DNA of 64,000 bases from Futiania mangrovi (GTDB taxonomy: Bacteria > Pseudomonadota > Alphaproteobacteria > Futianiales > Futianiaceae), in the NCBI RefSeq assembly GCF_024158125.1, contig NZ_JAMZFT010000002.1, positions 806,001 to 870,000 on the forward strand, read 5' to 3'. Positions 1 through 64,000 of this stretch are shown in pieces (positions within the stretch are counted from its first letter, which is position 1; the number at the start of each line of letters is the position of its first letter). Under the pieces are notes generated by a model. It saw nothing but the letters and a program-made list of their open reading frames with translations. It was not told the DNA's origin and did no database searches. The position numbers and the translations under genes were made by a program.

Positions 1-767
1 ACGCCCCAGAGGTTCGGGCCGACGCGGTTCTGACCGCCTTCGTTGAAGGTGTGGCAGGCGGAGCAGATGCGCACGGACTTCTCGCCCGCAGCGGCGTCTG
101 CAGACGCGACGAGCGCCGCGATGTCGGCGGCCGGAGCCGCCGCCTGCGCCGGGGCTTCCGCCGCCTGCTGCGGTGCGCTTTCCGCGGGAGTGGCCTGCGC
201 GGCTTCGGCCGGTGCTTCCGGCAGCGGCTGCGGACTGTCCGAGAGGCTGCGCAGATAGGCGATCATCTCGGCCCTGTCCTCCGGCTTCTTCATGCCGGCG
301 TAGGACATCTTGGTGCCCGGCGCCCAGCCGCGCGGGTTCGCGAGGAACCCGTCCAGCGCCTCGTAGGTCCAGGTGCCTTCCTTCTCCTGCAGCGCGCTAG
401 AGTAGGAGAAGTTGTCGAGATGGCCGATGTTCGCGCCCACGATGCCCCAGAGGTTCGGGCCGACCCGATTCGCACCGCCATTGTCGAACGTGTGGCAGGC
501 CGCGCAAGCGCGGGCAGCGCCTTCGCCGGCCGAGGCCATCGCCCCGATGTCGCCCGTGGCGAGCAGCGCGATGACGGAAACCTCCGGCGCGGCCTCGGCG
601 GCGCCTGCGGCTTCCCCGCCACCGCTCTCCAGCCCGGCGACCTTGTAAGCCTGCTCTTCGAGCTCGTCGGGGTGGAAGACGATCTCCGCGAGCGTCCCGA
701 GACCGAGCGTAACGAGGGCGGCAAGCAGCACGCCGCCGGCGATCTTGTTGAATTCGAAGCTGTTCAT
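1..767 (-). CDS. Membrane-anchored tandem-haem cytochrome c (partial, 3' end outside window)
   Basis: Electron-transfer protein with two class I cytochrome c domains. The start is the ATG at 767-765 (protein MNSFEFNKIAGGVLL...), and the frame stays open to base 1, so the C-terminus lies outside. Residues about 8-28 form one hydrophobic helix, probably an uncleaved anchor as in the CycM/c552 family, leaving the rest in the periplasm. The first haem site is CAACH, followed by the NRVGPNLWG motif and a GTKMSYAGM methionine-ligand region. An Ala/Pro/Glu-rich linker follows, then a second site CSACH with the same NRVGPNLWG motif just before the edge. The family normally carries one haem domain, so this looks like an internal duplication. 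Family assignment is firm; the redox partner is unknown. It is divergent from kdsB. Confidence 0.88.
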   Translation of the reverse strand, partial: MNSFEFNKIAGGVLLAALVTLGLGTLAEIVFHPDELEEQAYKVAGLESGGGEAAGAAEAAPEVSVIALLATGDIGAMASAGEGAARACAACHTFDNGGANRVGPNLWGIVGANIGHLDNFSYSSALQEKEGTWTYEALDGFLANPRGWAPGTKMSYAGMKKPEDRAEMIAYLRSLSDSPQPLPEAPAEAAQATPAESAPQQAAEAPAQAAAPAADIAALVASADAAAGEKSVRICSACHTFNEGGQNRVGPNLWG

Positions 768-1076
768 CGGGTCGACCTGGCCTGACTTGTCCCGTTCCTG
801 CGCCCCGCGCATCAGGTGCGAAAGGGTGAAAGGCAGTCCGGGAAGGACATCGGGTCGCCCCGCCTTTCCGGTTCCTGCCGCCCAGCCGCTCACGCTGCCC
901 TGGCATCCCGCGTCGCGTGCGGGTCTGCCCTGACACTGATCCGCAACTCCGGCCCGAGGTCCCCCCCGCCGGATTGCGCCGGACATTAGCCGCTTCCCGC
1001 AAGCCGTCGCAAGGCCTATAACGCCGCAGGTTCCCGATTGGAGCCTGCCAATCCCCTTTCAGTCCGGACTCACAAG
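768..1076. other. Divergent intergenic region, cytochrome c / kdsB
   Basis: About 310 bases without a convincing gene. It must hold the promoters of both neighbours. The only recognisable signal is a weak promoter-like pair ahead of kdsB. I see no RNA gene or strong inverted repeat. Confidence 0.4.
994..1022 (+). promoter_or_regulatory. Possible promoter of kdsB
   Basis: TTCCCG at 994-999 and TATAAC at 1017-1022 are separated by 17 bases, 55 bases before the kdsB start. The -10 is good and the -35 poor, so this is only a suggestion. Confidence 0.3.
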
Positions 1077-1808
1077 ATGACGCCGCTCATTGTCATTCCT
1101 GCCCGCATGGCCGCCACCCGGCTCCCCGGCAAGCCGCTTGCCGATATCCATGGTACACCGATGATCGTCCATGCCTGGCGGCGTGCCACGGCGGCGGGCG
1201 TCGGCCCGGTTGCGGTCGCCGCGGGCGACCGGGAAATCGTCGATGCCGTGGAGGCAGCAGGCGGAACGGCGGTGCTGACCGACCCCGCGCTCCCCTCCGG
1301 CTCCGACCGGGTCTGGCAGGGCGTGGAGCGGCTGGACCCTTCGGGACGCCATGACGTGATCGTCAATCTGCAAGGCGACCTGCCCGATATCTCTCCCGCG
1401 TCGGTCGCCCGCGTGCTCGATCCGCTGCGCGATCCGGATGTCGACATCGCGACCGTCGTCGCCGAGATCACTGACGATTCCGAGCGCGACAATCCCAACG
1501 TCGTCAAGGCTGCGGTGGCGCCGGGACCGGACGGCATCGGGCGCGCGCTCTATTTCAGCCGGGCGCGCGTGCCGTCGGGCGACGGGCCGCATTGGCACCA
1601 TGTCGGCATCTACGCCTTCCGCCGCGAGGCGCTGAAGCGGTTCGTCTCGCTTCCGCCCTCGGGACTGGAGCTGCGGGAGCGGCTGGAGCAGCTTCGCGCC
1701 ATGGAAGCGGGCATGCGCATCGATGCGGCCGTCTCCGACATGATTCCCGTCAGCGTCGACACGCCCGAGGACCTGGAGCGCGCCCGCGCCCGCCTCGCCG
1801 GCGCCTGA
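1077..1808 (+). CDS. kdsB: 3-deoxy-manno-octulosonate cytidylyltransferase (CMP-KDO synthetase)
   Basis: Activates KDO with CTP to give CMP-KDO for the inner core of lipopolysaccharide; cytoplasmic. The 243-residue protein has the usual length. The N-terminal nucleotide-binding signature IPARMAATRLPGKPL is at residues 7-21, the metal/nucleotide loop NLQGDLP at 97-103, and the conserved HHVGIYAFR segment lies in the second half. The ATG at 1077 is chosen because the family starts directly before this signature; a frame-compatible start 39 bases upstream would add an unconserved tail. A run of 25 bases separates it from pheA, so the two may be co-transcribed. Confidence 0.95.
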   Translation: MTPLIVIPARMAATRLPGKPLADIHGTPMIVHAWRRATAAGVGPVAVAAGDREIVDAVEAAGGTAVLTDPALPSGSDRVWQGVERLDPSGRHDVIVNLQGDLPDISPASVARVLDPLRDPDVDIATVVAEITDDSERDNPNVVKAAVAPGPDGIGRALYFSRARVPSGDGPHWHHVGIYAFRREALKRFVSLPPSGLELRERLEQLRAMEAGMRIDAAVSDMIPVSVDTPEDLERARARLAGA

Positions 1809-1833
1809 CACCTTGCGCACGAAGGAACGCACG

Positions 1834-2751
1834 ATGACCGCCGAACCGATAGCACAAGCGAGCGAGGACCAGCTGCGCGCCCAGGGCGCCGAGCCTTCGC
1901 GCACCGTCGCCTTCCAGGGGGAGCCGGGCGCCTATTCGCATCTCGCCTGTCTCGAGGCGCTGCCCGACATGGTGCCGCTTGCCTGCCCGACGTTCGAGGA
2001 TTCCTTCGCAGCGGTGAAGGATGGCCGCGCGTCCCGCGTCATGACGCCGATCGAGAACTCGGTCTACGGCCGGGTCGCCGACATTCACCACCTCCTGCCG
2101 GAGTCGGGCCTGTTCATCGTGGCGGAACACTTCCTGCGCGTCCGCCACCAGCTTCTGGCGCTGAAGGGTGCCTCGCTGGAGACGCTGACCCGCGTGATGA
2201 GCCACGCCCAGGCGCTCGGCCAGTGCCGGATGCACCTGCGCAGTCTCGGCCTGAAGGCCGTCACCGCGGCGGATACGGCGGGTTCGGCGCGCATCGTTGC
2301 CGAATCGGACGACCGGACGCTGGGCGCGCTGGCGTCCTCCCTCGCGGCCGAGATCTATGGCCTCGAGATCCTGCGCTCCGACATGGAGGACGCGGGCCAC
2401 AACACGACGCGCTTCCTCGTGCTCTCGGAAGAGCCGGACGACGCCGAGCCCGAGGAGGGGCCCTGCATCACGTCCTTCGTGTTCCGGGTGCGGAACGTGC
2501 CCGCGGCGCTCTACAAGACCATGGGCGGGTTCGCGACGAACGGCGTGAACATCACGAAGCTCGAAAGCTACCAGCTCGAAGGCTCCTTCGCGGCGAGCCA
2601 ATTCTATGCCGATATCGAGGGCCACCCCGAGGACGTGCCCGTGCGGCGCGCGCTGGAGGAGCTGGAATTCTTCACCAAATACCTGAAGATCCTCGGCGTC
2701 TACAAGGCGCATCCCTACAGGCGCAACTGGTCTGCGCGGGCCGGCGCCTGA
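1834..2751 (+). CDS. pheA: Prephenate dehydratase
   Basis: Converts prephenate to phenylpyruvate in phenylalanine synthesis; cytoplasmic. The 305-residue protein is a monofunctional dehydratase without a chorismate mutase domain. The catalytic domain begins at about residue 25 with AFQGEPGAYSH and contains TPIENSVYGRV and the NTTRF motif. A C-terminal ACT domain (about residues 205-290) has the GVNITKLESY segment, where the classical ESRP phenylalanine-binding motif reads ESYQ, as is common in alphaproteobacteria. The ATG at 1834 follows a Shine-Dalgarno AAGGAA at 1822-1827; an upstream TTG at 1813 is less likely. It converges on nudC with a 4-base gap. Confidence 0.95.
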   Translation: MTAEPIAQASEDQLRAQGAEPSRTVAFQGEPGAYSHLACLEALPDMVPLACPTFEDSFAAVKDGRASRVMTPIENSVYGRVADIHHLLPESGLFIVAEHFLRVRHQLLALKGASLETLTRVMSHAQALGQCRMHLRSLGLKAVTAADTAGSARIVAESDDRTLGALASSLAAEIYGLEILRSDMEDAGHNTTRFLVLSEEPDDAEPEEGPCITSFVFRVRNVPAALYKTMGGFATNGVNITKLESYQLEGSFAASQFYADIEGHPEDVPVRRALEELEFFTKYLKILGVYKAHPYRRNWSARAGA

Positions 2752-2755
2752 CCTC

Positions 2756-3679
2756 TCAGCCGTCGAGCCAGGCGCGCATCAGCTGGTGCGCGATGGCGAG
2801 CGGCGGCGGCAGGCGAAACGGTGCCTCGCCCTTGAGGCCCGCCTCGATCTCCGCGCGGGAGAACCAGCGCGCCTCCGCCAGTTCGGCGGGGTCGACCGTG
2901 ATCTCCCGGGTCTCGGCGGTCGCGTGCAGGCCGACCATGATCGACATGGGCCAGGGCCAGGGTTGCGAGAAGACGTAGCGCACGTCGCCGACGCGGATGC
3001 GCGCCTCCTCGAACACCTCGCGCGCGCACGCCTCCTCGAAGGTCTCGCCGGGCTCCACGAAGCCCGCAAGCGTGGAGAACCGCCCCGGCTCCCACGCCGC
3101 TCCGCGGCCCAGCATGCACTGGTCGCCGTCCGTCACCAGCATGATGACCACCGGGTCGGTGCGCGGGAAATGCTCGCCCGCGCAGACCTCGCACACCCGC
3201 TTGTAGCCGCCCTCGGCGCGGTGCGAGCGCGCCCCGCACCTCGCGCAGTGCCGGTGCGTCTCGTGCCAGGCGAGCAGCGCCTTGGCCTGGGCCAGCATCG
3301 CGGCGTCGGCGGGGGCGAGATCGGGTGCGATCGAGCGCAGGTCGATCGCCTTGCCCTGCGCCGCGATCAGCGGGTCGTCCTCCAGCCGCACATGATCGGG
3401 CATGCGCAGCGCGAAGCGGGGTGCCCCGTCCGGCATCAGGCCGAGGAACAGGCAGCGCGCGGCGTCCACGGGCGCGCCCAGCGGTTCGTCCAGCAGGGGC
3501 GGCGGCAGGAAGGCCGCGGTTGCGCCGTCCTCGCCCAGGCGGATCAGCGGCCTGTCGCCGACGAAGGGCACGATACCGGACGTGGGCGCGTCGAGCTGGG
3601 CCTTCAGCCAGGCCGGGTCGGTGCGCCGCTCGCTTGCACGATCGAGCGGATTGCCCGCAAAGGTGTTCGGATTGCGCAT
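2756..3679 (-). CDS. nudC: NADH pyrophosphatase / NAD-decapping Nudix hydrolase
   Basis: Hydrolyses NADH to NMNH and AMP and, in the NudC family, removes NAD caps from RNA. The 307-residue protein has an N-terminal beta domain, a zinc ribbon with Cys145, Cys148, Cys163 and Cys166, a Nudix box from about 206 to 228 (GFVEPGETFEEA...REVFEE) and the NudC-specific SQPWPWPMS motif just after it. In the Nudix box the Gly before the last position is Arg, a small departure from consensus. I took the ATG at 3679; a TTG at 3748 is possible but would add 23 unconserved residues. The next feature upstream is the SRP RNA on the opposite strand. Confidence 0.93.
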   Translation of the reverse strand: MRNPNTFAGNPLDRASERRTDPAWLKAQLDAPTSGIVPFVGDRPLIRLGEDGATAAFLPPPLLDEPLGAPVDAARCLFLGLMPDGAPRFALRMPDHVRLEDDPLIAAQGKAIDLRSIAPDLAPADAAMLAQAKALLAWHETHRHCARCGARSHRAEGGYKRVCEVCAGEHFPRTDPVVIMLVTDGDQCMLGRGAAWEPGRFSTLAGFVEPGETFEEACAREVFEEARIRVGDVRYVFSQPWPWPMSIMVGLHATAETREITVDPAELAEARWFSRAEIEAGLKGEAPFRLPPPLAIAHQLMRAWLDG

Positions 3680-3783
3680 GACCTGTTGGTTCCCCGGGAA
3701 GGCGCTGAAGGCGGGCGCAAAGACTGGCACGGCAGGCGGGCGCGTCAACCCGCCGCGCGCGCCGGTCGGACATGACGCGCGGC

Positions 3784-3813
3784 TTGCATCCGGCCCCCGG
3801 TCTGCTGCTATAA
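3784..3813 (+). promoter_or_regulatory. Putative promoter of the SRP RNA
   Basis: TTGCAT at 3784-3789 and CTATAA at 3808-3813, spaced 18 bases, place a transcription start at about 3820, which agrees with the 5' end expected from the RNA's terminal helix. Confidence 0.55.
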
Positions 3814-3818
3814 GGCGG

Positions 3819-3914
3819 GTGGGAGGTCGGCGCGGGCGGGTTCCTCGCCAACCCGGTCAGGTCCGGAAGGAAGCAGCCGTAACGAGTTCTACTCGGGTCG
3901 CGTCCGGCCTCCTG
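3819..3914 (+). ncRNA. ffs: Signal recognition particle RNA (4.5S type)
   Basis: Small SRP RNA that binds Ffh and FtsY for co-translational membrane targeting. The domain IV tip is unmistakable: GGTCAGG at 3855-3861, CCGGAAGGAAGCAGCC near 3863-3878, then GTAAC. The flanks close the hairpin, GGGAGGTCGG at 3821-3830 pairing with CCGGCCTCC at 3904-3912. The order SRP RNA, dnaX, ybaB, recR is a known arrangement in alphaproteobacteria. Ends are set from the helix and are good to a few bases. Confidence 0.93.
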
Positions 3915-3960
3915 CTCGACCCCTTTCATGGCAACCGCGCGCGGGTGGCCCGAAACGCCG

Positions 3961-5805
3961 ATGGCCGATGTGACCGAGACCTCGACGGAAAGCGCGGCCG
4001 AAACGCCGGAAGGGCCGGGCCTCGGTCTCGACCTGCCGGTGGCCGAGGCGCCCGCCGCCGCAAAAGGCGAGGACGGCGACTACCGTGTTCTCGCGCGCAA
4101 ATACCGCCCGCAGACCTTCTCCGCGCTGATCGGCCAGGAAGCCCTTGTCCGCACGCTTGAGAATGCTTTCCGTACCAACCGGATCGCGCATGCTTTCATC
4201 CTCACGGGCGTGCGCGGGGTGGGCAAGACGACGACCGCGCGGATCATCGCCAAGGGTCTGAACTGCACGGCCTCCGACGCACCGACCACCAGCCCGTGCG
4301 GGGAATGCGAGAACTGCCGCCGCATCGCCGAGAGCCGCCACGTCGACGTGCTGGAGATGGACGCCGCCTCGCGCACCGGCATCGACGACATCCGCGAGAT
4401 CATCGACGGCGTGCGCTACCTGCCCGTCAGCGCGCGCTACAAGGTCTACATCATCGACGAGGTCCACATGCTCTCGAAGGCCGCGTTCAACGGCCTTCTG
4501 AAGACGCTGGAGGAACCGCCGCCGCACGCAAAGTTCATCTTCGCCACGACCGAGATCCGCAAGGTGCCGGTGACGGTGCTGTCGCGCTGCCAGCGCTTCG
4601 ACCTGAAGCGGATCGAGGGGGAGAAGATCGTCGAGCACCTGGCAGGCATCTGCGCGGCCGAGGGCGTGGAGGTGGAGCGCCCGGCGCTGAGCCTGATCGC
4701 GCGCGCCGCCGAAGGTTCGATGCGCGACGCGCTGTCGCTGCTCGACCAGGCGATCGCGCACGGCGGCGGCACGGCGGACGCCGCGCTCGTCGGCGACATG
4801 CTGGGCCTTGCCGACCGTGCGATCCTGTTCGAGATGCTGGAAGCGGCGTTCGGGGGCAAGCCCGCCGACGCGCTCGCCGCGCTCGACCGGCTGCACGCGG
4901 CGGGCGCCGACCCGCAGACGGTGATCGCCGACCTGCTCGACATCGTGCACGGCGCGACGCGGCTCAAGGTTGCCCCGGCGCTGGCCGAGGGTGCGGCCCT
5001 GCCCGAGGCGGAGCGGCAGGGACTGCAGGCCATGGCGGAAAAGATGGCCCTGCCGGTCCTGACGCGCGCCTGGCAGATGCTGCTGAAGTCGGCGGGCGAG
5101 GTGGCGCGCGCGCCCCGCCCGCAAAGTGCCGCGGAAATGGCGGTCATCCGGCTCGCCCACGCCGCGGACCTTCCCCCGCCGGGCGATCTCGTGAGGCGCC
5201 TGACCGAAGGCGGTGCAGTTGCGCAAGGAGGTGCTGCCCCGCGCGGGTCCGGCGGTGCAAGCGGCGGCGGTGCGCGCCTCGCTATCGCTGCGCGCAGCGA
5301 GCCTGTCTCGATGGCTGCCCCGCAGATGGAAGCGCACGCCGTACCCGCACACTCCGCCGTGGCGCTCGCGAGCTTCGACGACGTGATCGCGCTGGCGAGC
5401 GAGAAGCGCGACGTGCTGCTCAAGACCCGGCTCGAGACGATGGTGCGGCTCGTCTCCTTCGCGCCGGGACGGCTCGAAATCCAGCCGACAGAAAATGCAC
5501 CGCAGAGCCTGTGCGGGGAGATCCAGCAGAAGCTGAGCGCGTGGACCGGCATGCGCTGGGCGGTCACGGTGGGGCGCGGGCAGGCGGAGCCAACGCGAGA
5601 GGAAGCCCGCCGCGCGACCGCGAACCGCCGCCGGGCGGAGGCCGAGGCGCATCCGCTCGTCCAGGCGGTGATGGCCGCGTTCCCCGGTGCGACGCTAGCC
5701 GACGTGCGCGACCGCGACGCGGCACCCGCCGGGGCGGCCTTGCTTGACGAAGAGACCGAGGGCGGCGCAGACATGCCCGTCGATCCCGGGGAGGACATGG
5801 AATGA
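3961..5805 (+). CDS. dnaX: DNA polymerase III subunit gamma/tau
   Basis: ATPase of the replicative clamp loader; tau also links the polymerase cores to DnaB. The 614-residue protein starts with about 40 acidic residues of low complexity, then the AAA+ module: [12 protein letters not shown] at 48-59, Walker A GVRGVGKT at 83-90, zinc cysteines at about 102, 113, 116 and 119, Walker B DEVH at 166-169 and the SRC arginine-finger/sensor motif at 208-210. The long C-terminal part carries the tau-specific region. Start choice is uncertain: ATG 3961 has a weak GGTGG upstream, ATG 3928 has no ribosome site and lies close to the SRP RNA. The stop overlaps the ybaB start (ATGA), so translation is coupled. 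I see no frameshift signal for a separate gamma form. Confidence 0.95.
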
Positions 5806-6137
5806 TCAAGGGCTTGGGCGATCTCACGGGCCTGATGAAGCAGGCGCAGGAGATGCAGGAGAAGATGCAGGCTGCGCAGGAGCGGCTGGCCGGCATCGAG
5901 GTGGAGGGCAGCGCGGGCGCGGGCCTCGTGACCGTGGTCGCGACCGCGAAAGGCGAGGTGCGGCGCGTCTCCATCGACCCCTCGCTGATGACGGCGGACG
6001 ACCGGGAGGTTCTCGAAGACCTCGTCGTCGCGGCGGTCAACGACGCCCGCGCGAAGGCCGAGGTGCGCGCGCAGGAGGAGATGCAGCAGGTCACCGCCGG
6101 CCTGCCGCTGCCGCCCGGCTTCAAGCTGCCGTTCTGA
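5802..6137 (+). CDS. ybaB: YbaB/EbfC nucleoid-associated protein
   Basis: Small DNA-binding protein thought to help shape the nucleoid and often encoded between dnaX and recR. The 111 residues begin [23 protein letters not shown], the typical amphipathic helix, and end in the conserved [12 protein letters not shown] tail. It overlaps dnaX by 4 bases and precedes recR by 4 bases, so the three form one transcription unit. Confidence 0.94.
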
Positions 6138-6141
6138 CCCC

Positions 6142-6747
6142 ATGGGATTCGCCGCGGGTGCGGAGATCGAGCGGCTGGTGGAACTGCTCGCGAAGCTGCC
6201 GGGGCTAGGTCCCCGGTCGGCGCGCCGCGCCGTTCTGACGCTCGTGCGCAACCGCGAGGGGCTGATGGACCCGCTCTCCACCGCGCTGGAGGCGGTGCGC
6301 ACGAAGGTTCGGCCTTGCCGCATCTGCGGCAACCTCGACACGGACGAGACCTGCGCGGTCTGCCGCGATCCGCGCCGCGACCCTGCGCTCCTCTGCGTGG
6401 TGGAGCAGGTGGCCGATCTCTGGGCGCTGGAGCGTGCGGGCGTCTTTCGCGGCCGCTATCACGTGCTGGGCGGCGTGCTCTCGGCGCTGGACGGGATCGG
6501 GCCGGACGAGTTGCGCATCGGCGCGCTCGTGGACCGGGCGAAGACGCAAGGCGTGGGCGAGGTCATCCTCGCCCTGAACGCCACGGTGGAGGGGCAGACG
6601 ACGGCGCACTACATCGCCGACCGCCTGCGCGAGGCGGGGATCAGGGCGAGCGGCCTTGCCCAGGGCGTGCCTGTCGGCGGCGAACTCGACTATCTCGACG
6701 ACGGGACGCTGGCCGCGGCGCTGGGGGCGCGGCGCGCACTCGACTGA
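6142..6747 (+). CDS. recR: Recombination mediator protein RecR
   Basis: Works with RecO (and RecF) to load RecA on gapped DNA. The 201-residue protein has the helix-hairpin-helix [11 protein letters not shown] at 19-29, a C4 zinc finger with Cys59, Cys62, Cys71 and Cys74, and a Toprim domain from about residue 82 to the C-terminus. Length matches the family. It follows ybaB directly and ends 22 bases before the convergent arsC-like gene. Confidence 0.95.
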
Positions 6748-6769
6748 CCGGCGGCCGGGCCTGCGCCGC

Positions 6770-7183
6770 TCAGCGGTCGAGCGGCTTGCCGTTTTCCTTC
6801 ACGAAGTCCGCGGGCGGGCGCCGGTCGATCAGGTCGAGCACGGTCTCGGACGGGCGGCAGAGCTTGACGCCCTTCGCCGTCCGCACGATGGGCCGCTCGA
6901 CGAGGATCGGGTGCTCGGTCATCGCGGCGAGGATCGTGTCCTCCGACACGCCGTCCTTCAGCAGGCCCAGTTCCTCTGCCGGCGTGCCGCGGGCGCGCAG
7001 AACGTCGTGCGCGGTGAGGCCCGCATCGGCCAGAAGCTGGCGCAGGTGCGGCTCGGTCCAGCCGGTCTCCAGGTAGGGCACCACCTCCGGATCGTAGCCC
7101 GCGGCCTCCAGGATCTTCAGCGTGTTGCGCGAGGTGCCGCACTTCGGGTTGTGATAGATGACGGGCCGGTCCTCGGTGCTCAT
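6770..7183 (-). CDS. arsC: ArsC/Spx-family arsenate reductase-like protein
   Basis: Thioredoxin-fold protein of the glutaredoxin-dependent arsenate reductase family. The 137 residues start STEDRPVIYHNPKCGTSRN, placing the catalytic cysteine at Cys15 in the CGTSR context, and contain the HPILVERPIV segment with the conserved arginine. No other ars genes are near, so the assignment to arsenate reduction rests on family membership; some relatives are general redox proteins. It lies downstream of the aminotransferase on the same strand with a 79-base gap. Confidence 0.85.
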   Translation of the reverse strand: MSTEDRPVIYHNPKCGTSRNTLKILEAAGYDPEVVPYLETGWTEPHLRQLLADAGLTAHDVLRARGTPAEELGLLKDGVSEDTILAAMTEHPILVERPIVRTAKGVKLCRPSETVLDLIDRRPPADFVKENGKPLDR

Positions 7184-7262
7184 GGCGCGGGGTCTCCTGC
7201 AGGGGCGTAGCGTCAGGGACCGGTTTTCGCACTCCCGCCCCGGCGAGGCAAGGCGCTGGCAG

Positions 7263-8633
7263 TCAGTCCAGCACCTCCGCCACGGCGCCCGCCATGGCGC
7301 CGGCGATCTCGTCCGCCTCGGCCCGCGTCAGGCAGAGCGGCGGCGCGAAGCCCAGGATGTCACCCTGCGGCATGGCGCGCGAGATGACCCCGCGCTTCAG
7401 CAGCGCCGCATTGACCTTTGCGCCCACGCCCTGCGCCGGTTCGAAGAGCGTCCGCGTCTCCCGGTCCGCGACAAGCTCCACCGCCATCAGCAGGCCCTCG
7501 CCGCGCACGTCGCCCACGTGAGGGTGGTCGCCGATGGCCTCCGCCATCTTCTGCTTGAGGTAGGCGCCGGTCGAGGCCGCGTTCTCCACCAGGCCCAGTT
7601 CGTCCAGCAGCTTGAGATTCGCGACGCCCGCCGCCGCGCCGATGGGATGGGCGGAATAGGTCCAGCCGTGCCCGAACGCGCCGAAGCTGTCGGTTCCTTC
7701 CTCCAGCACCTTCCACACCTTCTCCGAGACGATGGAGGCCGACAGCGGTGCATAGGCCGAGGTCAGGCCCTTGGCCGAGGTGATGATGTCGGGCCGGATG
7801 CCGTAATGGTCCGAACCGAACATGGAGCCGAGCCGCCCGAAGCCCGTCACCACCTCGTCGGCGATCAGCAGCACGTCGTATTTCGCAAGCACCTCCTGGA
7901 TCGCCGCCCAGTAGCCTGCGGGCGGGGGCACGAGCCCGCCGGTGCCGAGCGCGGGTTCGCCGATGAAGGCTGCAACCGTATCCGGCCCTTCCGCGAGGAT
8001 CAGTTCCTCCAGCTTTTGCGCGCAATGGGCGGAGAACTCCTCCTCGCTCATCGCAGGGTCCGCGCGGCGGAAGTAGTAGGGCGCCTCGGTATGGATCACC
8101 TGGGCGAGCGGCAGGTCGAACTTGCGGTGGAAGAGGTCGAGCCCGGTCAGCGACCCCGTCATCAGGCCGGAGCCGTGATAGCCACGCCAGCGCGAGACGA
8201 TCTTCTTCTTTTCCGGCTTGTTCCGGACGTTGTTGTAGTACCAGACGAGCTTGATGTTGGTCTCGTTCGCGTCCGAGCCGGAGAGGCCGAAATAGACCCG
8301 GCACATGCCCGCGGGCGCGCGGTCGACGATCATCTTCGCCAGCGTGATCGAGGCTTCCGTCCCGTGACCCACATAGGCGTGGTAATAGGCAAGCTCGTGC
8401 GCCTGGCGGGCGATGGCGTCCGCGATCTCGGTGCGTCCGTAGCCCACGTTCACGCAATAAAGCCCGGCGAAGGCGTCCAGCAGGCGGTTCCCCTCCCGGT
8501 CGGTGATGTAGACGCCCTCGCCGCCGGTCACGATGCGGTTCGGCGCCTCGCCGCGGGCGAACTGCGCGAAATGCGTGGACGGGTGCAGGAAATGCGCGCG
8601 GTCCCAGGCATCGAGGCGGTCGTTGGTCAGCAT
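7263..8633 (-). CDS. Class III PLP-dependent aminotransferase
   Basis: Moves an amino group from an omega-amine or similar donor to a keto acid; cytoplasmic. The 456-residue protein has the features of the putrescine/beta-alanine:pyruvate subgroup: the GYHGSG motif near residue 158, IGEPALGTGG, the DEVVTGFGR motif that holds the cofactor ring, and the Schiff-base lysine in TSAKGLTS. The ATG at 8633 is the only good start; upstream the frame runs into the dehydrogenase gene. It lies 38 bases after a succinate-semialdehyde-type dehydrogenase and downstream of an Lrp/AsnC regulator, so the two enzymes probably act in sequence (amine to aldehyde to acid). The substrate cannot be fixed from sequence. 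Confidence 0.9.
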   Translation of the reverse strand: MLTNDRLDAWDRAHFLHPSTHFAQFARGEAPNRIVTGGEGVYITDREGNRLLDAFAGLYCVNVGYGRTEIADAIARQAHELAYYHAYVGHGTEASITLAKMIVDRAPAGMCRVYFGLSGSDANETNIKLVWYYNNVRNKPEKKKIVSRWRGYHGSGLMTGSLTGLDLFHRKFDLPLAQVIHTEAPYYFRRADPAMSEEEFSAHCAQKLEELILAEGPDTVAAFIGEPALGTGGLVPPPAGYWAAIQEVLAKYDVLLIADEVVTGFGRLGSMFGSDHYGIRPDIITSAKGLTSAYAPLSASIVSEKVWKVLEEGTDSFGAFGHGWTYSAHPIGAAAGVANLKLLDELGLVENAASTGAYLKQKMAEAIGDHPHVGDVRGEGLLMAVELVADRETRTLFEPAQGVGAKVNAALLKRGVISRAMPQGDILGFAPPLCLTRAEADEIAGAMAGAVAEVLD

Positions 8634-8671
8634 GGTCTTCTCTCCTTGAACGGCGGGGTCGCGCGCGGCCG

Positions 8672-10171
8672 TCAGGACCAGTCGCGGCAGACGTACTTCA
8701 CGTCGGAAAAGGCCTCGATTCCGTGGCGGGAGCCCTCGCGCCCGAGGCCCGACTGCTTCATGCCGCCGAACGGGATCGGCGCGCCCGTCACCTTGGTCCG
8801 GTTGATGCCGAGCATCCCGAACTCCAGCGCGCGGCTCACCCGGTAGATGCGGGAGGGGTCGCGCGTGTGGACATAGGCCATCAGGCCGTATTCGGTCGCG
8901 TTGGCACGGGCGACGGCCTCGTCCTCGGTGTCGAAGGGGGCGACCGCGGCGACCGGGCCGAACGTCTCCTCGTGCAGGATCTTCGCCGCGTCCGGCACGT
9001 CGGCGAGCACGGTCGGCGCAAAGAACAGCGGGCCGAGGTCCATCACCCCGCCACCGCACAGCACCTTGGCGCCGCGGGCGACCGCATCGTCCACGTGCTC
9101 GCGCTGCTTGGCGATCGCGCGGTCGTTCATCAGCGGGCCGATGTCGGGATCCTCGAGGCCGTTGCCGACGCTCAGCGCCCGCGCCGCCTCGGCGAACTTC
9201 TCGCAGAAGGCGGCGTAGACCGGCCGCTCCACGAAGAAGCGGTTGGCACCGAGGCAATCCTGCCCGGAGGTTGCGAACTTCGCCTTGATCGCCTCGCGGA
9301 CCGCCTTGTCGAGGTCGGCGTCGGCAAAGACGATGAAGGGGGCGTGCCCGCCAAGCTCCAGGCTCAGCCGCTTGATCGTCGGTGCGCACTGTTCGTAGAG
9401 CAGCCGCCCGACACCGGTCGAGCCGGTGAAGGAGAGGGCCCGCACGCGGGTGTCCTGCGTCCAGGTGCCTACGATCTCGGCCGCGTCGCCCACTACCACG
9501 TTGAAGACACCGGCTGGCAGGCCCGCGCGGGCGGCAAGCTCCGCGAGCGCCAGTGCGGACAGCGGCGTCTCCCGCGACGGGTGCGCCACGACCGTGCAGC
9601 CGATGGCGAGAGCGGCGGCGGCCTTGCGTGTCAGCATCGCGTTCGGGAAGTTCCAGGGCGTGACGAGGGCGGCGACGCCCACGGGCTCGCGCCACACCTC
9701 GACCTCGGCGTCGTTGAGGTGCGAGGTAACGCTCATGATGTCGGGGCGTTTGGCCTCCTCGGCGAAGAACTCGACGAAGGACGCGCCATAGTCGATCTCG
9801 CCGCGCGCTTCCGAGACCGGCTTGCCCTGTTCCAGCGTCATCAGGCGCGCGAGGTCTTCCTTGTGCTCGAGGATCAGCGCGTGCCAGCGCTTCAGCACGT
9901 CGGCGCGCTCCTGCGGCAGGAGGCGCGACCAGGGGCCGAACGCGCGGTGCGCGGCGTCGACCGCGGCAGCCGCGCGGTCCGCGTCGGCGGCCAGTACGCC
10001 GGTGATTTCTTCCCCGTCCGCCGGGTTGGTGACGGCGAAGACGCCGGCGGGCGAGGACTTGTCCCAGGCGCCCCCGATCCAGGAGGAGACGCGCAGCAAG
10101 CCGGGCTCTGCCAGTCCGAGGCCAGCGTCGGCGTCGCGGGATGCGGTCTGCGTGCGGCGGGTCGCGGACAT
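8672..10171 (-). CDS. NAD(P)-dependent succinate-semialdehyde-type dehydrogenase
   Basis: Aldehyde dehydrogenase of the GabD branch, oxidising a semialdehyde to its acid. The 499-residue protein has the oxyanion Asn174 in TPWNFP, the general base Glu272 in LELGG and the nucleophile Cys306 in SGQDCLGANR, plus the C-terminal PFGGMKQSGLGREGS motif. One residue is odd: the lysine that usually binds the coenzyme ribose (KPA..TP) is His197 (AHPSRETP). The N-terminus carries about 25 extra residues compared with E. coli GabD. It sits between the Lrp-type regulator and the aminotransferase, fitting GABA, putrescine or related omega-amine breakdown. Confidence 0.9.
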   Translation of the reverse strand: MSATRRTQTASRDADAGLGLAEPGLLRVSSWIGGAWDKSSPAGVFAVTNPADGEEITGVLAADADRAAAAVDAAHRAFGPWSRLLPQERADVLKRWHALILEHKEDLARLMTLEQGKPVSEARGEIDYGASFVEFFAEEAKRPDIMSVTSHLNDAEVEVWREPVGVAALVTPWNFPNAMLTRKAAAALAIGCTVVAHPSRETPLSALALAELAARAGLPAGVFNVVVGDAAEIVGTWTQDTRVRALSFTGSTGVGRLLYEQCAPTIKRLSLELGGHAPFIVFADADLDKAVREAIKAKFATSGQDCLGANRFFVERPVYAAFCEKFAEAARALSVGNGLEDPDIGPLMNDRAIAKQREHVDDAVARGAKVLCGGGVMDLGPLFFAPTVLADVPDAAKILHEETFGPVAAVAPFDTEDEAVARANATEYGLMAYVHTRDPSRIYRVSRALEFGMLGINRTKVTGAPIPFGGMKQSGLGREGSRHGIEAFSDVKYVCRDWS

Positions 10172-10287
10172 GCGGCGGCCTCCCTTCCTCTCGGCAGGTT
10201 GATACCTTGCCGAGTCTAGGGAATTCGCCCCGGCGTCGGATCGGGATTGCCTGTTGTCTGCCGAAATCCTTTCGGCGGCAGGCGGGG

Positions 10288-10785
10288 TCAGTCCGGGGTT
10301 TCTTCGGCGGCGCGTACGAGGTCGCCCACGGGCGGCGGGGCGTTCTTTACATTCTTGGTGACCACATAGGTGAAATAGCGCTTCACCCCGATCTCGCTGT
10401 CGAGCAGGTGCTGGATCAGCGCCTGGTAGCGCTCCACGTCAGGCGCCATCACTTCTAGGAAATAATCGACACCGCCGCCCACCGCGAGGCAGCGGGTGAT
10501 CTCGGGCAGGCGCGCGACGGCGGCCTCGAACCTCCGGAAGTCGGCGGCGCGGTGCTGTTCCAGTTCGATCTGCACGACGAACAGCGACACCCGCGCGACA
10601 CGGTCGAGCGCCACCTCCGCCCGGTAGCCGGCGATCACGCCCGCCTGCTCCAGCCGGGTCAGGCGTTCCCAGCAGGCGGCAGGCGACAGGTTGATCTCCG
10701 CGGCCAGCGCGGATTTCTTGATGCGCCCGTCGCGCTGGAGCACCGACAGGATCTGCAGGTCCCGATTGTCGAGGCCGATCCGCAT
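10288..10785 (-). CDS. Lrp/AsnC family transcriptional regulator
   Basis: One-component amino-acid-responsive regulator. The 165 residues hold an N-terminal winged helix-turn-helix (LDNRDLQILSVLQRDGRIKKSALAAE..., residues 5-60) and a C-terminal RAM/AsnC ligand domain (about 70-150). ATG 10785 starts the conserved region. It is transcribed towards the dehydrogenase and aminotransferase (116-base gap) and away from a TauD/TfdA-like dioxygenase, the usual position for a local regulator of both units. Confidence 0.92.
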   Translation of the reverse strand: MRIGLDNRDLQILSVLQRDGRIKKSALAAEINLSPAACWERLTRLEQAGVIAGYRAEVALDRVARVSLFVVQIELEQHRAADFRRFEAAVARLPEITRCLAVGGGVDYFLEVMAPDVERYQALIQHLLDSEIGVKRYFTYVVTKNVKNAPPPVGDLVRAAEETPD

Positions 10786-10889
10786 GGTGCGCTTGCGTCC
10801 TCCCTTGCGTTTGCGTCGCGTGCGACGGGACGGTCGCGGCGAGCCTATCATGCATGGCTGCGCACATGGGAAGGGGCGGCCCCGCGCGC

Positions 10890-10939
10890 TTGCATTGCCA
10901 TGCGTCCGCGCGTAATCTCTTTCGCAATGACGCAAAGAG
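10890..10939 (+). promoter_or_regulatory. Putative promoter and operator of the dioxygenase gene
   Basis: TTGCAT at 10890-10895 and TAATCT at 10913-10918 are 17 bases apart. An inverted repeat, CTCTTT (10917-10922) plus GC to GCAAAGAG (10932-10939), overlaps the -10 and start region, and TTTCGAAA lies at 10940-10947. A good candidate binding site for the neighbouring Lrp-type regulator, by inference. Confidence 0.4.
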
Positions 10940-10946
10940 TTTCGAA

Positions 10947-11807
10947 ATGAAGAAAGGATGGGGTGCGGTGGCAACGCGGAATCTGGACATTCGCCCGATT
11001 GCCGGGGCACTTGGGGCGGAAATCCACGGGGTCGATCTCTCCCGGGATCTCGACGCGGGTACGGTCGATGCGATCCGGCAGGCATGGCTCCAATATCTCG
11101 TTGTCTTCTTCCGCGACCAGACGCTCGACTCCGACGCCTTCATGGCCTTCGCCCGCGCGATGGGGGAGCCGGTGGAGTACCCCTTCGTCCACGGTCTCGA
11201 CGGCTATCCGGAAATCATCCAGGTCGCCAAGATGGAGCATGAGAAGGTCAATTTCGGCGGCGTCTGGCACACGGACACGGCTTATCTCGAGCATCCGCCG
11301 ATGGGAACCATGCTGGTCGCGCGCGAGATTCCGCCCTATGGCGGCGACACGCTCTATGCCAGCGGTTACGCGGCCTATGATGCGCTTTCCGACGGCATGA
11401 AGCGGCTGCTCGACGGTCTCGTCGCGATCAACAGCTCCGCCAAGGCGGACGTCACCAAGACCCGCGAGGACCGCATCAAGGACAGCGGGCGCGAGGAGCC
11501 GGGCAAGGTCTACGAGGCGGCCCACCCCGCGGTCCGCACCCATCCCGAGACCGGGCGCAAGGCCCTGTTCGTCAACACGGCGCACACGGTCCGGTTCGAG
11601 GGCATGACGGAGGAGGAGAGCGCGCCGCTTCTCGCCTACCTGCACGCCCACCAGGTCCGGCCGGAGTTCACCTGCCGCTTCCGCTGGCAGCCGGGCTCGC
11701 TCGCCTTCTGGGACAACCGCTGCGCGCTGCACAATCCGGTCAACGACTATCACGGCTACAGGCGGCTCATGCACCGGATCACGCTGAAGGGCGATCGTCC
11801 GGCCTGA
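10947..11807 (+). CDS. TauD/TfdA family 2-oxoglutarate-dependent dioxygenase
   Basis: Fe(II)/2-oxoglutarate oxygenase that hydroxylates a small substrate and releases succinate. In the 286-residue form, the iron ligands are His108 and Asp110 (WHTDTAY) and His262 (CALHNP), and Arg277 in MHRITLKGD should bind 2-oxoglutarate. The family includes taurine, 2,4-D and alkylsulfate dioxygenases; the substrate pocket does not identify which. Two starts are possible: ATG 10947 without a clear ribosome site, or GTG 10968 preceded by AAAGGA, giving 279 residues. It is divergent from the Lrp-type regulator and aminotransferase/dehydrogenase genes, and converges on the channel gene with a 3-base gap. Confidence 0.9.
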   Translation: MKKGWGAVATRNLDIRPIAGALGAEIHGVDLSRDLDAGTVDAIRQAWLQYLVVFFRDQTLDSDAFMAFARAMGEPVEYPFVHGLDGYPEIIQVAKMEHEKVNFGGVWHTDTAYLEHPPMGTMLVAREIPPYGGDTLYASGYAAYDALSDGMKRLLDGLVAINSSAKADVTKTREDRIKDSGREEPGKVYEAAHPAVRTHPETGRKALFVNTAHTVRFEGMTEEESAPLLAYLHAHQVRPEFTCRFRWQPGSLAFWDNRCALHNPVNDYHGYRRLMHRITLKGDRPA

Positions 11808-11810
11808 AGC

Positions 11811-12233
11811 TCAGCGCTCCACGAAGTGGACGCGGCGCATCAGTTCGATCAGGAAGGCTGTCGAGATGCCGAAGGCGATCATGCCGTTCGTGGCGGCGAA
11901 GCCCGACAGAAGCCGCCATTCGGGCGCGCCAAGGATGTCGCCGAAGCCGAGCGTCGTGTAGCAGACGAGGGAGAAATAGACCGCCGTCTCCCAATCGCCG
12001 ACGACGCCCAGCGCCTCGAACGCTGCGGCCCAGATGTAGACGCAGATCGTGTTCAGCAGCAGGATCAGCATGATCCCGCCGAAGACGATCTGCAGCCGTC
12101 TGAGGGGTGGCTGGCGGTGCGAGAGCTGGCTGAAGAAGCGGTTGAGCCCGTCTACCGCCAGCGCGATGCCCATCCCGTGAATGAACAGCGAGACCACGAT
12201 CACGATCGTTCCGGCGGCGATCTGCGTGAGCAT
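11811..12233 (-). CDS. Two-helix ion channel-like membrane protein
   Basis: Small inner-membrane protein of the Ion_trans_2 (potassium channel pore) class. The 140 residues contain an N-terminal helix (about 5-28), a second helix (about 50-72), a pore-helix and filter-like segment VCYTTLGFGD near residues 92-101, and a last helix (about 112-132). The filter reads TTLGFGD rather than the potassium signature TxGYGD, so ion selectivity is uncertain. No cytoplasmic RCK domain is present. Start is the ATG at 12233. It converges on the dioxygenase gene with a 3-base gap. Confidence 0.75.
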   Translation of the reverse strand: MLTQIAAGTIVIVVSLFIHGMGIALAVDGLNRFFSQLSHRQPPLRRLQIVFGGIMLILLLNTICVYIWAAAFEALGVVGDWETAVYFSLVCYTTLGFGDILGAPEWRLLSGFAATNGMIAFGISTAFLIELMRRVHFVER

Positions 12234-12304
12234 TGCGAATCGGGCTCCGAAGAGGACGCCTCGAGTAGGGCACCTGCCGGGCGTTCCGCGCAAGGGTGCG
12301 AGGC

Positions 12305-13054
12305 CTACATCAGCAGTCCGTGCGCCAGCATGTAGGAGCCGACGAGGATCAGCGCCGCGAAGAACAGCTTGCGGAAGCCTTCTTCGGAGATGCGGTGGCG
12401 CACCTTCTGGCCGAGATAGAGGCCGATGAAGGTCGGCACCAGGGCCGCGACCGAGATCGTCGCCTGGTCCGTCGTGACGAGGCTGCGCCCCGCCATCGAG
12501 AAGAGCAGCGAGGTGCTGATCGTGACGAAGGTGATGCCCATCGCCTGCACGAGGATGTCGCGCTTGAAGCCCAGCGTCTGCACATAGAGGAGGCCCGGCA
12601 CGATGAACACGCCCGCCATGCCGAACAGCAGGCCGCCCGCGCCGCCGGCTGCAGGCGACATCCACGCCTCGTGCCGCCCCGGGGGCGGAAGTTGCGGCGT
12701 CAGCAGCGAGAAGGTCGAGTAGAGCACCAGCAGCGCGCCTAGGAGCGCCTCGAGAAGCCGGGTGTCCGCACCCGCCAGAACGCCCGTGCCGATCCAGATT
12801 CCGACCATGGCGGCGAGCAGGAAGGACCATAGCCGCGCGACGAGGCGCAGGAAGGCCGGTCCGGCCAGCGCCTGGTAGATGTTGGTGACGACGCCCGGAA
12901 TGAGGAACAGCGCCAGCGCGGTCTTCAGTCCCACGATCGGCGCGAGCATGGCGAGCACGACGACAGGCAGTCCGAGCCCGCTCGCCCCCTTCACGAAGCC
13001 GCCGATGAAGAACGTCAGCGCGATGTAGGCTGCCGTTTCGAGTGTCAGATCCAA
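12305..13054 (-). CDS. TSUP family (TauE/SafE) anion exporter
   Basis: Inner-membrane transporter of the TauE/SafE family, members of which move sulfite, sulfoacetate or other organic anions. About eight hydrophobic segments are visible, including the paired repeats GGFVKGASGLGLPVVVLAML near the N-terminus and GGAGGLLFGMAGVFIVPGLL in the middle, the typical half-repeat motif. I took the TTG at 13054 because GGGG lies 7-10 bases upstream (AGGGGATC) and the membrane region starts at once; upstream in-frame ATGs would add about 55 polar residues. Proximity to a TauD-like gene is suggestive but the two are on different strands. Confidence 0.82.
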   Translation of the reverse strand: MDLTLETAAYIALTFFIGGFVKGASGLGLPVVVLAMLAPIVGLKTALALFLIPGVVTNIYQALAGPAFLRLVARLWSFLLAAMVGIWIGTGVLAGADTRLLEALLGALLVLYSTFSLLTPQLPPPGRHEAWMSPAAGGAGGLLFGMAGVFIVPGLLYVQTLGFKRDILVQAMGITFVTISTSLLFSMAGRSLVTTDQATISVAALVPTFIGLYLGQKVRHRISEEGFRKLFFAALILVGSYMLAHGLLM

Positions 13055-13251
13055 AGCGCCCGATCCCCTGGCCGTTGTCCTGGCCTTTCGTCCTTGCGGT
13101 CGCACATAGGGCGGTTTCGCCCACCATCCTGCAAGAGGGGAGGGTGTCTGGTCTGCATTGCACATGTTGCGACCAGAGAGCCCGCGGCGTGCTGCCGCGC
13201 CGTGGGGCCACCCCTTGCGCACCGGCGGGAGAGGGGACTAGGACAGTCCGC

Positions 13252-13755
13252 ATGAACCATCACGCCCACGAAGATGCCGCCGCCCATGCTGCCCGGCGCG
13301 CCGAGGTCACCGCGGAGATCGTTGCCCGCACCGGTATCGACGAGGCGATGATCGAACGCCTCGTGCACGGCTTCTACGACCGCGTCCGGGGCGATCCCAT
13401 GCTGGGTCCGGTGTTCGACTCGAAGATCTCCGACTGGGAGCCGCACCTCGCGCGCATGTGCGCCTTCTGGTCGTCGGTCGCGCTGCTGAGCGGCCGCTAC
13501 CATGGCCGCCCGATGCCCGCGCATGTTCGCCTTCCGGTGGACGCCCGGCATTTCGACCGCTGGCTCGCGCTGTTCGAGGCGACGGCCCGCGACCTGTGCC
13601 CGCCCGCCGCCGCGGAGTATTTCGTCGAGCGCGCGCACCGCATCGCCGAGAGCCTCGAGATGGGCGTCGCCAGCGTGAACGGGGTGATGCTGGGGCGGGG
13701 GCAGCGCTACCGGAACCCGGCGCTCGATGCCCCGAAAGGCGGGGGGCCGGCCTGA
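13252..13755 (+). CDS. Group III truncated haemoglobin
   Basis: Small haem protein binding O2 or NO. The 167 residues include the group III hallmarks: VHGFYDRVRGDPMLGPVF in helices B-C, the CAFWSSVALLSGRYHGRPMPAH segment in helices E-F, and the HFDRWL motif. It is longer than usual because of an about 15-residue His/Ala-rich start and a basic C-terminal tail. ATG 13252 follows the purine-rich stretch GAGGGGACTAGGA. Role is probably NO or oxygen handling, inferred from the family. Confidence 0.88.
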   Translation: MNHHAHEDAAAHAARRAEVTAEIVARTGIDEAMIERLVHGFYDRVRGDPMLGPVFDSKISDWEPHLARMCAFWSSVALLSGRYHGRPMPAHVRLPVDARHFDRWLALFEATARDLCPPAAAEYFVERAHRIAESLEMGVASVNGVMLGRGQRYRNPALDAPKGGGPA

Positions 13756-13882
13756 ATCTCCCGTGGCCGGACATGCCTTCCATGCGGGCCAGGCGTCTGG
13801 CCATCCGCTGCCCGCGCGGCGATGCTGGAGCAATGACGTCCCGCGCGCCCTTTCGTGCTGCAAGACCCGTCCGGCCGCCGCG

Positions 13883-14776
13883 ATGAACGCCGCGATTGCC
13901 GGAATCCTCTTCATGATGCTCAGCGGGGTCTCCGGCACGCTGATGCTGTCGGCGATCAAGCATCTCGCGGAGGACCTGCATCCGCTGCAGATCGCCTTCT
14001 TCCGGTGCGTCGTCGGCTTCATCGTGCTGGCGCCGATGCTCTGGCAGATCGGTGGGGTCCGGGCCATGCGGACGCGCCACATCGGCCTGCACGCCCTGCG
14101 CGGCCTGCTGAACGCCGGCGCCATGCTTTGCTTCTTCTGGGCGGTGAGCATCACGCCGCTGGCGATGATCTCGGCGATCAACTTCACCGCGCCGCTGTTT
14201 GCGACCCTGCTTGCAATCCTCATTCTCGGCGAACGGGTCGGGATCCGTCGCTGGGCCGGGCTCGTGATCGGGTTTGCGGGCACGCTGGTGATCGTGCGCC
14301 CCGGTTTCGAGGCGGTCAGCCCCGGCGCCATCCTGGCGCTGGTCTCCAGCCTCGTCTGGGCGGGGGCGATGATCGTCATCAAGCGCCTGACGCACGAGGA
14401 AAGCCCCCTCGTCATCACGCTCTATGCCTCGATCTTCGTGGGCCTGTTCGCGCTGATCCCGGCCATTGCCGTGTGGCAGTGGCCGACGGGCTGGCAATGG
14501 GGCTGGCTTGCGTTGATCGGCGTGTTCGGCAGCGCTGTCCAGTATTTCCTGACGCGGGCCTTCTCGCTCGCCGACACGACGCTGGTGCTTCCGTTCGACT
14601 TCCTGAAGCTGGTCTGGGCGTCCATCGCGGGCCTGTTCCTCTTTCAGGAGGTTCCGGACATCTGGACCTGGATCGGCGGCAGCGTGATCTTCGCCAGTTC
14701 CTTCTACATCGCCTACCGCGAACGCCGCCGCGGTGTGCCCCCGCGCCCGCGCGTTCCCGACACCCCCGCAAGCTGA
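13883..14776 (+). CDS. EamA/DMT family permease
   Basis: Inner-membrane metabolite transporter of the drug/metabolite superfamily. The 297 residues hold ten hydrophobic helices as two EamA repeats (about 1-140 and 150-285), with the conserved ISAINFTAPLFATLLAILIL segment in the first and LVLPFDFLKLVWASIAG in the second. Ends in a basic cytoplasmic tail. ATG 13883 starts directly at the first helix. Substrate unknown. Confidence 0.88.
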   Translation: MNAAIAGILFMMLSGVSGTLMLSAIKHLAEDLHPLQIAFFRCVVGFIVLAPMLWQIGGVRAMRTRHIGLHALRGLLNAGAMLCFFWAVSITPLAMISAINFTAPLFATLLAILILGERVGIRRWAGLVIGFAGTLVIVRPGFEAVSPGAILALVSSLVWAGAMIVIKRLTHEESPLVITLYASIFVGLFALIPAIAVWQWPTGWQWGWLALIGVFGSAVQYFLTRAFSLADTTLVLPFDFLKLVWASIAGLFLFQEVPDIWTWIGGSVIFASSFYIAYRERRRGVPPRPRVPDTPAS

Positions 14777-14808
14777 GCGCCGTGCCGTCCCTAGCGCACA
14801 TCCGCCGA

Positions 14809-14838
14809 TTGACAAGGCTTGCGAGTCGCGGCGAAACT
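14809..14838 (+). promoter_or_regulatory. Putative promoter of the B12 uptake operon
   Basis: A perfect TTGACA at 14809-14814 is followed at 17-18 bases by CGAAACT (14832-14838), a weak -10. The start would fall near 14845, just before the riboswitch. Confidence 0.5.
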
Positions 14839-14844
14839 CTGCGG

Positions 14845-15045
14845 CAGCATCGGTTCCGCGACACAGTGGATGAAATGGGAACCCGGTGAGGGCGCGATTG
14901 CCGTGCCCGATGCCGGGGCTGCCCCCGCAACTGTAAGCGGCGAGTCCTGCACCGACGACGCCACTGGATGCCCCCTCGGGGCGCATTTGGGAAGGCAGGT
15001 GCAGGATGACGACCCGCGAGCCAGGAGACCTGCCGATGCCAGAGT
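14845..15045 (+). promoter_or_regulatory. Cobalamin riboswitch
   Basis: The conserved elements occur in order: CGGTTCCGC at 14851-14859, GGGAACCCGGTG at 14878-14888, GCCCCCGCAACTGTAAGCGG (the B12 box core) at 14921-14940, CCACTGG at 14961-14967, GGGAAGGC at 14989-14996 and the closing GCGAGCCAGGAGACCTGCC at 15016-15034. It lies 208 bases before the btuB-like start, so adenosylcobalamin should repress the whole downstream operon. The mode (attenuation or ribosome-site masking) is not clear from the leader. Confidence 0.96.
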
Positions 15046-15253
15046 CACCCGACCTGCGGCGCGGGGCGCGCCCGGGCACGGACTTCCGTAGCGGTGACAT
15101 CGAACGGTTGATCCCGCGCTCTGCGCGGCGGTCGGTGCGTTGGATGGCATGGTTCGGCCTCTTTCGCTTCCGCACGCCGGCAGACCCGCGGGATCGGGTC
15201 ACGGCTTTGCCGCTCGCCGCTTCGCCGGGTGCGGCCTACGGAAGAGGACGACA

Positions 15254-17194
15254 GTGCGCATTTCGATTTCCCGCTACCTTTCCCTCCCCCTCGCCCTGGC
15301 GTCAGCGGCCGCCGGGGTGCCAGTGATGGCCGGCGAGGCGACTGACCTCGGCGAGATCCTTGTGTCCGCGGGCCGCACGCCCGCACCCGAGGTGACCGTC
15401 GGCGCGACCCACACGGTCATCACCGGCGAAGAGCTGGAGCGCCGGCAGGTCCGCTTCGTCGCCGACGCGCTGCGGGCGGTCCCGGGCTTGGCCGTTTCCC
15501 AGACCGGGGCGACCGGCGGCGTCACGCAGGTGCGCGTGCGCGGTGCGGAGGCCAATCATGTTCTCGTTCTCATCGACGGCGTGGAGGCGAGCGAGGTCTC
15601 CCAGGGCGAGTTCGACTTCGGCGGGCTGCTTGCCGCCGATATCGAGCGGATCGAGGTGATCCGCGGGCCGCAGAGCGCGCGCTGGGGCACCAACGCAACC
15701 GCTGGCGTCATCAGCATCGTCACGCGCGGCGGCATCCGCAACGGGATCGCCGGCGGCCTGCGCCTCGAGACCGGCACCGACCGCACGGTCCTCATCAACC
15801 CGTCCGTGCGCGGCGGGGCAGAGGCGTTCGACTTCGCGCTCTCCGGCGTGTTCCGGCGCAACGACGGTTTCAACATCTCCGACTTCGGGTCGGAGGAGGA
15901 CGGCCACCGCAACGCCACGCTCAACGCCCGGTTCACGGCCGACCTGGCGCGCACGCTCGTGCTGGACGGCAACCTGCGCTTCACCGACCGCAGCGTGGAG
16001 TCCGACGAGCAGGACTTCTCCTTCGGCCCGAACCAGGGGCTGGTGCTCGACGCCTACGACTGGACCGACACTCAAGAGGCGCTGGGCGGCCTCGGCCTCA
16101 CCTGGTCGCTCATGGACGGCGCGCTGGTTCAGGAAGCGCGGCTGACCGCCAACGACAACGAGCGGCAGGGCTATACGGCAGGCGCGCTGTCGCTCTCCAA
16201 CAAGGGCTTCCGCGTCGTCGGCAGCTACCAGGCGACGTTCGCCTTCCAGACGCCGGGGTTCGCCGATGCGCGCCACAGCCTGACCGCCGGGGCGGAGTGG
16301 AAGCGCGAAAGCTTCCGGAACGACCCGCCCGCGCCACCCGCTTCCCTGGCGGAGCAATCCCGCAGGACGCGCAGCCTGGTCGCGGAGTACCGGGGGGAGT
16401 TCCTGGGCCGTCTGTTCCTTACCGGCGCGGTTCGCTTCGACGACAATGACGCGTTCGACGATGCGACGACCTATTCGGCGTCGGCGGCCTACCTGCTGCC
16501 AAACACGGGCACGCGCCTGCATGCCTCCGTCGGTACCGGCGTGACCAACCCGACCTTCTACGAGCAGTTCGGCTTCGACCCGGCGAGCTTCATCGGCAAC
16601 CCGAACCTGCAGCCGGAAGAGTCCTTCGGCTGGGACGCGGGCATCGAGCAGAGCTTCCTCGACGGCCGCCTCGTGATCGACGCCACCTATTTCCGGGCCG
16701 ACCTGGAGAACGAGATCGCGACCGACTTCTCGGTCTTTCCGTTCACGGCGATCAATTTGCCCGGCACGAGCGAGCGGCAGGGGCTCGAACTGTCGCTGAC
16801 CGCGAGCCCGTTGCCGGGGTTGAGCGTGACCGGCTCCTACACCTACATCCTGTCGGAGGACGGCGCGGGCCTCTCGGAACTGCGGCGCCCGAAGCACGCC
16901 GCGGCCCTCAATGTGGGCTATGCGTTTCCCGATGGCCGCGCGCGCCTCTTCGGCGACGTGATCTACAATGGCGAGATGCCGGACAGCGAGTTCGTCACCT
17001 TCGGGCGGGCGAGGCTCGACGACTATGTGCTGGTGAACGTCGGCGGGGACTACGCGCTTTCGGAGAGCGTGACGCTTTACGGACGCGTGAACAATCTCCT
17101 CGACGAGGACTATGAGGAGATCTTCGGCTTCAACACGGCTGGCGTGATCGGCTTCGTGGGCGTCCGCCTGGCCTTCGGAGGTCCGGCGCAATGA
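15254..17194 (+). CDS. btuB: TonB-dependent vitamin B12 outer-membrane receptor
   Basis: Outer-membrane beta-barrel that takes up cobalamin with energy from TonB. The 646-residue protein starts with a signal peptide ending near VMAGEA, a TonB-box-like stretch (DLGEILVSAGRT), a plug domain (about 35-150) with VRVRGAEANHVLVLIDG and IERIEVIRGPQSA, then the barrel ending in the terminal strand FVGVRLAFGG. I chose GTG 15254, preceded by AGAGGACG; upstream in-frame starts add a tail with no signal peptide. The riboswitch upstream fixes B12 as the likely substrate. Stop overlaps btuF by 4 bases. Confidence 0.93.
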   Translation: MRISISRYLSLPLALASAAAGVPVMAGEATDLGEILVSAGRTPAPEVTVGATHTVITGEELERRQVRFVADALRAVPGLAVSQTGATGGVTQVRVRGAEANHVLVLIDGVEASEVSQGEFDFGGLLAADIERIEVIRGPQSARWGTNATAGVISIVTRGGIRNGIAGGLRLETGTDRTVLINPSVRGGAEAFDFALSGVFRRNDGFNISDFGSEEDGHRNATLNARFTADLARTLVLDGNLRFTDRSVESDEQDFSFGPNQGLVLDAYDWTDTQEALGGLGLTWSLMDGALVQEARLTANDNERQGYTAGALSLSNKGFRVVGSYQATFAFQTPGFADARHSLTAGAEWKRESFRNDPPAPPASLAEQSRRTRSLVAEYRGEFLGRLFLTGAVRFDDNDAFDDATTYSASAAYLLPNTGTRLHASVGTGVTNPTFYEQFGFDPASFIGNPNLQPEESFGWDAGIEQSFLDGRLVIDATYFRADLENEIATDFSVFPFTAINLPGTSERQGLELSLTASPLPGLSVTGSYTYILSEDGAGLSELRRPKHAAALNVGYAFPDGRARLFGDVIYNGEMPDSEFVTFGRARLDDYVLVNVGGDYALSESVTLYGRVNNLLDEDYEEIFGFNTAGVIGFVGVRLAFGGPAQ

Positions 17195-18051
17195 GGCGGG
17201 CGGGCGCCATCGCGGGGCTTCTCGCCGCGCTGGCGCTCGCGGCGGGCATGGAGGCTGCGCGCGCAGGCGACGCGCCCGGGCGTGTCGTCTCCATGAACGT
17301 GTGTACCGACCAGCTTGCCTTGCTGGTCGCGGCACCCGGCCAGGTGGTCTCCGTCTCCGCCCTCTCGCACGATCCGGCGGCGAGCATGATGACGGCGGAA
17401 GCCGCAGCGATCCCGGCGAATTCGGGCCAGGCGGAGGACGTCTATTTGCTGCGGCCCGACCTCGTGCTGACCGGCAGCTTCAGCACCCGCAGCGCGACCG
17501 TGCTGCTGCGGCGGCTGGGCGTGGAAGTGGCGGAGTTCGCGCCCGCCGACAGCCTCGCCGACATCCGCGCCAATATCGCGCGCATCGGCGATCTGCTGGG
17601 CCGGAACGCGCGCGCGGCCGAGGTCGTCGCAGCCTTCGACGCGGAGGTGGCGCGCATCGCCGCAGGCGTTGCGGGTGGGGGTCCGCGCGCGGCGACGTGG
17701 GAGGCGAACGGATTTGCCCGCGGGCGCGGCACGCTGGAGGGTGAGATCGTCGCGCGCGCCGGGTTCCGCAACATCGCGGCGGAGCTTGGGTACGCAGGGC
17801 CCGTGCGCCTGCCGCTCGAAACCCTCGTCATGGAGGCGCCCGACGCGCTGATCGTTAGCGACCGCTGGCGCGAGACGCCGGCGCTCGCGCTGCAGGTGCT
17901 CGATCATCCCGCCATCCGGCGCGGATTGACGGATGCGCACAGGGTGCCCGCGCCCGGGCGGCTCTGGGCCTGCGGGACGCCGCACGTGACGCAGGCGCTT
18001 GGCCGGCTTGCCGCCGCCGCAACCCGGATCGGCGGGGAGGGACGGCGATGA
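17191..18051 (+). CDS. btuF: Cobalamin ABC transporter periplasmic binding protein
   Basis: Periplasmic protein delivering B12 to the BtuCD importer. The 286 residues have a cleavable signal peptide (residues 1-25, cleavage after AARA) and the two-lobed type III binding fold: RVVSMNVCTDQLALLV at the start of lobe one, the EDVYLLRPDLVLTG segment, a long linking helix around 110-150, and lobe two. It overlaps both btuB and btuC by 4 bases (ATGA), so it is translated with them. Confidence 0.9.
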   Translation: MRRAGAIAGLLAALALAAGMEAARAGDAPGRVVSMNVCTDQLALLVAAPGQVVSVSALSHDPAASMMTAEAAAIPANSGQAEDVYLLRPDLVLTGSFSTRSATVLLRRLGVEVAEFAPADSLADIRANIARIGDLLGRNARAAEVVAAFDAEVARIAAGVAGGGPRAATWEANGFARGRGTLEGEIVARAGFRNIAAELGYAGPVRLPLETLVMEAPDALIVSDRWRETPALALQVLDHPAIRRGLTDAHRVPAPGRLWACGTPHVTQALGRLAAAATRIGGEGRR

Positions 18052-19052
18052 GCCGCCCGGCCCCCCTCTCTGCCGTGATCGCGGGGCTCTGCATCCTGGT
18101 CGCGGTGCTGTTCGCGGCCTCGCTGCTGACGGGGCCTGCGGGGTTCGGCGCGGCGGAGGGGCTTCGCGCCCTGTTCGCCGAAGGTGACACGCCCGCGGCC
18201 ATCGTCATGCAGGAAATCCGCCTGCCACGCGCGCTGCTGGGCCTGCTGATCGGCGCGATCCTGGGGCTGTCGGGCGCGGTGCTGCAGGGTCTTTTGCGCA
18301 ATCCGCTGGCCGAGCCGGGGATCGTCGGCGTAACCTCGACCGCCTCGCTGGGTGCGGTCGTCGCCATCTACACCGGCCTGTCGGCGAGTTTCGCGCTGGC
18401 GCTGCCGCTGATGGCGATGGGCGGCGCGCTGGCGGCGGTGGTGCTGATCGGTGTGCTGGCGGCGCGGTCGCGCGACACGCTCACGGTCATCCTTGCGGGC
18501 GTGGCGGTCACGACGCTTGCGGGCGCGCTTACCTCGCTTGCGCTGAATCTCGCGCCCAATCCCTTCGCGGCGCTGGAGATCGTGTTCTGGATGCTGGGTT
18601 CGCTTGCCGACCGCAGCGTGGAGCATGTGCACCTTGCCGCCCCCTTCATCCTCGCGGGCGGGGCGATCCTGCTGCTCTCGGGCCGCGCGCTCGACGCGCT
18701 CAGCCTGGGAGAGGACGTGGCCCGAACCCTCGGCGTCGACATGGGCCGTGCGCGGGCCATGGCGATTGCGGGCACGGCGCTGGGTGTGGGCGCGGCGACG
18801 GCGGTCGCGGGGGCCATCGGCTTCGTCGGCTTGGTCGTGCCGCACCTGCTGCGCCCGCTGGTCGGCGCGCGGCCGAGCCGGTTGCTGGTGCCAAGTGCGC
18901 TGGGCGGGGCGGCACTGCTGCTGGCCGCCGACGTCGCGGTCCGGGTGATCCTGCCCGCGCGCGACCTCAAGCTCGGCGTTCTGACGGCGCTGGTGGGCGT
19001 GCCCTTCTTCTTCGCGCTGGTCCTGCGCACGCGGCGGGAGGGGCTGGCATGA
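18048..19052 (+). CDS. btuC: Cobalamin ABC transporter permease
   Basis: FecCD/BtuC-type inner-membrane permease with about ten helices in 334 residues. Diagnostic segments are EIRLPRALLGLLIGAILGLSG near residues 54-74, the LLRNPLAEPGIVGV loop that contacts the ATPase, and GFVGLVVPHLLRPLVG in the second half. Translationally coupled to btuF and btuD by ATGA overlaps. Confidence 0.93.
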   Translation: MSRPAPLSAVIAGLCILVAVLFAASLLTGPAGFGAAEGLRALFAEGDTPAAIVMQEIRLPRALLGLLIGAILGLSGAVLQGLLRNPLAEPGIVGVTSTASLGAVVAIYTGLSASFALALPLMAMGGALAAVVLIGVLAARSRDTLTVILAGVAVTTLAGALTSLALNLAPNPFAALEIVFWMLGSLADRSVEHVHLAAPFILAGGAILLLSGRALDALSLGEDVARTLGVDMGRARAMAIAGTALGVGAATAVAGAIGFVGLVVPHLLRPLVGARPSRLLVPSALGGAALLLAADVAVRVILPARDLKLGVLTALVGVPFFFALVLRTRREGLA

Positions 19053-19822
19053 GCGCGCTGGCCGTCGCCGATCTCCAGGTCCGGCTGGGTGGGACGCTCG
19101 TCCTGCGGGGCGTGTCCTTCGCGGCGGAGGCGCCCCAACTCGTCGGTCTCGTCGGGCCGAACGGGGCGGGCAAGTCGACGCTGCTGCGGGCGCTCGCCGG
19201 GCTCCAGGTGCCGGACACGGGCGGCATTGCACTGGGCGGCACGCCGCTTGCGCGCCTGTCGGCAGCGGAGCGGGCGCGCGCCATTGCCTATCTTCCGCAA
19301 GCGCGGCTGGCGCACTGGCCGCTCACGGCGGGCGAGGTGGTGATGCTCGGCCGTCATCCGCACCGCAGCGCGTTCGCGGCCCCGTCGGCAGCAGACCGGG
19401 CGGCCGTGGCGCGTGCCATGGATGAGATGGGCGTCGCCACCTTCGCCAATCGGACCATGAATACGCTCTCGGGCGGGGAGGCGTGCCGGGTGCAGATCGC
19501 ACGCACGCTGGCACAGGAGGCTTTGCTCCTGCTTGCCGACGAGCCGACCGCCGCGCTCGACCCCGCGCACCAGATCGGCGTGATGAGTGCCTTGCAGGGG
19601 ATCGCGCGGCAGGGGCGGCTGGTGCTGGTGACGCTGCACGATCTGGCGCTCGCGGCGCGCTGGTGCGACCGCGTGCTCGTGCTGGACCGCGGCGCGCTGG
19701 TGGCGGACGGCGCGCCGGGCGAGGTGCTCGACGACGGGCTGCTGCGCCGTGTCTACGGTGTCGCTGCCGCGCAGATCGAGGAGGACGGACGGCGCGTGCC
19801 CGTGCCCGTCCGCCTGGTGTGA
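19049..19822 (+). CDS. btuD: Cobalamin ABC transporter ATPase
   Basis: ATP-binding subunit of the B12 importer. The 257 residues carry Walker A GPNGAGKST near residues 36-44, signature LSGGEACRVQIART (normally LSGGE followed by a basic or Gln residue; the Ala-Cys here is unusual), Walker B LLLADEPTAALD and the H-loop TLHDL. Overlaps btuC by 4 bases and is followed 5 bases later by the TonB gene. Confidence 0.92.
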   Translation: MSALAVADLQVRLGGTLVLRGVSFAAEAPQLVGLVGPNGAGKSTLLRALAGLQVPDTGGIALGGTPLARLSAAERARAIAYLPQARLAHWPLTAGEVVMLGRHPHRSAFAAPSAADRAAVARAMDEMGVATFANRTMNTLSGGEACRVQIARTLAQEALLLLADEPTAALDPAHQIGVMSALQGIARQGRLVLVTLHDLALAARWCDRVLVLDRGALVADGAPGEVLDDGLLRRVYGVAAAQIEEDGRRVPVPVRLV

Positions 19823-19827
19823 CGGCG

Positions 19828-20820
19828 ATGCTGCGCGCAGGCCTCTTCACGGGATTGTCGGGTGCGGCCCATGTGGCCGTCATCGCCTGGCTTGTGACCG
19901 GCACGCCGGGCGAGGTGCGGCCCGCCGGAACGGGGGCGGGCGGAGCGTCTCCGGCCATCGGCGTGGAGCTGGTGCTCGGTCCCGCGATGCGCGCGCCGCT
20001 GCGTGCCGCGCCGGTTTCCGCAGCCGCGCCCCTCGCGGACGTCGTCGTCGCGCCGCCCGCCGCCGAGGCCCGTCCGCCCGCGTCGGCCGTCGGGGCCGTC
20101 GCCGCGCCGTCAGAAACGCCCCTGGCCCGACCGGTAGAGAGCGCCCGTGAGGCGCGCGAGGCCGTGGCCGTGGCGGACGCTGCGGAAACCCCTGTACCGG
20201 ATGCGCCGCACGGTCTCGCCGCCAGCACGCCCGTGCCCCTCGTCATGGCCGCGCTGGTCGTCGAGGAGCCGCAGCGTACGGAGCGGCTTCACCGGCAGGC
20301 GGCGCAGACGGCGCGGCTGATGCCGCCCCCCTCGCCCCCCCCTGCGCCGCCCCCTGCGCCGCCCCCTGCGCAGCAGGCGCGTGCCGGGACGGCGCCGAAG
20401 GTGCCAGAGGAACCCGCCCCCCTCCCGTCCTCGCCGGAAGCGCGGTCCCAAGCGGCCAGCGAAGGGACGCAGGTAGCCACGCAGCCCGCCGCAACGGGTG
20501 CGCAGGCGGGCGCAGGCCGGTCCGCAGGCATGGGCGGGGCCGGTGGCGAGGATCTGCACGCGGCCTATGCCCGGGCCCTGCGGGCCGCGATCGAACGGCA
20601 AAGGCCGCCCACGGCGGGTGCGCGCGGCACGGTCGTGGTGCGCTTCACGCTGACCCCGTCGGGCGCGCTCGGTGCGCTGGAGATCGCCCGGTCCAGCGGG
20701 CGGCCGCAACTCGACGGTGCGACGCGGCGGGCCGTTGAAGGCGCTGCGCCCTTCGCCAGGCCGCCGGCGGAGGTCGCCGCGCAGGGGCTGAACTTCACCA
20801 TCGCGTTCCAGTATCGCTAG
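19828..20820 (+). CDS. tonB: TonB-family energy transducer dedicated to the B12 system
   Basis: Couples the inner-membrane proton gradient to the outer-membrane receptor. The 330-residue protein begins with a single helix containing the functional SxxxH motif (Ser11 to His15, SGAAH), then a long Ala/Pro-rich periplasmic arm with a run of PPPAP units encoded by a tandem 12-base repeat at 20341-20370, and a C-terminal TonB domain (about 245-330) with [16 protein letters not shown] 19828 starts at the helix. ExbB and ExbD are not in the window and must be encoded elsewhere. Last gene of the riboswitch operon. Confidence 0.9.
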
Positions 20821-20890
20821 GCCGCAGGAACACCCATCCGGCGGCCCGCGTTACCCCTTCGTCATTCCATACGACAGAAGGGACCGCCCC

Positions 20891-21103
20891 ATGAGCGACA
20901 ATGTCTACAAGGTCGTCGAAGTCGTCGGCTCGTCCAGCGACAGCATCGAGGATGCCGTGAACAAGGGCATCGCCCGGGCGTCGAAGACGCTGAAGAACCT
21001 TCGCTGGTTCGAGGTGGTGGAGACGCGCGGCCACATCGAGGGCGGCCGCGTCGCGCACTACCAGGTGCGCCTGCAGATCGGCTTCACGCTCGACGACGTC
21101 TGA
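20891..21103 (+). CDS. Dodecin flavin-binding protein
   Basis: Small dodecameric protein that stores or buffers flavins. The 70-residue length and sequence are typical: [22 protein letters not shown], the flavin-stacking Trp in LRWFEV (Trp39) and the [15 protein letters not shown] beta strand. A strong ribosome site AGAAGGGA lies at 20876-20883. Monocistronic as far as can be seen. Confidence 0.94.
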
Positions 21104-21344
21104 GGTCTTCGCGCCCGCGCACGCAGATGCATGCGGCTGGTTCCGGCCTGCCATGCGCGGCTGCGTGCGGGTACCGACAGGATTGACGCCTCGTCCGGCA
21201 ATCTGGAAGGGTCGCTGCGGGTCCGGCGGCCCTTTCGTTCTGCGTGGTGCCAGGTTGGCGCGCCGCCGTCCCGTTCACCGGCAGGGCGGGGGCTTCGGGC
21301 GCTGCGTCCTGCACGCCAACGGCAAGAAAAGGAACTCATCGGAC

Positions 21345-21728
21345 ATGGATCGGGAAACCTACGACAAGGGCCTGGAAATCCGCCGCTCGGTGCTCGGCGC
21401 GGAATATGTGGACGCGTCGATCAACAACGCCGACGACTTCACCCGCGACCTGCAGGACCTGGTCACGACCTATTGCTGGGGGGCGGTGTGGGGGCGTCCG
21501 GGCCTCGACAAGCGCACGCGCTCCTTCCTGAACCTCGCGATGATCAGCGCGCTGAACCGCCCGCACGAACTGAAGCTGCACATCCGCGGCGCGCTCAACA
21601 ACGGCATCACCCGCGACGAGATCAAGGAGGTGCTGCTGCAGGTCGGCATCTATTGCGGCGTGCCCGCCTCCATCGACAGCTTCCGCGTCGCCCGCGCCGT
21701 GTTCGAGGAAGAAGATGCCAAGGCATGA
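21345..21728 (+). CDS. Carboxymuconolactone decarboxylase family protein
   Basis: AhpD-fold protein similar to 4-carboxymuconolactone decarboxylase (PcaC). The 127 residues include the helix with TTYCWGAVWGRPGLD and the conserved ALNRPHELKLHIRGALNNG segment that forms the PcaC active site. Start ATG 21345 follows AAAGGAA. The gene ends inside the next one (14-base overlap), so it belongs to a three-gene unit with an NAD-dependent beta-hydroxyacid dehydrogenase and a metallo-hydrolase. Other pca genes are absent, so protocatechuate breakdown is not shown. Confidence 0.85.
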   Translation: MDRETYDKGLEIRRSVLGAEYVDASINNADDFTRDLQDLVTTYCWGAVWGRPGLDKRTRSFLNLAMISALNRPHELKLHIRGALNNGITRDEIKEVLLQVGIYCGVPASIDSFRVARAVFEEEDAKA

Positions 21729-22626
21729 CCGGGACGCCGGTCCGGTCGTCGGGCTGATCGGCCTCGGCAACATGGGTGCGCCCATGGCGGCGCACCTGAA
21801 GGGCGTGGTGGGCGAGCTGCGCCTCTTCGACGCGCGTGCCGAAGTGACCGCACGGGTCGCGGAGGAGACGGGCGGGCGCGCGACGGCCTCGCTGGCGGAG
21901 CTTGGCCGGGGCGCGGACATCGTCATCACCATGCTGCCGAACGCCGACGTCGTGCGGGCAGTGGTGCTGGGCGAGGGGGGCGAGGCGCTGGCCGATGCGC
22001 TTGCGCCCGGGGCCATTGTCGTGGACATGAGTTCCTCCTTCCCGCCCGCGACGAAGGAGTTGGGGGCGGCGCTGAAGGCGCGCGGCATCGTGCTGCTGGA
22101 TGCGCCCGTTTCCGGCGGTGTGCGCAAGGCGGTCGCGGGCACGCTCGCCATCATGCTGGGCGGCGACGATGCGGCGGCACTGGTTCGCGCCGAGCCGGTG
22201 CTCGCCTCCATGGGCAAGATCTTCCGCACGGGGCCGCTGGGGTCGGGCCACGCGATCAAGGCGCTCAACAATTTCGTCTCGGCGGCGGGTCTCGCCGCGG
22301 CGGCGGAGGCGGTGATCGTGGGGGAGAAATTCGGCCTCGACCCGGGCGTGATCGTGGACGTACTCAACGCCTCCACGGGGCGGAACAACTCCACGGAAGT
22401 GAAGATGCACCAGTTCGTGCTGAACCGGGCCTTCAACTCCGGATTCGCACTCGACCTCATGGCGAAGGACATCAAGGCCGCCGCCGACCTCGCCGAGGGG
22501 CTGGGGCTGGAGATGCCCAACCTCGCGGCGGCCGCCGCCCTGTGGCGGCAGGCGCAAGGCGCACTGGGCAAGGGGGCCGACCATACGGAGATTGCCCGAT
22601 ACCTCGCCCCGCGCGAGGATGGCTGA
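21715..22626 (+). CDS. 3-hydroxyisobutyrate dehydrogenase-like NAD(P) oxidoreductase
   Basis: Beta-hydroxyacid dehydrogenase family enzyme. The 303 residues have the Rossmann motif GLIGLGNMG at 13-21, the substrate-binding loop DAPVSGG at about 126-132, the catalytic lysine in GHAIKALNN at about 182, and the cofactor-side segment KDIKAAADLAE. Could act on 3-hydroxyisobutyrate, tartronate semialdehyde or glyoxylate-like substrates; the sequence does not decide. It overlaps the preceding decarboxylase-like gene by 14 bases. Confidence 0.9.
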   Translation: MPRHDRDAGPVVGLIGLGNMGAPMAAHLKGVVGELRLFDARAEVTARVAEETGGRATASLAELGRGADIVITMLPNADVVRAVVLGEGGEALADALAPGAIVVDMSSSFPPATKELGAALKARGIVLLDAPVSGGVRKAVAGTLAIMLGGDDAAALVRAEPVLASMGKIFRTGPLGSGHAIKALNNFVSAAGLAAAAEAVIVGEKFGLDPGVIVDVLNASTGRNNSTEVKMHQFVLNRAFNSGFALDLMAKDIKAAADLAEGLGLEMPNLAAAAALWRQAQGALGKGADHTEIARYLAPREDG

Positions 22627-22662
22627 CGGCGAACGAACAAGACGGCCGGGAGGGATGCGGGA

Positions 22663-23472
22663 ATGAGCGAAACCTACGATGTCTACGCGGTCCAGTATGC
22701 GCGCTCGCAGCGCCCGTCGCGCGATTTCTTCATGTACAAGGACCCCCACGACGGCCCCCTGCCGATCTTCTACTACGTCTGGCTGATCCGGAACGCGGAC
22801 CGCGCCATCGTCGTCGACATGGGCTTCAGCGCCGAGATGGGGAAGAAGCGGAGCCGCGAGTTCCTGCGCTGTCCGGGCGAGGGATTGCGCGTCCTGGGCG
22901 TCGATCCGGCCGAGGTCGAGACCGTCGTCGTCACCCACATGCATTACGACCACGCCGGCAATGTTCCGCTGTTTCCCAGGGCGACCTTCGTGCTGCAGGA
23001 CGCGGAGATGCAGTTCGCCACGGGACGGGACATGCGCCACAAGCCCATGCGCATGGCTTTCGAGGTGGAGGACGTGGTCGATCTCGTCCGGCGCAATTTC
23101 GAGGGGCGGGTGCGCTTCGTGAACGGCATGGAGGAGATCGCGCCCGGCGTCTGCGTGCATCACGTCGGCGGGCATACGCGCGGCCTGCAGGCGGTGAGCG
23201 TGGAGACGGCGCGCGGGCGGCTGGTGCTCGCCTCCGACGCGGTGCACTTCTTCGAGAACATGACGGAGACCAACCCGTTCCCGATCGTCGCCGACGTCGG
23301 CCACATGTTCGACGGCTACGAGCGGCTGCTCAGGCTCGCTGGCGATCCCGACCGGCTGATTCCGGGCCATGACCCGCTGGTGGCCGAGCTTTATCCGGTG
23401 GCTGCGGGCGACCCCATGATCTTTGAGTTGAGCAAGACCCCGCTGCGGCCCTCGCCGCTCTCAGGCCGCTAG
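22663..23472 (+). CDS. N-acyl homoserine lactonase family metallo-hydrolase
   Basis: Metallo-beta-lactamase-fold hydrolase of the AttM/AiiA lactonase group. The 269 residues hold the metal site HMHYDH (His92, His94, Asp96, His97), a further His in GGHTRG, Asp in LASDAV and the final His in IPGHDP. In this operon, with a decarboxylase-like and a dehydrogenase gene, it may open a catabolic lactone rather than a quorum signal. Its last 12 bases overlap the convergent SulP gene. Confidence 0.85.
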   Translation: MSETYDVYAVQYARSQRPSRDFFMYKDPHDGPLPIFYYVWLIRNADRAIVVDMGFSAEMGKKRSREFLRCPGEGLRVLGVDPAEVETVVVTHMHYDHAGNVPLFPRATFVLQDAEMQFATGRDMRHKPMRMAFEVEDVVDLVRRNFEGRVRFVNGMEEIAPGVCVHHVGGHTRGLQAVSVETARGRLVLASDAVHFFENMTETNPFPIVADVGHMFDGYERLLRLAGDPDRLIPGHDPLVAELYPVAAGDPMIFELSKTPLRPSPLSGR

Positions 23473-25191
23473 GCTTCGGGCGCGGGCAACGGCCTCCTCA
23501 GCCGTGGCCGCGAAGTTCGCGAGCGGCGGTGCGACCCCGTGCGCGGCAAGCGCGCGCACCACCGTGGGCGACGCGCCCGCGATGAAGAGGCGCACGTCCG
23601 CGCGGCGCGTCTTGTGCGCCAGCCCTTCCATCGTGTGCGCGGCGGTCGAATCGAGGAAAGGCACCGCCGACATGTCGATGACGAGCGCCTTGTGCGTGTC
23701 CGCGATCCGGTCGAGCACCGAGCCGACCGACGCCGCCGCGCCGAAGAAGAACGCGCCCGTGATGCGGTAGACGACCACGTCGGGGTCGCTCGCCGCGCCC
23801 GCCTCGTAGGCGGTGCGCTGATCGGGCGTGCCGTCGGCCACGTCCTCGGCGACGAAGGGGGGCGCGGCCTCGACCGCCGTTGCCTGCGACATGCGGTGGA
23901 TGAACAGGACCGAGCCCAGCGCAAAGCCGACCACGATCGCCTCGGTCAGGTCGCGGAAGACCGTCAGCAGGAAGGTGACGGCGAGCACGAGCGCCTCGCC
24001 GCGCGAGGCGCGCAGGATGGTGGCGATGGCCTCGCGCTCCACCATGTTCCAGGCGACGATGGCCAGCACGCCCGCCAGCGCGGCCAGCGGGATGAAGCTC
24101 GCAAGCGGCGCGGCGACCAGCACGAAGGCGAGCAGGAACAGCGCGTGCAGGATGCCCGCGACCGGCCCGTGGGCGCCTGCCCGCACATTGGTTGCCGTGC
24201 GCGCGATGGTGCCGGTGACGCAGAAGCCGCCGAACAGCGCCGCGCCGATGTTGGCCGCGCCCTGCGCGACAAGCTCGCAGTTCGAGCGGTGGCGGCGGCC
24301 CGTCATGCCGTCCGCGACGACGGCGGAGAGCAGGGATTCGATGGCGCCCAGCAGGGTGAAGGCGATGGCGCTCGGCAGCACGGCTTGAACCTTGGCGAGC
24401 GTGATCTCGGGCAGTGTGGGCAAGGGCAGGCCCGCCGGTATGCCTCCGAACGCGCTGCCGATCGTCGCCACCGGAAGATCGAGGCCCCATGTCGCAAGCG
24501 CGCCTGTCGCGACGGCGATCAGCATGCCGGGCCAGTGCGGGCGCGCCCGCTTCAGGCCAGCGATCAGCGCGGTGGTGAGGGCCGCAACGGCGACGGTCGG
24601 GATGTCTGCCGTCGGTGCCGCAGACCAGAGCGCGGGCAGCTTCTCGAGCAGCGGTCCCGGTTCGGAACCCGGCAGCGTCAGGCCGAACAGCGCCCGGATC
24701 TGGCTTGCGAAGATGATGACGGCGATGCCCGCGGTGAAGCCGACCGTCACGGGATAGGGGATGAACTTGATGTAGGTGCCGAGCCGCGCGAAGCCGACCG
24801 CGACCAGGAACAGGCCGGACATGAGCGTCGCAAGGATCAGCCCGTCGAGCCCGTGCATCTGCACGGTGCCGAGGACGAGAACGATGAAGGCGCCCGCGGG
24901 GCCGCCGATCTGGAACCGGCTGCCGCCCAGAACCGAGACGAGAAAGCCGCCGACGATGGCCGTGTAGATGCCGCGGTCGGGCGAGAGACCCGACGCGATG
25001 GCGATCGCCATCGAGAGCGGCAGTGCCACGATGGCGACCGTCAGGCCGGCAATGGCGTCGGCGCGGAGCTGCGCGAGACCGTAGCCCTCCCTCAGCACCG
25101 TCACGAGCTTGGGTGTGAAGAGATCACGGAATCCGGGAGCGTCCGCGGGGTGAGCGGGTCGTGAGGCAGCGCCTCGCGTAACGGTCGTCAT
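23461..25191 (-). CDS. SulP family anion permease with STAS domain
   Basis: Inner-membrane transporter for sulfate, bicarbonate or a dicarboxylate. The 576-residue protein has 10-14 helices from about residue 35 to 425, starting with the family motif DAIAGLTVAIVALPLSMAIAIASGLSP, and a cytoplasmic STAS domain from about 455 to the end (ALVIDMSAVPFLDSTAAHTM). ATG 25191 is chosen as the first start before the conserved region; the open frame continues upstream without family similarity. Its 3' end overlaps the lactonase-like gene by 12 bases on the other strand. Substrate unknown. Confidence 0.9.
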   Translation of the reverse strand: MTTVTRGAASRPAHPADAPGFRDLFTPKLVTVLREGYGLAQLRADAIAGLTVAIVALPLSMAIAIASGLSPDRGIYTAIVGGFLVSVLGGSRFQIGGPAGAFIVLVLGTVQMHGLDGLILATLMSGLFLVAVGFARLGTYIKFIPYPVTVGFTAGIAVIIFASQIRALFGLTLPGSEPGPLLEKLPALWSAAPTADIPTVAVAALTTALIAGLKRARPHWPGMLIAVATGALATWGLDLPVATIGSAFGGIPAGLPLPTLPEITLAKVQAVLPSAIAFTLLGAIESLLSAVVADGMTGRRHRSNCELVAQGAANIGAALFGGFCVTGTIARTATNVRAGAHGPVAGILHALFLLAFVLVAAPLASFIPLAALAGVLAIVAWNMVEREAIATILRASRGEALVLAVTFLLTVFRDLTEAIVVGFALGSVLFIHRMSQATAVEAAPPFVAEDVADGTPDQRTAYEAGAASDPDVVVYRITGAFFFGAAASVGSVLDRIADTHKALVIDMSAVPFLDSTAAHTMEGLAHKTRRADVRLFIAGASPTVVRALAAHGVAPPLANFAATAEEAVARARSLAA

Positions 25192-25472
25192 GGTGCGCAG
25201 CAGCCCCTTTCGGGTGCGCGGCGGGGGCGTCGGCTGAATCCGGCGTCGCCGTCGGCTTCGGTTCCAGGGAGCGCGGGCCGTCTGCAAGCGACGGAAAAAA
25301 ATGGGCCGGGCGGCTACCCGCGCATTCAGCGGTGCGCATATTAACGGGGCGGACGGTGGCGGTCGAGCGGTCGGGCCGTGCGTCAGCCATGCAGCCGCGA
25401 AGCGGCCGCTTTGCGCACGCCGCGATTTGTGGCAGCGTCCTTGTCCGGACCAATCAGCGAGGGCCTTCGAGC

Positions 25473-27866
25473 ATGACCGACCGGCACGACATCCTCCGCG
25501 AGATCGAGCGCAAGCTTCTCTGGCTCGCGTGCTGGACGGTGCACAATGCGAACAATGTCCGGGAAAAGACCGACGGGCTGAAGATCGGCGGCCACCAGGC
25601 GTCGTGCGCGTCCATGGTGTCGATGATGACGGCGCTCTATTGCTCGGTCCTGAAGCCGGAAGACCGGGTGGCGGTAAAGCCGCACGCCTCGCCCGTGTTC
25701 CACGCTTTGCAGTATCTCGCTGGCAACCAGACCCGCGAGAAGCTTGAGGCATTCCGCGGCTATGGCGGCGCACAATCCTATCCGAGCCGCACCAAGGACG
25801 TGGACGACGTTGACTTCTCCACGGGGTCGGTCGGCCTCGGCGTGGCGATCACGGCGTTCGCTTCCATGGTGCAGGACTATCTCGGTGAAAAGGCCTGGGC
25901 GGAGAAGCGTCCCGAGGGCCGCATGATCGCGCTCGTCGGCGATGCCGAGCTCGACGAGGGCAATGTCTACGAGGCGCTGCAGGAGGGCTGGAAGCACGGC
26001 CTGCGCAACACCTGGTGGGTGATCGACTACAACCGGCAGAGCCTCGACGGCGTCGTGCGCGAGGGTCTTTCGCAGCGGATCGCGGCGATCTTCGGGGCCT
26101 TCGGCTGGGACGTGGTCACGCTCAAGTACGGCGCCCTGCAGCGGGCGGCCTTCGACGAGCCGGGGGGCACGCGCCTCAAGGACTGGATCGACAATTGCCC
26201 GAACGCGCTCTACTCGGCGCTGACCTTTCAGGGGGGTGCCGCGTGGCGCAAGCGCCTGCTCGACGAGATCGGCGACCAGGGCGACGCCACGCGCCTGATC
26301 GAGAGCCGGTCGGACGCCGAGCTTCAGGCGCTGATGACCAATCTCGGCGGTCATTGCCAGGACACGCTGATCGAGGCGTTCGAGGCCATCGATCACGACC
26401 GTCCCGTGGCCTTCGTCGCCTACACGACCAAGGGCTGGAACACGCCGCTCGCAGGCCACAAGGACAACCACGGCGGCATCATGACGAACGCGCAGATGGA
26501 CGCCTTCCGTGCCGCCATGTCGATCCGCGAGGGCCATGAGTGGGACATGGCCGAGGGGCTGTCGATCGGCGCGCACGAGGTACGCGACTTCATCCGCTCT
26601 CGCCCCTTCTTCGCCGGTGGGACGCGGCGGACGACGGCGCCGCGCGTCGCGACGCCGGGACCCGTCTGGCTCGCCGACAAGGCGCTGGCGACACAAGGCG
26701 GGTTCGGCAAGATCCTCGACGCGCTGGCGAAGTCCGACCACCCGCTGGCCGACCGGATCGTGACGACCTCGCCGGACGTGACTGTCTCCACGAACCTCGG
26801 GCCGTGGGTCAACCGGCGCGGCCTCTTCTCGCGCGAGAAGATCGCCGACACCTTCCGCGAGGAGCGGGTGCCGTCGGCGCAGAAATGGTGGTTCTCGAAG
26901 GAGGGCCAGCATATCGAGCTGGGCATCGCGGAGATGAACCTGTTCCTGCTGCTGGGCGCGGCGGGGCTTTCCCATTCGCTGTTCGGGGAGCGGCTGCTGC
27001 CCGTCGGCACGCTCTACGATCCCTTCGTGATGCGCGGGCTCGATGCGCTCAACTACGCCTGTTACCAGGACGCGCGCTTCCTGCTGATCGGGACGCCCTC
27101 GGGGGTCAGCCTCGCGCCAGAGGGCGGCGCGCACCAGTCGGTCGGCACGCCGCTGATCGGCATGTCGCAGGACGGGCTCGCCTCGTTCGAACCGGCCTTC
27201 CTCGACGAGCTTTCCGTCGTCATGGACTGGGCCTTCGACTACATGCAGCGAGATGGGGCGGGCGATCCGGACGAGCGCACATGGCTGCGCGACGAGACCG
27301 GCGGCTCGGTCTATCTGCGTCTCTCCACCCGCGCCATCGAGCAGCCGCATGGCAGTCCGCGAAAGGACGCGGCCTTCGCGCAGGGTGTCATCGACGGCGC
27401 CTACTGGCTGCGCGAGCCGGGGCCGAACGCGGAGATCGTCATCGCCTACCAGGGCGTGGTCGCGCCCGAGGCCATCGAGGCGGCAGGCCGCATCGGCCAG
27501 GACCGCCGCGACATCGGCGTGCTTGCCGTGACCTCCGCCGACCGGCTCAACGCGGGCTGGCACGCGGCGATGCGTACCCGCAAGCGCGGGCAGACGGGCG
27601 CCATGAGCCAGATCGAGCGGCTGCTCGCCGGCCTGCCGCCGCACTGCACGCTCATTACGGTGATCGACGGGCATCCGGCGACGCTCTCCTGGCTCGGCAG
27701 CGTGCATGGACACCGCACGGTGCCGCTCGGCGTGGAGCACTTCGGCCAGACGGGCACCATCGCGGACCTCTACCGGCACTACGGGATCGACGCAGATGCC
27801 ATCGTCGACGCCGCCCACCGGATCACGGTTGGCCGCCCGATCCGGCTCGCCGTCTCGAATGCCTGA
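25473..27866 (+). CDS. Orphan AceE-like ThDP enzyme (homodimeric pyruvate dehydrogenase E1 / transketolase family)
   Basis: Large 797-residue ThDP enzyme that resembles homodimeric pyruvate dehydrogenase E1 more than transketolase proper. Evidence: KPHASPVFHALQYL near the N-terminus, the ThDP motif GDAELDEGN...(about 28)...IDYNRQSLDG around residues 153-190, and the E1-like segment GEHxEL counterpart (KEGQHIELGIAEMN) in the pyrimidine domain, with APEGGAHQSVGTPLIGM further on. Neither E2 nor E3 genes are nearby, so the partner and the true reaction are open. Start ATG 25473 is preceded by GCGAGGG. Followed 93 bases later by an amino acid permease. Confidence 0.85.
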   Translation: MTDRHDILREIERKLLWLACWTVHNANNVREKTDGLKIGGHQASCASMVSMMTALYCSVLKPEDRVAVKPHASPVFHALQYLAGNQTREKLEAFRGYGGAQSYPSRTKDVDDVDFSTGSVGLGVAITAFASMVQDYLGEKAWAEKRPEGRMIALVGDAELDEGNVYEALQEGWKHGLRNTWWVIDYNRQSLDGVVREGLSQRIAAIFGAFGWDVVTLKYGALQRAAFDEPGGTRLKDWIDNCPNALYSALTFQGGAAWRKRLLDEIGDQGDATRLIESRSDAELQALMTNLGGHCQDTLIEAFEAIDHDRPVAFVAYTTKGWNTPLAGHKDNHGGIMTNAQMDAFRAAMSIREGHEWDMAEGLSIGAHEVRDFIRSRPFFAGGTRRTTAPRVATPGPVWLADKALATQGGFGKILDALAKSDHPLADRIVTTSPDVTVSTNLGPWVNRRGLFSREKIADTFREERVPSAQKWWFSKEGQHIELGIAEMNLFLLLGAAGLSHSLFGERLLPVGTLYDPFVMRGLDALNYACYQDARFLLIGTPSGVSLAPEGGAHQSVGTPLIGMSQDGLASFEPAFLDELSVVMDWAFDYMQRDGAGDPDERTWLRDETGGSVYLRLSTRAIEQPHGSPRKDAAFAQGVIDGAYWLREPGPNAEIVIAYQGVVAPEAIEAAGRIGQDRRDIGVLAVTSADRLNAGWHAAMRTRKRGQTGAMSQIERLLAGLPPHCTLITVIDGHPATLSWLGSVHGHRTVPLGVEHFGQTGTIADLYRHYGIDADAIVDAAHRITVGRPIRLAVSNA

Positions 27867-27883
27867 GCCGCGGCGTGGCAGGG

Positions 27884-27897
27884 TTGAGGCGTATCAA
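27884..27897. promoter_or_regulatory. FNR/FixK-type box upstream of the APC permease
   Basis: TTGAGGCGTATCAA matches the TTGA-N6-TCAA core of FNR/FixK sites on both half-sites. Its centre is 69.5 bases before the permease start codon. Known for the regulator family; binding here is inferred. Confidence 0.6.
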
Positions 27898-27959
27898 GGC
27901 AAGGGCAGTCCGGCGGCATCAAGCTGGCGCTCCTTGATCGAAAACGCACGAGAGGCGGG

Positions 27960-29186
27960 ATGAGCGGGCAGACCGGCCAGGGCGAGCGGACACTGCTGCG
28001 GGTGCTGGGCCTGCCGGTCCTGATCCTTTACGGCGTTGGCGTCACCGTCGGCGCAGGCATCTTCGTGCTGATCGGCACCGTCGTGGACCTCGCGGGGCCG
28101 CGCGCGCCGGTCGCCTTCCTGATCGCGGCCGGGATCGCGGGCGTCACCGCGGTCTCCTATGCGACGCTGGCGCGGGGCTTTCCGCGTGCGGCGGGCGCCT
28201 CTCTCTACGTCAAGGCGGCGTTCGGGCCGCGCGCGGGCCTGCCGGCCGGCCTCGGCGTCGCGCTGACCGGCGTCGTTTCCAGCGCGACCATCACGCTCGG
28301 CTTCACCGGCTATCTCGCCGAGATCGTGGCGGTGCCGCAGGCGCTCGCCGTCGTGGGGACGCTGGTGCTGATCGGGCTGCTCGTCCAGCGCGGCGTGAAG
28401 GAAAGCGTGGGCGCGGCAGCCCTGCTGACCCTGGTCGAGATCGGCATCCTCGTCGTCCTGATCGTGGCGGGATTCCCGGTTCTCGCCTCCCCCGATCCAT
28501 GGGCCGGGGCTTTCGGTTTTGCCGGTCCGCTGCCGGTTGCGGGCATCCTGACGGCGGCGGTGCTGGCGTTCTTCGCCTTTATCGGCTTCGAGGACATCGT
28601 CAACATGGCCGAGGAGACGGTCGATCCGGACCGTGTGATGGGCCGGGCGATCCTCGGCACGCTGGTGCTGACGAGCGCGCTCTATCTCGCGCTGGCGCTG
28701 ATCGCGGCGGGTGCGCCCGATCCGAAGGCCGTGGCACAGAGCGGCGCGCCGCTGTCCACGCTCTGGACCCAGCTGACGGGCCTGTCGAGCGCGTGGCTCT
28801 CCACGCTGGCCCTTATCGCCGTCATCAATGGCGTCATCGTGCAGGTGATCATGGCGAGCCGCCTGCTCTACGGCATGGCGCGCGAGGAGATGATGCCGCC
28901 TGTCCTGGGCCGTCTCGGCGCGCGGCGCACGCCCATCGTCGCGATCTGGGTGGTGGTCGCGGTCATCGCGGTGCTCGCCCTTGCGTTCCCGCTTGCATCC
29001 CTTGCGCGGGCGACCACGACGGTCACGCTGATCGTGTTCGCGGGCGTCAATCTCTCGCTCGTCGTGCTGGGCACGCGGGAGGGGAGCGGTCCGATGCACA
29101 GGAGGCGCTGGATCGGCGGCCTGGGCGTGCTGCTCTGCGCGGGGCTTGCCGCCCGCGAGATCCTCGTCCTGCTGCGCGTGCTCTGA
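27960..29186 (+). CDS. APC family amino acid/polyamine permease
   Basis: Inner-membrane amino acid or amine transporter. The 408 residues have about eleven helices, with the N-terminal APC signature GVGVTVGAGIFVLIGTV at 25-41 and FFAFIGFEDIVNMAEET in helix 6. The protein is somewhat short for the family, with brief tails. ATG 27960 follows GAGAGGCGG. An FNR-type box lies upstream, suggesting oxygen-linked control. Confidence 0.88.
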   Translation: MSGQTGQGERTLLRVLGLPVLILYGVGVTVGAGIFVLIGTVVDLAGPRAPVAFLIAAGIAGVTAVSYATLARGFPRAAGASLYVKAAFGPRAGLPAGLGVALTGVVSSATITLGFTGYLAEIVAVPQALAVVGTLVLIGLLVQRGVKESVGAAALLTLVEIGILVVLIVAGFPVLASPDPWAGAFGFAGPLPVAGILTAAVLAFFAFIGFEDIVNMAEETVDPDRVMGRAILGTLVLTSALYLALALIAAGAPDPKAVAQSGAPLSTLWTQLTGLSSAWLSTLALIAVINGVIVQVIMASRLLYGMAREEMMPPVLGRLGARRTPIVAIWVVVAVIAVLALAFPLASLARATTTVTLIVFAGVNLSLVVLGTREGSGPMHRRRWIGGLGVLLCAGLAAREILVLLRVL

Positions 29187-29207
29187 GTCGGCGTCGCCCG
29201 CCGTACC

Positions 29208-30038
29208 TCAACTCTCCTGGCGGAGCAGGAGCACCGGGCAACCCGCCGCGCGCAACAGTGCGCGCAGAGTGCGCCCGTGAGCCAGCCCCGCTGGCTCTGC
29301 GGCAACGATGAGCAACCGCGCCTGCGCCGCGCCTGCGCTGAGCGCCGCGGCCTGAAGCGTATCGGGTCCGCCGGCGGGGCGGATGTCGAACCGGGGACCG
29401 AATTCCGCCGCCTGCGTGGCGAGCGCCCCGGCCTCCGGCGCGCCTGCATCGCCGATCAGCATCCCGATCCGCGTGCCTTCGGGCGCCAGGCGGGCGAGCA
29501 CGGGCAGCATCTGTCCGGCCAGGCGGGCGGTTCCCGTGACGGCGAACACAGGTCCGTGGGGTGCCCGGCGCGGTCCCGGAAGCAGCAGACCCGCCGACCG
29601 CGCCGCCGCCGCGAGCAGGCCGCGCGTCACCTCCGGCTCGTCGAGGCGGGCGAGGGGGCCCGCGAAAACCAGCAGGTCTTCCGGCAGGGCACGGGAGAGC
29701 GCCTCTGACGTGCTGGATCGTTCGCGCGTCAGGGTGACCGAGCATCCGGTGGCCTGCGCCACGGTCTCGAGCGCCCGCGCGGTGGCGGCAAGGCTGCGGG
29801 CGATCTCGGCTTCGAGCGGTGCCGCCGCGATCGGCCGCACCCTCCGGCTGACGAGACCGAACTCGGCCGTGCCCGGCAGGCCGGCGGCAAGGAAGAGGTC
29901 GCGCTCCTCCAGCAGCACGCCCGCGATCTCGATCCCGAGCAGTCGGGCAAGCTCCTCCGACTGCGCCACCACCGCCTCCCGGTCGGCGTCCGGGAGGACG
30001 GTCAGGAACAGCCGGCGCGGCGACCAGACGGGGGTCAT
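29208..30038 (-). CDS. Tandem universal-stress-protein-like protein
   Basis: The 276 residues look like two weakly conserved USP-type halves. The first (about 8-135) begins RRLFLTVLPDADREAVVAQ and contains GVLLEERDLFLAAGLPG; the second (about 160-272) begins GPVFAVTGTARLAGQM and ends GRTLRALLRAAGCPVLLLRQ, the usual last USP helix and strand. ATP-binding glycines are poorly kept, so nucleotide binding is doubtful. The start codon overlaps the stop of the Lon-like gene (ATGA), which means translational coupling and probably a joint stress role. Confidence 0.65.
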   Translation of the reverse strand: MTPVWSPRRLFLTVLPDADREAVVAQSEELARLLGIEIAGVLLEERDLFLAAGLPGTAEFGLVSRRVRPIAAAPLEAEIARSLAATARALETVAQATGCSVTLTRERSSTSEALSRALPEDLLVFAGPLARLDEPEVTRGLLAAAARSAGLLLPGPRRAPHGPVFAVTGTARLAGQMLPVLARLAPEGTRIGMLIGDAGAPEAGALATQAAEFGPRFDIRPAGGPDTLQAAALSAGAAQARLLIVAAEPAGLAHGRTLRALLRAAGCPVLLLRQES

Positions 30039-32497
30039 GTCGTGCCGTCCCGGTCCTTTGGGGTTTCCGGCCGGTCGCGCAGGCCCAGTTCCTGGCGCCG
30101 GCGGGCCATCGCGATCAGGCGGGCCTCGACGCGGGCGTTGACGCTGCCCTGCGGGAAGGACCCCGCCGCATCGCGCGCGCCTGCGGGCAGCCCCGTCAGA
30201 AGCGTCATTGCCTCGTCGACATGACCGATGGCGTGGACCGCGAAGTCGCCGCGCGCGCACGCCGCGACCACGTCGTCGCGCAGCATCAGGTGCTGCACGT
30301 TGGCCTGCGGGATCAGCACGCCCTGCCGGCCCGTGAGGCCACGGTCCGAGCACACCTCGAAGAAGCCCTCGATCTTCTCGTTGACGCCGCCGATGGCCTG
30401 CACCTCGCCGAACTGGTTGACCGATCCGGTAAGCGCGAGGTCCTGGCGCAGCGGCACCTCGGCGATGGCCGACAACAGCGCACACAGTTCCGCCGTGGAG
30501 GCGCTGTCGCCCTCGACACCTCCATAGGACTGCTCGAACACGAGGCTTGCCGACAGCGACACGGGCCAGTCGAGCGCATAGCGCGCCGCGAGCAGCCCGG
30601 ACAGGATCAGCACGCCCTTGGAATGGATCGGGCCGCCGAGTTCCGTCTCGCGCTCGATGTCGATCAGCTTGCCGGTGCCGAGGCGGACGCGCGCCGTGAT
30701 ACGGGTCGGGCTGCCGAACGCATAGGTGCCGAGTTGCAGGACGCTCAGCCCGTTCACCTGTCCGACGGCCTCCCCGTCGGTGGCGATCAGCCTGATCTCG
30801 CGGGAGACGGACTCCCGCGCCCGTTCGCGCAGCCGGTCGAGGCGGCGGATGCGCTCCCGCTCCGCCCGGATCACATGGGCCGCGGTGACGGCGGGTGCCG
30901 CGCCGGCACGCGCCCAGTGGTCAGCCTCCCGCGCCAGGTCCGCGATGGGACCGAGCCGCACGGAGATGCGCTGCGTATCGTCGACGAGGCGGCCCGCGTA
31001 CTCCACGAGGCGCGCCACGCTCGCGGCGTCGAAGGGCAGCAGGCCCTCGTTCTTCACGATGGCCGCGACGAGCCGGGCAAAATCCTGCGCGGTGTCGCCT
31101 TCGAGAGCCGCGTCGTCGTCGAAGTCCACTGCGACCTTGAAGATCTCCTCGAACTCCGGGTCGAGCGCGCAGAGCAGATAATAGATGTAGCGCTCGCCGA
31201 ACAGCACCACCTTGGCCGAAAAGGGGATTGGCTCCGGCTCCAGCGAGACGGTCGAGACGAGGCTGAAATGCTCGGCCAGGGATTCGATGACGATGCAGCC
31301 GGAGCGGAGCGCGCGCTTCAGCGCCTCCCACGCCATGGGCTGGGTCAGCACCTTGCGTGCGTCGAGCAGAAGGTAGCCGCCGTTTGCCCGGTGCAGCGCA
31401 CCGGCCTTGATCATCATGAAGTCGGTGACGAGCGTGCCCATCTGCTGCAGATGCTCGATCCGCCCGACGAGGTTGGGCAGCGTGGGGTTGTCCTCGTGGA
31501 CGACGGGGGCTCCCTCGTCGCCGTCGCCGCCGGCCACGATCAGGTTGACCATGTAGCGGCGGAAGCCGGGTGCCTCGGCCCGGCGGGCCTGCGGCACGTC
31601 GCTCTCGCCGGCAGCCTGGGCGATGGCGCCGGCCTGCTCGACCATGTCGGCACGCACGGCGTCGAGGTGCTCTGACACCTCGGGCAGGTCGGCGAAGGCC
31701 TCCCGTACCTCGTCCAGCGACTGGTCGACGGCGATGGCGGCAAACTCCCGGTCGAGATCGCGGATACGCTCGCGCCGCGCCTTGTCGAAGCGGGGCACCT
31801 GCTCCAGCACGCGGCGCAGATCCTCCTGCAGCTCCGCGATGGAGGCCTGGGCGGCCTCGCGTGCCTTCGCGTCCCAGGCCTTGAAGACATCGGGCTCGAC
31901 CACCTTGCCGTTCTTCATGGGCGCGAGCGCGAAGCCCACGGGCGTGCGCAGCACCGCGATCTCCCGGGCCTCCGCCTTCTTGCGCAGCGCTTCGAAGGCC
32001 TGCTCCTGCGCCTCCTCGAACTCCTCGTCGATGACGCGGCGGCGGCGCCGGTACTCGTCGCTGTCGAAGACGGCCGGCAGTGCCGCGGTCAGCTCCTCCA
32101 CCGCGGCCTTTATCCGGTCGCGGAAATCCCTGCCGCGGCCGGTCGGCAGCCGCAGCGCGTTGGGTTTCTGCCCGCCGCTTCCGAAATCATTGACATAGAC
32201 CCAGTCGTCAGGCGTCTCCTGGTCTGCGGCGAGTCGGCCGAGATAGGCGCGGACCGCCGTGTGCCGGCCGCTGCCCGGCGTACCGAGCACGAACATGTTG
32301 AAGCCGGTGCGCACGATGCCCGTCCCGAAGGCGAGCGCGTCCAGCGCGCGCGACTGCCCGAGGAAGCCGCCCAGCGGTTCCAGATCCTCGGTGCTGGAAA
32401 AGCCCAGCGCTTCAGGGTCGCAACGCCGCCGCAGCGCGTCCGGCGTCAGGGCGGGCGGGACGTCAGGCGAGGCGTTGGCCTGGTCGGTGGGGGGCAT
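30035..32497 (-). CDS. Lon-like ATP-dependent protease (LonB/YcbZ type)
   Basis: AAA+ protease of the Lon family with an inserted coiled region. The 820 residues include a degenerate Walker A, GTPGSGRH at 72-79 (Arg where Lys is normal), a long charged helical insertion (about 135-280), Walker B-like GGYLLLDAR, and the S16 protease domain with catalytic Ser665 (EGDSAS) and Lys708 (NEKIEG). This is the pattern of the YcbZ subgroup, where ATP turnover may be weak or absent. Coupled by ATGA to a USP-like protein and divergent from the YdcH-like gene across an FNR-type box, so induction at low oxygen is plausible. Confidence 0.9.
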   Translation of the reverse strand: MPPTDQANASPDVPPALTPDALRRRCDPEALGFSSTEDLEPLGGFLGQSRALDALAFGTGIVRTGFNMFVLGTPGSGRHTAVRAYLGRLAADQETPDDWVYVNDFGSGGQKPNALRLPTGRGRDFRDRIKAAVEELTAALPAVFDSDEYRRRRRVIDEEFEEAQEQAFEALRKKAEAREIAVLRTPVGFALAPMKNGKVVEPDVFKAWDAKAREAAQASIAELQEDLRRVLEQVPRFDKARRERIRDLDREFAAIAVDQSLDEVREAFADLPEVSEHLDAVRADMVEQAGAIAQAAGESDVPQARRAEAPGFRRYMVNLIVAGGDGDEGAPVVHEDNPTLPNLVGRIEHLQQMGTLVTDFMMIKAGALHRANGGYLLLDARKVLTQPMAWEALKRALRSGCIVIESLAEHFSLVSTVSLEPEPIPFSAKVVLFGERYIYYLLCALDPEFEEIFKVAVDFDDDAALEGDTAQDFARLVAAIVKNEGLLPFDAASVARLVEYAGRLVDDTQRISVRLGPIADLAREADHWARAGAAPAVTAAHVIRAERERIRRLDRLRERARESVSREIRLIATDGEAVGQVNGLSVLQLGTYAFGSPTRITARVRLGTGKLIDIERETELGGPIHSKGVLILSGLLAARYALDWPVSLSASLVFEQSYGGVEGDSASTAELCALLSAIAEVPLRQDLALTGSVNQFGEVQAIGGVNEKIEGFFEVCSDRGLTGRQGVLIPQANVQHLMLRDDVVAACARGDFAVHAIGHVDEAMTLLTGLPAGARDAAGSFPQGSVNARVEARLIAMARRRQELGLRDRPETPKDRDGTT

Positions 32498-32570
32498 GAC
32501 ATCATCCTCTCGCGTTCTGTCGTCTCGCGCGGGTTTTGCACATCATGACGCCCTCGCCCGCCTCGCCGCG

Positions 32571-32584
32571 TTGAGCGGGATCAA
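32571..32584. promoter_or_regulatory. FNR/FixK-type box between Lon-like and YdcH-like genes
   Basis: TTGAGCGGGATCAA has both TTGA and TCAA half-sites at the right spacing. Its centre lies 80.5 bases from the Lon-like start and about 120 from the YdcH-like start, so it could serve either or both directions. Confidence 0.6.
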
Positions 32585-32697
32585 GGCCGCCTGCGCATTC
32601 CGGCGCGGCTTTGACACAGCGCAAGGCAAGGGGTTGCGCACTCTTCGAATACTGGCACCTGAAGTCAGGAAACGCGGAGCCGAGGAGGACCGGAAAG

Positions 32698-32931
32698 ATG
32701 GGTCACACGCCGCACGAGTTGCACGAGGAATTTCCCGAGAAGGCGCAGAAGATCCACGATCTGCGCATGAGCGACTCGCATTTCGCCAAGCTGGCCGATG
32801 CCTATCATGCGCTCAACCGCGAAATTCACCGCGGCGATACGAACGTCGAGCCGATGGACGATTTCCATCTCGAAGACCTGAAGAAGCGCCGGCTTGCGCT
32901 TCTGGACGAGATCAGCGTGCGCCTCGCCTGA
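32698..32931 (+). CDS. YdcH/DUF465 family small protein
   Basis: Short helical protein of unknown function, 77 residues. The conserved pattern is visible: HELHEEFPEKAQKIHDL, then HFAKLADAYHALNREIHR, then LEDLKKRRLALLDEI. Likely a two-helix coiled coil. ATG 32698 follows CCGGAAAG. Upstream of a DksA-like gene (47-base gap) and probably transcribed with it. Confidence 0.85.
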   Translation: MGHTPHELHEEFPEKAQKIHDLRMSDSHFAKLADAYHALNREIHRGDTNVEPMDDFHLEDLKKRRLALLDEISVRLA

Positions 32932-32978
32932 AGGCGGGCGCGATCCCGGATTCCGGACAGGGCAGAAAGGGACCGTCC

Positions 32979-33305
32979 ATGACCGATGTTACGACTTACG
33001 AGAAGCGCCTGCGCGCCCGTCTGGAGGAGTTGTCTGCCCGGCTGACGGGGATCGAGCACGACCTCGACGAACCGGGCTCGGCCGATTTCGAGGAGCAGGC
33101 AACCGAGCGGGAAGGCGACGAGGTGCTCGAGGATCTCGGCAATGCGGGCCTCAAGGAGATCCGAATGATCGAGGCGGCGCTCGATCGGGTGGCCAAGGGC
33201 ACGTTCGGGGTATGCGCCTCCTGCGGGGACGAGATCGCCCCGGCCCGCCTGGAGGCGGTGCCGCATGCCCCGCTGTGTAGCGACTGCGCACAACAGGCCG
33301 GTTGA
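32979..33305 (+). CDS. TraR/DksA family zinc-finger protein
   Basis: Small RNA-polymerase-binding protein relative. The 108 residues form an N-terminal coiled coil (about 8-70) and a C4 zinc finger, CASC near 78-81 and CSDC near 99-102. The coiled-coil tip lacks the DxxDxA motif of true DksA, so it may not act with ppGpp in the same way. Ribosome site AGAAAGGGA. Ends 24 bases before the convergent methyltransferase gene. Confidence 0.87.
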   Translation: MTDVTTYEKRLRARLEELSARLTGIEHDLDEPGSADFEEQATEREGDEVLEDLGNAGLKEIRMIEAALDRVAKGTFGVCASCGDEIAPARLEAVPHAPLCSDCAQQAG

Positions 33306-33329
33306 GGGATCCGGCCAGACAGAAGGGCG

Positions 33330-34163
33330 TCAGGCCGCGGGTTCGTAGATCGCGTTGAACGCGAGCTCGTCGAGGCTGGCGCCCTTGTCCTGCTTGTCCT
33401 TCCACTTGCCGACGACATGGGTGTCGACCAGCGCGTAGCCCACCGACTCCATGTAGGCGCATTGCGTCTGGAAGTCGCCGACCTGGATCTCGCACAGGAT
33501 CGAACGCGGCCGGTGCGGGCCGGTCAGCAGGTCCTTCATGCCGGCGGTGATCGGGATCTCGATCCCGTCGGTGTCGATCTTCACGAGATTGGGCGCGCGG
33601 ATGATCCCCTGCGCGATCATCGTGTCGACGCGCATGCCGCACTTCAGCTCGTTGCCGACATGGCGCTGCATCTCGGGGCTGCCGGCCACGTCGAGCTGGC
33701 TGCCCGAGGCGCCCTCGCGCCAGCGCTTGTACTTGAAGTTGACGAAGCGGTCTTCGCCCGATGCCGCGATCGACAGCACCGTCACGCGGTCCTGAAGGCC
33801 GTTGGCGGCGATGTTCTGCAGGAGCTGCGAGGTGGTCGGCAGGTGCGGCTCGCACGCGAAGACGTGACCATCCGGACCGAGGTGCTTGCCCACGAACACC
33901 GTGAAGGTGCCGACATTGGCGCCGATGTCGAGGAAGACGTCGCCCTCGCGCAGATGCTTGCGGATCCAGTTGATCGTCTCCGGCTCCTTGCCCAGGAACT
34001 CCTTCGCGCGCTGGTAGGAGAACAGCGAATCGGCCACGAACCGGTAAGTGGTCCCGTCCACCGGGTCGCGCTGGCGCACGCGGAAGCGCATCGCCTGGCG
34101 GGCGTAGAACCAGTAGCGGGCCGGGAGCCAGCGGACCTTGGCGAGCTTGCGGAGAATGTACAC
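33330..34163 (-). CDS. FkbM family methyltransferase (first of two)
   Basis: S-adenosylmethionine-dependent methyltransferase. The 277 residues begin at a GTG (34163) after GAGGGG and contain the SAM-binding motif VFLDIGANVGTFTVFVG at about 75-91, the acidic strand end ACEPH, and the FkbM-specific VKIDTDGIEIP segment near 194. The N-terminal 40 residues are basic and may contact a membrane or glycan. It lies 30 bases after a second FkbM gene on the same strand. Such enzymes commonly methylate surface polysaccharide or lipid sugars; the acceptor is unknown. Confidence 0.85.
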   Translation of the reverse strand: MYILRKLAKVRWLPARYWFYARQAMRFRVRQRDPVDGTTYRFVADSLFSYQRAKEFLGKEPETINWIRKHLREGDVFLDIGANVGTFTVFVGKHLGPDGHVFACEPHLPTTSQLLQNIAANGLQDRVTVLSIAASGEDRFVNFKYKRWREGASGSQLDVAGSPEMQRHVGNELKCGMRVDTMIAQGIIRAPNLVKIDTDGIEIPITAGMKDLLTGPHRPRSILCEIQVGDFQTQCAYMESVGYALVDTHVVGKWKDKQDKGASLDELAFNAIYEPAA

Positions 34164-34193
34164 AGGAGAACCCCTCGCCGTCCTTCGGCCGGA

Positions 34194-35135
34194 TCAGTAG
34201 AGCAGCAGCATGTCCGTTGACTGCTCCGCCAGCCGGGGCGTGTCAAGCGCGACAGGCACGATGTCGGTCCGCGCGGTGTCGTGGTGGTTGGTGAACAGCA
34301 GGGCGCGGTACCCCGCCTCGAAGATCGGGCGCATAACGTCGAGCCGCGTCACGCCCAGCCGGCGCAGCAATTCGTCCTTGTGCAGTTCGAAGACGAAGAA
34401 GGGCCGGTGCGTGCGCATCGTCTCCAGCGCGCCGGGCACGACCTTCGCCTCGTAGCCGTCGACGTCGACCTTCAGCAGGTCGGGCGCGGCGCCGTCGCGG
34501 GCCGCGAAGGCGTCGACGGAAATCACCTCGACCTCCGCCTCGCGCAGGGCGTCGCGGTTCTTGATGCCCTTCAGCGCGAACTTCAGCCGGCGCGTCCACG
34601 ACTCGCGGTATTCCGACGGGTCGGGCTTCGTCTCGAACATGCGGGTGCGGCTGAACCACACGGTCTTGCGGCCCTCGTCCCGGTCGGAGATGCCCGCGAG
34701 ATGCGGGTGGAAGCGGCCCGCGCACCAGGTTTCCGCGGCCGCGTGCGCCTGCATGATGTCGAGGTTCGCGGGCGTCATGTCGAAGAGGTGGACCTGCGCC
34801 GGCAATGCCTCGTAGCTCGCCGCGACGAGGCCGAAATAGCCGTTGCTCGCCCCCAGGTCGTACATGGTGCGGACGGGGAAGCGGTGGTGGACATAGCTGA
34901 TGAGCGCGGTGGTCACCGGCTCGTAGAAGTCCTGGCCATACTTCTTCATGGCGCGCGACTTCCGGTGCGCCCAGAAGTTGTAGGGAATGTGGTGGTGCCC
35001 CGGGATCTGCAGGCGGATATCGTCGCCCACGGCGATCCGCTGCGGTTTGTAGCTGCGCAGGAAGGCGGTCAGATCGCCGATGAAGGCGGCTTCGTCCGCA
35101 AACGCGGAGTGGATGCGGCTCGGGACGGGTGACAT
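34194..35135 (-). CDS. FkbM family methyltransferase (second of two)
   Basis: The 313 residues have an N-terminal helical part of about 85 residues, the SAM motif TMYDLGASNGYFGLVAASYE at about 91-110, the acidic HLFDMTPAN strand and the FkbM signature LLKVDVDGYEAKVVPGA in the C-terminal half. ATG 35135 is taken as the start; an upstream in-frame ATG would add a 39-residue Gly/Ser-rich stretch without family similarity. Translation runs into the other FkbM gene, so the pair probably modifies the same product at two positions. Confidence 0.83.
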   Translation of the reverse strand: MSPVPSRIHSAFADEAAFIGDLTAFLRSYKPQRIAVGDDIRLQIPGHHHIPYNFWAHRKSRAMKKYGQDFYEPVTTALISYVHHRFPVRTMYDLGASNGYFGLVAASYEALPAQVHLFDMTPANLDIMQAHAAAETWCAGRFHPHLAGISDRDEGRKTVWFSRTRMFETKPDPSEYRESWTRRLKFALKGIKNRDALREAEVEVISVDAFAARDGAAPDLLKVDVDGYEAKVVPGALETMRTHRPFFVFELHKDELLRRLGVTRLDVMRPIFEAGYRALLFTNHHDTARTDIVPVALDTPRLAEQSTDMLLLY

Positions 35136-35350
35136 GGCGTGGACTCCGCTTTTCGATGCCACCGGGGCGCGACAGGAAGAGAGATCGCCGCTGCCCCCTT
35201 CCGGCCGGGCGATTCCGGGAGAGACACTAGCGCCGGCGCCGGCGCCTGACAATTGCGGGAGGAGCCCGCGCCAAAGGCTCCGGTCTTTGCCGCGGCGCGG
35301 CTTTGCCGCTATGGTCCGGCGGTATCTCGATCGAGGGAGCGTGCGCGGAC

Positions 35351-35704
35351 ATGTACCGGCAGAAGATGTGGACGGGATGGGGCGGGAAGGCCTGCACGAA
35401 GGCCGTGGCGGCGCTTCTCGCGGCGGCCGTCACGCTCGGCACGGCGTCGGCGGCCTCGGTCGACGAGGGGCGCGAGATCGCGGAAGCCCGTTGCAGCATG
35501 TGCCATGCGGTCGGGCAGAGCGGGCCGAGCCCGCACCCGGAGGCGCCGCCCTTCCGCATCCTGCAGGACCGGTATGACGTGCGCCTGCTGGAAGAAGCCC
35601 TTGCGGAAGGCATGATAACCGGGCATCCGGACATGCCCGTGGTCGAACTCGACGTCGACCAGGTCGAGAGCTTCCTGCTCTATCTCGAATCGCTGGGCCA
35701 GTAG
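35351..35704 (+). CDS. Small secreted c-type cytochrome
   Basis: The 117-residue protein has an N-terminal signal peptide (to about TASAA at 31-35), one haem site CSMCH with Cys48, Cys51 and His52, and a probable distal Met in HPDMPVVEL. Periplasmic electron carrier. ATG 35351 gives the signal peptide directly. It is 46 bases ahead of an EamA permease and is not obviously part of an oxidase cluster. Confidence 0.85.
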   Translation: MYRQKMWTGWGGKACTKAVAALLAAAVTLGTASAASVDEGREIAEARCSMCHAVGQSGPSPHPEAPPFRILQDRYDVRLLEEALAEGMITGHPDMPVVELDVDQVESFLLYLESLGQ

Positions 35705-35750
35705 GCGCGTCCGCGCCAGCATCCACCCGCGGGAGGAGACGTCCGCGCCC

Positions 35751-36632
35751 ATGAGCACGCCTGCAAACCTGGCGCTGAAGGGGCTGGCCATCACCATGGC
35801 CGGCGTGGCGGTGCTCAGCCTCGACGCGCCGCTTGTCCGCCTGATCGAGGCAGATGCCTGGACCGTCGTGGCGTGGCGCAGCCTGCTGATGGCCGCGGGC
35901 TTCGCGGTGCTTGCGCTGGCCGCGGCGCCCGGCGGTTTCCTGCGCGACCTGCGCACGATGGGGCGCTGGGATGTGCTCGCTGCGGCGGCCTTCGGGGCGA
36001 GCAACGTCTTTTTCGTCGCCTCCGCCAAGCTGATCCCGGTCGCCAACCTGCTGCTCATCATCGCCACCGTGCCGCTGGCCGCGGCGGCGTTCTCGTGGGT
36101 GCTGCTGGGCGAACGGCTCCGGCTTGGAACGGGGCTTGCGATCGGGGTTGCGCTTTGCGGGATCGGGGTTCTGGTCGCGGGGGAGCTGACCCTGGGCGAC
36201 AGCCTGGCGGGTCACGGGCTGGCGCTGGCGAGCACCCTCTGTTCCGGCCTGTTCTTCACGCTGCTGCGGCGGGGCCGGGCGCGCGGAAGCGGGCCGATCC
36301 TGGCGCTCGGTGCGCTGGCGGCGGGCCTGCTGGTGCTGCCGGTGGCATGGGTTCCGGCGCTGCCGGCCGAGAGCGTGCCGTACGCACTGTTGCTGGGGCT
36401 CGGCGTGATGCCGGTCGCCTTCACGCTGATCGCGCAGGGGCCGCGCTACCTGCCGGCGACCGACGCCGCCTTCCTGATGCTGCTGGAGACCGTGCTGGGC
36501 CCGATCTGGGCGTGGATCCTGCTGACCGAGGTGCCGTCCGACAGGGTGTTGCTCGGCGGCCTCATCGTGGTTCTTGCGGTGGCGGGGCACGTCCTTTCGC
36601 TGAGGCTGCGCGGCGCACAGCCCGCCTCCTAG
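35751..36632 (+). CDS. EamA/DMT family permease
   Basis: Ten-helix metabolite transporter of 293 residues with two EamA repeats; the AWRSLLMAAGFAVLALA and LIIATVPLAAAAFSWVLLGE segments are typical of the first repeat and FLMLLETVLGPIWAWILLTE of the second. ATG 35751 follows GGGAGGAG. Its stop overlaps the convergent MDR gene by 4 bases. Substrate unknown. Confidence 0.88.
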   Translation: MSTPANLALKGLAITMAGVAVLSLDAPLVRLIEADAWTVVAWRSLLMAAGFAVLALAAAPGGFLRDLRTMGRWDVLAAAAFGASNVFFVASAKLIPVANLLLIIATVPLAAAAFSWVLLGERLRLGTGLAIGVALCGIGVLVAGELTLGDSLAGHGLALASTLCSGLFFTLLRRGRARGSGPILALGALAAGLLVLPVAWVPALPAESVPYALLLGLGVMPVAFTLIAQGPRYLPATDAAFLMLLETVLGPIWAWILLTEVPSDRVLLGGLIVVLAVAGHVLSLRLRGAQPAS

Positions 36633-37642
36633 GCCTCCTCGCCGAAGTCCACGACGATCTTTCCCGCGCCCTTGGCCTGCAGCCGATGGGCCTGCGCCAG
36701 TGTTGCGGCCGAAAGCCCTTCGAGCACGGTGTCGGCGATGGGCTGCACCCGTCCGGCGTCAGCGAGACCGGCCACCTCGGTCAGGATCTCGTGCTGGCGG
36801 ACGAGGTCCGGGGCGGCGAAGGTCGAGCGGTTGAACATGCCTTCGCCCACCAGCGTCAGGCCCTTCTGCTTCAGCACGCCGACATCGAGCGTCGTGACGT
36901 CGTCGATGTAGCCGATGCGGCCGAACGGTGCGATGCAGCGGCCGATCTGCTCCCAGGCGTGGGTATCGGTGAAGGCGGAGCCGACGACCGCAGGGGCGGG
37001 CAGCCCCGCGTCCTTCAGCTGGGCGCGCCAGTCGCCGCGATAGTCGATCACGCAGTGCGCGCCGAGCGCCCGCAGACGCTCCCCGCTTGCCGCGCTGCCC
37101 GACGTGGCGACCACGGTCGCGCCGGTGAGCGTGCGCAGAAGCTGGACGGCCAAGCGCGCCACGCCGCCGCCGCCACCGTGGACAAGGGCCACGGTTTCGG
37201 GGCCGGCATCGCGCGGCAGGCGCAGGCAGTCGAAGAACAACTCGTGCGCGGTCAGGGCCGTCAGCGGCAGGGACGCCGCCTCGGCAAAGGAGAGGCCCGC
37301 GGGCTTTGCGCCCGCGATGCGCGCGTCCACGCACTGGAGCGCGGCATTGCTGCCGGGGCGCAGGACCGAGCCCGCATACATGACCTCGTCGCCGGGGCGG
37401 AAGAGCGTGACCTCGGCGCCGACGCTCTCGACCACGCCCGCCGCGTCGAAGCCCAGAACGGCGGGCGCATCCGGCGTCGCCGGCCGCCGGGCGCGCACCT
37501 TGAGGTCGATGGGGTTGACCGAGACCGCGCGCACGCGCACCCGCAGATCGTGCGGTCCGGGTACGGGATCGGACAGGTGGAGGTCTTCGAGATATGCGGG
37601 ATCGCCCGGGGATGCAGGGCCGCGATAGCCGACAGCCTTCAT
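36629..37642 (-). CDS. Quinone oxidoreductase-like MDR alcohol dehydrogenase
   Basis: Medium-chain dehydrogenase/reductase of the zinc-independent branch. The 337 residues have the GroES-like N-terminal domain (RVRAVSVNPIDLKVR), and a Rossmann domain with VALVHGGGGGVARLAVQLL in place of the usual GxGGVG. The zinc ligands of alcohol dehydrogenases are missing. ATG 37642 starts MKAVGYRG, the standard opening. Divergent from the split decarboxylase genes, with about 195 bases between. Confidence 0.88.
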   Translation of the reverse strand: MKAVGYRGPASPGDPAYLEDLHLSDPVPGPHDLRVRVRAVSVNPIDLKVRARRPATPDAPAVLGFDAAGVVESVGAEVTLFRPGDEVMYAGSVLRPGSNAALQCVDARIAGAKPAGLSFAEAASLPLTALTAHELFFDCLRLPRDAGPETVALVHGGGGGVARLAVQLLRTLTGATVVATSGSAASGERLRALGAHCVIDYRGDWRAQLKDAGLPAPAVVGSAFTDTHAWEQIGRCIAPFGRIGYIDDVTTLDVGVLKQKGLTLVGEGMFNRSTFAAPDLVRQHEILTEVAGLADAGRVQPIADTVLEGLSAATLAQAHRLQAKGAGKIVVDFGEEA

Positions 37643-37837
37643 GTATCGCCACTCCATGCGCGCGGAAAGGTGCGGCAGCATGGCCCGCGCCACCGGTCGG
37701 GCGCAACCGGGCAGCGGCCGCATGACCGCAATGCGCGATGCGGTCTGGCGGCAGCGCGGGGGCCCGTGTTTATCCTTTCGGCCATTGTGGAATCTCCCCC
37801 CATGCCGGGAGACGATGCGAAGCCTCGGGAGGGCAGC

Positions 37838-38368
37838 GTGGCGAACGAGTTCGACTGGGCGCCGGGAGACTGGCGGCGCGATATCTTCGAGGCGTTCCGG
37901 GCCGCGGACGTGCGCCAGGTCGCCTATGTGCCCGATGCAGGCCATGCGAGCCTTATCCGCGCCTGCCATGCCGACAACGCCATGAAGGCGGTCGTGCTGA
38001 CGACCGAGGAAGAGGGCATCGGCGTGTTGGCCGGTGCACATCTCGGCGGCCAGCGCGGCGTGCTGCTGATGCAGTCGAGTGGGGTCGGCAATTGCGTCAA
38101 CACGTTCTCGCTCATCCGCAATTGCGGCTTCCCCATGGTCGCCATCGTCACCATGCGCGGCGAGTGGGGCGAGTTCAATCCGTGGCAGGTGCCCATGGGT
38201 CAGGGCACGGAAGCGGCGATGAAGGAGGGCGGGTTCGTGGTGCACCGGCTCGACCGGGCCGACGAGGTGGGGCCTGCAGTTGCGGCCGCGCTCTCCATGG
38301 CGTTCGACGGCGGCACGCCGGTCGCGCTGCTGCTGTCGCAGCGGCTGATCGGCGCAAAGAAATTCTGA
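37838..38368 (+). CDS. ThDP-dependent decarboxylase, alpha (pyrimidine-domain) subunit, ComD-like
   Basis: N-terminal half of a split ThDP decarboxylase related to sulfopyruvate or phosphonopyruvate decarboxylase. The 176 residues hold the PYR domain: QVAYVPDAGHASLI, the ThDP-activating glutamate in TTEEEGIGVLAGA, and LLMQSSGVGNCVNTFSLI. GTG 37838 follows a strong GGGAGGG; an in-frame ATG at 37802 lacks a ribosome site. The beta subunit begins 7 bases downstream. Confidence 0.85.
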   Translation: MANEFDWAPGDWRRDIFEAFRAADVRQVAYVPDAGHASLIRACHADNAMKAVVLTTEEEGIGVLAGAHLGGQRGVLLMQSSGVGNCVNTFSLIRNCGFPMVAIVTMRGEWGEFNPWQVPMGQGTEAAMKEGGFVVHRLDRADEVGPAVAAALSMAFDGGTPVALLLSQRLIGAKKF

Positions 38369-38375
38369 GGCGGAC

Positions 38376-38987
38376 ATGAGCGAGATGACGACGGCACACG
38401 GGATCGCGCGGCGGCCGCTGGTGGCGGGGCTTCTGAAGGACCGCCCCGAGGGGCTTCTGGTGGTGACGGGCCTCGGCTCGCCCACCTACGACGTGGCGGC
38501 GGCGGGCGACGATCCGCGCAACTTCTACCTCTGGGGCGCGATGGGCAGTGCCGTGACAGTGGGGCTCGGCCTCGCGCTCGCGCAGCCCGAAGGGCGCGTC
38601 CTGGTCATTACCGGCGACGGCGAGTTGCTGATGGCGCTCGGCGCGCTGGCGACCGTGGGCGTACAGGGGCCGCGCAATCTCGCGGTCTGCGTGCTCGACA
38701 ACGAGCGCTATGGCGAGACGGGCGGCCAGGCGAGCCATACCGGATCGGGCGTCGACATTCCCGCCGTGGCGACCGCTTGCGGCTTCCGCGAGGTGCGCAG
38801 CTTCGGCAAGTCCTACGACATCGAGGAGGCGCGCCGGTTCGTGCGCGAGGCCGAGGGACCGGTGCTTGCGTCGTTCAAGATTGATCCCGCGGAACAGCCG
38901 CGCGTGATGCCGCCGCGCGACGGCCACCATCTGCGCACACGCTTTCGGCAGGCGCTGCTCGGAAACGAGGCAGGCCTGACCGGTTGA
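38376..38987 (+). CDS. ThDP-dependent decarboxylase, beta (ThDP-binding) subunit, ComE-like
   Basis: C-terminal half of the split enzyme. The 203 residues contain the ThDP/Mg motif GDGELLM (about 86-92) followed 26 residues on by DNERYGETGG, and an upstream GAMGSAVTVGLGLALA helix. With the alpha subunit it would form an alpha-beta heteromer that decarboxylates a 2-oxo acid. Sulfopyruvate is the best-known substrate of the family, but phosphonopyruvate or a simple 2-oxo acid is equally possible. Confidence 0.87.
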   Translation: MSEMTTAHGIARRPLVAGLLKDRPEGLLVVTGLGSPTYDVAAAGDDPRNFYLWGAMGSAVTVGLGLALAQPEGRVLVITGDGELLMALGALATVGVQGPRNLAVCVLDNERYGETGGQASHTGSGVDIPAVATACGFREVRSFGKSYDIEEARRFVREAEGPVLASFKIDPAEQPRVMPPRDGHHLRTRFRQALLGNEAGLTG

Positions 38988-39032
38988 GCGGCAACCCGCG
39001 CCATGCGCGAGGGTGCAGCGCAGTGAAGGCTT

Positions 39033-39042
39033 GACCGCGGTC
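39033..39042. promoter_or_regulatory. Palindrome in the TRAP operon promoter region
   Basis: GACCGCGGTC is a perfect 10-base palindrome set in TTGACCGCGGTCGA (39031-39044), which also differs from an FNR-type box by one base. It overlaps a possible TTGACC -35. It lies 102 bases before the dctP start. Confidence 0.35.
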
Positions 39043-39143
39043 GAGGGGCCAGACACCCTAGGGCCACAAAGCGGCGGGGACACGAAGCCCCGTCTTGGGG
39101 TGGCCGCAATGGCTGCCAGGGAGCTTCAAGCAGGGAGACATCG

Positions 39144-40118
39144 ATGCGCAAGCTTTTCGCGAGCATGGTCGTTGCCAGCACGGCCGTCGGCTTTGCCATG
39201 GCGGCACACGCCGAAACCTGGGACATGCCGACCCCCTATCCGGAAGGCAACTACCTGACGAAGAACGTGATCCAGTTCGCCCAGGACGTGAAGGAAATGT
39301 CCGGCGGCAAGCTCGAGATCACGGTTCATTCCGGCGCGTCGCTGTTCAAGATGCCGGAGATCAAGCGCGCCGTGCGCACCGGCCAGGCGCAGATCGGCGA
39401 GATCCTGCTGTCGGCCTACGGCAACGAGAACGCGATCTTCGAGGTTGACGGCGTGCCGTTCCTCGCCGCGGGCTTCGACAATGCCGAGAAGCTGTGGAAG
39501 GCGCAGAAGCCGATCCTGGCAGAGGTGCTGGCCGAGGAAGGCCTGATGCCGCTGTTCACAGGCGTCTGGCCGGGCCAGGGCCTGTACAACCAGGCCGAGA
39601 TCGAGAGCCTCGACGCCATGCAGGGCGTGAAGTTCCGCGCCTACAACGCGGCGACCTCGCGGCTTGCCGAGCTCATGGGCGCGGTGCCGACCACGGTGCA
39701 GTACGCGGAAGTGCCGCAGGCGTTCTCCACGGGCGTCGTCAGCGCGATGCTGACCTCGGCCACGACCGGCGTGGACGTCAAGTCCTGGGACTTCCTCAAG
39801 GTCTTCTACACGACCGACGCCATGCACCCGAAGAACCTCGTCTTCGTGAACAAGGCGGCCTTCGACGGCCTCGACAAGGACGTGCAGAACGCCCTCCTCG
39901 AGGCCGCGGCCAAGGCCGAGGCACGGGTCTGGGCGCAGGCGCGCGAGGAAGGCGCCAAGGCCGCCAAGACGCTCGCCGACAACGGCATGACCGTGAAGGC
40001 GCCGGGCGACAAGCTGCAGTCCGAACTGCAGGAGATCGGCGCCCAGATGACCAAGGAGTGGGTCGAGAAGGCCGGCGCGCGCGGCCAGAAGCTGATCGAC
40101 GCCTACAACGCGATGTAA
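39144..40118 (+). CDS. dctP: TRAP transporter solute-binding protein (DctP type)
   Basis: Periplasmic receptor of a tripartite ATP-independent transporter for organic acids. The 324 residues have a cleavable signal peptide (cleavage after MAAHA near residue 23) and the DctP fold. The segment EMSGGKLEITVHSGASLFK is typical, as is the RAYNAATSRLAELMGAVP helix that carries the conserved carboxylate-binding arginine. It heads a DctP-DctQ-DctM-HyuA-HyuB run on the plus strand. Confidence 0.92.
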   Translation: MRKLFASMVVASTAVGFAMAAHAETWDMPTPYPEGNYLTKNVIQFAQDVKEMSGGKLEITVHSGASLFKMPEIKRAVRTGQAQIGEILLSAYGNENAIFEVDGVPFLAAGFDNAEKLWKAQKPILAEVLAEEGLMPLFTGVWPGQGLYNQAEIESLDAMQGVKFRAYNAATSRLAELMGAVPTTVQYAEVPQAFSTGVVSAMLTSATTGVDVKSWDFLKVFYTTDAMHPKNLVFVNKAAFDGLDKDVQNALLEAAAKAEARVWAQAREEGAKAAKTLADNGMTVKAPGDKLQSELQEIGAQMTKEWVEKAGARGQKLIDAYNAM

Positions 40119-40202
40119 TCCATCGGACCGCCGGGGGCGCGCCATCCATGAGCCGGGTGGCGCGCCCTTCCCATTGGCTTGGCTAGGGGGTGGACCGCAG
40201 GG

Positions 40203-40748
40203 ATGCGCACACTTCGCTTGGGCCTCGACCTCGCGTACAAGGCTTGCGGCGTCCTCGCGGCGATCGCGCTGGCCATGATCGCGGCGCTGATGCTGGCCCA
40301 GATCATCGGACGCTTCTTCAATGTGCTGGTGCCGGGCGTCAACGAGGCCGCGGCCTTCCTTCTCGCCGCGACGAGCTTCCTCGCGCTTGCCTATTCCTTC
40401 CGGGCGGGCAGCCACATCCGCGTCTCGCTGTTCCTGCACTATCTGCCGGACGGCGTGCGCCGGTTCGCCGACCTCGCCGGGGTGGCGCTGGGCGTGGCGC
40501 TGATGGCCTATTTCACCTGGTACACGTGGCGCCTCGTGGCCGACTCGATCCGTTTCAAGGAAGTGTCGGACGGTCTGCTCGCCATCCCGCTGTGGATCCC
40601 GCAAGGCGCCATGCTGTTGGGCCTCCTCATGCTGACGATCGCGCTTGTGGAGGAGTTCTTCCACATCCTCACGGGCGGCGTGCCGAGCTTCGACGATTCG
40701 CAAGACGTGGTGCTGCGCGACGAAGACGACGCAGCCGACCAGATATAG
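40203..40748 (+). CDS. dctQ: TRAP transporter small permease (DctQ type)
   Basis: Four-helix membrane subunit of 181 residues. Helices are visible at about 15-37, 48-66, 88-107 and 128-150, and the typical EFF-type glutamate-rich turn follows the last. ATG 40203 follows the dctP stop by 84 bases. Ends with an acidic cytoplasmic tail. Followed by dctM after 13 bases. Confidence 0.9.
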   Translation: MRTLRLGLDLAYKACGVLAAIALAMIAALMLAQIIGRFFNVLVPGVNEAAAFLLAATSFLALAYSFRAGSHIRVSLFLHYLPDGVRRFADLAGVALGVALMAYFTWYTWRLVADSIRFKEVSDGLLAIPLWIPQGAMLLGLLMLTIALVEEFFHILTGGVPSFDDSQDVVLRDEDDAADQI

Positions 40749-40761
40749 GACCGGGCGCCCC

Positions 40762-42069
40762 GTGGACATCGCAACGCAATCCATCATCCTCATCGGCGTC
40801 CTGTTCCTGCTGCTGGGCGGCGGGTTCTGGGTCGCCATGTCGCTGGCGACCGTCGGGCTGCTCAGCATCGGGCTGTTTTCGAGCGCGCCGCCGGGCCTCA
40901 TCATGTCCACGAGCGTGTGGGGCGCCACCGCGACCTGGACGCTCGCCTCCCTGCCGCTGTTCGTCTGGATGGGGGAGATCCTGTTCCGCACGAAACTGTC
41001 GGAAGACATGTTCCAGGGCCTGGCCCCGTGGATGGGGCGGCTGCCGGGCCGCCTGATCCATGTGAACATCCTCGGCTGTGCGGTGTTCGCCGCGGTCAGC
41101 GGCAGTTCGGCGGCAACCGCCATGACGGTCGGCAAGATGTCGATCCCGGAACTTGCGCGCCGCGGCTATGACGAGAAGCTGATCATCGGCTCGCTCGCCG
41201 GTTCGGGCACGCTCGGCCTGCTGATCCCGCCGTCGATCATCCTGATCGTCTACGGCGTCTCGGCAGAGGTCTCCATCGTCCAGTTGTTCATCGCGGGCAT
41301 CCTTCCGGGCGTCATGGTCGCGCTGCTGTTCATGGGCTACACGGGTGTCTGGTCGATCCTGCGCCCGGAGAAGGTGCCGGCCTACGACTTCAAGATGAGC
41401 TTCCTGGAGAAGCTGTCGGCATCGCGCCGCCTGATCCCGGTCATGCTGCTGATCGCGTTCGTGATCGGCTCGATCTATCAGGGCTGGGCGACGGCGACCG
41501 AGGCGGCGGCCTTCGGCGTGGCGGGCGCGCTGGTGCTGTCGGCGGTCACGGGCTCGCTGACGTGGAAGAGCTTTTCCGAAAGCCTGATGGGCGCGACGCG
41601 CACCTCCTGCATGATCGTGTTCATCATCGCGGGCGCGGCGTTCCTGTCGACGGCCATGGGCTTCACGGGCATTCCGCGCGCGCTGGCAGAGTTCATCCGC
41701 GACATGGAGCTGTCGCCCTACACCCTGCTGATCGCGCTGACCGTGCTGTTCGTGGTGCTGGGGTGCTTCCTGGACGGCATTTCGGTGGTGGTGCTGACGA
41801 CGGCGGTGATCCTGCCGATGGTCGAGGCCGCGGAGATCGATCTCCTGTGGTTCGGCATCTATGTCGTGCTGGTGGTCGAGATGAGCCAGATCACGCCGCC
41901 GGTCGGGTTCAACCTGTTCGTGCTGCAGGGACTTACGGGGCGGAACATCCTCTATATCGCCTATGCGGCGCTGCCGTTCTTCTTCCTAATGGTGGCGGCG
42001 GTGGTGATCCTGATCCTCTTCCCGGAAATCGCGACCTGGCTTCCGGCACAGGCGACGGCCCGGCCCTGA
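40762..42069 (+). CDS. dctM: TRAP transporter large permease (DctM type)
   Basis: Twelve-helix transport subunit of 435 residues. The GTG at 40762 gives the normal N-terminus (DIATQSIILIGVLFLLL). Conserved DctM segments are CAVFAAVSGSSAATAMTVG, SGTLGLLIPPSIILIVYG and the C-terminal EMSQITPPVGFNLFVLQG. Substrate is set by the binding protein. Linked downstream to hyuA. Confidence 0.92.
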   Translation: MDIATQSIILIGVLFLLLGGGFWVAMSLATVGLLSIGLFSSAPPGLIMSTSVWGATATWTLASLPLFVWMGEILFRTKLSEDMFQGLAPWMGRLPGRLIHVNILGCAVFAAVSGSSAATAMTVGKMSIPELARRGYDEKLIIGSLAGSGTLGLLIPPSIILIVYGVSAEVSIVQLFIAGILPGVMVALLFMGYTGVWSILRPEKVPAYDFKMSFLEKLSASRRLIPVMLLIAFVIGSIYQGWATATEAAAFGVAGALVLSAVTGSLTWKSFSESLMGATRTSCMIVFIIAGAAFLSTAMGFTGIPRALAEFIRDMELSPYTLLIALTVLFVVLGCFLDGISVVVLTTAVILPMVEAAEIDLLWFGIYVVLVVEMSQITPPVGFNLFVLQGLTGRNILYIAYAALPFFFLMVAAVVILILFPEIATWLPAQATARP

Positions 42070-42106
42070 GGAGACGGCAACAAGCGCACATGCAGGAGTA
42101 CGAGGG

Positions 42107-44200
42107 GTGATCAGCGAACACGAGGCCGTGCCCGCGCGGCCCTGGCGCATCGGCGTGGACGTGGGCGGCACCTTCACCGACATGGTGATGGTGGATGCCG
42201 GCGGGCGGCTTGCGATCTTCAAGGTTCCGTCGGTGCCGGCAAATCCGGGCGAGGGGGTGCTGAACGCTGTTGCGCGCGCGGCGGAGCATTTCGGCATGGC
42301 GGTCGCGGACCTGCTGGAGGGGTGCCGGCTGTTCGTGCACGGCTCCACGGTGGCGACGAACACGGTGCTCGAAGGCAAGGGCGCGAGGGTCGGCCTGCTG
42401 ACGACCGAGGGGTTCCGCGACAGTCTGGAGATCCGCCGCGGCATCCGCGAGAACCCGTGGGACCACCGCACGCCCTATCCGCCGGTTCTCGTCCCGCGCC
42501 GCCTGCGCCGCCCGGTGCGCGGGCGCCTCGATCCGCAAGGGACACAGGTCGCCGCTCTGGAGACCGCGGACGTGGCGGACGCCTGCCGCCTCTTTGCGGA
42601 AGATGGCGTGGAGTCGGTCGCGATCGGCTTCTTCAACAGCTACATCGATCCCCGGCACGAGCATGAGGCGGCAGAGGCCGTCGCCGCACACTGGGACGGC
42701 GGCTGGGTGTCGGCGTCGGCCGACATCGCGCCGACCATCGGGGAGTACGAGCGCACCTCCACCGTCGTGATGAACGCCTATGTCGCGCCGCGCGTCGTGG
42801 GCTACCTGCGCGAGCTGAACCGGCGCCTGCGCGGCATGGGCCTGCCGGTGACGCTGCTGATGAGCCAGTCGAACGGCGGTGTCGTCTCGGTCGACCAGAT
42901 CTCGGAGCGGCCGGTGAACCTGGTGCTCTCTGGCCCCGCGGCAGGCGTGGGCGCCATGAACCTCGTGGCCAATGCGCTGGGCGATGACAACCTCATCTCC
43001 ATGGAGATCGGCGGCACTTCCTGCGACGTGGCGCTGATGAGCGGCGGACAGGTCGCGACGACCGACGCGCTGGAGATCGCGGGCTACCACCTCGCCATCC
43101 CGTCGGTAGAGATCCACACGGTCGGCGCCGGCGGCGGCACCATCGCGGGCGTCGACGGGGCGGGCATGCTGTTCGCGGGGCCGAAGGGGGCTGGCGCGCG
43201 GCCCGGTCCCGCCTGCTACGGCTTCGGGGGCGAGGAGCCGACGGTCACGGACGCGCAACTCGTCCTCGGGCGGCTGAAGCCCGGCGCCTACGCCGGCGGG
43301 TCGGTCACGCTCGACGGCGACCTGGCGCGCGAGGCGATCCGCACCCGCATCGCGGAGCCGCTGGGCTTGAGCGTCGAGGACGCGGCGGCGGGCGTCATCC
43401 GCCTCGTCGAGCAGCACCTGCTGCACGCGGTCGAGCGCATCTCGGTCCAGCGCGGCTTCGACCCGCGCCGCTTCACGCTGGTGCCGGCGGGCGGGGCGGG
43501 CCCGCTGCACGGGCCGACCGTGGCGGCAAGGCTGGGCGCGCGGCGCGTGTACGTCCCGCGCCAGGCGGGCGCGTTCTGCGCCATGGGCCTGCTGCAGTCG
43601 GATGTGCGGCAGGACTATGTGCAGGTGTTCATGCGGACGCTCGACGCGGACGTGGCCGGGGACGCCGAGGCAGGCTTCCGGGCGCTGGAGGCGCGGGCCG
43701 CCGAAACGCTGAAGGCCGAAGGGTTCGAGGGGGAGACGGCGCGGTTCCGCAGGTCGCTCGACCTGCGCTACCAGGGCCAGCAATGGGACGTGCGCGTCGA
43801 CCTGCCTGAGGGGGATGCGTTCGACCCGGCAGACGCGCGCGCGCTTTTCGAGCGGGAGTACGAGCGCCAGTTCGGCCACATCCAGCCGGGCGGGACCATC
43901 CGCATGACCGCGCTCAGGATCGCCGGCATCGGCGTGTTGCCGCCGCTGGAGCCCGCCCGCGCCGAGGCGGCGACCGCTGCGCCCCGTCCGCGCGAGACGC
44001 GGCCCGTCTGGTTCGAGGACGGCTGGCACGACACGGCGGTCTACGAGGGGGCGGACCTGCAGCCCGGCCATGCCGTCGACGGCCCGGCCATTGTGGGCGA
44101 GCAGACCATGACCGCCATCGCGCGTCCCGGCGACCGGATCGAGGTCGATGCGGCGGGCAATTTCCTGATCCATCTTCGCGAGGGGGGAGGCCGGACATGA
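42107..44200 (+). CDS. hyuA: Hydantoinase/oxoprolinase family subunit A (ATP-dependent)
   Basis: Large subunit of an ATP-dependent amidohydrolase or carboxylase of the N-methylhydantoinase / 5-oxoprolinase / acetophenone carboxylase group. The 697 residues start at a GTG (42107) after AGGAG and carry the N-terminal ATPase motif GVDVGGTFTD at 16-25, the VHGSTVATNTVLE segment, SLMEIGGTSCDVAL-like nucleotide loop (SMEIGGTSCDV), and the C-terminal GGAGPLHG motif. Substrate cannot be read from the sequence. ATGA overlap with the partner hyuB. Confidence 0.9.
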   Translation: MISEHEAVPARPWRIGVDVGGTFTDMVMVDAGGRLAIFKVPSVPANPGEGVLNAVARAAEHFGMAVADLLEGCRLFVHGSTVATNTVLEGKGARVGLLTTEGFRDSLEIRRGIRENPWDHRTPYPPVLVPRRLRRPVRGRLDPQGTQVAALETADVADACRLFAEDGVESVAIGFFNSYIDPRHEHEAAEAVAAHWDGGWVSASADIAPTIGEYERTSTVVMNAYVAPRVVGYLRELNRRLRGMGLPVTLLMSQSNGGVVSVDQISERPVNLVLSGPAAGVGAMNLVANALGDDNLISMEIGGTSCDVALMSGGQVATTDALEIAGYHLAIPSVEIHTVGAGGGTIAGVDGAGMLFAGPKGAGARPGPACYGFGGEEPTVTDAQLVLGRLKPGAYAGGSVTLDGDLAREAIRTRIAEPLGLSVEDAAAGVIRLVEQHLLHAVERISVQRGFDPRRFTLVPAGGAGPLHGPTVAARLGARRVYVPRQAGAFCAMGLLQSDVRQDYVQVFMRTLDADVAGDAEAGFRALEARAAETLKAEGFEGETARFRRSLDLRYQGQQWDVRVDLPEGDAFDPADARALFEREYERQFGHIQPGGTIRMTALRIAGIGVLPPLEPARAEAATAAPRPRETRPVWFEDGWHDTAVYEGADLQPGHAVDGPAIVGEQTMTAIARPGDRIEVDAAGNFLIHLREGGGRT

Positions 44201-45975
44201 CCGCGACAGCTTCCAGCGCCGCCAGCACGGGCGAAGACCGGATCGACCCGGTCGTCCTCGCGCTCGTCCAGAACCGGCTCGACCATGTCGCCCACCAGAT
44301 GGGCTGGGTCATGGTGCGCACCGCGCGCAGCCCGATCTTCAGCCAGGCGCACGATTTCTCCTGCTTCATCACGGCGGCCGACGGCACGGTGGTGAGCCAG
44401 GCGGACGGCATCCCCATCCACACGGGCGGCGGCGGCTTCGCGGTCCGCGCGCTGCTGAAGGCGTTTACCGGCGACATCGCGCCGGGCGACGTGTTCCTGC
44501 TGAACGATCCTTATGCGGCAGGCGGCAATCATCTGCCGGACTGGGTGATCGCACGGCCCGTCCATGCGGACGGCAAACTTCTGGGCTTTACCTGCAACCG
44601 GGCGCACCAGTCGGACATCGGCGGCGGGGCGGCAGGCACCTACAACCCGGAGGCCACGGAAATCTTCCACGAAGGCCTGCGCCTGCCGGTCCTGAAGCTC
44701 GTGGAGAAGGGAAAGCTGCGGACGGACCTCTGGGCGCTGCTGAAGCTCAACTGCCGCACGCCCGACCTGCTCGACGGCGATCTGCGCGCGATGCTCGGCT
44801 CGACGAAGATCGGGGCGGAGCGGGTGGAGGCGCTGGCGGCGGAGCTTGGCACCGGACAGGCGCTCGCCTGCTTCCGGGGGATACTGGATTACGCGGACGC
44901 GCGGTTCCGGGCCGCGATCGCGGAACTGCCGGACGGCGTCTACACGGGCGAGGACCATACCGACAACGACTGCTTCGAGGCCGCCGACATCGCGACGCGG
45001 GTCACGCTGACCATCGCGGGCGACCGCATGACGGTCGACTTCACCGGCACCGACCCGCAGATGAAGGGCTTCAAGAACAGCTCGCTCGCCAACACGCACT
45101 CGGCGGTCTACACGGCGCTGTGCAGCTTCTTCGACGCCGACATGCCGCGCAACGAGGGCAGCTTCCGCGCGGTCGGGATCGTCGCGCCCGAGGGCACGCT
45201 GGTGAACGCGCGTCCGCCCGCGCCCATGACCATGTGCACGGTCTTCCCCGCACACGACATCATCCACGCCTGCTGGAAGGCGCTGGCGCAGGCCGATCCG
45301 CACCGTGCCTCCGCCGGCTGGGCGCGCAACATCTTCGGTGTGACCGCGGGAAGCACGGAGGGCGGCGCTGAGCCCTTCGTCATGTACCACAACAATCTCG
45401 CGGCTGGCGGCGGCGCGATCGAGGGGCGCGACGGCTTCAACCAGATCGGGCACCTGTGCACGCTGGGCGGGCTGACCATCCCGAACCTCGAGGTCTACGA
45501 GCAGATCTACCCCGTGCGCTACCTGCGCCAGGAGTTCCGCTGCGATGCGGGCGGGGCGGGCGAATACCGCGGCGGCACCGGCGTCGACTACGCGGTCGAA
45601 GTGTTTGCGCCCGGGCGCTACTCCTTCCGGGGCGAGGGGCTGCGCACGCCGAGCGGCTACGGCATCCGCGGCGGCGGCTGGGGTGCGGGCGGGGCCATGA
45701 CGCTCTACCCGCACGACGGGTCGGAACCGGTGCACCCGCCGCAGTTCGGGCTGATGTCGCTGCCGCCGCTGCGCTACGAGGCGTCCTCTCCGGGTGGGGG
45801 CGGCTGGGGCGATCCGCTCGACCGCGACCCGGCGCGCGTGCTCGACGATGTGCGGAACGGCATCGTCAGCCTGGAGGCCGCGCGCGACACCTATGGCGTC
45901 GTGCTGATGGCGGACGGGCGTGGCGTGGACGCTGCGGCGACGAAGGCGCTGCGTGCGGGCAGGCGCGGGGGTTAG
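44197..45975 (+). CDS. hyuB: Hydantoinase/oxoprolinase family subunit B
   Basis: Partner subunit of HyuA, 592 residues. The N-terminus shows RTARSPIFSQAHDFSCF, then FLLNDPYAAGGNHLPDW, and the C-terminal GGGGWGDPLDRDP motif that ends the family. Translation is coupled to hyuA by an ATGA overlap. Together with the TRAP genes just upstream, import and cleavage (or carboxylation) of a cyclic amide, imide or ketone is a reasonable guess. Confidence 0.9.
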   Translation: MTATASSAASTGEDRIDPVVLALVQNRLDHVAHQMGWVMVRTARSPIFSQAHDFSCFITAADGTVVSQADGIPIHTGGGGFAVRALLKAFTGDIAPGDVFLLNDPYAAGGNHLPDWVIARPVHADGKLLGFTCNRAHQSDIGGGAAGTYNPEATEIFHEGLRLPVLKLVEKGKLRTDLWALLKLNCRTPDLLDGDLRAMLGSTKIGAERVEALAAELGTGQALACFRGILDYADARFRAAIAELPDGVYTGEDHTDNDCFEAADIATRVTLTIAGDRMTVDFTGTDPQMKGFKNSSLANTHSAVYTALCSFFDADMPRNEGSFRAVGIVAPEGTLVNARPPAPMTMCTVFPAHDIIHACWKALAQADPHRASAGWARNIFGVTAGSTEGGAEPFVMYHNNLAAGGGAIEGRDGFNQIGHLCTLGGLTIPNLEVYEQIYPVRYLRQEFRCDAGGAGEYRGGTGVDYAVEVFAPGRYSFRGEGLRTPSGYGIRGGGWGAGGAMTLYPHDGSEPVHPPQFGLMSLPPLRYEASSPGGGGWGDPLDRDPARVLDDVRNGIVSLEAARDTYGVVLMADGRGVDAAATKALRAGRRGG

Positions 45976-46000
45976 CCCGAGGACGATGTTATAAAACCAG

Positions 46001-46160
46001 TGTCATCCCCGGGCCTGTCCCGGGGATCCATGAACACAAGCGGTTGCGGGTCCCCCTTACCCGGTGCGGGCGTGTGCGAGCGAGGGTGAGGGGGCTTGCG
46101 GAGGCCTTCCAGGAAGCCACCGCCCCGGGCATGGGTCCCCGGCACGGAGGCCGGGGACGA
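46001..46160. repeat. Mosaic palindromic repeat element between the convergent hyu pairs
   Basis: The 193-base gap between the two convergent hyu units begins GTCATCCCCGGGCCTGTC and ends GTCCCCGGCACGGAGG. It contains two strong hairpins: a 7-bp stem (CCCCGGG 46007-46013 with CCCGGGG 46019-46025) and a perfect 9-bp stem (GTCCCCGGC 46135-46143 with GCCGGGGAC 46150-46158). The phrase TCATCCCCGGG...GGGGATCCATGAACAC recurs as a dispersed extragenic repeat in alphaproteobacteria, as I recall. It may also stop transcription from both sides, though no T-run is present. Confidence 0.6.
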
Positions 46161-46168
46161 CGGAGCGC

Positions 46169-47896
46169 TCAGGCGGCGCGGGGCCCTTCGCGCAGGGCCT
46201 TGGTGGCGGCGGCGTCGACCGTGCCGCCCGCATCCACCACGACGCCATAGTGCGCCCGCGCGCCCTCGACCGTGACGATGCCGTTGAGAACGTCCTCGGC
46301 CACGGCCTCGACCGGCCGGGTGAAGGGATCGCCCACGCCGCCGCCGCCCGGCATCTCGAGGATCAGCCGGTCGCCCGCGGGGATGGTCTGGCGTCCCTTG
46401 GGCCGAAGCTCCAGCCCGTTCACGGTCCGCACCCGGCCGAGCGCGCCCTTGGCGCCGCCCTGGCGGCCGCGCGGGGCGTGCTTGCAGCGGTCGAACATGG
46501 CCGAGATGGCGAAGGGCGCACCCTCCAGATGCTCGATCTCCATGACCTGGCCGGTGCCGCCGCGATAGCGGCCGGCCCCGCCGGAATCCGCGCGGTATTC
46601 CTTCCGCCAGACGACGAGGGGGGCGATGGTCTCGTTGATCTCGACGGGCGTGTTGCGCACGCCCGAGGGGAAGGCCGTTGCCGAGAGCCCGTCCTTGGCG
46701 ACGCGCGCGCCCGTGCCCCCGGTGTGAAAGATGTTCATGGCGAAGGGCCGGGCATTGCCATAGTCGGCGTCGACGACGCCGTGGCCGCCGAGCAGCATCG
46801 GGTTCCAGAGGCTGGAGGTCCCCTCCGCCGGCACGCCCTCGTTCATCGCCTGCTCGAGGCAGCCCAGCACCACGTCCGGCAGCATCTGGCCGATGACGTG
46901 GCGCGCGGCGACCGCGCACGGGTGCGGGGCGTTGAGGATCGAGCCCTCGGGCGCGGTTACCTTCACCGGGATCAGCGACCCCCAGTTGTTTGGGATCTGC
47001 CCGCCGATCACGCAGCGCACGCCGAAGCTCGCATAGGCCTCGGTATAGGTGATCGGCACGTTGATGCCGTAGAGGGACACGGGCGAGGTGCCGTCGAAGT
47101 CGACGAAGATGCCGTCGTCCGACACGGTCAGCGCGCAGACGAGGTCCACCTCCTTCTCGTAGCCGTCGATCCGCATGGAATTGCGGAAGGTGCCGCGCGG
47201 CAGCTTTGAGATCTCCTCCAGCATGGCCTTGCGGGAGTTCTCGACGATGTGGCCCCCGACCTCGTCGAGCGTCTCTAGCCCGAACTCCCGCATCATTTCG
47301 AGCAGGCGCTTCGAGCCTGTCTCGTTGCACGCCGCGAGCGAGTAGAGGTCGCCCTCGACCTGCAGGGGCTCGCGGACATTGGCGCGCACGATGTCGAACA
47401 GCGCCTCGTTCATCACGCCGCGCTTCGCCAGGTGCATGATCGGGATGTAGATGCCTTCCTCGTAGACCTGCCGGCCGTCGGGACCGAAGCCGATGCCGCC
47501 CACGTCGACGACATGGCTGGTGGACGCGAACATGGCGACCGGCTTGCCGTCCTTGAAGGTCGGCGTGACCACGGTGAAGTCGTGCAGGTGCCCGGTGCCG
47601 AGCCACGGGTCGTTGGTGATGTAGATGTCGCCGTCTTCCATCTTCTCCGGTGGGAACTTCTCCAGGAAGAAGCCGACGCTCGCGGCCATGGCGTTGACGT
47701 GGCCGGGCGTGCCGGTCACGGCCTGCGCGAGCATCCGCCCCTGCATGTCGAAGACGCCGGCGGAGAGGTCGCCCGCCTCGCGAACGGAGGTGGAGAAGGC
47801 GGTGCGGATCAGCGTCTGCGCCTGTTCCTCCACGACGGAGAGCAGGCGGTTCCACATGATCTGCAGATGGATCTGGTCGAGGGCCGAGGTGCTCAT
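46169..47896 (-). CDS. hyuB: Hydantoinase/oxoprolinase family subunit B (second pair)
   Basis: The 575-residue partner of the hyuA copy at 47922. It has the N-terminal RTAFSTSVREAGDLSAGVFD, YITNDPWLGTGHLHDF, the SHVVDVGGIG metal-region segment and the C-terminal MPGGGGVGDPFTRP motif. ATG 47896 is chosen because the earlier in-frame ATG would overlap the hyuA coding region. The pair is diverged from the plus-strand pair, pointing to a different substrate. A 25-base gap separates it from hyuA. Confidence 0.9.
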   Translation of the reverse strand: MSTSALDQIHLQIMWNRLLSVVEEQAQTLIRTAFSTSVREAGDLSAGVFDMQGRMLAQAVTGTPGHVNAMAASVGFFLEKFPPEKMEDGDIYITNDPWLGTGHLHDFTVVTPTFKDGKPVAMFASTSHVVDVGGIGFGPDGRQVYEEGIYIPIMHLAKRGVMNEALFDIVRANVREPLQVEGDLYSLAACNETGSKRLLEMMREFGLETLDEVGGHIVENSRKAMLEEISKLPRGTFRNSMRIDGYEKEVDLVCALTVSDDGIFVDFDGTSPVSLYGINVPITYTEAYASFGVRCVIGGQIPNNWGSLIPVKVTAPEGSILNAPHPCAVAARHVIGQMLPDVVLGCLEQAMNEGVPAEGTSSLWNPMLLGGHGVVDADYGNARPFAMNIFHTGGTGARVAKDGLSATAFPSGVRNTPVEINETIAPLVVWRKEYRADSGGAGRYRGGTGQVMEIEHLEGAPFAISAMFDRCKHAPRGRQGGAKGALGRVRTVNGLELRPKGRQTIPAGDRLILEMPGGGGVGDPFTRPVEAVAEDVLNGIVTVEGARAHYGVVVDAGGTVDAAATKALREGPRAA

Positions 47897-47921
47897 GGCG
47901 CGTCTGTCTCCCGGTCTCTGG

Positions 47922-50024
47922 TCAGCGGCGCTGAAGGACAATGTAGCCCAGATCGTTCACGACGGCATCGAAGGCCGCCGAGACGACGGTGGTGGTCTGG
48001 GCCTCGGCGATGAGGGCGGGGCCTGCCACGCGCATGCCGGGCGCGAGGTCGTCGCGCCAGTGGATGCCGGCCTCCACCGCCTTGCCCGCGCCGGGGTCGA
48101 AGACGGTGCGCGTGGCGGCAGGCGCCGCGACCGGGCCGTCCGTCCGGGGCGCACCGGTGCGCGCGGGCTCCGGCACCTTCGTCTGGACGGTCAGGGTCCA
48201 GCTCAGGACCTCCACGTCTAGATTGGGGATGGTGCGGCCGTAGAGCGCGACATAGGCCTTCTCGAAGGCGGCACGCAGCACCTCGGCATCGTCTTCCGAG
48301 ATCGTCCGGACCGGCAGGTCGACGCTGATCTCGTGGCCCTGGCCCGCGTAGCGCATGAAGGCCTGGCGGGTCTCCACCAGCGGCTCGTCGGGGGCGCCGT
48401 GGCGGACCACGGCGTGCGCCTCCGCGCTCATCTCGTCGAGCACCTGGTTGGCGAGGTCCGCGTCGAAGGCGCCGAGCTTCATGTAGCGGCTGCGCACCAC
48501 CTCGTAGGCAATCGGGGCCTTGAGGAAGCCGATGGCCGAGCCGACGCCCGCGCCGGTCGGCACGACGACCGTGTCGAGGCCCAGTTTCTCCGCCAGCCGT
48601 GCGGCGTGAAGGGGGGCCGCGCCGCCGAACGCGATCATGGTGCGGCGGGTGACGTCCTTGCCCCATTCGATGGCGTGGACGCGGGCGGCGTTCGCCATGT
48701 TCTCGTCCACGATCTCGGCGACGCCGAAGGCCGCGTGCGGCCCGTCGAGGCCGAGGTGCGCGCCGACGCGCGTCTCGATGGCCTTCACGGAGGCGTCGAC
48801 ATCGAGCGCCACGTCCCCGCCCGCGAAGCGCGACGGGTCGATGCGGCCCATGACGACGTCGGCGTCGGTGACCGTCGGGTCCTGTCCGCCGCGACCGTAG
48901 CAGGCGGGACCGGGCTCGGAGCCCGCGCTTTCCGGGCCGACGTGGATGCGCTTCAGATTGTCGACGTGCGCGATGGAGCCGCCGCCCGCGCCGATCTCGA
49001 CCATCTCGATGACGGGGATGCGCACGGGCAGGCCGGAGCCGCGCTTGAAGCGGTAGACGCGGTCGACCTCGAAGGTACGGCTCTTCAGCGGTTCCATGCC
49101 GTCGATCAGGCAGATCTTCGCGGTGGTGCCACCCATGTCATAGCTCAGCACCTCATCGAGGCCCATTTCCGCGGCGATGCGTGCGGCCAGGATGGCACCG
49201 CCCGCGGGCCCGGATTCGACGAGGCGGATGGGGAAGCGCACCGCCGTTTCCAGCGCGGTCAGCCCGCCGCCCGAGGTGATGAGGAAGAAGGGGCAGCCGA
49301 AGCCCCGCTCCTTCAGTTGCTCGCCGAGGCGCGTCAGGTATTTCGCCATCAGCGGCTGGACATAGGCGTTGGCGCAGGTGGTCGACTGGCGCTCGTACTC
49401 GCGGATTTCCGGGCAGACTTCGGACGAGAGGCTCACGGGAACGCCTGGAAGCTCCTCGCGCAGGATCTCCGCCACGCGCGCCTCGTGCGCCGGGTTGGCG
49501 TAGGAGTGAATGAGGCCGACCGCGGCGCTCTCGATCCCTTGCGTCTTCAGCGTTGCGGCGACGTCGCGCACGCTCTGCTCGTCGAGCGGTACGAGCACGT
49601 CGCCGTGCGCGGTTACCCGCTCTCTCACTGGCAGGCGGAGATGGCGCGGCACGAGCGGGCGCGGCCGGTCGACGTTCACGTCGTACTGCTCGAACCGGTT
49701 CTCGTAGGCCATCTCGACGCTGTCGCGGAAGCCCTCGGTCACGATCAGCGCGGTCTTCGCGCCCTTGCGCTCGATCAGCGCATTGGTCGCGAGCGTCGTG
49801 CCATGGATGATGATGCCGACCTCGGACGGGGAGAGCCCCGCCTCCTCCATCACCTTCGCGAGGCCGGTCAGCACGCCTTCCTCGGGCGCGCGGGGCGTCG
49901 TGAGGGTCTTGGTGGTCACCTGCCGGCTGCCGATCTCCAGCGCCACGTCGGTGAACGTGCCGCCGATATCGACCGCAAGGCGCGCAGCGCCCCGGCCATC
50001 CGCCGAAGACGGCGTTCCTGACAT
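47922..50024 (-). CDS. hyuA: Hydantoinase/oxoprolinase family subunit A (second pair)
   Basis: The 700-residue ATP-dependent subunit with DIGGTFTDVAL near the N-terminus, IIHGTTLATNALIERKG, SYDMGGTTAKI in the second ATPase lobe and FGGAAPLHAARLAE near the end. ATG 50024 is taken; an upstream in-frame ATG would add 28 residues without similarity. Divergent from the EthD-like gene. No transporter is attached to this pair. Confidence 0.9.
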   Translation of the reverse strand: MSGTPSSADGRGAARLAVDIGGTFTDVALEIGSRQVTTKTLTTPRAPEEGVLTGLAKVMEEAGLSPSEVGIIIHGTTLATNALIERKGAKTALIVTEGFRDSVEMAYENRFEQYDVNVDRPRPLVPRHLRLPVRERVTAHGDVLVPLDEQSVRDVAATLKTQGIESAAVGLIHSYANPAHEARVAEILREELPGVPVSLSSEVCPEIREYERQSTTCANAYVQPLMAKYLTRLGEQLKERGFGCPFFLITSGGGLTALETAVRFPIRLVESGPAGGAILAARIAAEMGLDEVLSYDMGGTTAKICLIDGMEPLKSRTFEVDRVYRFKRGSGLPVRIPVIEMVEIGAGGGSIAHVDNLKRIHVGPESAGSEPGPACYGRGGQDPTVTDADVVMGRIDPSRFAGGDVALDVDASVKAIETRVGAHLGLDGPHAAFGVAEIVDENMANAARVHAIEWGKDVTRRTMIAFGGAAPLHAARLAEKLGLDTVVVPTGAGVGSAIGFLKAPIAYEVVRSRYMKLGAFDADLANQVLDEMSAEAHAVVRHGAPDEPLVETRQAFMRYAGQGHEISVDLPVRTISEDDAEVLRAAFEKAYVALYGRTIPNLDVEVLSWTLTVQTKVPEPARTGAPRTDGPVAAPAATRTVFDPGAGKAVEAGIHWRDDLAPGMRVAGPALIAEAQTTTVVSAAFDAVVNDLGYIVLQRR

Positions 50025-50213
50025 CCCTTGCCTCCAGTCGCTGTCTGGTCCGCTTTGCGGAAACCTGTTTCGCGGGTGGAGGCTAGCGGGGCGCCCGCCG
50101 GGGCACAAGGCGCGCGGCGCGGCATGGGGGATATGCGTCTTCGGGGTCGTCGCCGGGAGCCGCGCGGGTTAGTCTCCCGCAACACGAAACCGGCAAGCGA
50201 AACGGGGGATGCG

Positions 50214-50921
50214 ATGGCGATCGGTGGCAAGGGGATGCTGGTGATCTGCACCGACATTCCGGGAGAGCAGGAGGCGGAGTTCAACCTCTGGTACGACCGG
50301 GAGCACACCGAGGAACGGGTGGCGATCCCCGGCTTCGCGGGCGCGCGCCGCTGGGTCCTGGAAAGCGGCGACGGGCCGAAATACCTCGCGCTTTACGAGA
50401 CCGAGACATTCGACGTGCTGTCGAGCGCGCCCTACAAGGCCGCACTCGCCGGACAGACCGAGTGGTCGAAGTCCGTCATGGCGCACTTCCGGAACGTGAA
50501 GCGCACGCTGGGGCGGATCACGCAGACGGCAGGCATCGGCCAGGGCGGCGTCGTGACGCAACTGCGCCTGCGTCCGAAGGCGGGCGCGGAAGAGAGCCTG
50601 CGCGAGGCCCTGGCGGCGGCGATGGAGACGCTGACGGCGCAGCCGGGCATCGTTTCCGCCTTCCTGCTGGAAAGCGACCCGGAACTGTCGAAGCCGCTGC
50701 CGGAGCAGGTGGCCGCGGGCGGCGACGACGGCAGCAACCATGACTGGCTTCTCTATGTCGAATCGACCACCGCGCAGGCGGGCGCCGACGCCTTCGCAGC
50801 CCATCTCGCCGACGCCGACCTGGCGCAGGCGGGTGCGGGTGTCAGGGCGCGCGGGATCTACCGGCTCCTGTGGGGCCTGACGCGCGACGAACTGGCGCGG
50901 GAGGGGCGCGTGCCGGACTGA
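50214..50921 (+). CDS. EthD-like / dimeric alpha-beta barrel protein
   Basis: The 235-residue protein contains two ferredoxin-like halves (about 5-100 and 115-225), as in EthD and stress-responsive dimeric barrel proteins. The first half shows ICTDIPGEQEAEFNLWYDREHTEER, where the NxWYDxEH pattern is typical of this family. Catalytic role is unknown; relatives are linked to breakdown of small esters, ethers and lactones. It is divergent from the second hyuA, so a joint catabolic role is possible. Confidence 0.7.
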   Translation: MAIGGKGMLVICTDIPGEQEAEFNLWYDREHTEERVAIPGFAGARRWVLESGDGPKYLALYETETFDVLSSAPYKAALAGQTEWSKSVMAHFRNVKRTLGRITQTAGIGQGGVVTQLRLRPKAGAEESLREALAAAMETLTAQPGIVSAFLLESDPELSKPLPEQVAAGGDDGSNHDWLLYVESTTAQAGADAFAAHLADADLAQAGAGVRARGIYRLLWGLTRDELAREGRVPD

Positions 50922-50962
50922 GGCGCGGCACCGGTCCCCGTGCGCACAGGGAGGACGGCCCC

Positions 50963-51379
50963 ATGAACCGAATGGCGCTCGGCGTGGCTGCGGCGGCCGT
51001 CGTGGCGGGCATCGGATGCGCCGCGGCGCGCGAAGGGCTGCCAAACGGGCCCTGGCATGGCGGTGGGCCGCGGCTTTTCGTCCTGATCGACGGGCGATGG
51101 GAGATATCGGGCGGCGAGGCCGCATCGGCCGCATCGGGGATTGCGGCTCCCTCCGCCCCCGCTGCGCCGCCCGCGCCGGCGCCGCCGCCCTTGCCTGCCG
51201 TTCCCGCGCCCAATGCCACGGGCGCGGAACACATGCGCTTCGGGCTGGAGCTTTATTACCGCGTGCCGCTGCGGCTCGGCCCCGCGCCGGCGGCCCTCTG
51301 GCTGCCGCTCTCGTTCAGCGACGGGCTGAACCTCGATGCCCGCGAATACTGGCTGATGCTGCCGCCGGGAGCATGGTGA
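50963..51379 (+). CDS. Secreted protein of unknown function with Ala/Pro-rich linker
   Basis: I do not recognise this 138-residue protein. The first 22 residues look like a signal peptide (MNRMALGVAAAAVVAGIGCAAA), with a Cys that might be a lipid anchor, though the lipobox is not classical. An Ala/Pro-rich stretch (about 60-85) joins it to a short conserved-looking C-terminal part with aromatic residues (ELYYRVPLRLG and YWLMLPPGAW). ATG 50963 has a strong AGGGAGGA ribosome site, which supports a real gene. Confidence 0.6.
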   Translation: MNRMALGVAAAAVVAGIGCAAAREGLPNGPWHGGGPRLFVLIDGRWEISGGEAASAASGIAAPSAPAAPPAPAPPPLPAVPAPNATGAEHMRFGLELYYRVPLRLGPAPAALWLPLSFSDGLNLDAREYWLMLPPGAW

Positions 51380-51415
51380 CGGCGGGGCAGGAGGCTTGCT
51401 GCGAGTGACTTTCAT

Positions 51416-51464
51416 ATTTTGAACAGTTCTAAACTGTTGACTTCCCACCCACCCCCTGTTGTAA
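51416..51464 (+). promoter_or_regulatory. Irr-like iron-control box and promoter of the rubrerythrin operon
   Basis: TTTTGAACAGTTCTAAA at 51416-51432 differs from the ICE/Irr consensus TTTAGAA-N3-TTCTAAA in one base. It overlaps a perfect palindrome AACAGTTCTAAACTGTT at 51421-51437. TTGACT at 51436-51441 and TGTAAA at 51459-51464, spaced 17, make a good promoter. The box sits just upstream of and touching the -35, a place for a regulator to block polymerase or to activate it. The whole stretch is AT-rich within a GC-rich background. Confidence 0.75.
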
Positions 51465-51480
51465 ATTCCCCTCGAGCACT

Positions 51481-51538
51481 GGGGACGGCGGTTTCGGGGC
51501 GTCGACGCCCGGATCGCGGTGGAAACGCCGGGGTCCCC
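51481..51538 (+). promoter_or_regulatory. Structured 5' leader of the rubrerythrin operon
   Basis: A perfect 14-base palindrome, GGGCGTCGACGCCC at 51497-51510, is nested in an outer stem GGGGAC (51481-51486) with GTCCCC (51533-51538) and GGCGGTTTC with GAAACGCC. The leader of about 170 bases between promoter and start codon could fold strongly. Function unknown. Confidence 0.5.
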
Positions 51539-51643
51539 ATGCTGCGCGCCGGCGGCGATCTGCCGGCATCTATCAGGGTCAGCGGCGGTTCGCGCGTGCG
51601 CGCGCTGCCGTGTTTCGTGGGAAGACTGAAAGGGAGAGTGACC

Positions 51644-52063
51644 ATGGCTGGTCTGAAGGGTACGAAGACCGAGGAAAACCTGAAGGAAGCATTCTCGGGC
51701 GAGAGCCAGGCGAATCGCCGTTACCTCTACTTCGCGCAGAAGGCCGACATCGAGGGCTACAACGACGTGGCCACGGTGTTCCGCTCCACGGCGGAAGGCG
51801 AGACGGGCCATGCGCACGGCCACCTCGAGTTCCTCGAAGAAGTGGGCGATCCGGCGACGGGTGAGCCGATCGGCGACACGGCGGCGAACCTGAAGGCCGC
51901 GATTGCGGGCGAGACGCACGAGTACACCGACATGTACCCGGGCATGGCGCGCACCGCGCGCGAGGAAGGCTTCGACGAGATCGCCGACTGGTTCGAGACG
52001 CTGGCGAAGGCTGAGAAGAGCCACGCCGGCCGCTTCCAGAAGGCGCTCGACACGATGGGCTGA
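51644..52063 (+). CDS. rbr: Rubrerythrin (diiron domain only)
   Basis: Diiron peroxidase-type protein of 139 residues. The glutamates expected for two ExxH-type half-sites are visible: [16 protein letters not shown] near 19-34, [16 protein letters not shown] near 50-65, [12 protein letters not shown] near 88-99 and [11 protein letters not shown] near 121-131. The C-terminal rubredoxin domain of classical rubrerythrins is missing. Ribosome site AGGGAGAG. It heads an operon with a CCG-domain Fe-S protein and a DUF3501 protein, a recurring set; the Irr-type box upstream implies regulation by iron or haem status. Confidence 0.9.
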
Positions 52064-52082
52064 CTGCCCGCGTGACGGATCG

Positions 52083-52113
52083 GCCGGGGCGGCGGCGTGT
52101 CCGCTGCCCCGGC
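52083..52113 (+). terminator. Hairpin between rubrerythrin and Fe-S protein genes
   Basis: GCCGGGGC (52083-52090) pairs with GCCCCGGC (52106-52113). No T-run follows, so this is more likely an RNA-stabilising or partial attenuation element that lets rubrerythrin be made in excess. Confidence 0.3.
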
Positions 52114-52229
52114 GCGTTCCGGCCCGGCATGACGCCTGCCCCCTGCTCCTGCCCCCGGCGCGCCGCCCGATACACGGGCATGGCCCGCGCCCCCTCATGG
52201 GACCGACATCTGACAGCGAGGAACAGCCG

Positions 52230-53573
52230 ATGCGCGAAGGTAGCCTGGACGCCCCGGTGCGCCATCCGATCGATTGGAACGACCCGGATTTCTACGACGA
52301 GGCCAAGCTCGACGAGGAACTGAGGCGCGTTTTCGACATCTGCCACGGCTGCCGGCGCTGCTTCAACCTGTGCGATTCCTTCCCGCGCCTGTTCGACCTG
52401 ATCGACGAAAGCGCGTCCGGCGAGCTGGACACGGTCGAGTCCAAGGATTTCAAGCCGGTCGTGGATGCCTGCACGCTCTGCGACATGTGCTTCATGGTGA
52501 AGTGCCCCTATGTGCCGCCGCACGAGTTCAACCTGGACTTCCCGCACCTGATGCTGCGCTACCGCGCGGTCGAGCACCGCAAGGGCCAGCGCGCGATGGG
52601 CGAGCGGGAACTGACCAAGACCGACCGCAACGGCAAGCTGGGCACGATGGTCTCCGGCCTCGCCAACTGGGCGTCGAGCGAGAAGAACACCCTCACCCGC
52701 CCCGTGATGGAAAAGACGCTGGGCGTGCACAAGGAAGCCGCCCTTCCGAAGTTCACCGGCAAGACGCTGGTTGCGCGCGCGAAGGCAAACCCGCCGCAGG
52801 TTGACGCCGCGGCCCCGGCGCACGGCCGCAAGGCGGTGATCTACGCCACCTGCTACGGCAATTACAATACGCCGGAGATTGGCGAGGCGGCGCTCAAGGT
52901 GCTGGCGAAGAACGGCGTCGCGTGCGAGGTCGTCTACCCGGAATGTTGCGGCATGCCGCAGATGGAGCAGGGCGACCTGCCCAAGGTGGCGCACAAGGCG
53001 AAGTCGGTGGCCGCGAACCTGAAGCCCTGGATCGAGAAGGGCTATGACGTCATCGCGCTCGTTCCCTCGTGCGCGCTGATGCTGAAGTTCGAGTGGCCGC
53101 TGATCGCCACCGACGACCCGGGCGTGAAGGCGCTGGCCGAAGCGACGTTCGACATCTCGGAATACATCGTCGACATCGCCAAGAAGGAAGGCCTGGCCGA
53201 GGGGCTGAAACCCCTGGACGGCGCGGTCTCCGTGCACATCGCCTGCCACGCGCGGGCGCAGAACATGGGCCAGAAGGGCGCCGAGCTTGCCAAGCTGATC
53301 CCCGAGACGAAGATCGGCGTGGTCGAGCGTTGCTCGGGCCACGGCGGCTCCTGGGGCATCATGAAGGACAATTTCGAGGTCGGCATGAAGGTTGGCAAGC
53401 CGGTCTTCCGCCAGATGAAGCAGAACGGCGACGCGAAATACATCGCGTCGGAGTGCCCGCTGGCGGGCCTGCACATCCGGCAGGGGATCGAGCGGTCGGG
53501 CGAGGGCGAGGTTGCGCCGGAGCTTGCGCCGCATCCGGTGGTGCTGCTGGCCAAGGCCTACGGGCTGGCCTGA
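52230..53573 (+). CDS. CCG-domain iron-sulfur protein (heterodisulfide reductase-related)
   Basis: Electron-transfer or disulfide-related protein of 447 residues. Two [4Fe-4S] sites are visible: CHGCRRCFNLC (about 38-48) and CTLCDMCFMVKCP (about 81-93). Two CCG-type domains follow: CYGNY with PECCGMPQ (about 205-245) and ACHARAQNMG with ERCSGHGG and SECPLAG, where the second CCG reads CSG. Start ATG 52230 follows AGCGAGGAA. The strict co-occurrence with rubrerythrin and DUF3501 suggests it feeds electrons to the rubrerythrin; this is inference. Confidence 0.87.
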   Translation: MREGSLDAPVRHPIDWNDPDFYDEAKLDEELRRVFDICHGCRRCFNLCDSFPRLFDLIDESASGELDTVESKDFKPVVDACTLCDMCFMVKCPYVPPHEFNLDFPHLMLRYRAVEHRKGQRAMGERELTKTDRNGKLGTMVSGLANWASSEKNTLTRPVMEKTLGVHKEAALPKFTGKTLVARAKANPPQVDAAAPAHGRKAVIYATCYGNYNTPEIGEAALKVLAKNGVACEVVYPECCGMPQMEQGDLPKVAHKAKSVAANLKPWIEKGYDVIALVPSCALMLKFEWPLIATDDPGVKALAEATFDISEYIVDIAKKEGLAEGLKPLDGAVSVHIACHARAQNMGQKGAELAKLIPETKIGVVERCSGHGGSWGIMKDNFEVGMKVGKPVFRQMKQNGDAKYIASECPLAGLHIRQGIERSGEGEVAPELAPHPVVLLAKAYGLA

Positions 53574-53668
53574 GCCGAGGGGACCGGCGCGCGCGGGATC
53601 CGGCGGCAGACGCCGGGCCCGCCGCCCGCCCGGAACGAAGTCATAGCTGAGAGTGGGAGAGCATCGCC

Positions 53669-54259
53669 ATGGCCGCGAAGCAACAGATCACGCGCGACGA
53701 CATCATGCCCGTCGAGGAGTATGTGAAGGTCCGCAAGGAGATGCGCCAGAACCTGCTGGCCATCAAGAAGCCGCGCCGTATCGAGATCGGTCCGGTCGCC
53801 ACCTGCTATTTCGAATGCTACGAGACAATGCTCCACCAGATCCAGGAGATGCTCTACATCGAGAAGGGCGGGGAGGAGCAGATCGCCGACGAACTGTCGG
53901 CCTACAACCCGCTCGTGCCGAAGGGCCAGGAACTGGTCGCGACCGTGATGTTCGAGATCGACGACCCGATCCGCCGCAAGAACTTCCTCTCCCGCCTCGG
54001 CGGCGTCGAGGAGACGATGTTCCTGCAGTTCGCGGGCGAGACGGTGAAGGGCGTGCCGGAAGCCGACGTCGACCGCACCACGGCGGACGGCAAGGCGTCC
54101 TCGGTGCAGTTCATCCACTTCCCGTTCACGGCCGGGCAGATCGCGAAGTTCCGCGAGGCGGGCACGCAGGTGGTGCTGGGCTTCTCGCACCCCTCCTACT
54201 CGCACATGGCCGTGCTGTCGGAGGCGTCGCGTGCCGCGCTCGCGGAGGATTTCGCCTGA
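53669..54259 (+). CDS. DUF3501 family protein
   Basis: A 196-residue protein of unknown function, recurrently encoded after rubrerythrin and a CCG-domain protein. It contains the family motifs DDIMPVEEYVKVRKE, RRIEIGPVATCYFECYETM and FIHFPFTAGQIAKF. No signal peptide or membrane helix. Start ATG 53669 has a GGGAGAG ribosome site. Three bases from the convergent USP gene. Confidence 0.85.
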   Translation: MAAKQQITRDDIMPVEEYVKVRKEMRQNLLAIKKPRRIEIGPVATCYFECYETMLHQIQEMLYIEKGGEEQIADELSAYNPLVPKGQELVATVMFEIDDPIRRKNFLSRLGGVEETMFLQFAGETVKGVPEADVDRTTADGKASSVQFIHFPFTAGQIAKFREAGTQVVLGFSHPSYSHMAVLSEASRAALAEDFA

Positions 54260-54262
54260 GGA

Positions 54263-54691
54263 TCAGCCCTTCGGCCGGAGAACGAGGACCGAGCAGTTCG
54301 AATGCCGCACGATGCGGGCGGCGTTCGAGCCGAGCAGATAGGTACTCATCTCCGGCCGGTGCGAGGTCATGACGATCAGGTCGCAATCGGCGGTCTCCGC
54401 CTCGCGGATCACCTCGTCATAGACGGTGCCCTTGCGCACGACGGTGGTGACCTTCAGGTCGCCGCCTGCCTCCTTGGCGAGGGTCGAGAGCGATGCCTTC
54501 GCTTCGTCCATCCGCTTGGTCAACACGTCTTCCGGCATGTAGAGCGACACGCTGGCCGGGATCACTGGCAACACCGTGAGCAGACGAAGTTCCGCCCCGT
54601 GCTGCCTGGCAAGATCGCCGCCCGCCTGAACCGCGTTTCCGATGGTGGCCTGCTCGTCGAGATCGACGGGAACCAGGATCCGGTTGAACAT
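54263..54691 (-). CDS. Universal stress protein (UspA family)
   Basis: Single-domain USP of 142 residues: start MFNRILVPVDLDEQ, the ATP-binding-type loop VMTSHRPEMSTYLLGSNAARIVRHSNCSVLV near the end. The Gly pattern G-x2-G-x9-G is only partly kept, so ATP binding is uncertain. A strong ribosome site AAGGAGGGG precedes the start at 54691. An FNR-type box lies 63 bases upstream. Confidence 0.9.
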   Translation of the reverse strand: MFNRILVPVDLDEQATIGNAVQAGGDLARQHGAELRLLTVLPVIPASVSLYMPEDVLTKRMDEAKASLSTLAKEAGGDLKVTTVVRKGTVYDEVIREAETADCDLIVMTSHRPEMSTYLLGSNAARIVRHSNCSVLVLRPKG

Positions 54692-54754
54692 GTCGCGCCC
54701 CTCCTTGAGCTTTTTATTGCAGCTTTCTTTTGGCCCATGCGGCGGATGGCGTCG

Positions 54755-54768
54755 TTGACCTGCCTCAA
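54755..54768. promoter_or_regulatory. FNR/FixK-type box upstream of the USP gene
   Basis: TTGACCTGCCTCAA matches both half-sites of TTGA-N6-TCAA. Its centre is 70.5 bases before the USP start, almost the same spacing as at the APC permease. It overlaps the last codons of the kinase-like gene upstream. Confidence 0.6.
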
Positions 54769-56270
54769 GCGGCGGGAACGCGCAATCCGGCCGCGGCACA
54801 GGCGGCGGCGAGGCGGGTGTCCGGCTGCGCGCCGGCGTCGAGGTGCGGCCAATTGGCGGGCGGCTCACCTGTCTCCATCTGCCGCTCCAGCACCGTGACG
54901 GTCGCGTCGGACGCATCGCCCGTGCGGGCCGCGATGCGCGTGCGCAGCGTGTCGCCTGCGGCTTCGAGCCAGAGGGGCGCGAAAGGCACGCCCGCGCGCG
55001 TGGCAACTGCCGCGGCGGCGTCCCGCCAGGAGGGTCGAAGGAAGGTGGCATCCAGGATCGCGGGATGACCGGCGGCCAGCGCGCGGGCCGCGTCTTGCAT
55101 CATGCGGGCGCGCACCGCGTCCGAGACCGTCTCGGCGTAGGCTTCCGGCGGAAGTCGGGTTTCGGGCGCAACGCCCCACAGGCGCTTGCGCGTCACGTCG
55201 CTGGAGATCACGACAGCGCCTGGCACACCGCCCGCGTGCGGGGCCAGCGTGGCGGCGAGCGTCGACTTGCCCGTCCCCGAAAGACCGCCGACGGCGAAAA
55301 GACGGGGGGTGGCGGGTGCGGCCAGCACGTCTGCCGCGAAGCGGGCGTATGCGTGCGCCTCCTCTTCCTTCGGGCTGTCGCCGAGGCCGAGAACCATCGC
55401 CCGGACGGCGGCGCGCAGCGAGATGAAGAGCGGCAGGGCGCGCAGGCCCCGGTAATCCCGTGTCGCCGACAGATAGCGCGAGAGAATGCGCGCCGCGTCG
55501 CCGCGATGGCCCCGGAACCACAGGTCCATCAGCAGGAAGGCCAGGTCGTAGAGCACGTCGATGTCGGTCAGTGCGCGGTTGAACTCGATCGCGTCGAAGG
55601 GCGTCGGTTCCCCCTCGAACAGGCAGAGATTGCCGAGATGCAGGTCGCCGTGGCAGGCCCGCGCAAAGCCTTGCCGGGCGCGGGCTGCGAGCCAGGGGCC
55701 GAGCGCCTTCGCCGTGGCCTCTGCACCCTCGCACCAGGCGCGCGCATGGGTGTCGCCGCGCGTGGCCGGGTTCTCCAGCAGCCCCCCGGCCACGCCCGCG
55801 ACGGTCTGCGAGACGGGCTGCACCTTCCCGGCCCGCGGTGCGGCGAGGTGCGCCTGCGCCACGCGGTCGGCGAGGGCGGCGAGCAGCGCGGGCGTGAGGC
55901 GGCCATCCTCCAGCACGCGGTCGAGGCGGTCGGCGTCGGTGAAGCGCACCATCTCCAGCAGCCAGTCGACGGGCGTGCCGGGGCCGTCCAGCGCAAGCCG
56001 GTCTCCCATCCGCGTGACCGGGTGCACGCCGAGATAGAGGGCGGGCGCGGTGCGGCGATTGATCTCGAACTCGCGCGCGATGGCGGCGCGGCGCTGCTCG
56101 ACCGTGGTGAAGTCGGCGAAGGGGAAATGCACCGCGCGCTTCATCTTCCAGGCGCGGGTGGGGGTGAGGAAGACGTGGGAGAGGTGGGTGTCGATCCGCG
56201 TGACCGCCGCGCCCGGAAAGGCGGCGGTTTCGAGGAAACGGACGGTCTCAGCCTGCTCCGCGGCCGTCAT
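54765..56270 (-). CDS. Aminoglycoside-phosphotransferase-like / P-loop kinase fusion
   Basis: A 501-residue two-domain protein. The N-terminal half (about 20-300) has the phosphotransferase fold with the HGDLHLGNLCLFEG Brenner motif and the IEFN magnesium-site motif. The C-terminal half (about 335-490) is a P-loop kinase with GGLSGTGKSTLAATL and the DATFLRPSWRD element. This exact fusion is a known family in proteobacteria with unknown substrate; it is not evidence of antibiotic resistance. Confidence 0.82.
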   Translation of the reverse strand: MTAAEQAETVRFLETAAFPGAAVTRIDTHLSHVFLTPTRAWKMKRAVHFPFADFTTVEQRRAAIAREFEINRRTAPALYLGVHPVTRMGDRLALDGPGTPVDWLLEMVRFTDADRLDRVLEDGRLTPALLAALADRVAQAHLAAPRAGKVQPVSQTVAGVAGGLLENPATRGDTHARAWCEGAEATAKALGPWLAARARQGFARACHGDLHLGNLCLFEGEPTPFDAIEFNRALTDIDVLYDLAFLLMDLWFRGHRGDAARILSRYLSATRDYRGLRALPLFISLRAAVRAMVLGLGDSPKEEEAHAYARFAADVLAAPATPRLFAVGGLSGTGKSTLAATLAPHAGGVPGAVVISSDVTRKRLWGVAPETRLPPEAYAETVSDAVRARMMQDAARALAAGHPAILDATFLRPSWRDAAAAVATRAGVPFAPLWLEAAGDTLRTRIAARTGDASDATVTVLERQMETGEPPANWPHLDAGAQPDTRLAAACAAAGLRVPAA

Positions 56271-56349
56271 GGTGGATGCTCCCCGCCTTTCCTGGCGCTG
56301 CCTTCAGGCCCTCATTGTGCGGGCCGGGCGGGGTGGGTCAATGCACGAA

Positions 56350-56383
56350 CGCCGCCGCGGGGGCGAACCCCGGCGCGGCGGCG
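56350..56383 (-). terminator. Strong hairpin downstream of the rcnB-like gene
   Basis: CGCCGCCGCG (56350-56359) pairs perfectly with CGCGGCGGCG (56374-56383), with a further GGGG-CGAA-CCCC stem inside. It lies between the rcnB-like stop and the next gene on the minus strand. A long GC stem with no T-run; terminator role is likely but not certain. Confidence 0.45.
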
Positions 56384-56414
56384 CGTGACTGCGCTGAGCG
56401 GGGGGTGGGGGCGG

Positions 56415-57083
56415 TCAGCGCAGCAGAAGCATCTCGACCACCCGGTGCGTCGCCCGGTGCACCAGGAAGATGTCGTCGGTTGCCCGTGCGTAGAAGTGGC
56501 CGGGCGGCGGGGCGGGCAGCCGGTAGCGGCGCCAGTCCGACAGCGTCACGAGCCCGGCGATGCGCGGCAGGCGATGGCCGACCCATTGGCCGTATCGCGG
56601 GTGACGCTGCCAGCGGTGCTGGTTCTGCGTGTCCGTTCCCCACCATGCGCGGCGGTCGTCGCGCCAGCGCCCGTCTCTCCAGTCGGGCCGCCAACGGTCG
56701 TCTCTCCAGTCGGAGCGCCGATCACGCCAATCGTCGCGCCAATCGCCGCGCCAGTCGCGCCACGCCTCGCGGCGGTCCTGCAGGCGCTCGCGGCGTTCCT
56801 CGCGCCACTCCTTGCGCGCTTCCCGGCGGTCCTCGCGGCGCTCCTTGATGCGCTCGCGGCGTTCCTCCCGCCAGTCCTTGCGGGCCTCGCGGCGGCCCTC
56901 CCGCCAGTCCTTGCGGGCCTCGCGGCGGCCCTCGCGCCAGTCGCGTCCGTCGGCAAGCTGCACGGCGGCGCTGGCGTGTGGAATTGCATCGGTGCGCTGG
57001 AAGGCGCCCGCCATCGCCGGCGCACCCAGCGCGCCAAGGGCGAAGATCGTCGCCATGAGGGTGGCTCTCGTCGTGTTCCGCAT
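56415..57083 (-). CDS. RcnB-family secreted protein with Arg/Glu/Trp repeats
   Basis: Periplasmic protein of 222 residues, relative of RcnB, which affects nickel/cobalt handling in E. coli. It has a signal peptide (cleavage near AMAGA), then a long stretch of 11-residue repeats of the type DWREGRREARK (about 45-140) rich in Arg, Glu, Asp and Trp, then the RcnB C-terminal domain with YRLPAPPPGHFYAR and DDIFLVHRATHRVVEML. Function in this organism is unknown; a role in metal binding or envelope stress is inferred. Confidence 0.8.
   Translation of the reverse strand: MRNTTRATLMATIFALGALGAPAMAGAFQRTDAIPHASAAVQLADGRDWREGRREARKDWREGRREARKDWREERRERIKERREDRREARKEWREERRERLQDRREAWRDWRGDWRDDWRDRRSDWRDDRWRPDWRDGRWRDDRRAWWGTDTQNQHRWQRHPRYGQWVGHRLPRIAGLVTLSDWRRYRLPAPPPGHFYARATDDIFLVHRATHRVVEMLLLR
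56884..56949 (-). repeat. Near-identical 33-base tandem repeat in the rcnB-like gene
   Basis: Two almost identical 33-base units begin at 56884 and 56917 and encode copies of an 11-residue unit. More degenerate copies extend towards 56770. Such repeats can change number by slippage. Confidence 0.7.
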
Positions 57084-57194
57084 GGATCTGGTCCTCCCGT
57101 TGCCGGCGGGGCAGCAGGCGGGCGGTCTAGGCTCCCGTGCGCTGTCCCATGATCCGTTAACGCTCGGGAAGGGCCGATCCCGTCGCGGGAAATT

Positions 57195-58985
57195 TCATGC
57201 AGCGGGCGGCTTCGCGGTCTCGCGGCGCGGGGCGGCAAGGGTGGTGTGCGCCAGTTCCGGGTTGAGCGCGGCCAGCGCGTCGTACTGCGTCAGGAACACG
57301 CGGCCCGACAATTCGTCGAGGAAATGCGCGCGCTTCAGCCGGTCCATCACCGGCCCCTTCACCTCCGTCAGGTGCAGGGTGACACCGGAATCCTTCAGCC
57401 GGTGATTGATCGCCTCCAGGCTTTCCAGCGCGGAGGCGTCGATGAAGTTCACCGCCGGGCACATCAGCACCACGTGCCGGATGCGCGCGTCGGCGGCCAC
57501 CGCATCGTAGATCCTGTCCTCCAGAAAGCGCGCGTTCGGGAAATAGAGGCTCTCGTCCACGCGGATCGAGAAGACCTCCGGATCGGTGACCACCTCGTGG
57601 CGGTCGATATTGCGGAAATGCTCGGTCCCCGGAACCTGGCCCACGACCGCGCAATGGGGACGCGAGGTGCGGAACAGGTGAAAGGCGATGGAGAGGCCCA
57701 CGCCCGCGATGATGCCCAACTCCACCCCGAAGCCGAGTGTGATCAGAATGGTCGCGGCCTGGGCCGCGAAATCGCTGGGCGAATAGGCCCAGGTGCGCTT
57801 CAGCGCACCGAGGTCGACGAGGCTCAGCACTGCGACGATGATGGTGGCGGCCAGCGTCGCCTTGGGCAGGAAGAACAGGAGCGGCGTCAGCAGAAGCGTC
57901 GCAAGCCCGATGCCGATGGCGGTCAGGATGCCGGCGGCGGGCGTCTCGGCACCTGCGTCGAAGTTCACGACCGAGCGCGCGAAGCCGCCGGTGACCGGGT
58001 AGCCGCCCGTCAGGCCCGCGCCGATGTTCGCCGCGCCGAGGCCGATAAGCTCCTGATCCGGGACGATGCGCTGGCGCTTCTTGGCGGCGAGCGTCTGCGC
58101 CACCGACACGGATTCGACGAAGCCGACGATGGAGATGAGCAGGGCGGAAAGCGCGAGCGAGCCCCACAGGTCGAGCTCGAAGGTGGGCAGGGTCAGCGGC
58201 GGCAGGCCCTGCGGAATGTCGCCGACGATGGCAACGCCCTTCTCGTGCAGGCCGAGGCCGAAGGTCGCGAGCGTCGTGACGGCTACGGCGGCGACGGGAC
58301 CGGCCTTGGCGCACACGTCGGCCAGGCGCGGGCGCATGCCCCATCCGGCCAGCAGGGGCTTCAGCGACTTGCGCACCCAGAACAGGAAGGCGGTCGAGGC
58401 CGCACCGATCGCCAGCGTCGGCAGGCTCACGTCCGGAAGCGCCTGCACGAGAGACAGGCCAAGCTCGTAGAGATTATGGCCCGAGGCGTCGACGCCGAGG
58501 ACATGCTTCAGCTGGCTGGTCGCGATGAGGATGCCGGAGGCCGTGATGAAGCCCGAAATGACCGGGTGGCTGAGGAAGTTCGCAAGGAAGCCCAGCCGCA
58601 ACAGGCCCATCGCCAGCAGCATCAGGCCCGAAAGGAGCGCAAGGACGAGTGCGGCGGTGTAATATTCCGGCGTGCCCACGGCGGCGAACTGGCCCACGGC
58701 GGCGGCGGTCATCAGCGAGACGACGGCGACCGGCCCGACCGCCAGCGCACGAGAGGTTCCGAAGATGCCGTAGAGGACGAGTGGCGCGATGGAGGCGTAG
58801 AGCCCGACCTCGGGCGGAAGGCCCGCCAGCAGCGCATAGGCCAGCGACTGCGGGATCAGCATGATCGTCACGATGACCGCGGCGATCAGGTCGTTGGCCA
58901 GGGTCTCGCGCCCGTAGCCCGCGCCCCAGTCGAGGATCGGAAAATAACGCTTCAGCATCGCTTCCGCTGCCCCCCGCGTGCCCAT
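57195..58985 (-). CDS. SulP family anion permease with STAS domain (second copy)
   Basis: The 596-residue protein begins MGTRGAAEAMLKRYFPILDW and has helices from about residue 30 to 420 with the SulP motif DLIAAVIVTIMLIPQSLAYALLAGLPPEVGLY, and a STAS domain from about 455 to 570. Its start overlaps the stop of the MBL gene (ATGA), so both come from one message. In sulfide-responsive operons of relatives, SulP proteins are thought to export sulfite or sulfate. Distinct from the copy at 23461. Confidence 0.9.
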   Translation of the reverse strand: MGTRGAAEAMLKRYFPILDWGAGYGRETLANDLIAAVIVTIMLIPQSLAYALLAGLPPEVGLYASIAPLVLYGIFGTSRALAVGPVAVVSLMTAAAVGQFAAVGTPEYYTAALVLALLSGLMLLAMGLLRLGFLANFLSHPVISGFITASGILIATSQLKHVLGVDASGHNLYELGLSLVQALPDVSLPTLAIGAASTAFLFWVRKSLKPLLAGWGMRPRLADVCAKAGPVAAVAVTTLATFGLGLHEKGVAIVGDIPQGLPPLTLPTFELDLWGSLALSALLISIVGFVESVSVAQTLAAKKRQRIVPDQELIGLGAANIGAGLTGGYPVTGGFARSVVNFDAGAETPAAGILTAIGIGLATLLLTPLLFFLPKATLAATIIVAVLSLVDLGALKRTWAYSPSDFAAQAATILITLGFGVELGIIAGVGLSIAFHLFRTSRPHCAVVGQVPGTEHFRNIDRHEVVTDPEVFSIRVDESLYFPNARFLEDRIYDAVAADARIRHVVLMCPAVNFIDASALESLEAINHRLKDSGVTLHLTEVKGPVMDRLKRAHFLDELSGRVFLTQYDALAALNPELAHTTLAAPRRETAKPPAA

Positions 58986-59857
58986 CAGACGGCGTTGAGC
59001 GGGATCTTCAGATAGACGATGCCGTTATCCTCCGCCGGTGGCATGCGGCCCGCGCGCATGTTCACCTGGATCGAGGGCAGGATCAGGCGGGGCATGTCGA
59101 GGGTCTGGTCCCGCTCGGTCCGCATCTTCACGAACTCCTCGCGCGTCTTGCCGCCGATGTGGATGTTGTTGGCCTTCTGCTCGGCAACCGTGGTTTCCCA
59201 GGCGTATTCGTCGCGGCCCGGCGCCTTGTAATCGTGGCACATGAAGAGGCGGGTGTCGTCCGGCAGGTTCAGCACCTCCTGGATGGAGTCCCACAGCGTC
59301 TCCGCCGAGCCGCCGGGGAAGTCGCAGCGCGCGGTGCCGAAATCCGGCATGAACATGGTGTCGCCGACGAAGCCCGCGTCGCCGATCACATAGGTGAGGC
59401 AGGCCGGCGTATGCCCGGGCGTGTGCATCACACGCCCTTCGAGCCCGCCGATCCGGAAGGAGTCGCCGTCCCGGAACAGCCGGTCGAACTGGCTGCCGTC
59501 GCGCTCGAACGCGGTCCCGGCGTTGAACAGCTTGCCGAACACGTCCTGCACGACTGTGATGTTGGCGCCGATGCCGATCTTGCCGCCCAGCTTCTCCTGC
59601 AGATAGGGGGCCGCGGAGAGGTGATCTGCGTGCACGTGCGTCTCCAGCAGCCACGCGACCGACAGGCCGTGGCTGCGCACATGCTCGATCACCCGGTCGG
59701 CGGACGCCGTCTCGGTCCGGCCCGAGTTGGGGTGATAGTCGAGCACGGAATCGACGATCGCGCAGGCGGTGCTGCCCGGGTCCTTAACGACATAGGACAC
59801 GGTGAAGGTCTCTTCGTCGAAGAACGCGGTCACTTCGGGTTTCATGGCGGGGTTCAT
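58985..59857 (-). CDS. ETHE1/Blh-like persulfide dioxygenase-type MBL protein
   Basis: Metallo-beta-lactamase-fold protein of 290 residues with the pattern of persulfide dioxygenases: ETHVHADHLSAAPYL (iron ligands His and Asp), MHTPGHTPACLTYV, GDTMFMPDFGTARCDFPGG and FMCHDYKAPGRDEYAWETTV. Expected to oxidise glutathione persulfide to sulfite. Start ATG 59857. It is followed by a SulP permease that could remove the sulfite. The sulfur regulator (BigR/SqrR type) is not in the window. Confidence 0.87.
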   Translation of the reverse strand: MNPAMKPEVTAFFDEETFTVSYVVKDPGSTACAIVDSVLDYHPNSGRTETASADRVIEHVRSHGLSVAWLLETHVHADHLSAAPYLQEKLGGKIGIGANITVVQDVFGKLFNAGTAFERDGSQFDRLFRDGDSFRIGGLEGRVMHTPGHTPACLTYVIGDAGFVGDTMFMPDFGTARCDFPGGSAETLWDSIQEVLNLPDDTRLFMCHDYKAPGRDEYAWETTVAEQKANNIHIGGKTREEFVKMRTERDQTLDMPRLILPSIQVNMRAGRMPPAEDNGIVYLKIPLNAV

Positions 59858-59884
59858 CGTGGCCCTTTCCCGGTTCGGTCCGTC

Positions 59885-59928
59885 ATATTAGCTAGCGCTG
59901 ATATATTAGGCCTGGCGGCGAAATACAA
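59885..59928 (-). promoter_or_regulatory. Promoter with palindromic operator of the MBL-SulP operon
   Basis: On the minus strand TTGTAT (59928-59923) and TATATC (59905-59900) are 17 bases apart. The -10 lies inside an imperfect inverted repeat ATATTAGCTAGCGCTGATAT (59885-59904; 7 of 8 positions pair), placed so that a bound repressor would block polymerase. A direct repeat ATATTAG recurs at 59885 and 59903. Consistent with an ArsR-type sulfide repressor site, by inference. Confidence 0.6.
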
Positions 59929-60196
59929 CAGGCCGGTGTGATTGAAGTATGGCCCGGATCGGGACGCACGACAGCCCTTCTGTGACATGGGCCGATCCGG
60001 CGGCACGACCGGGCGGGCCGGGGGGCCGTCGGAAAATCAAAGGCTTGCGGCGGCAAGGCGCGGATTGCGGCAGATTGGCCCGCATCTTGCGGACATGGGT
60101 TCGTCAGTTCGTTGCGTCTCTCGATGGTTTCGCAGGGCAGCTCACCCCTTTCCGCTTGCGATGCGCGGGTGGGGGATGCAACGAGGGCGAAAGAAG
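59929..60196. other. Intergenic region ahead of the PilZ gene
   Basis: About 270 bases with no convincing gene. Beyond the MBL-SulP promoter on its left, I see no promoter signal that I would defend for the PilZ gene. Confidence 0.4.
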
Positions 60197-60736
60197 ATGG
60201 ACCGGATCCGCACAGTGTTCGGAAAGCGCACGACACCCCCCCGGAAAGAGATGGCGCAGCCGTCAGCGGCTTCGCCGCGCGAGGCGCAGGAAAGGCTCTA
60301 CCGGCGCCAGCGGGCGTACAAGGGGGCCGAGATCCATTACGACAAGGGGCTGATGTCCTGTCCGTGCCGCGTGATCGACATTTCTGACGCGGGTGCGCGC
60401 CTCACGTTCGCAAACGACCTGGCGCTGCCCCATGCCTTCACGCTCACGATCGCGCTGGACGGCGTCGAGGTCGATTGCGCGATGGCCTGGTACGACCGGC
60501 GCCAGATGGGGGTGAAGTTCGTCTCGCCCATGCGCAAGGTCAGCCCCCGGCGCGCCCAGAGCGTGCAGTCCTCCGACGCCCGGCGCGGTCCGCGGTTGCG
60601 CTCGATCGTTCCGGTGACGCCTGCCGAGGAGCCGCCCGCACAAGCGCCGAAGGGGCTCGTTGCCTCCCTTCCCGAGGTGAGCGCGGCACTGGCCGCCAAC
60701 ATCATCCGTTTTCCGGGCGCGAAGCGGCGCCAGTAG
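60197..60736 (+). CDS. PilZ domain protein
   Basis: Probable cyclic-di-GMP receptor of 179 residues. The c-di-GMP motifs are intact: RxxxR as Arg33-Arg37 (RLYRR), then DISDAG at 61-66 (D/NxSxxG). The PilZ domain covers about 30-120, with the rest a basic, proline-containing tail. Start ATG 60197 follows GAAAGAAG. The last 35 bases overlap the convergent ABC gene. Target process unknown. Confidence 0.88.
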   Translation: MDRIRTVFGKRTTPPRKEMAQPSAASPREAQERLYRRQRAYKGAEIHYDKGLMSCPCRVIDISDAGARLTFANDLALPHAFTLTIALDGVEVDCAMAWYDRRQMGVKFVSPMRKVSPRRAQSVQSSDARRGPRLRSIVPVTPAEEPPAQAPKGLVASLPEVSAALAANIIRFPGAKRRQ

Positions 60737-61421
60737 AGCGGCGTTCGTCGCTTTCGAGGCGCCCGTCGACGAGGTGGAGGCGCCGGTCCATGCGGTCGGC
60801 GAGGCCGATGTCGTGGGTCACGGCGAGCACGGTCTTGCCCCGCACATGGACAAGCTCGTCGAGGATCTGGAACACCTGCTCGGAGCTTTTGGAATCGAGG
60901 CTGCCGGTCGGTTCGTCGGCGAGCACGATGGGCGGATCGTTGGCGAGCGCGCGGGCGACCGCGACGCGCTGGCGCTGGCCGCCGGACAGCTGGTCGGGCC
61001 GCTTGTCGACGTGGCCGACGAGGCCGAGGCTCTCCAGAAGCTCGCCTGCACGCGCGCGCATCTGGCGCCGGGAGAGACGCCCGAGGCGGCGCATGGGGAT
61101 CTCCACGTTCTCGCGCACCGTGAACTCCGGCAGCAGGAAGTGGAACTGGAAGACGAAGCCCAGGGTCGAGAGGCGCAGCGCCGCGCGGGCGTCCTCGGAC
61201 AGGGTGGAGACGTCCTCGCCCGCGATCCGCAAGGAACCGGACGAGGGCCGGTCCAGCAGCCCGAGCAGATAGAGCAGCGAGGACTTGCCGGACCCCGACG
61301 GCCCGGTGATCGCCACGAACTCCCGTGCGGCGACGGTGACGGAGATGTCCTTGACCAGCGTCACGGGCACGACGGCGGGCAGGATGCGGGTGAGGTGCTC
61401 CGCCTCGATCAGCGCGCTCAT
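60702..61421 (-). CDS. ABC transporter ATPase (LolD/MacB type)
   Basis: ATP-binding subunit of 239 residues with Walker A GPSGSGKSS, Q-loop, signature LSGGQRQR, Walker B IVLADEPTGSLD and H-loop VTHD. Best matches LolD or MacB-type ATPases. Its start overlaps the permease stop by 4 bases, and an adaptor gene is upstream of that, so it belongs to a MacAB-like tripartite export operon. Confidence 0.9.
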   Translation of the reverse strand: MSALIEAEHLTRILPAVVPVTLVKDISVTVAAREFVAITGPSGSGKSSLLYLLGLLDRPSSGSLRIAGEDVSTLSEDARAALRLSTLGFVFQFHFLLPEFTVRENVEIPMRRLGRLSRRQMRARAGELLESLGLVGHVDKRPDQLSGGQRQRVAVARALANDPPIVLADEPTGSLDSKSSEQVFQILDELVHVRGKTVLAVTHDIGLADRMDRRLHLVDGRLESDERRSTGAASRPENG

Positions 61422-62659
61422 GACGCCCCCCGGATGATGTCGACCGGGTTGAGGCGGGCGGCCTTGCGGGCGGGAAGATAGCCCGCGATGCCCGCGGACA
61501 GCAGCGCGAAGCCCGACGCGATTGCGTAATGCCAGGGACTCCAGGCGAGCGGCAGGCGCGACATCTCCGATCCCATGCCGCGCAATTCGAACGTGATCTG
61601 CGCAAGCACGAGACAGAGGCCGAAGCCGAGCGCCCAGCCTGCGACGGAGCCCACGGCGCCGATAGCGATCCCCTCCACCAGGAAGAGGCGGCGCATGTCG
61701 GCTTCCCGGAAGCCCAGGGACTTCAGGATGGCGATGTCGCGCGCCTTCTCGTGCGTGATGGTCGAGACGATGTTGAAGATGCCGAAACCCGCGACCAGCA
61801 GGATGGCCGCGACGACCGTGTACATGATGGCGTTGCGGATCACGATGGCCTCGAGCAGGGATTCGTTGGCCTCCTCCCACGAGACGGACTTGTAGCCGGT
61901 CTGCGCCTCGGCCCGGGCGGCGACGGCGCGCGCGGCCTCCGGGTCGTCGAGCTTGATGCGGATCTCGTTGACCGCGTTCGGCCGCTCCGAGAGGATCTGC
62001 GCGTTCTTCAGCAGCACGTAGGCCTCTCCCTCGTCGCGCGCGGTCGATCCGGTGTGGAAGAGGCCGACGATCTTCAGACGCCGGACGAGGCCTGTGGAGG
62101 ACACGAGGCTGACGGTGGTGCCCATGGCCGCGCCCAGCCGCTCCGCCATGCGGTCGCCGATGACGATGCTGTTGCCGCCTGCGGAGAGCGCGGAAAAGCT
62201 GCCCTGCACGAAGTCCTGCGCGACGGAGGAGACGCGCGCCTCCGCTTCCGGCTCGATCCCCAGGATGGCGGCGCCCACGTCGCGGCCCGAATAGCGCACC
62301 ACGCCCTGCGTGCGCAGGCTGACCGCCATGTCGCCCGGCACCCAGGCGTCGAGCGCAGCGCGCACGGCGGTCGGGTTGCGGATGCCGCGGTTGTCCTCAC
62401 GCGGGCGCAACCCTGAGAAGTCCGTGGTGTCGAACGCGGCCTCCGCGGGCTGGCGCGGCGGCTCTCGCGTCTCGTCGGTGATGCGGACGTGCGGCATGCT
62501 GTCGACGAGATTGGCGATGAGGTCGTCCTGCGACCCCTGCATCAACGCAGCCATCGCGACCGAGAAGCCGACGCCGAGACCGACGCCGAGGATCGCCACG
62601 AAGGATTGCCGCGCGCGCCCCGCGAGATGGGTGAAGGCGAGGTCGAGGAGGAGGCGCAT
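61418..62659 (-). CDS. ABC transporter permease, FtsX/MacB type
   Basis: Inner-membrane permease of 413 residues with one N-terminal helix (about 18-40), a large periplasmic domain (about 45-275) and three C-terminal helices with the FtsX signature near ITHEKARDIAILKSLGF and GYLPARKAARLNPVDIIRG at the end. Functions with a separate ATPase and periplasmic adaptor. Substrate unknown. Confidence 0.9.
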   Translation of the reverse strand: MRLLLDLAFTHLAGRARQSFVAILGVGLGVGFSVAMAALMQGSQDDLIANLVDSMPHVRITDETREPPRQPAEAAFDTTDFSGLRPREDNRGIRNPTAVRAALDAWVPGDMAVSLRTQGVVRYSGRDVGAAILGIEPEAEARVSSVAQDFVQGSFSALSAGGNSIVIGDRMAERLGAAMGTTVSLVSSTGLVRRLKIVGLFHTGSTARDEGEAYVLLKNAQILSERPNAVNEIRIKLDDPEAARAVAARAEAQTGYKSVSWEEANESLLEAIVIRNAIMYTVVAAILLVAGFGIFNIVSTITHEKARDIAILKSLGFREADMRRLFLVEGIAIGAVGSVAGWALGFGLCLVLAQITFELRGMGSEMSRLPLAWSPWHYAIASGFALLSAGIAGYLPARKAARLNPVDIIRGAS

Positions 62660-62665
62660 CGATGC

Positions 62666-63664
62666 TTACTCCCGCTCGCGTACGCGGGCGCCGTCGGCGA
62701 GCCCGTCCGGGTAGGGCACGATCACGCGCGCGCCGGGCGCAAGCCCCTCCAGCGCCTCGACCTGCTGCGTACCCCGGATGCCCGGCGTGAAGCTGCGTCG
62801 GAGGGCGCGGCCGTCTTCCACCACGAACACGGCGCCACCGTCCACGGCGGCGGCGGGCACCAGCGGCGTATCCTCCGAGGTGCCGACGACCACGTTCACG
62901 TCGACCGTCATGCCGATCATAAGGGGCGTTTCCGCGGGCAGGGCGAAGCGGACGCGGTAGGTCTTTGTCACCGGGTCGCCCTTGGGCGTGATGCTCTCGA
63001 CCGTGGCGTCGAGCGCGCGGCCGGGGAAGGCGTCGGAGCTGAGCAGCGTGCGCTGGCCGGGACGGATGCGGGGAATGTCCTCCTCGTTGACGTCGGCGAC
63101 GACCTGAAGAGGACGGAGTTGCCCCACCCAGAAGAGCACGTCGCCGGGCTCCGCGATCTCGCCGACCTCGCCGTCCTGGCGCAGGACGACGCCGTCGAGG
63201 GGCGCGCGCAGGACATAGTTGTCGAGCCGCGCGCGCTGACCGGCGATGGCGGCCTCGACCTGGGTCAGTTCGCTCTCCGCCCGCTCGAGGTCCTGGCGGG
63301 AGGTAACGTTGCGGGCGGCGAGGTTGCGGTAGCGCTCGACCTCCTGGCGGGCGAGCAGGCTGCGGGCGGTCAGTTCCTCCAGCGTGGCCTGCGCCTCGCT
63401 GTCGTCAAGGCGGGCAAGCTCGTCGCCGGCCTCGACCTCGCGGCCCTCGCAGTCGCAAACGGACACGATCCGCTCGCGCACGAGCGGCGTCACCTTGGAC
63501 CATGTTACGGGTTCCACCACGCCGGTCGCATAGACGATCTCGGCGGCGTCGCCCCGCGTCACGGGCTGCGTCGCGACCGCCATCGGGCGCTGGGTGTAGA
63601 GCCACGCCGCGCCCGCGGCTGCGAGCAGGGCGAGGATCAGCAGGACGGGCTTGAGCAGACGCAA
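62666..63664 (-). CDS. HlyD/MacA-type periplasmic adaptor protein
   Basis: Membrane-fusion adaptor of 332 residues that links the permease to an outer-membrane channel. It has one N-terminal helix (about 5-25), a lipoyl half-motif, a coiled-coil hairpin (about 90-160: DSEAQATLEELTARSLLARQEVERY), then LRAPLDGVVLRQDGEVGEIAEPGDVLFWVG and beta-barrel domains. I took the TTG at 63664, which follows GAGAGG and starts the helix; upstream residues are unconserved. First gene of the operon; the TolC-type channel is elsewhere. Confidence 0.87.
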   Translation of the reverse strand: MRLLKPVLLILALLAAAGAAWLYTQRPMAVATQPVTRGDAAEIVYATGVVEPVTWSKVTPLVRERIVSVCDCEGREVEAGDELARLDDSEAQATLEELTARSLLARQEVERYRNLAARNVTSRQDLERAESELTQVEAAIAGQRARLDNYVLRAPLDGVVLRQDGEVGEIAEPGDVLFWVGQLRPLQVVADVNEEDIPRIRPGQRTLLSSDAFPGRALDATVESITPKGDPVTKTYRVRFALPAETPLMIGMTVDVNVVVGTSEDTPLVPAAAVDGGAVFVVEDGRALRRSFTPGIRGTQQVEALEGLAPGARVIVPYPDGLADGARVRERE

Positions 63665-63933
63665 GGGGAAACCTCTCTCGACCGGGCTCAGGGTGCGTGG
63701 CCGCGACCCTAGTGGGCGTGGGCAGGCGGGCGCCTTGATGCGGCGCAAGGGAGCGAAGGGACCGGGCTCCGGTCGATCCCGACGCCGGGCCGGCCTCGGG
63801 CCTGCCTTGCGGCAACCGCTGTTCAGTCTAAACGCAAAAACCTGTATGGGGATAAGTTCCGCGTCCCGGAGGGACCGGGCCGGAAGCCGTGCGCGCCGCC
63901 GGGTGCGCTCTCCCAAAGCAGGATACCTCGCCC
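63665..63933. other. Divergent intergenic region, exporter / MFS
   Basis: About 270 bases containing an AT-richer patch near 63821-63860. Promoters of both neighbours must lie here; I cannot name a convincing pair. Confidence 0.35.
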
Positions 63934-64000
63934 ATGGCCGGGATCGCCGCGCTCGCCGTCGCCTATGTCTTCTCGCAGTTCTACCGCTCTTTCCTGGCGG
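63934..64000 (+). CDS. MFS transporter (5' end only)
   Basis: The first 22 codons of a membrane protein, MAGIAALAVAYVFSQFYRSF, run off the right edge. The first helix and the FYRS motif match the opening of major facilitator permeases. Too little remains to assign a substrate. Confidence 0.6.
   Translation, partial: MAGIAALAVAYVFSQFYRSFLA

Follow-up and report, generated by a model that had tools for sequence, protein, structure and literature searches.

A predicted Irr box at the promoter of an aerobic-type rubrerythrin operon in Futiania mangrovi

Irr is a haem- and iron-sensing regulator of the Fur family. It releases the DNA on binding haem, and it represses or activates transcription depending on where its box is placed (PMC7762939). 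In Bradyrhizobium, haem-bound Irr generates peroxide, activates it and is oxidised for degradation (PMC4700492). In Rhodobacter sphaeroides, the ccpA transcript starts ~40 nt downstream of an Irr box, and when iron is limiting an irr mutant expresses it at a ~1.8-fold higher level (PMC3413700). The genes considered here form the aerobic-type RBR/RFO/DUF3501 cluster, a published group (PMC5114695); a text search of that paper finds neither Irr nor promoters or regulation mentioned. Peroxidase activity has been demonstrated for a single-domain relative, ferriperoxin, a type said to be widespread in aerobes (PMC3317640). An earlier note on this DNA had called the function of the gene set unsettled; in view of the published cluster and the demonstrated peroxidase this is too strong for the set as a whole, and it stands for the DUF3501 protein. 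A literature search found no paper that joins irr, rubrerythrin and fabA, nor one that connects an Irr box with this cluster at rbr; the main Irr-box survey (Rodionov et al. 2006) was outside the scope of that search and may list rbr.

Here we report the analysis of a stretch of 64,000 nt from Futiania mangrovi (NZ_JAMZFT010000002.1:806,001-870,000), referred to below as the window, whose positions are used throughout. It carries in order and on one strand the genes rbr (51644-52063, forward strand), encoding a single-domain ‘aerobic-type’ rubrerythrin of 139 amino acids (PF02915), rfo (CCG/RFO; 52230-53573, forward strand), encoding a probable Fe-S oxidoreductase (PF02754), and a gene for a DUF3501 protein of 196 amino acids (53669-54259, forward strand; PF12007). 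At a distance of 227 bp upstream of the rbr start codon lies a predicted Irr box (ICE) on the forward strand at 51417-51433, TTTTGAACAGTTCTAAA (TTTTGAA-CAG-TTCTAAA), which differs from the ICE consensus TTTAGAANNNTTCTAAA (TTTAGAA-N3-TTCTAAA) by T for A at position 4, that is at one of the 14 fixed positions. The -35 hexamer TTGACT (51437-51442, forward strand) begins 3 bp downstream of the box and is followed by a weak, probable -10 hexamer, TGTAAA (51460-51465, forward strand; 17-bp spacer; 9 of 12 consensus matches). Because a strict consensus promoter scan called no promoter at rbr, this -10 and a transcription start near 51471 are offered as putative placements. The 170-nt leader yields no Rfam match for a conserved RNA element and folds no better than shuffled sequence (z -1.0).

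Overlapping the box by 12 bases is a second, perfect 7-3-7 inverted repeat, AACAGTTCTAAACTGTT (AACAGTT-CTA-AACTGTT; 51422-51438, no strand assigned). The earlier note had placed the whole site at 51416-51437; the site exists, and the positions given for it are one base off. Its description of a 17-base Irr/ICE-type site with one mismatch, joined to a perfect 7-3-7 repeat, proves accurate. The repeat had further been said to touch the -35; instead it overlaps it, the last two bases of the repeat being the first two of TTGACT.

Pattern searches for the ICE, with the reversed pattern as control in the genome-wide scans, single this site out. It is the only match in the window with up to three mismatches, where shuffles expect 0.03, and the only match with up to two mismatches in the genome (3,391,920 bases; GC content 70%), for which a composition model expects 0.004 sites at one mismatch or fewer and 0.14 at two or fewer. 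We regard 51417-51433 as an Irr box with very high probability. At up to three mismatches the genome holds 10 sites against 17 in the reversed control, and since this count is not above that of the control, a large Irr regulon finds no support in the scan. The next plausible genomic site (G000:C1:571047-571063; L117, L130), with three mismatches, lies before a gene for an AhpC-type peroxiredoxin, whose orthologues carry a perfect Irr box in two genomes (G033 and G014) and one with two mismatches in another (G065); this gene is likely a second Irr target.

The putative Irr box holds up in every available sequence test, and it is conserved at the rbr promoter across the Alphaproteobacteria. In a set of 110 regions upstream of genes for close rubrerythrin orthologues, ~70% of the promoters carry the box, 18 of them without any mismatch. 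When the search is extended over 573 kb of rbr loci, it yields 87 sites with at most two mismatches, of which 78 are located in the region upstream of rbr; with the reversed pattern as control there are 5 matches in total across the same 573 kb. The geometry is conserved together with the sequence: in 67 of 81 distinct contexts (up to three mismatches) the end of the box lies 3 (39 contexts), 4 (16) or 5 (12) bases from TTGAC. The box profile displays weak symmetric extensions, with T and A two to three bases outside each half, and the -35 is near-consensus in the box-bearing promoters and remains so in several loci without a box. A clear box is missing from 14 of the 90 loci in which irr is linked to rbr. 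Individual loci depart from the common arrangement: three of them (L010, L072 and L099) have two perfect or near-perfect Irr boxes, of which one precedes the rbr -35 and the other follows it close to the -10. In two Magnetovibrio loci (L097 and L102) a terminator-like element, composed of a GC-rich hairpin and a T run, lies between irr and rbr at the place where the box is expected.

The genome encodes three Fur-family proteins, including an Irr (G000:C2:330998-331435) that scores 211.8 bits against a cut-off of 150 for the IrrA equivalog NF045678. This protein has an HXH-type histidine run (motif DHHHFFFE) and no cysteine, hence no Cys-Pro haem motif. Its gene is divergent from fabA and lies on the same contig as the rbr operon at a distance of ~526 kb. 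In relatives the two are usually neighbours, the present genome being the exception: irr adjoins rbr in 90 of the 110 loci, often with fabA beyond irr, and of the 30 genomes in which Irr and an orthologous rubrerythrin occur together, 28 have irr as the immediate upstream neighbour of rbr. The pairing extends from Rhodospirillales-type genomes to marine Pelagibacter. Among genomes with an rbr orthologue, the box occurs in 26 of 30 that bear Irr and in 0 of 3 that lack it (P=0.006). The predicted box travelled with the rbr operon away from irr and persisted, and its retention at rbr in F. mangrovi, so far from irr, argues that it serves rbr in trans and is not a part of the irr gene. As to autoregulation of irr in this genome, the region between irr and fabA offers no match better than one with 5 mismatches; four other loci (L065, L068, L069 and L091) have an Irr-like box with 2 mismatches between fabA and irr, which suggests autoregulation of irr there. 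In one more of the 30 genomes (G016; L126, G016:C93:6600-9000) a single gene for a Prx5-like peroxiredoxin stands between irr and rbr with its own one-mismatch Irr box and a TTGACA.

From the box, its conservation and fixed position, the irr gene and its adjacency to rbr in relatives, we infer binding by Irr, the sign of the control and the signal. One Irr dimer would occupy the 17-bp palindrome against the upstream edge of the -35. Haem-free Irr, accumulating under shortage of iron or haem, would repress the rbr-rfo-DUF3501 operon; haem, together with oxidative damage to Irr, would free the box, and the peroxide-scavenging rubrerythrin would be produced when the cell has iron at its disposal and faces peroxide. 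We consider it probable that 51417-51433 is the Irr operator of rbr-rfo-DUF3501 with haem-free Irr acting as the repressor. The link that the earlier note drew between the rubrerythrin/CCG (RFO)/DUF3501 set and iron or haem status is borne out, as a prediction, by the conserved box, the irr-rbr adjacency in relatives and the Irr encoded here.

The place immediately before the -35 suits an activator as well, and the alternative that survives best keeps the same Irr box and has Irr activate under iron limitation by contacting RNA polymerase upstream of the -35. The place of the box, tightly held 3-5 bp from the -35, is what would be expected for such a contact, although fixed spacing may equally reflect the common ancestry of one promoter. 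Irr is reported to act commonly as a direct activator (PMC7762939). Moreover, rbr of Ca. Pelagibacter ubique rises 1.57-fold on iron limitation (PMC2864753), and the rbr promoter in a strain of this species other than that of the expression study has a box of like geometry, so that an opposite sign of control is possible. We nevertheless hold activation to be unlikely, if well short of negligible, and repression, given binding, to be quite probable. Repression is favoured because the -35 hexamer nearly matches the consensus and persists as such at several loci that lack the box, so that nothing about the promoter gives the impression of dependence on an activator, and because the products of the operon are iron-rich (di-iron and probable Fe-S proteins), which for activation in low iron would run contrary to the usual iron-saving logic. 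It is favoured also because ccpA of R. sphaeroides, with its similar geometry, shows a modest rise in low iron when Irr is absent (PMC3413700), and because the next plausible box in the genome, that before the AhpC-type peroxiredoxin gene, apparently lies between the -35 and the -10.

Improbable, by comparison with activation, is a dual control in which Fur and Irr act from adjoining sites, with a Fur-like box that is good in some relatives and has decayed in F. mangrovi. The motif concerned, TTGCGAA-N3-TTCGCAA, also precedes an iron-transporter permease gene and a cation-efflux gene in this genome (genes named from their translated sequences) and on that account is probably a Fur box. In 12 of 80 loci it occurs with at most four mismatches 18-20 bp upstream of the Irr box, abutting it, and almost never at other offsets. 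At eight sphingomonad loci (L050, L058, L063, L075, L076, L085, L088 and L093) a Fur-like box replaces the Irr box at the rbr promoter, and in none of the eight genomes does any protein come near the IrrA cut-off. At the rbr promoter of the window, however, the best Fur-box match is a marginal trace with 6 mismatches, CTGCGAGTGACTTTCAT (51399-51415, forward strand), a score reached by ~0.7% of window positions, and three offsets were examined. The Fur-like box found where Irr is missing constitutes a natural experiment, in which regulators of opposite iron response would have been swapped at one promoter.

The earlier note had also proposed that the site with its overlapping palindromes could be read by two regulators or by a single one in two registers. 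In favour of this, the second repeat is free of mismatches, its centre lies 5 bp from that of the box, and one relative (L006) likewise has a perfect second repeat. Its arms, however, are assembled from the box and the promoter: the left arm consists of the AA of the left half of the box, the spacer CAG and TT, and the right arm of the AA of the right half, an Irr half-site, followed by CTG and the TT of the -35. When a box stands 3 bp from TTGAC, 4 of the 7 pairs of such a repeat match automatically, leaving free only the spacer and the triplet after the box; the chance from composition that the three free pairs match is ~2.4%. The commonest spacer in relatives is TTA, against CAG here, and the frequent CTG or CTA after the box is due in part to the weak symmetric extensions outside the halves. 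Of the 39 promoters in which the box has this spacing, 2 possess a perfect second repeat, against 1.28 in shuffles (P=0.38), and the mean match of the repeat lies below the shuffled mean. The genome holds no other copy of AACAGTT-N3-AACTGTT within two mismatches, and with 10 perfect 7-3-7 palindromes in the window such a repeat alone is unremarkable. With its conservation at chance level and no recurrence in the genome, the second palindrome was rejected as a separate operator; the lack of excess conservation and of a second genomic copy marks it as a coincidence of box and promoter, and a reading by two regulators or in two registers is accordingly very improbable. Least probable of all is that 51417-51433 is a chance resemblance in an AT-rich promoter stretch without operator function, since, for all that the site has one mismatch, the match is rare in a genome of 70% GC and is conserved across the class.

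If the predicted control by Irr holds, rubrerythrin/RFO/DUF3501 would gain a named candidate regulator across a whole class, and with it a set of conditions under which to test the operon, namely low iron, haem and peroxide. The pairing of irr with rbr suggests that peroxide defence is a core, and perhaps ancestral, task of Irr. More tentatively, and as a possibility that we rate below even, Irr may in many Alphaproteobacteria outside the Rhizobiales be primarily a local haem/peroxide regulator of peroxidases, the broad iron regulon of the rhizobia being a later expansion, and its regulon in F. mangrovi may amount to the rbr operon and one peroxiredoxin. The peroxidases meant, were this so, would be the rubrerythrin next door and AhpC-type or Prx5-type peroxiredoxins elsewhere.

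The older literature describes mbfA, a target of Irr, as rubrerythrin-like. Irr boxes as such are known, and RBR/RFO/DUF3501 is a named cluster (PMC5114695); the present analysis adds the pairing of irr with rbr across the class, the constant geometry, the retention of the predicted box after rbr and irr became separated, and the Fur-like box that takes its place in genomes without Irr. That Fur-like box of the sphingomonads resembles the Irr box of F. mangrovi in the size of its palindrome and in its location at the rbr promoter, although its iron logic would be reversed. The cluster itself comprises the same three genes as the operon in the window (PMC5114695). The product of rbr is, like ferriperoxin (Fpx) of Hydrogenobacter thermophilus, a single-domain rubrerythrin-like protein without a rubredoxin domain, the latter organism belonging to a different phylum (PMC3317640). 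The closest described counterparts of the predicted operator are the Irr boxes, or ICEs, of Rhizobiales and Rhodobacterales (mbfA, bfr and ccpA), which have in common with it the 7-3-7 consensus, a position at the promoter, the presence of Irr in the genome and targets concerned with iron or peroxide. The start of R. sphaeroides ccpA ~40 nt after its box (PMC3413700) reproduces the geometry predicted at rbr. The Irr of those orders acts on mbfA and governs a large regulon, whereas in F. mangrovi there is one clear box, and it stands before an operon for a single-domain, aerobic-type rubrerythrin.
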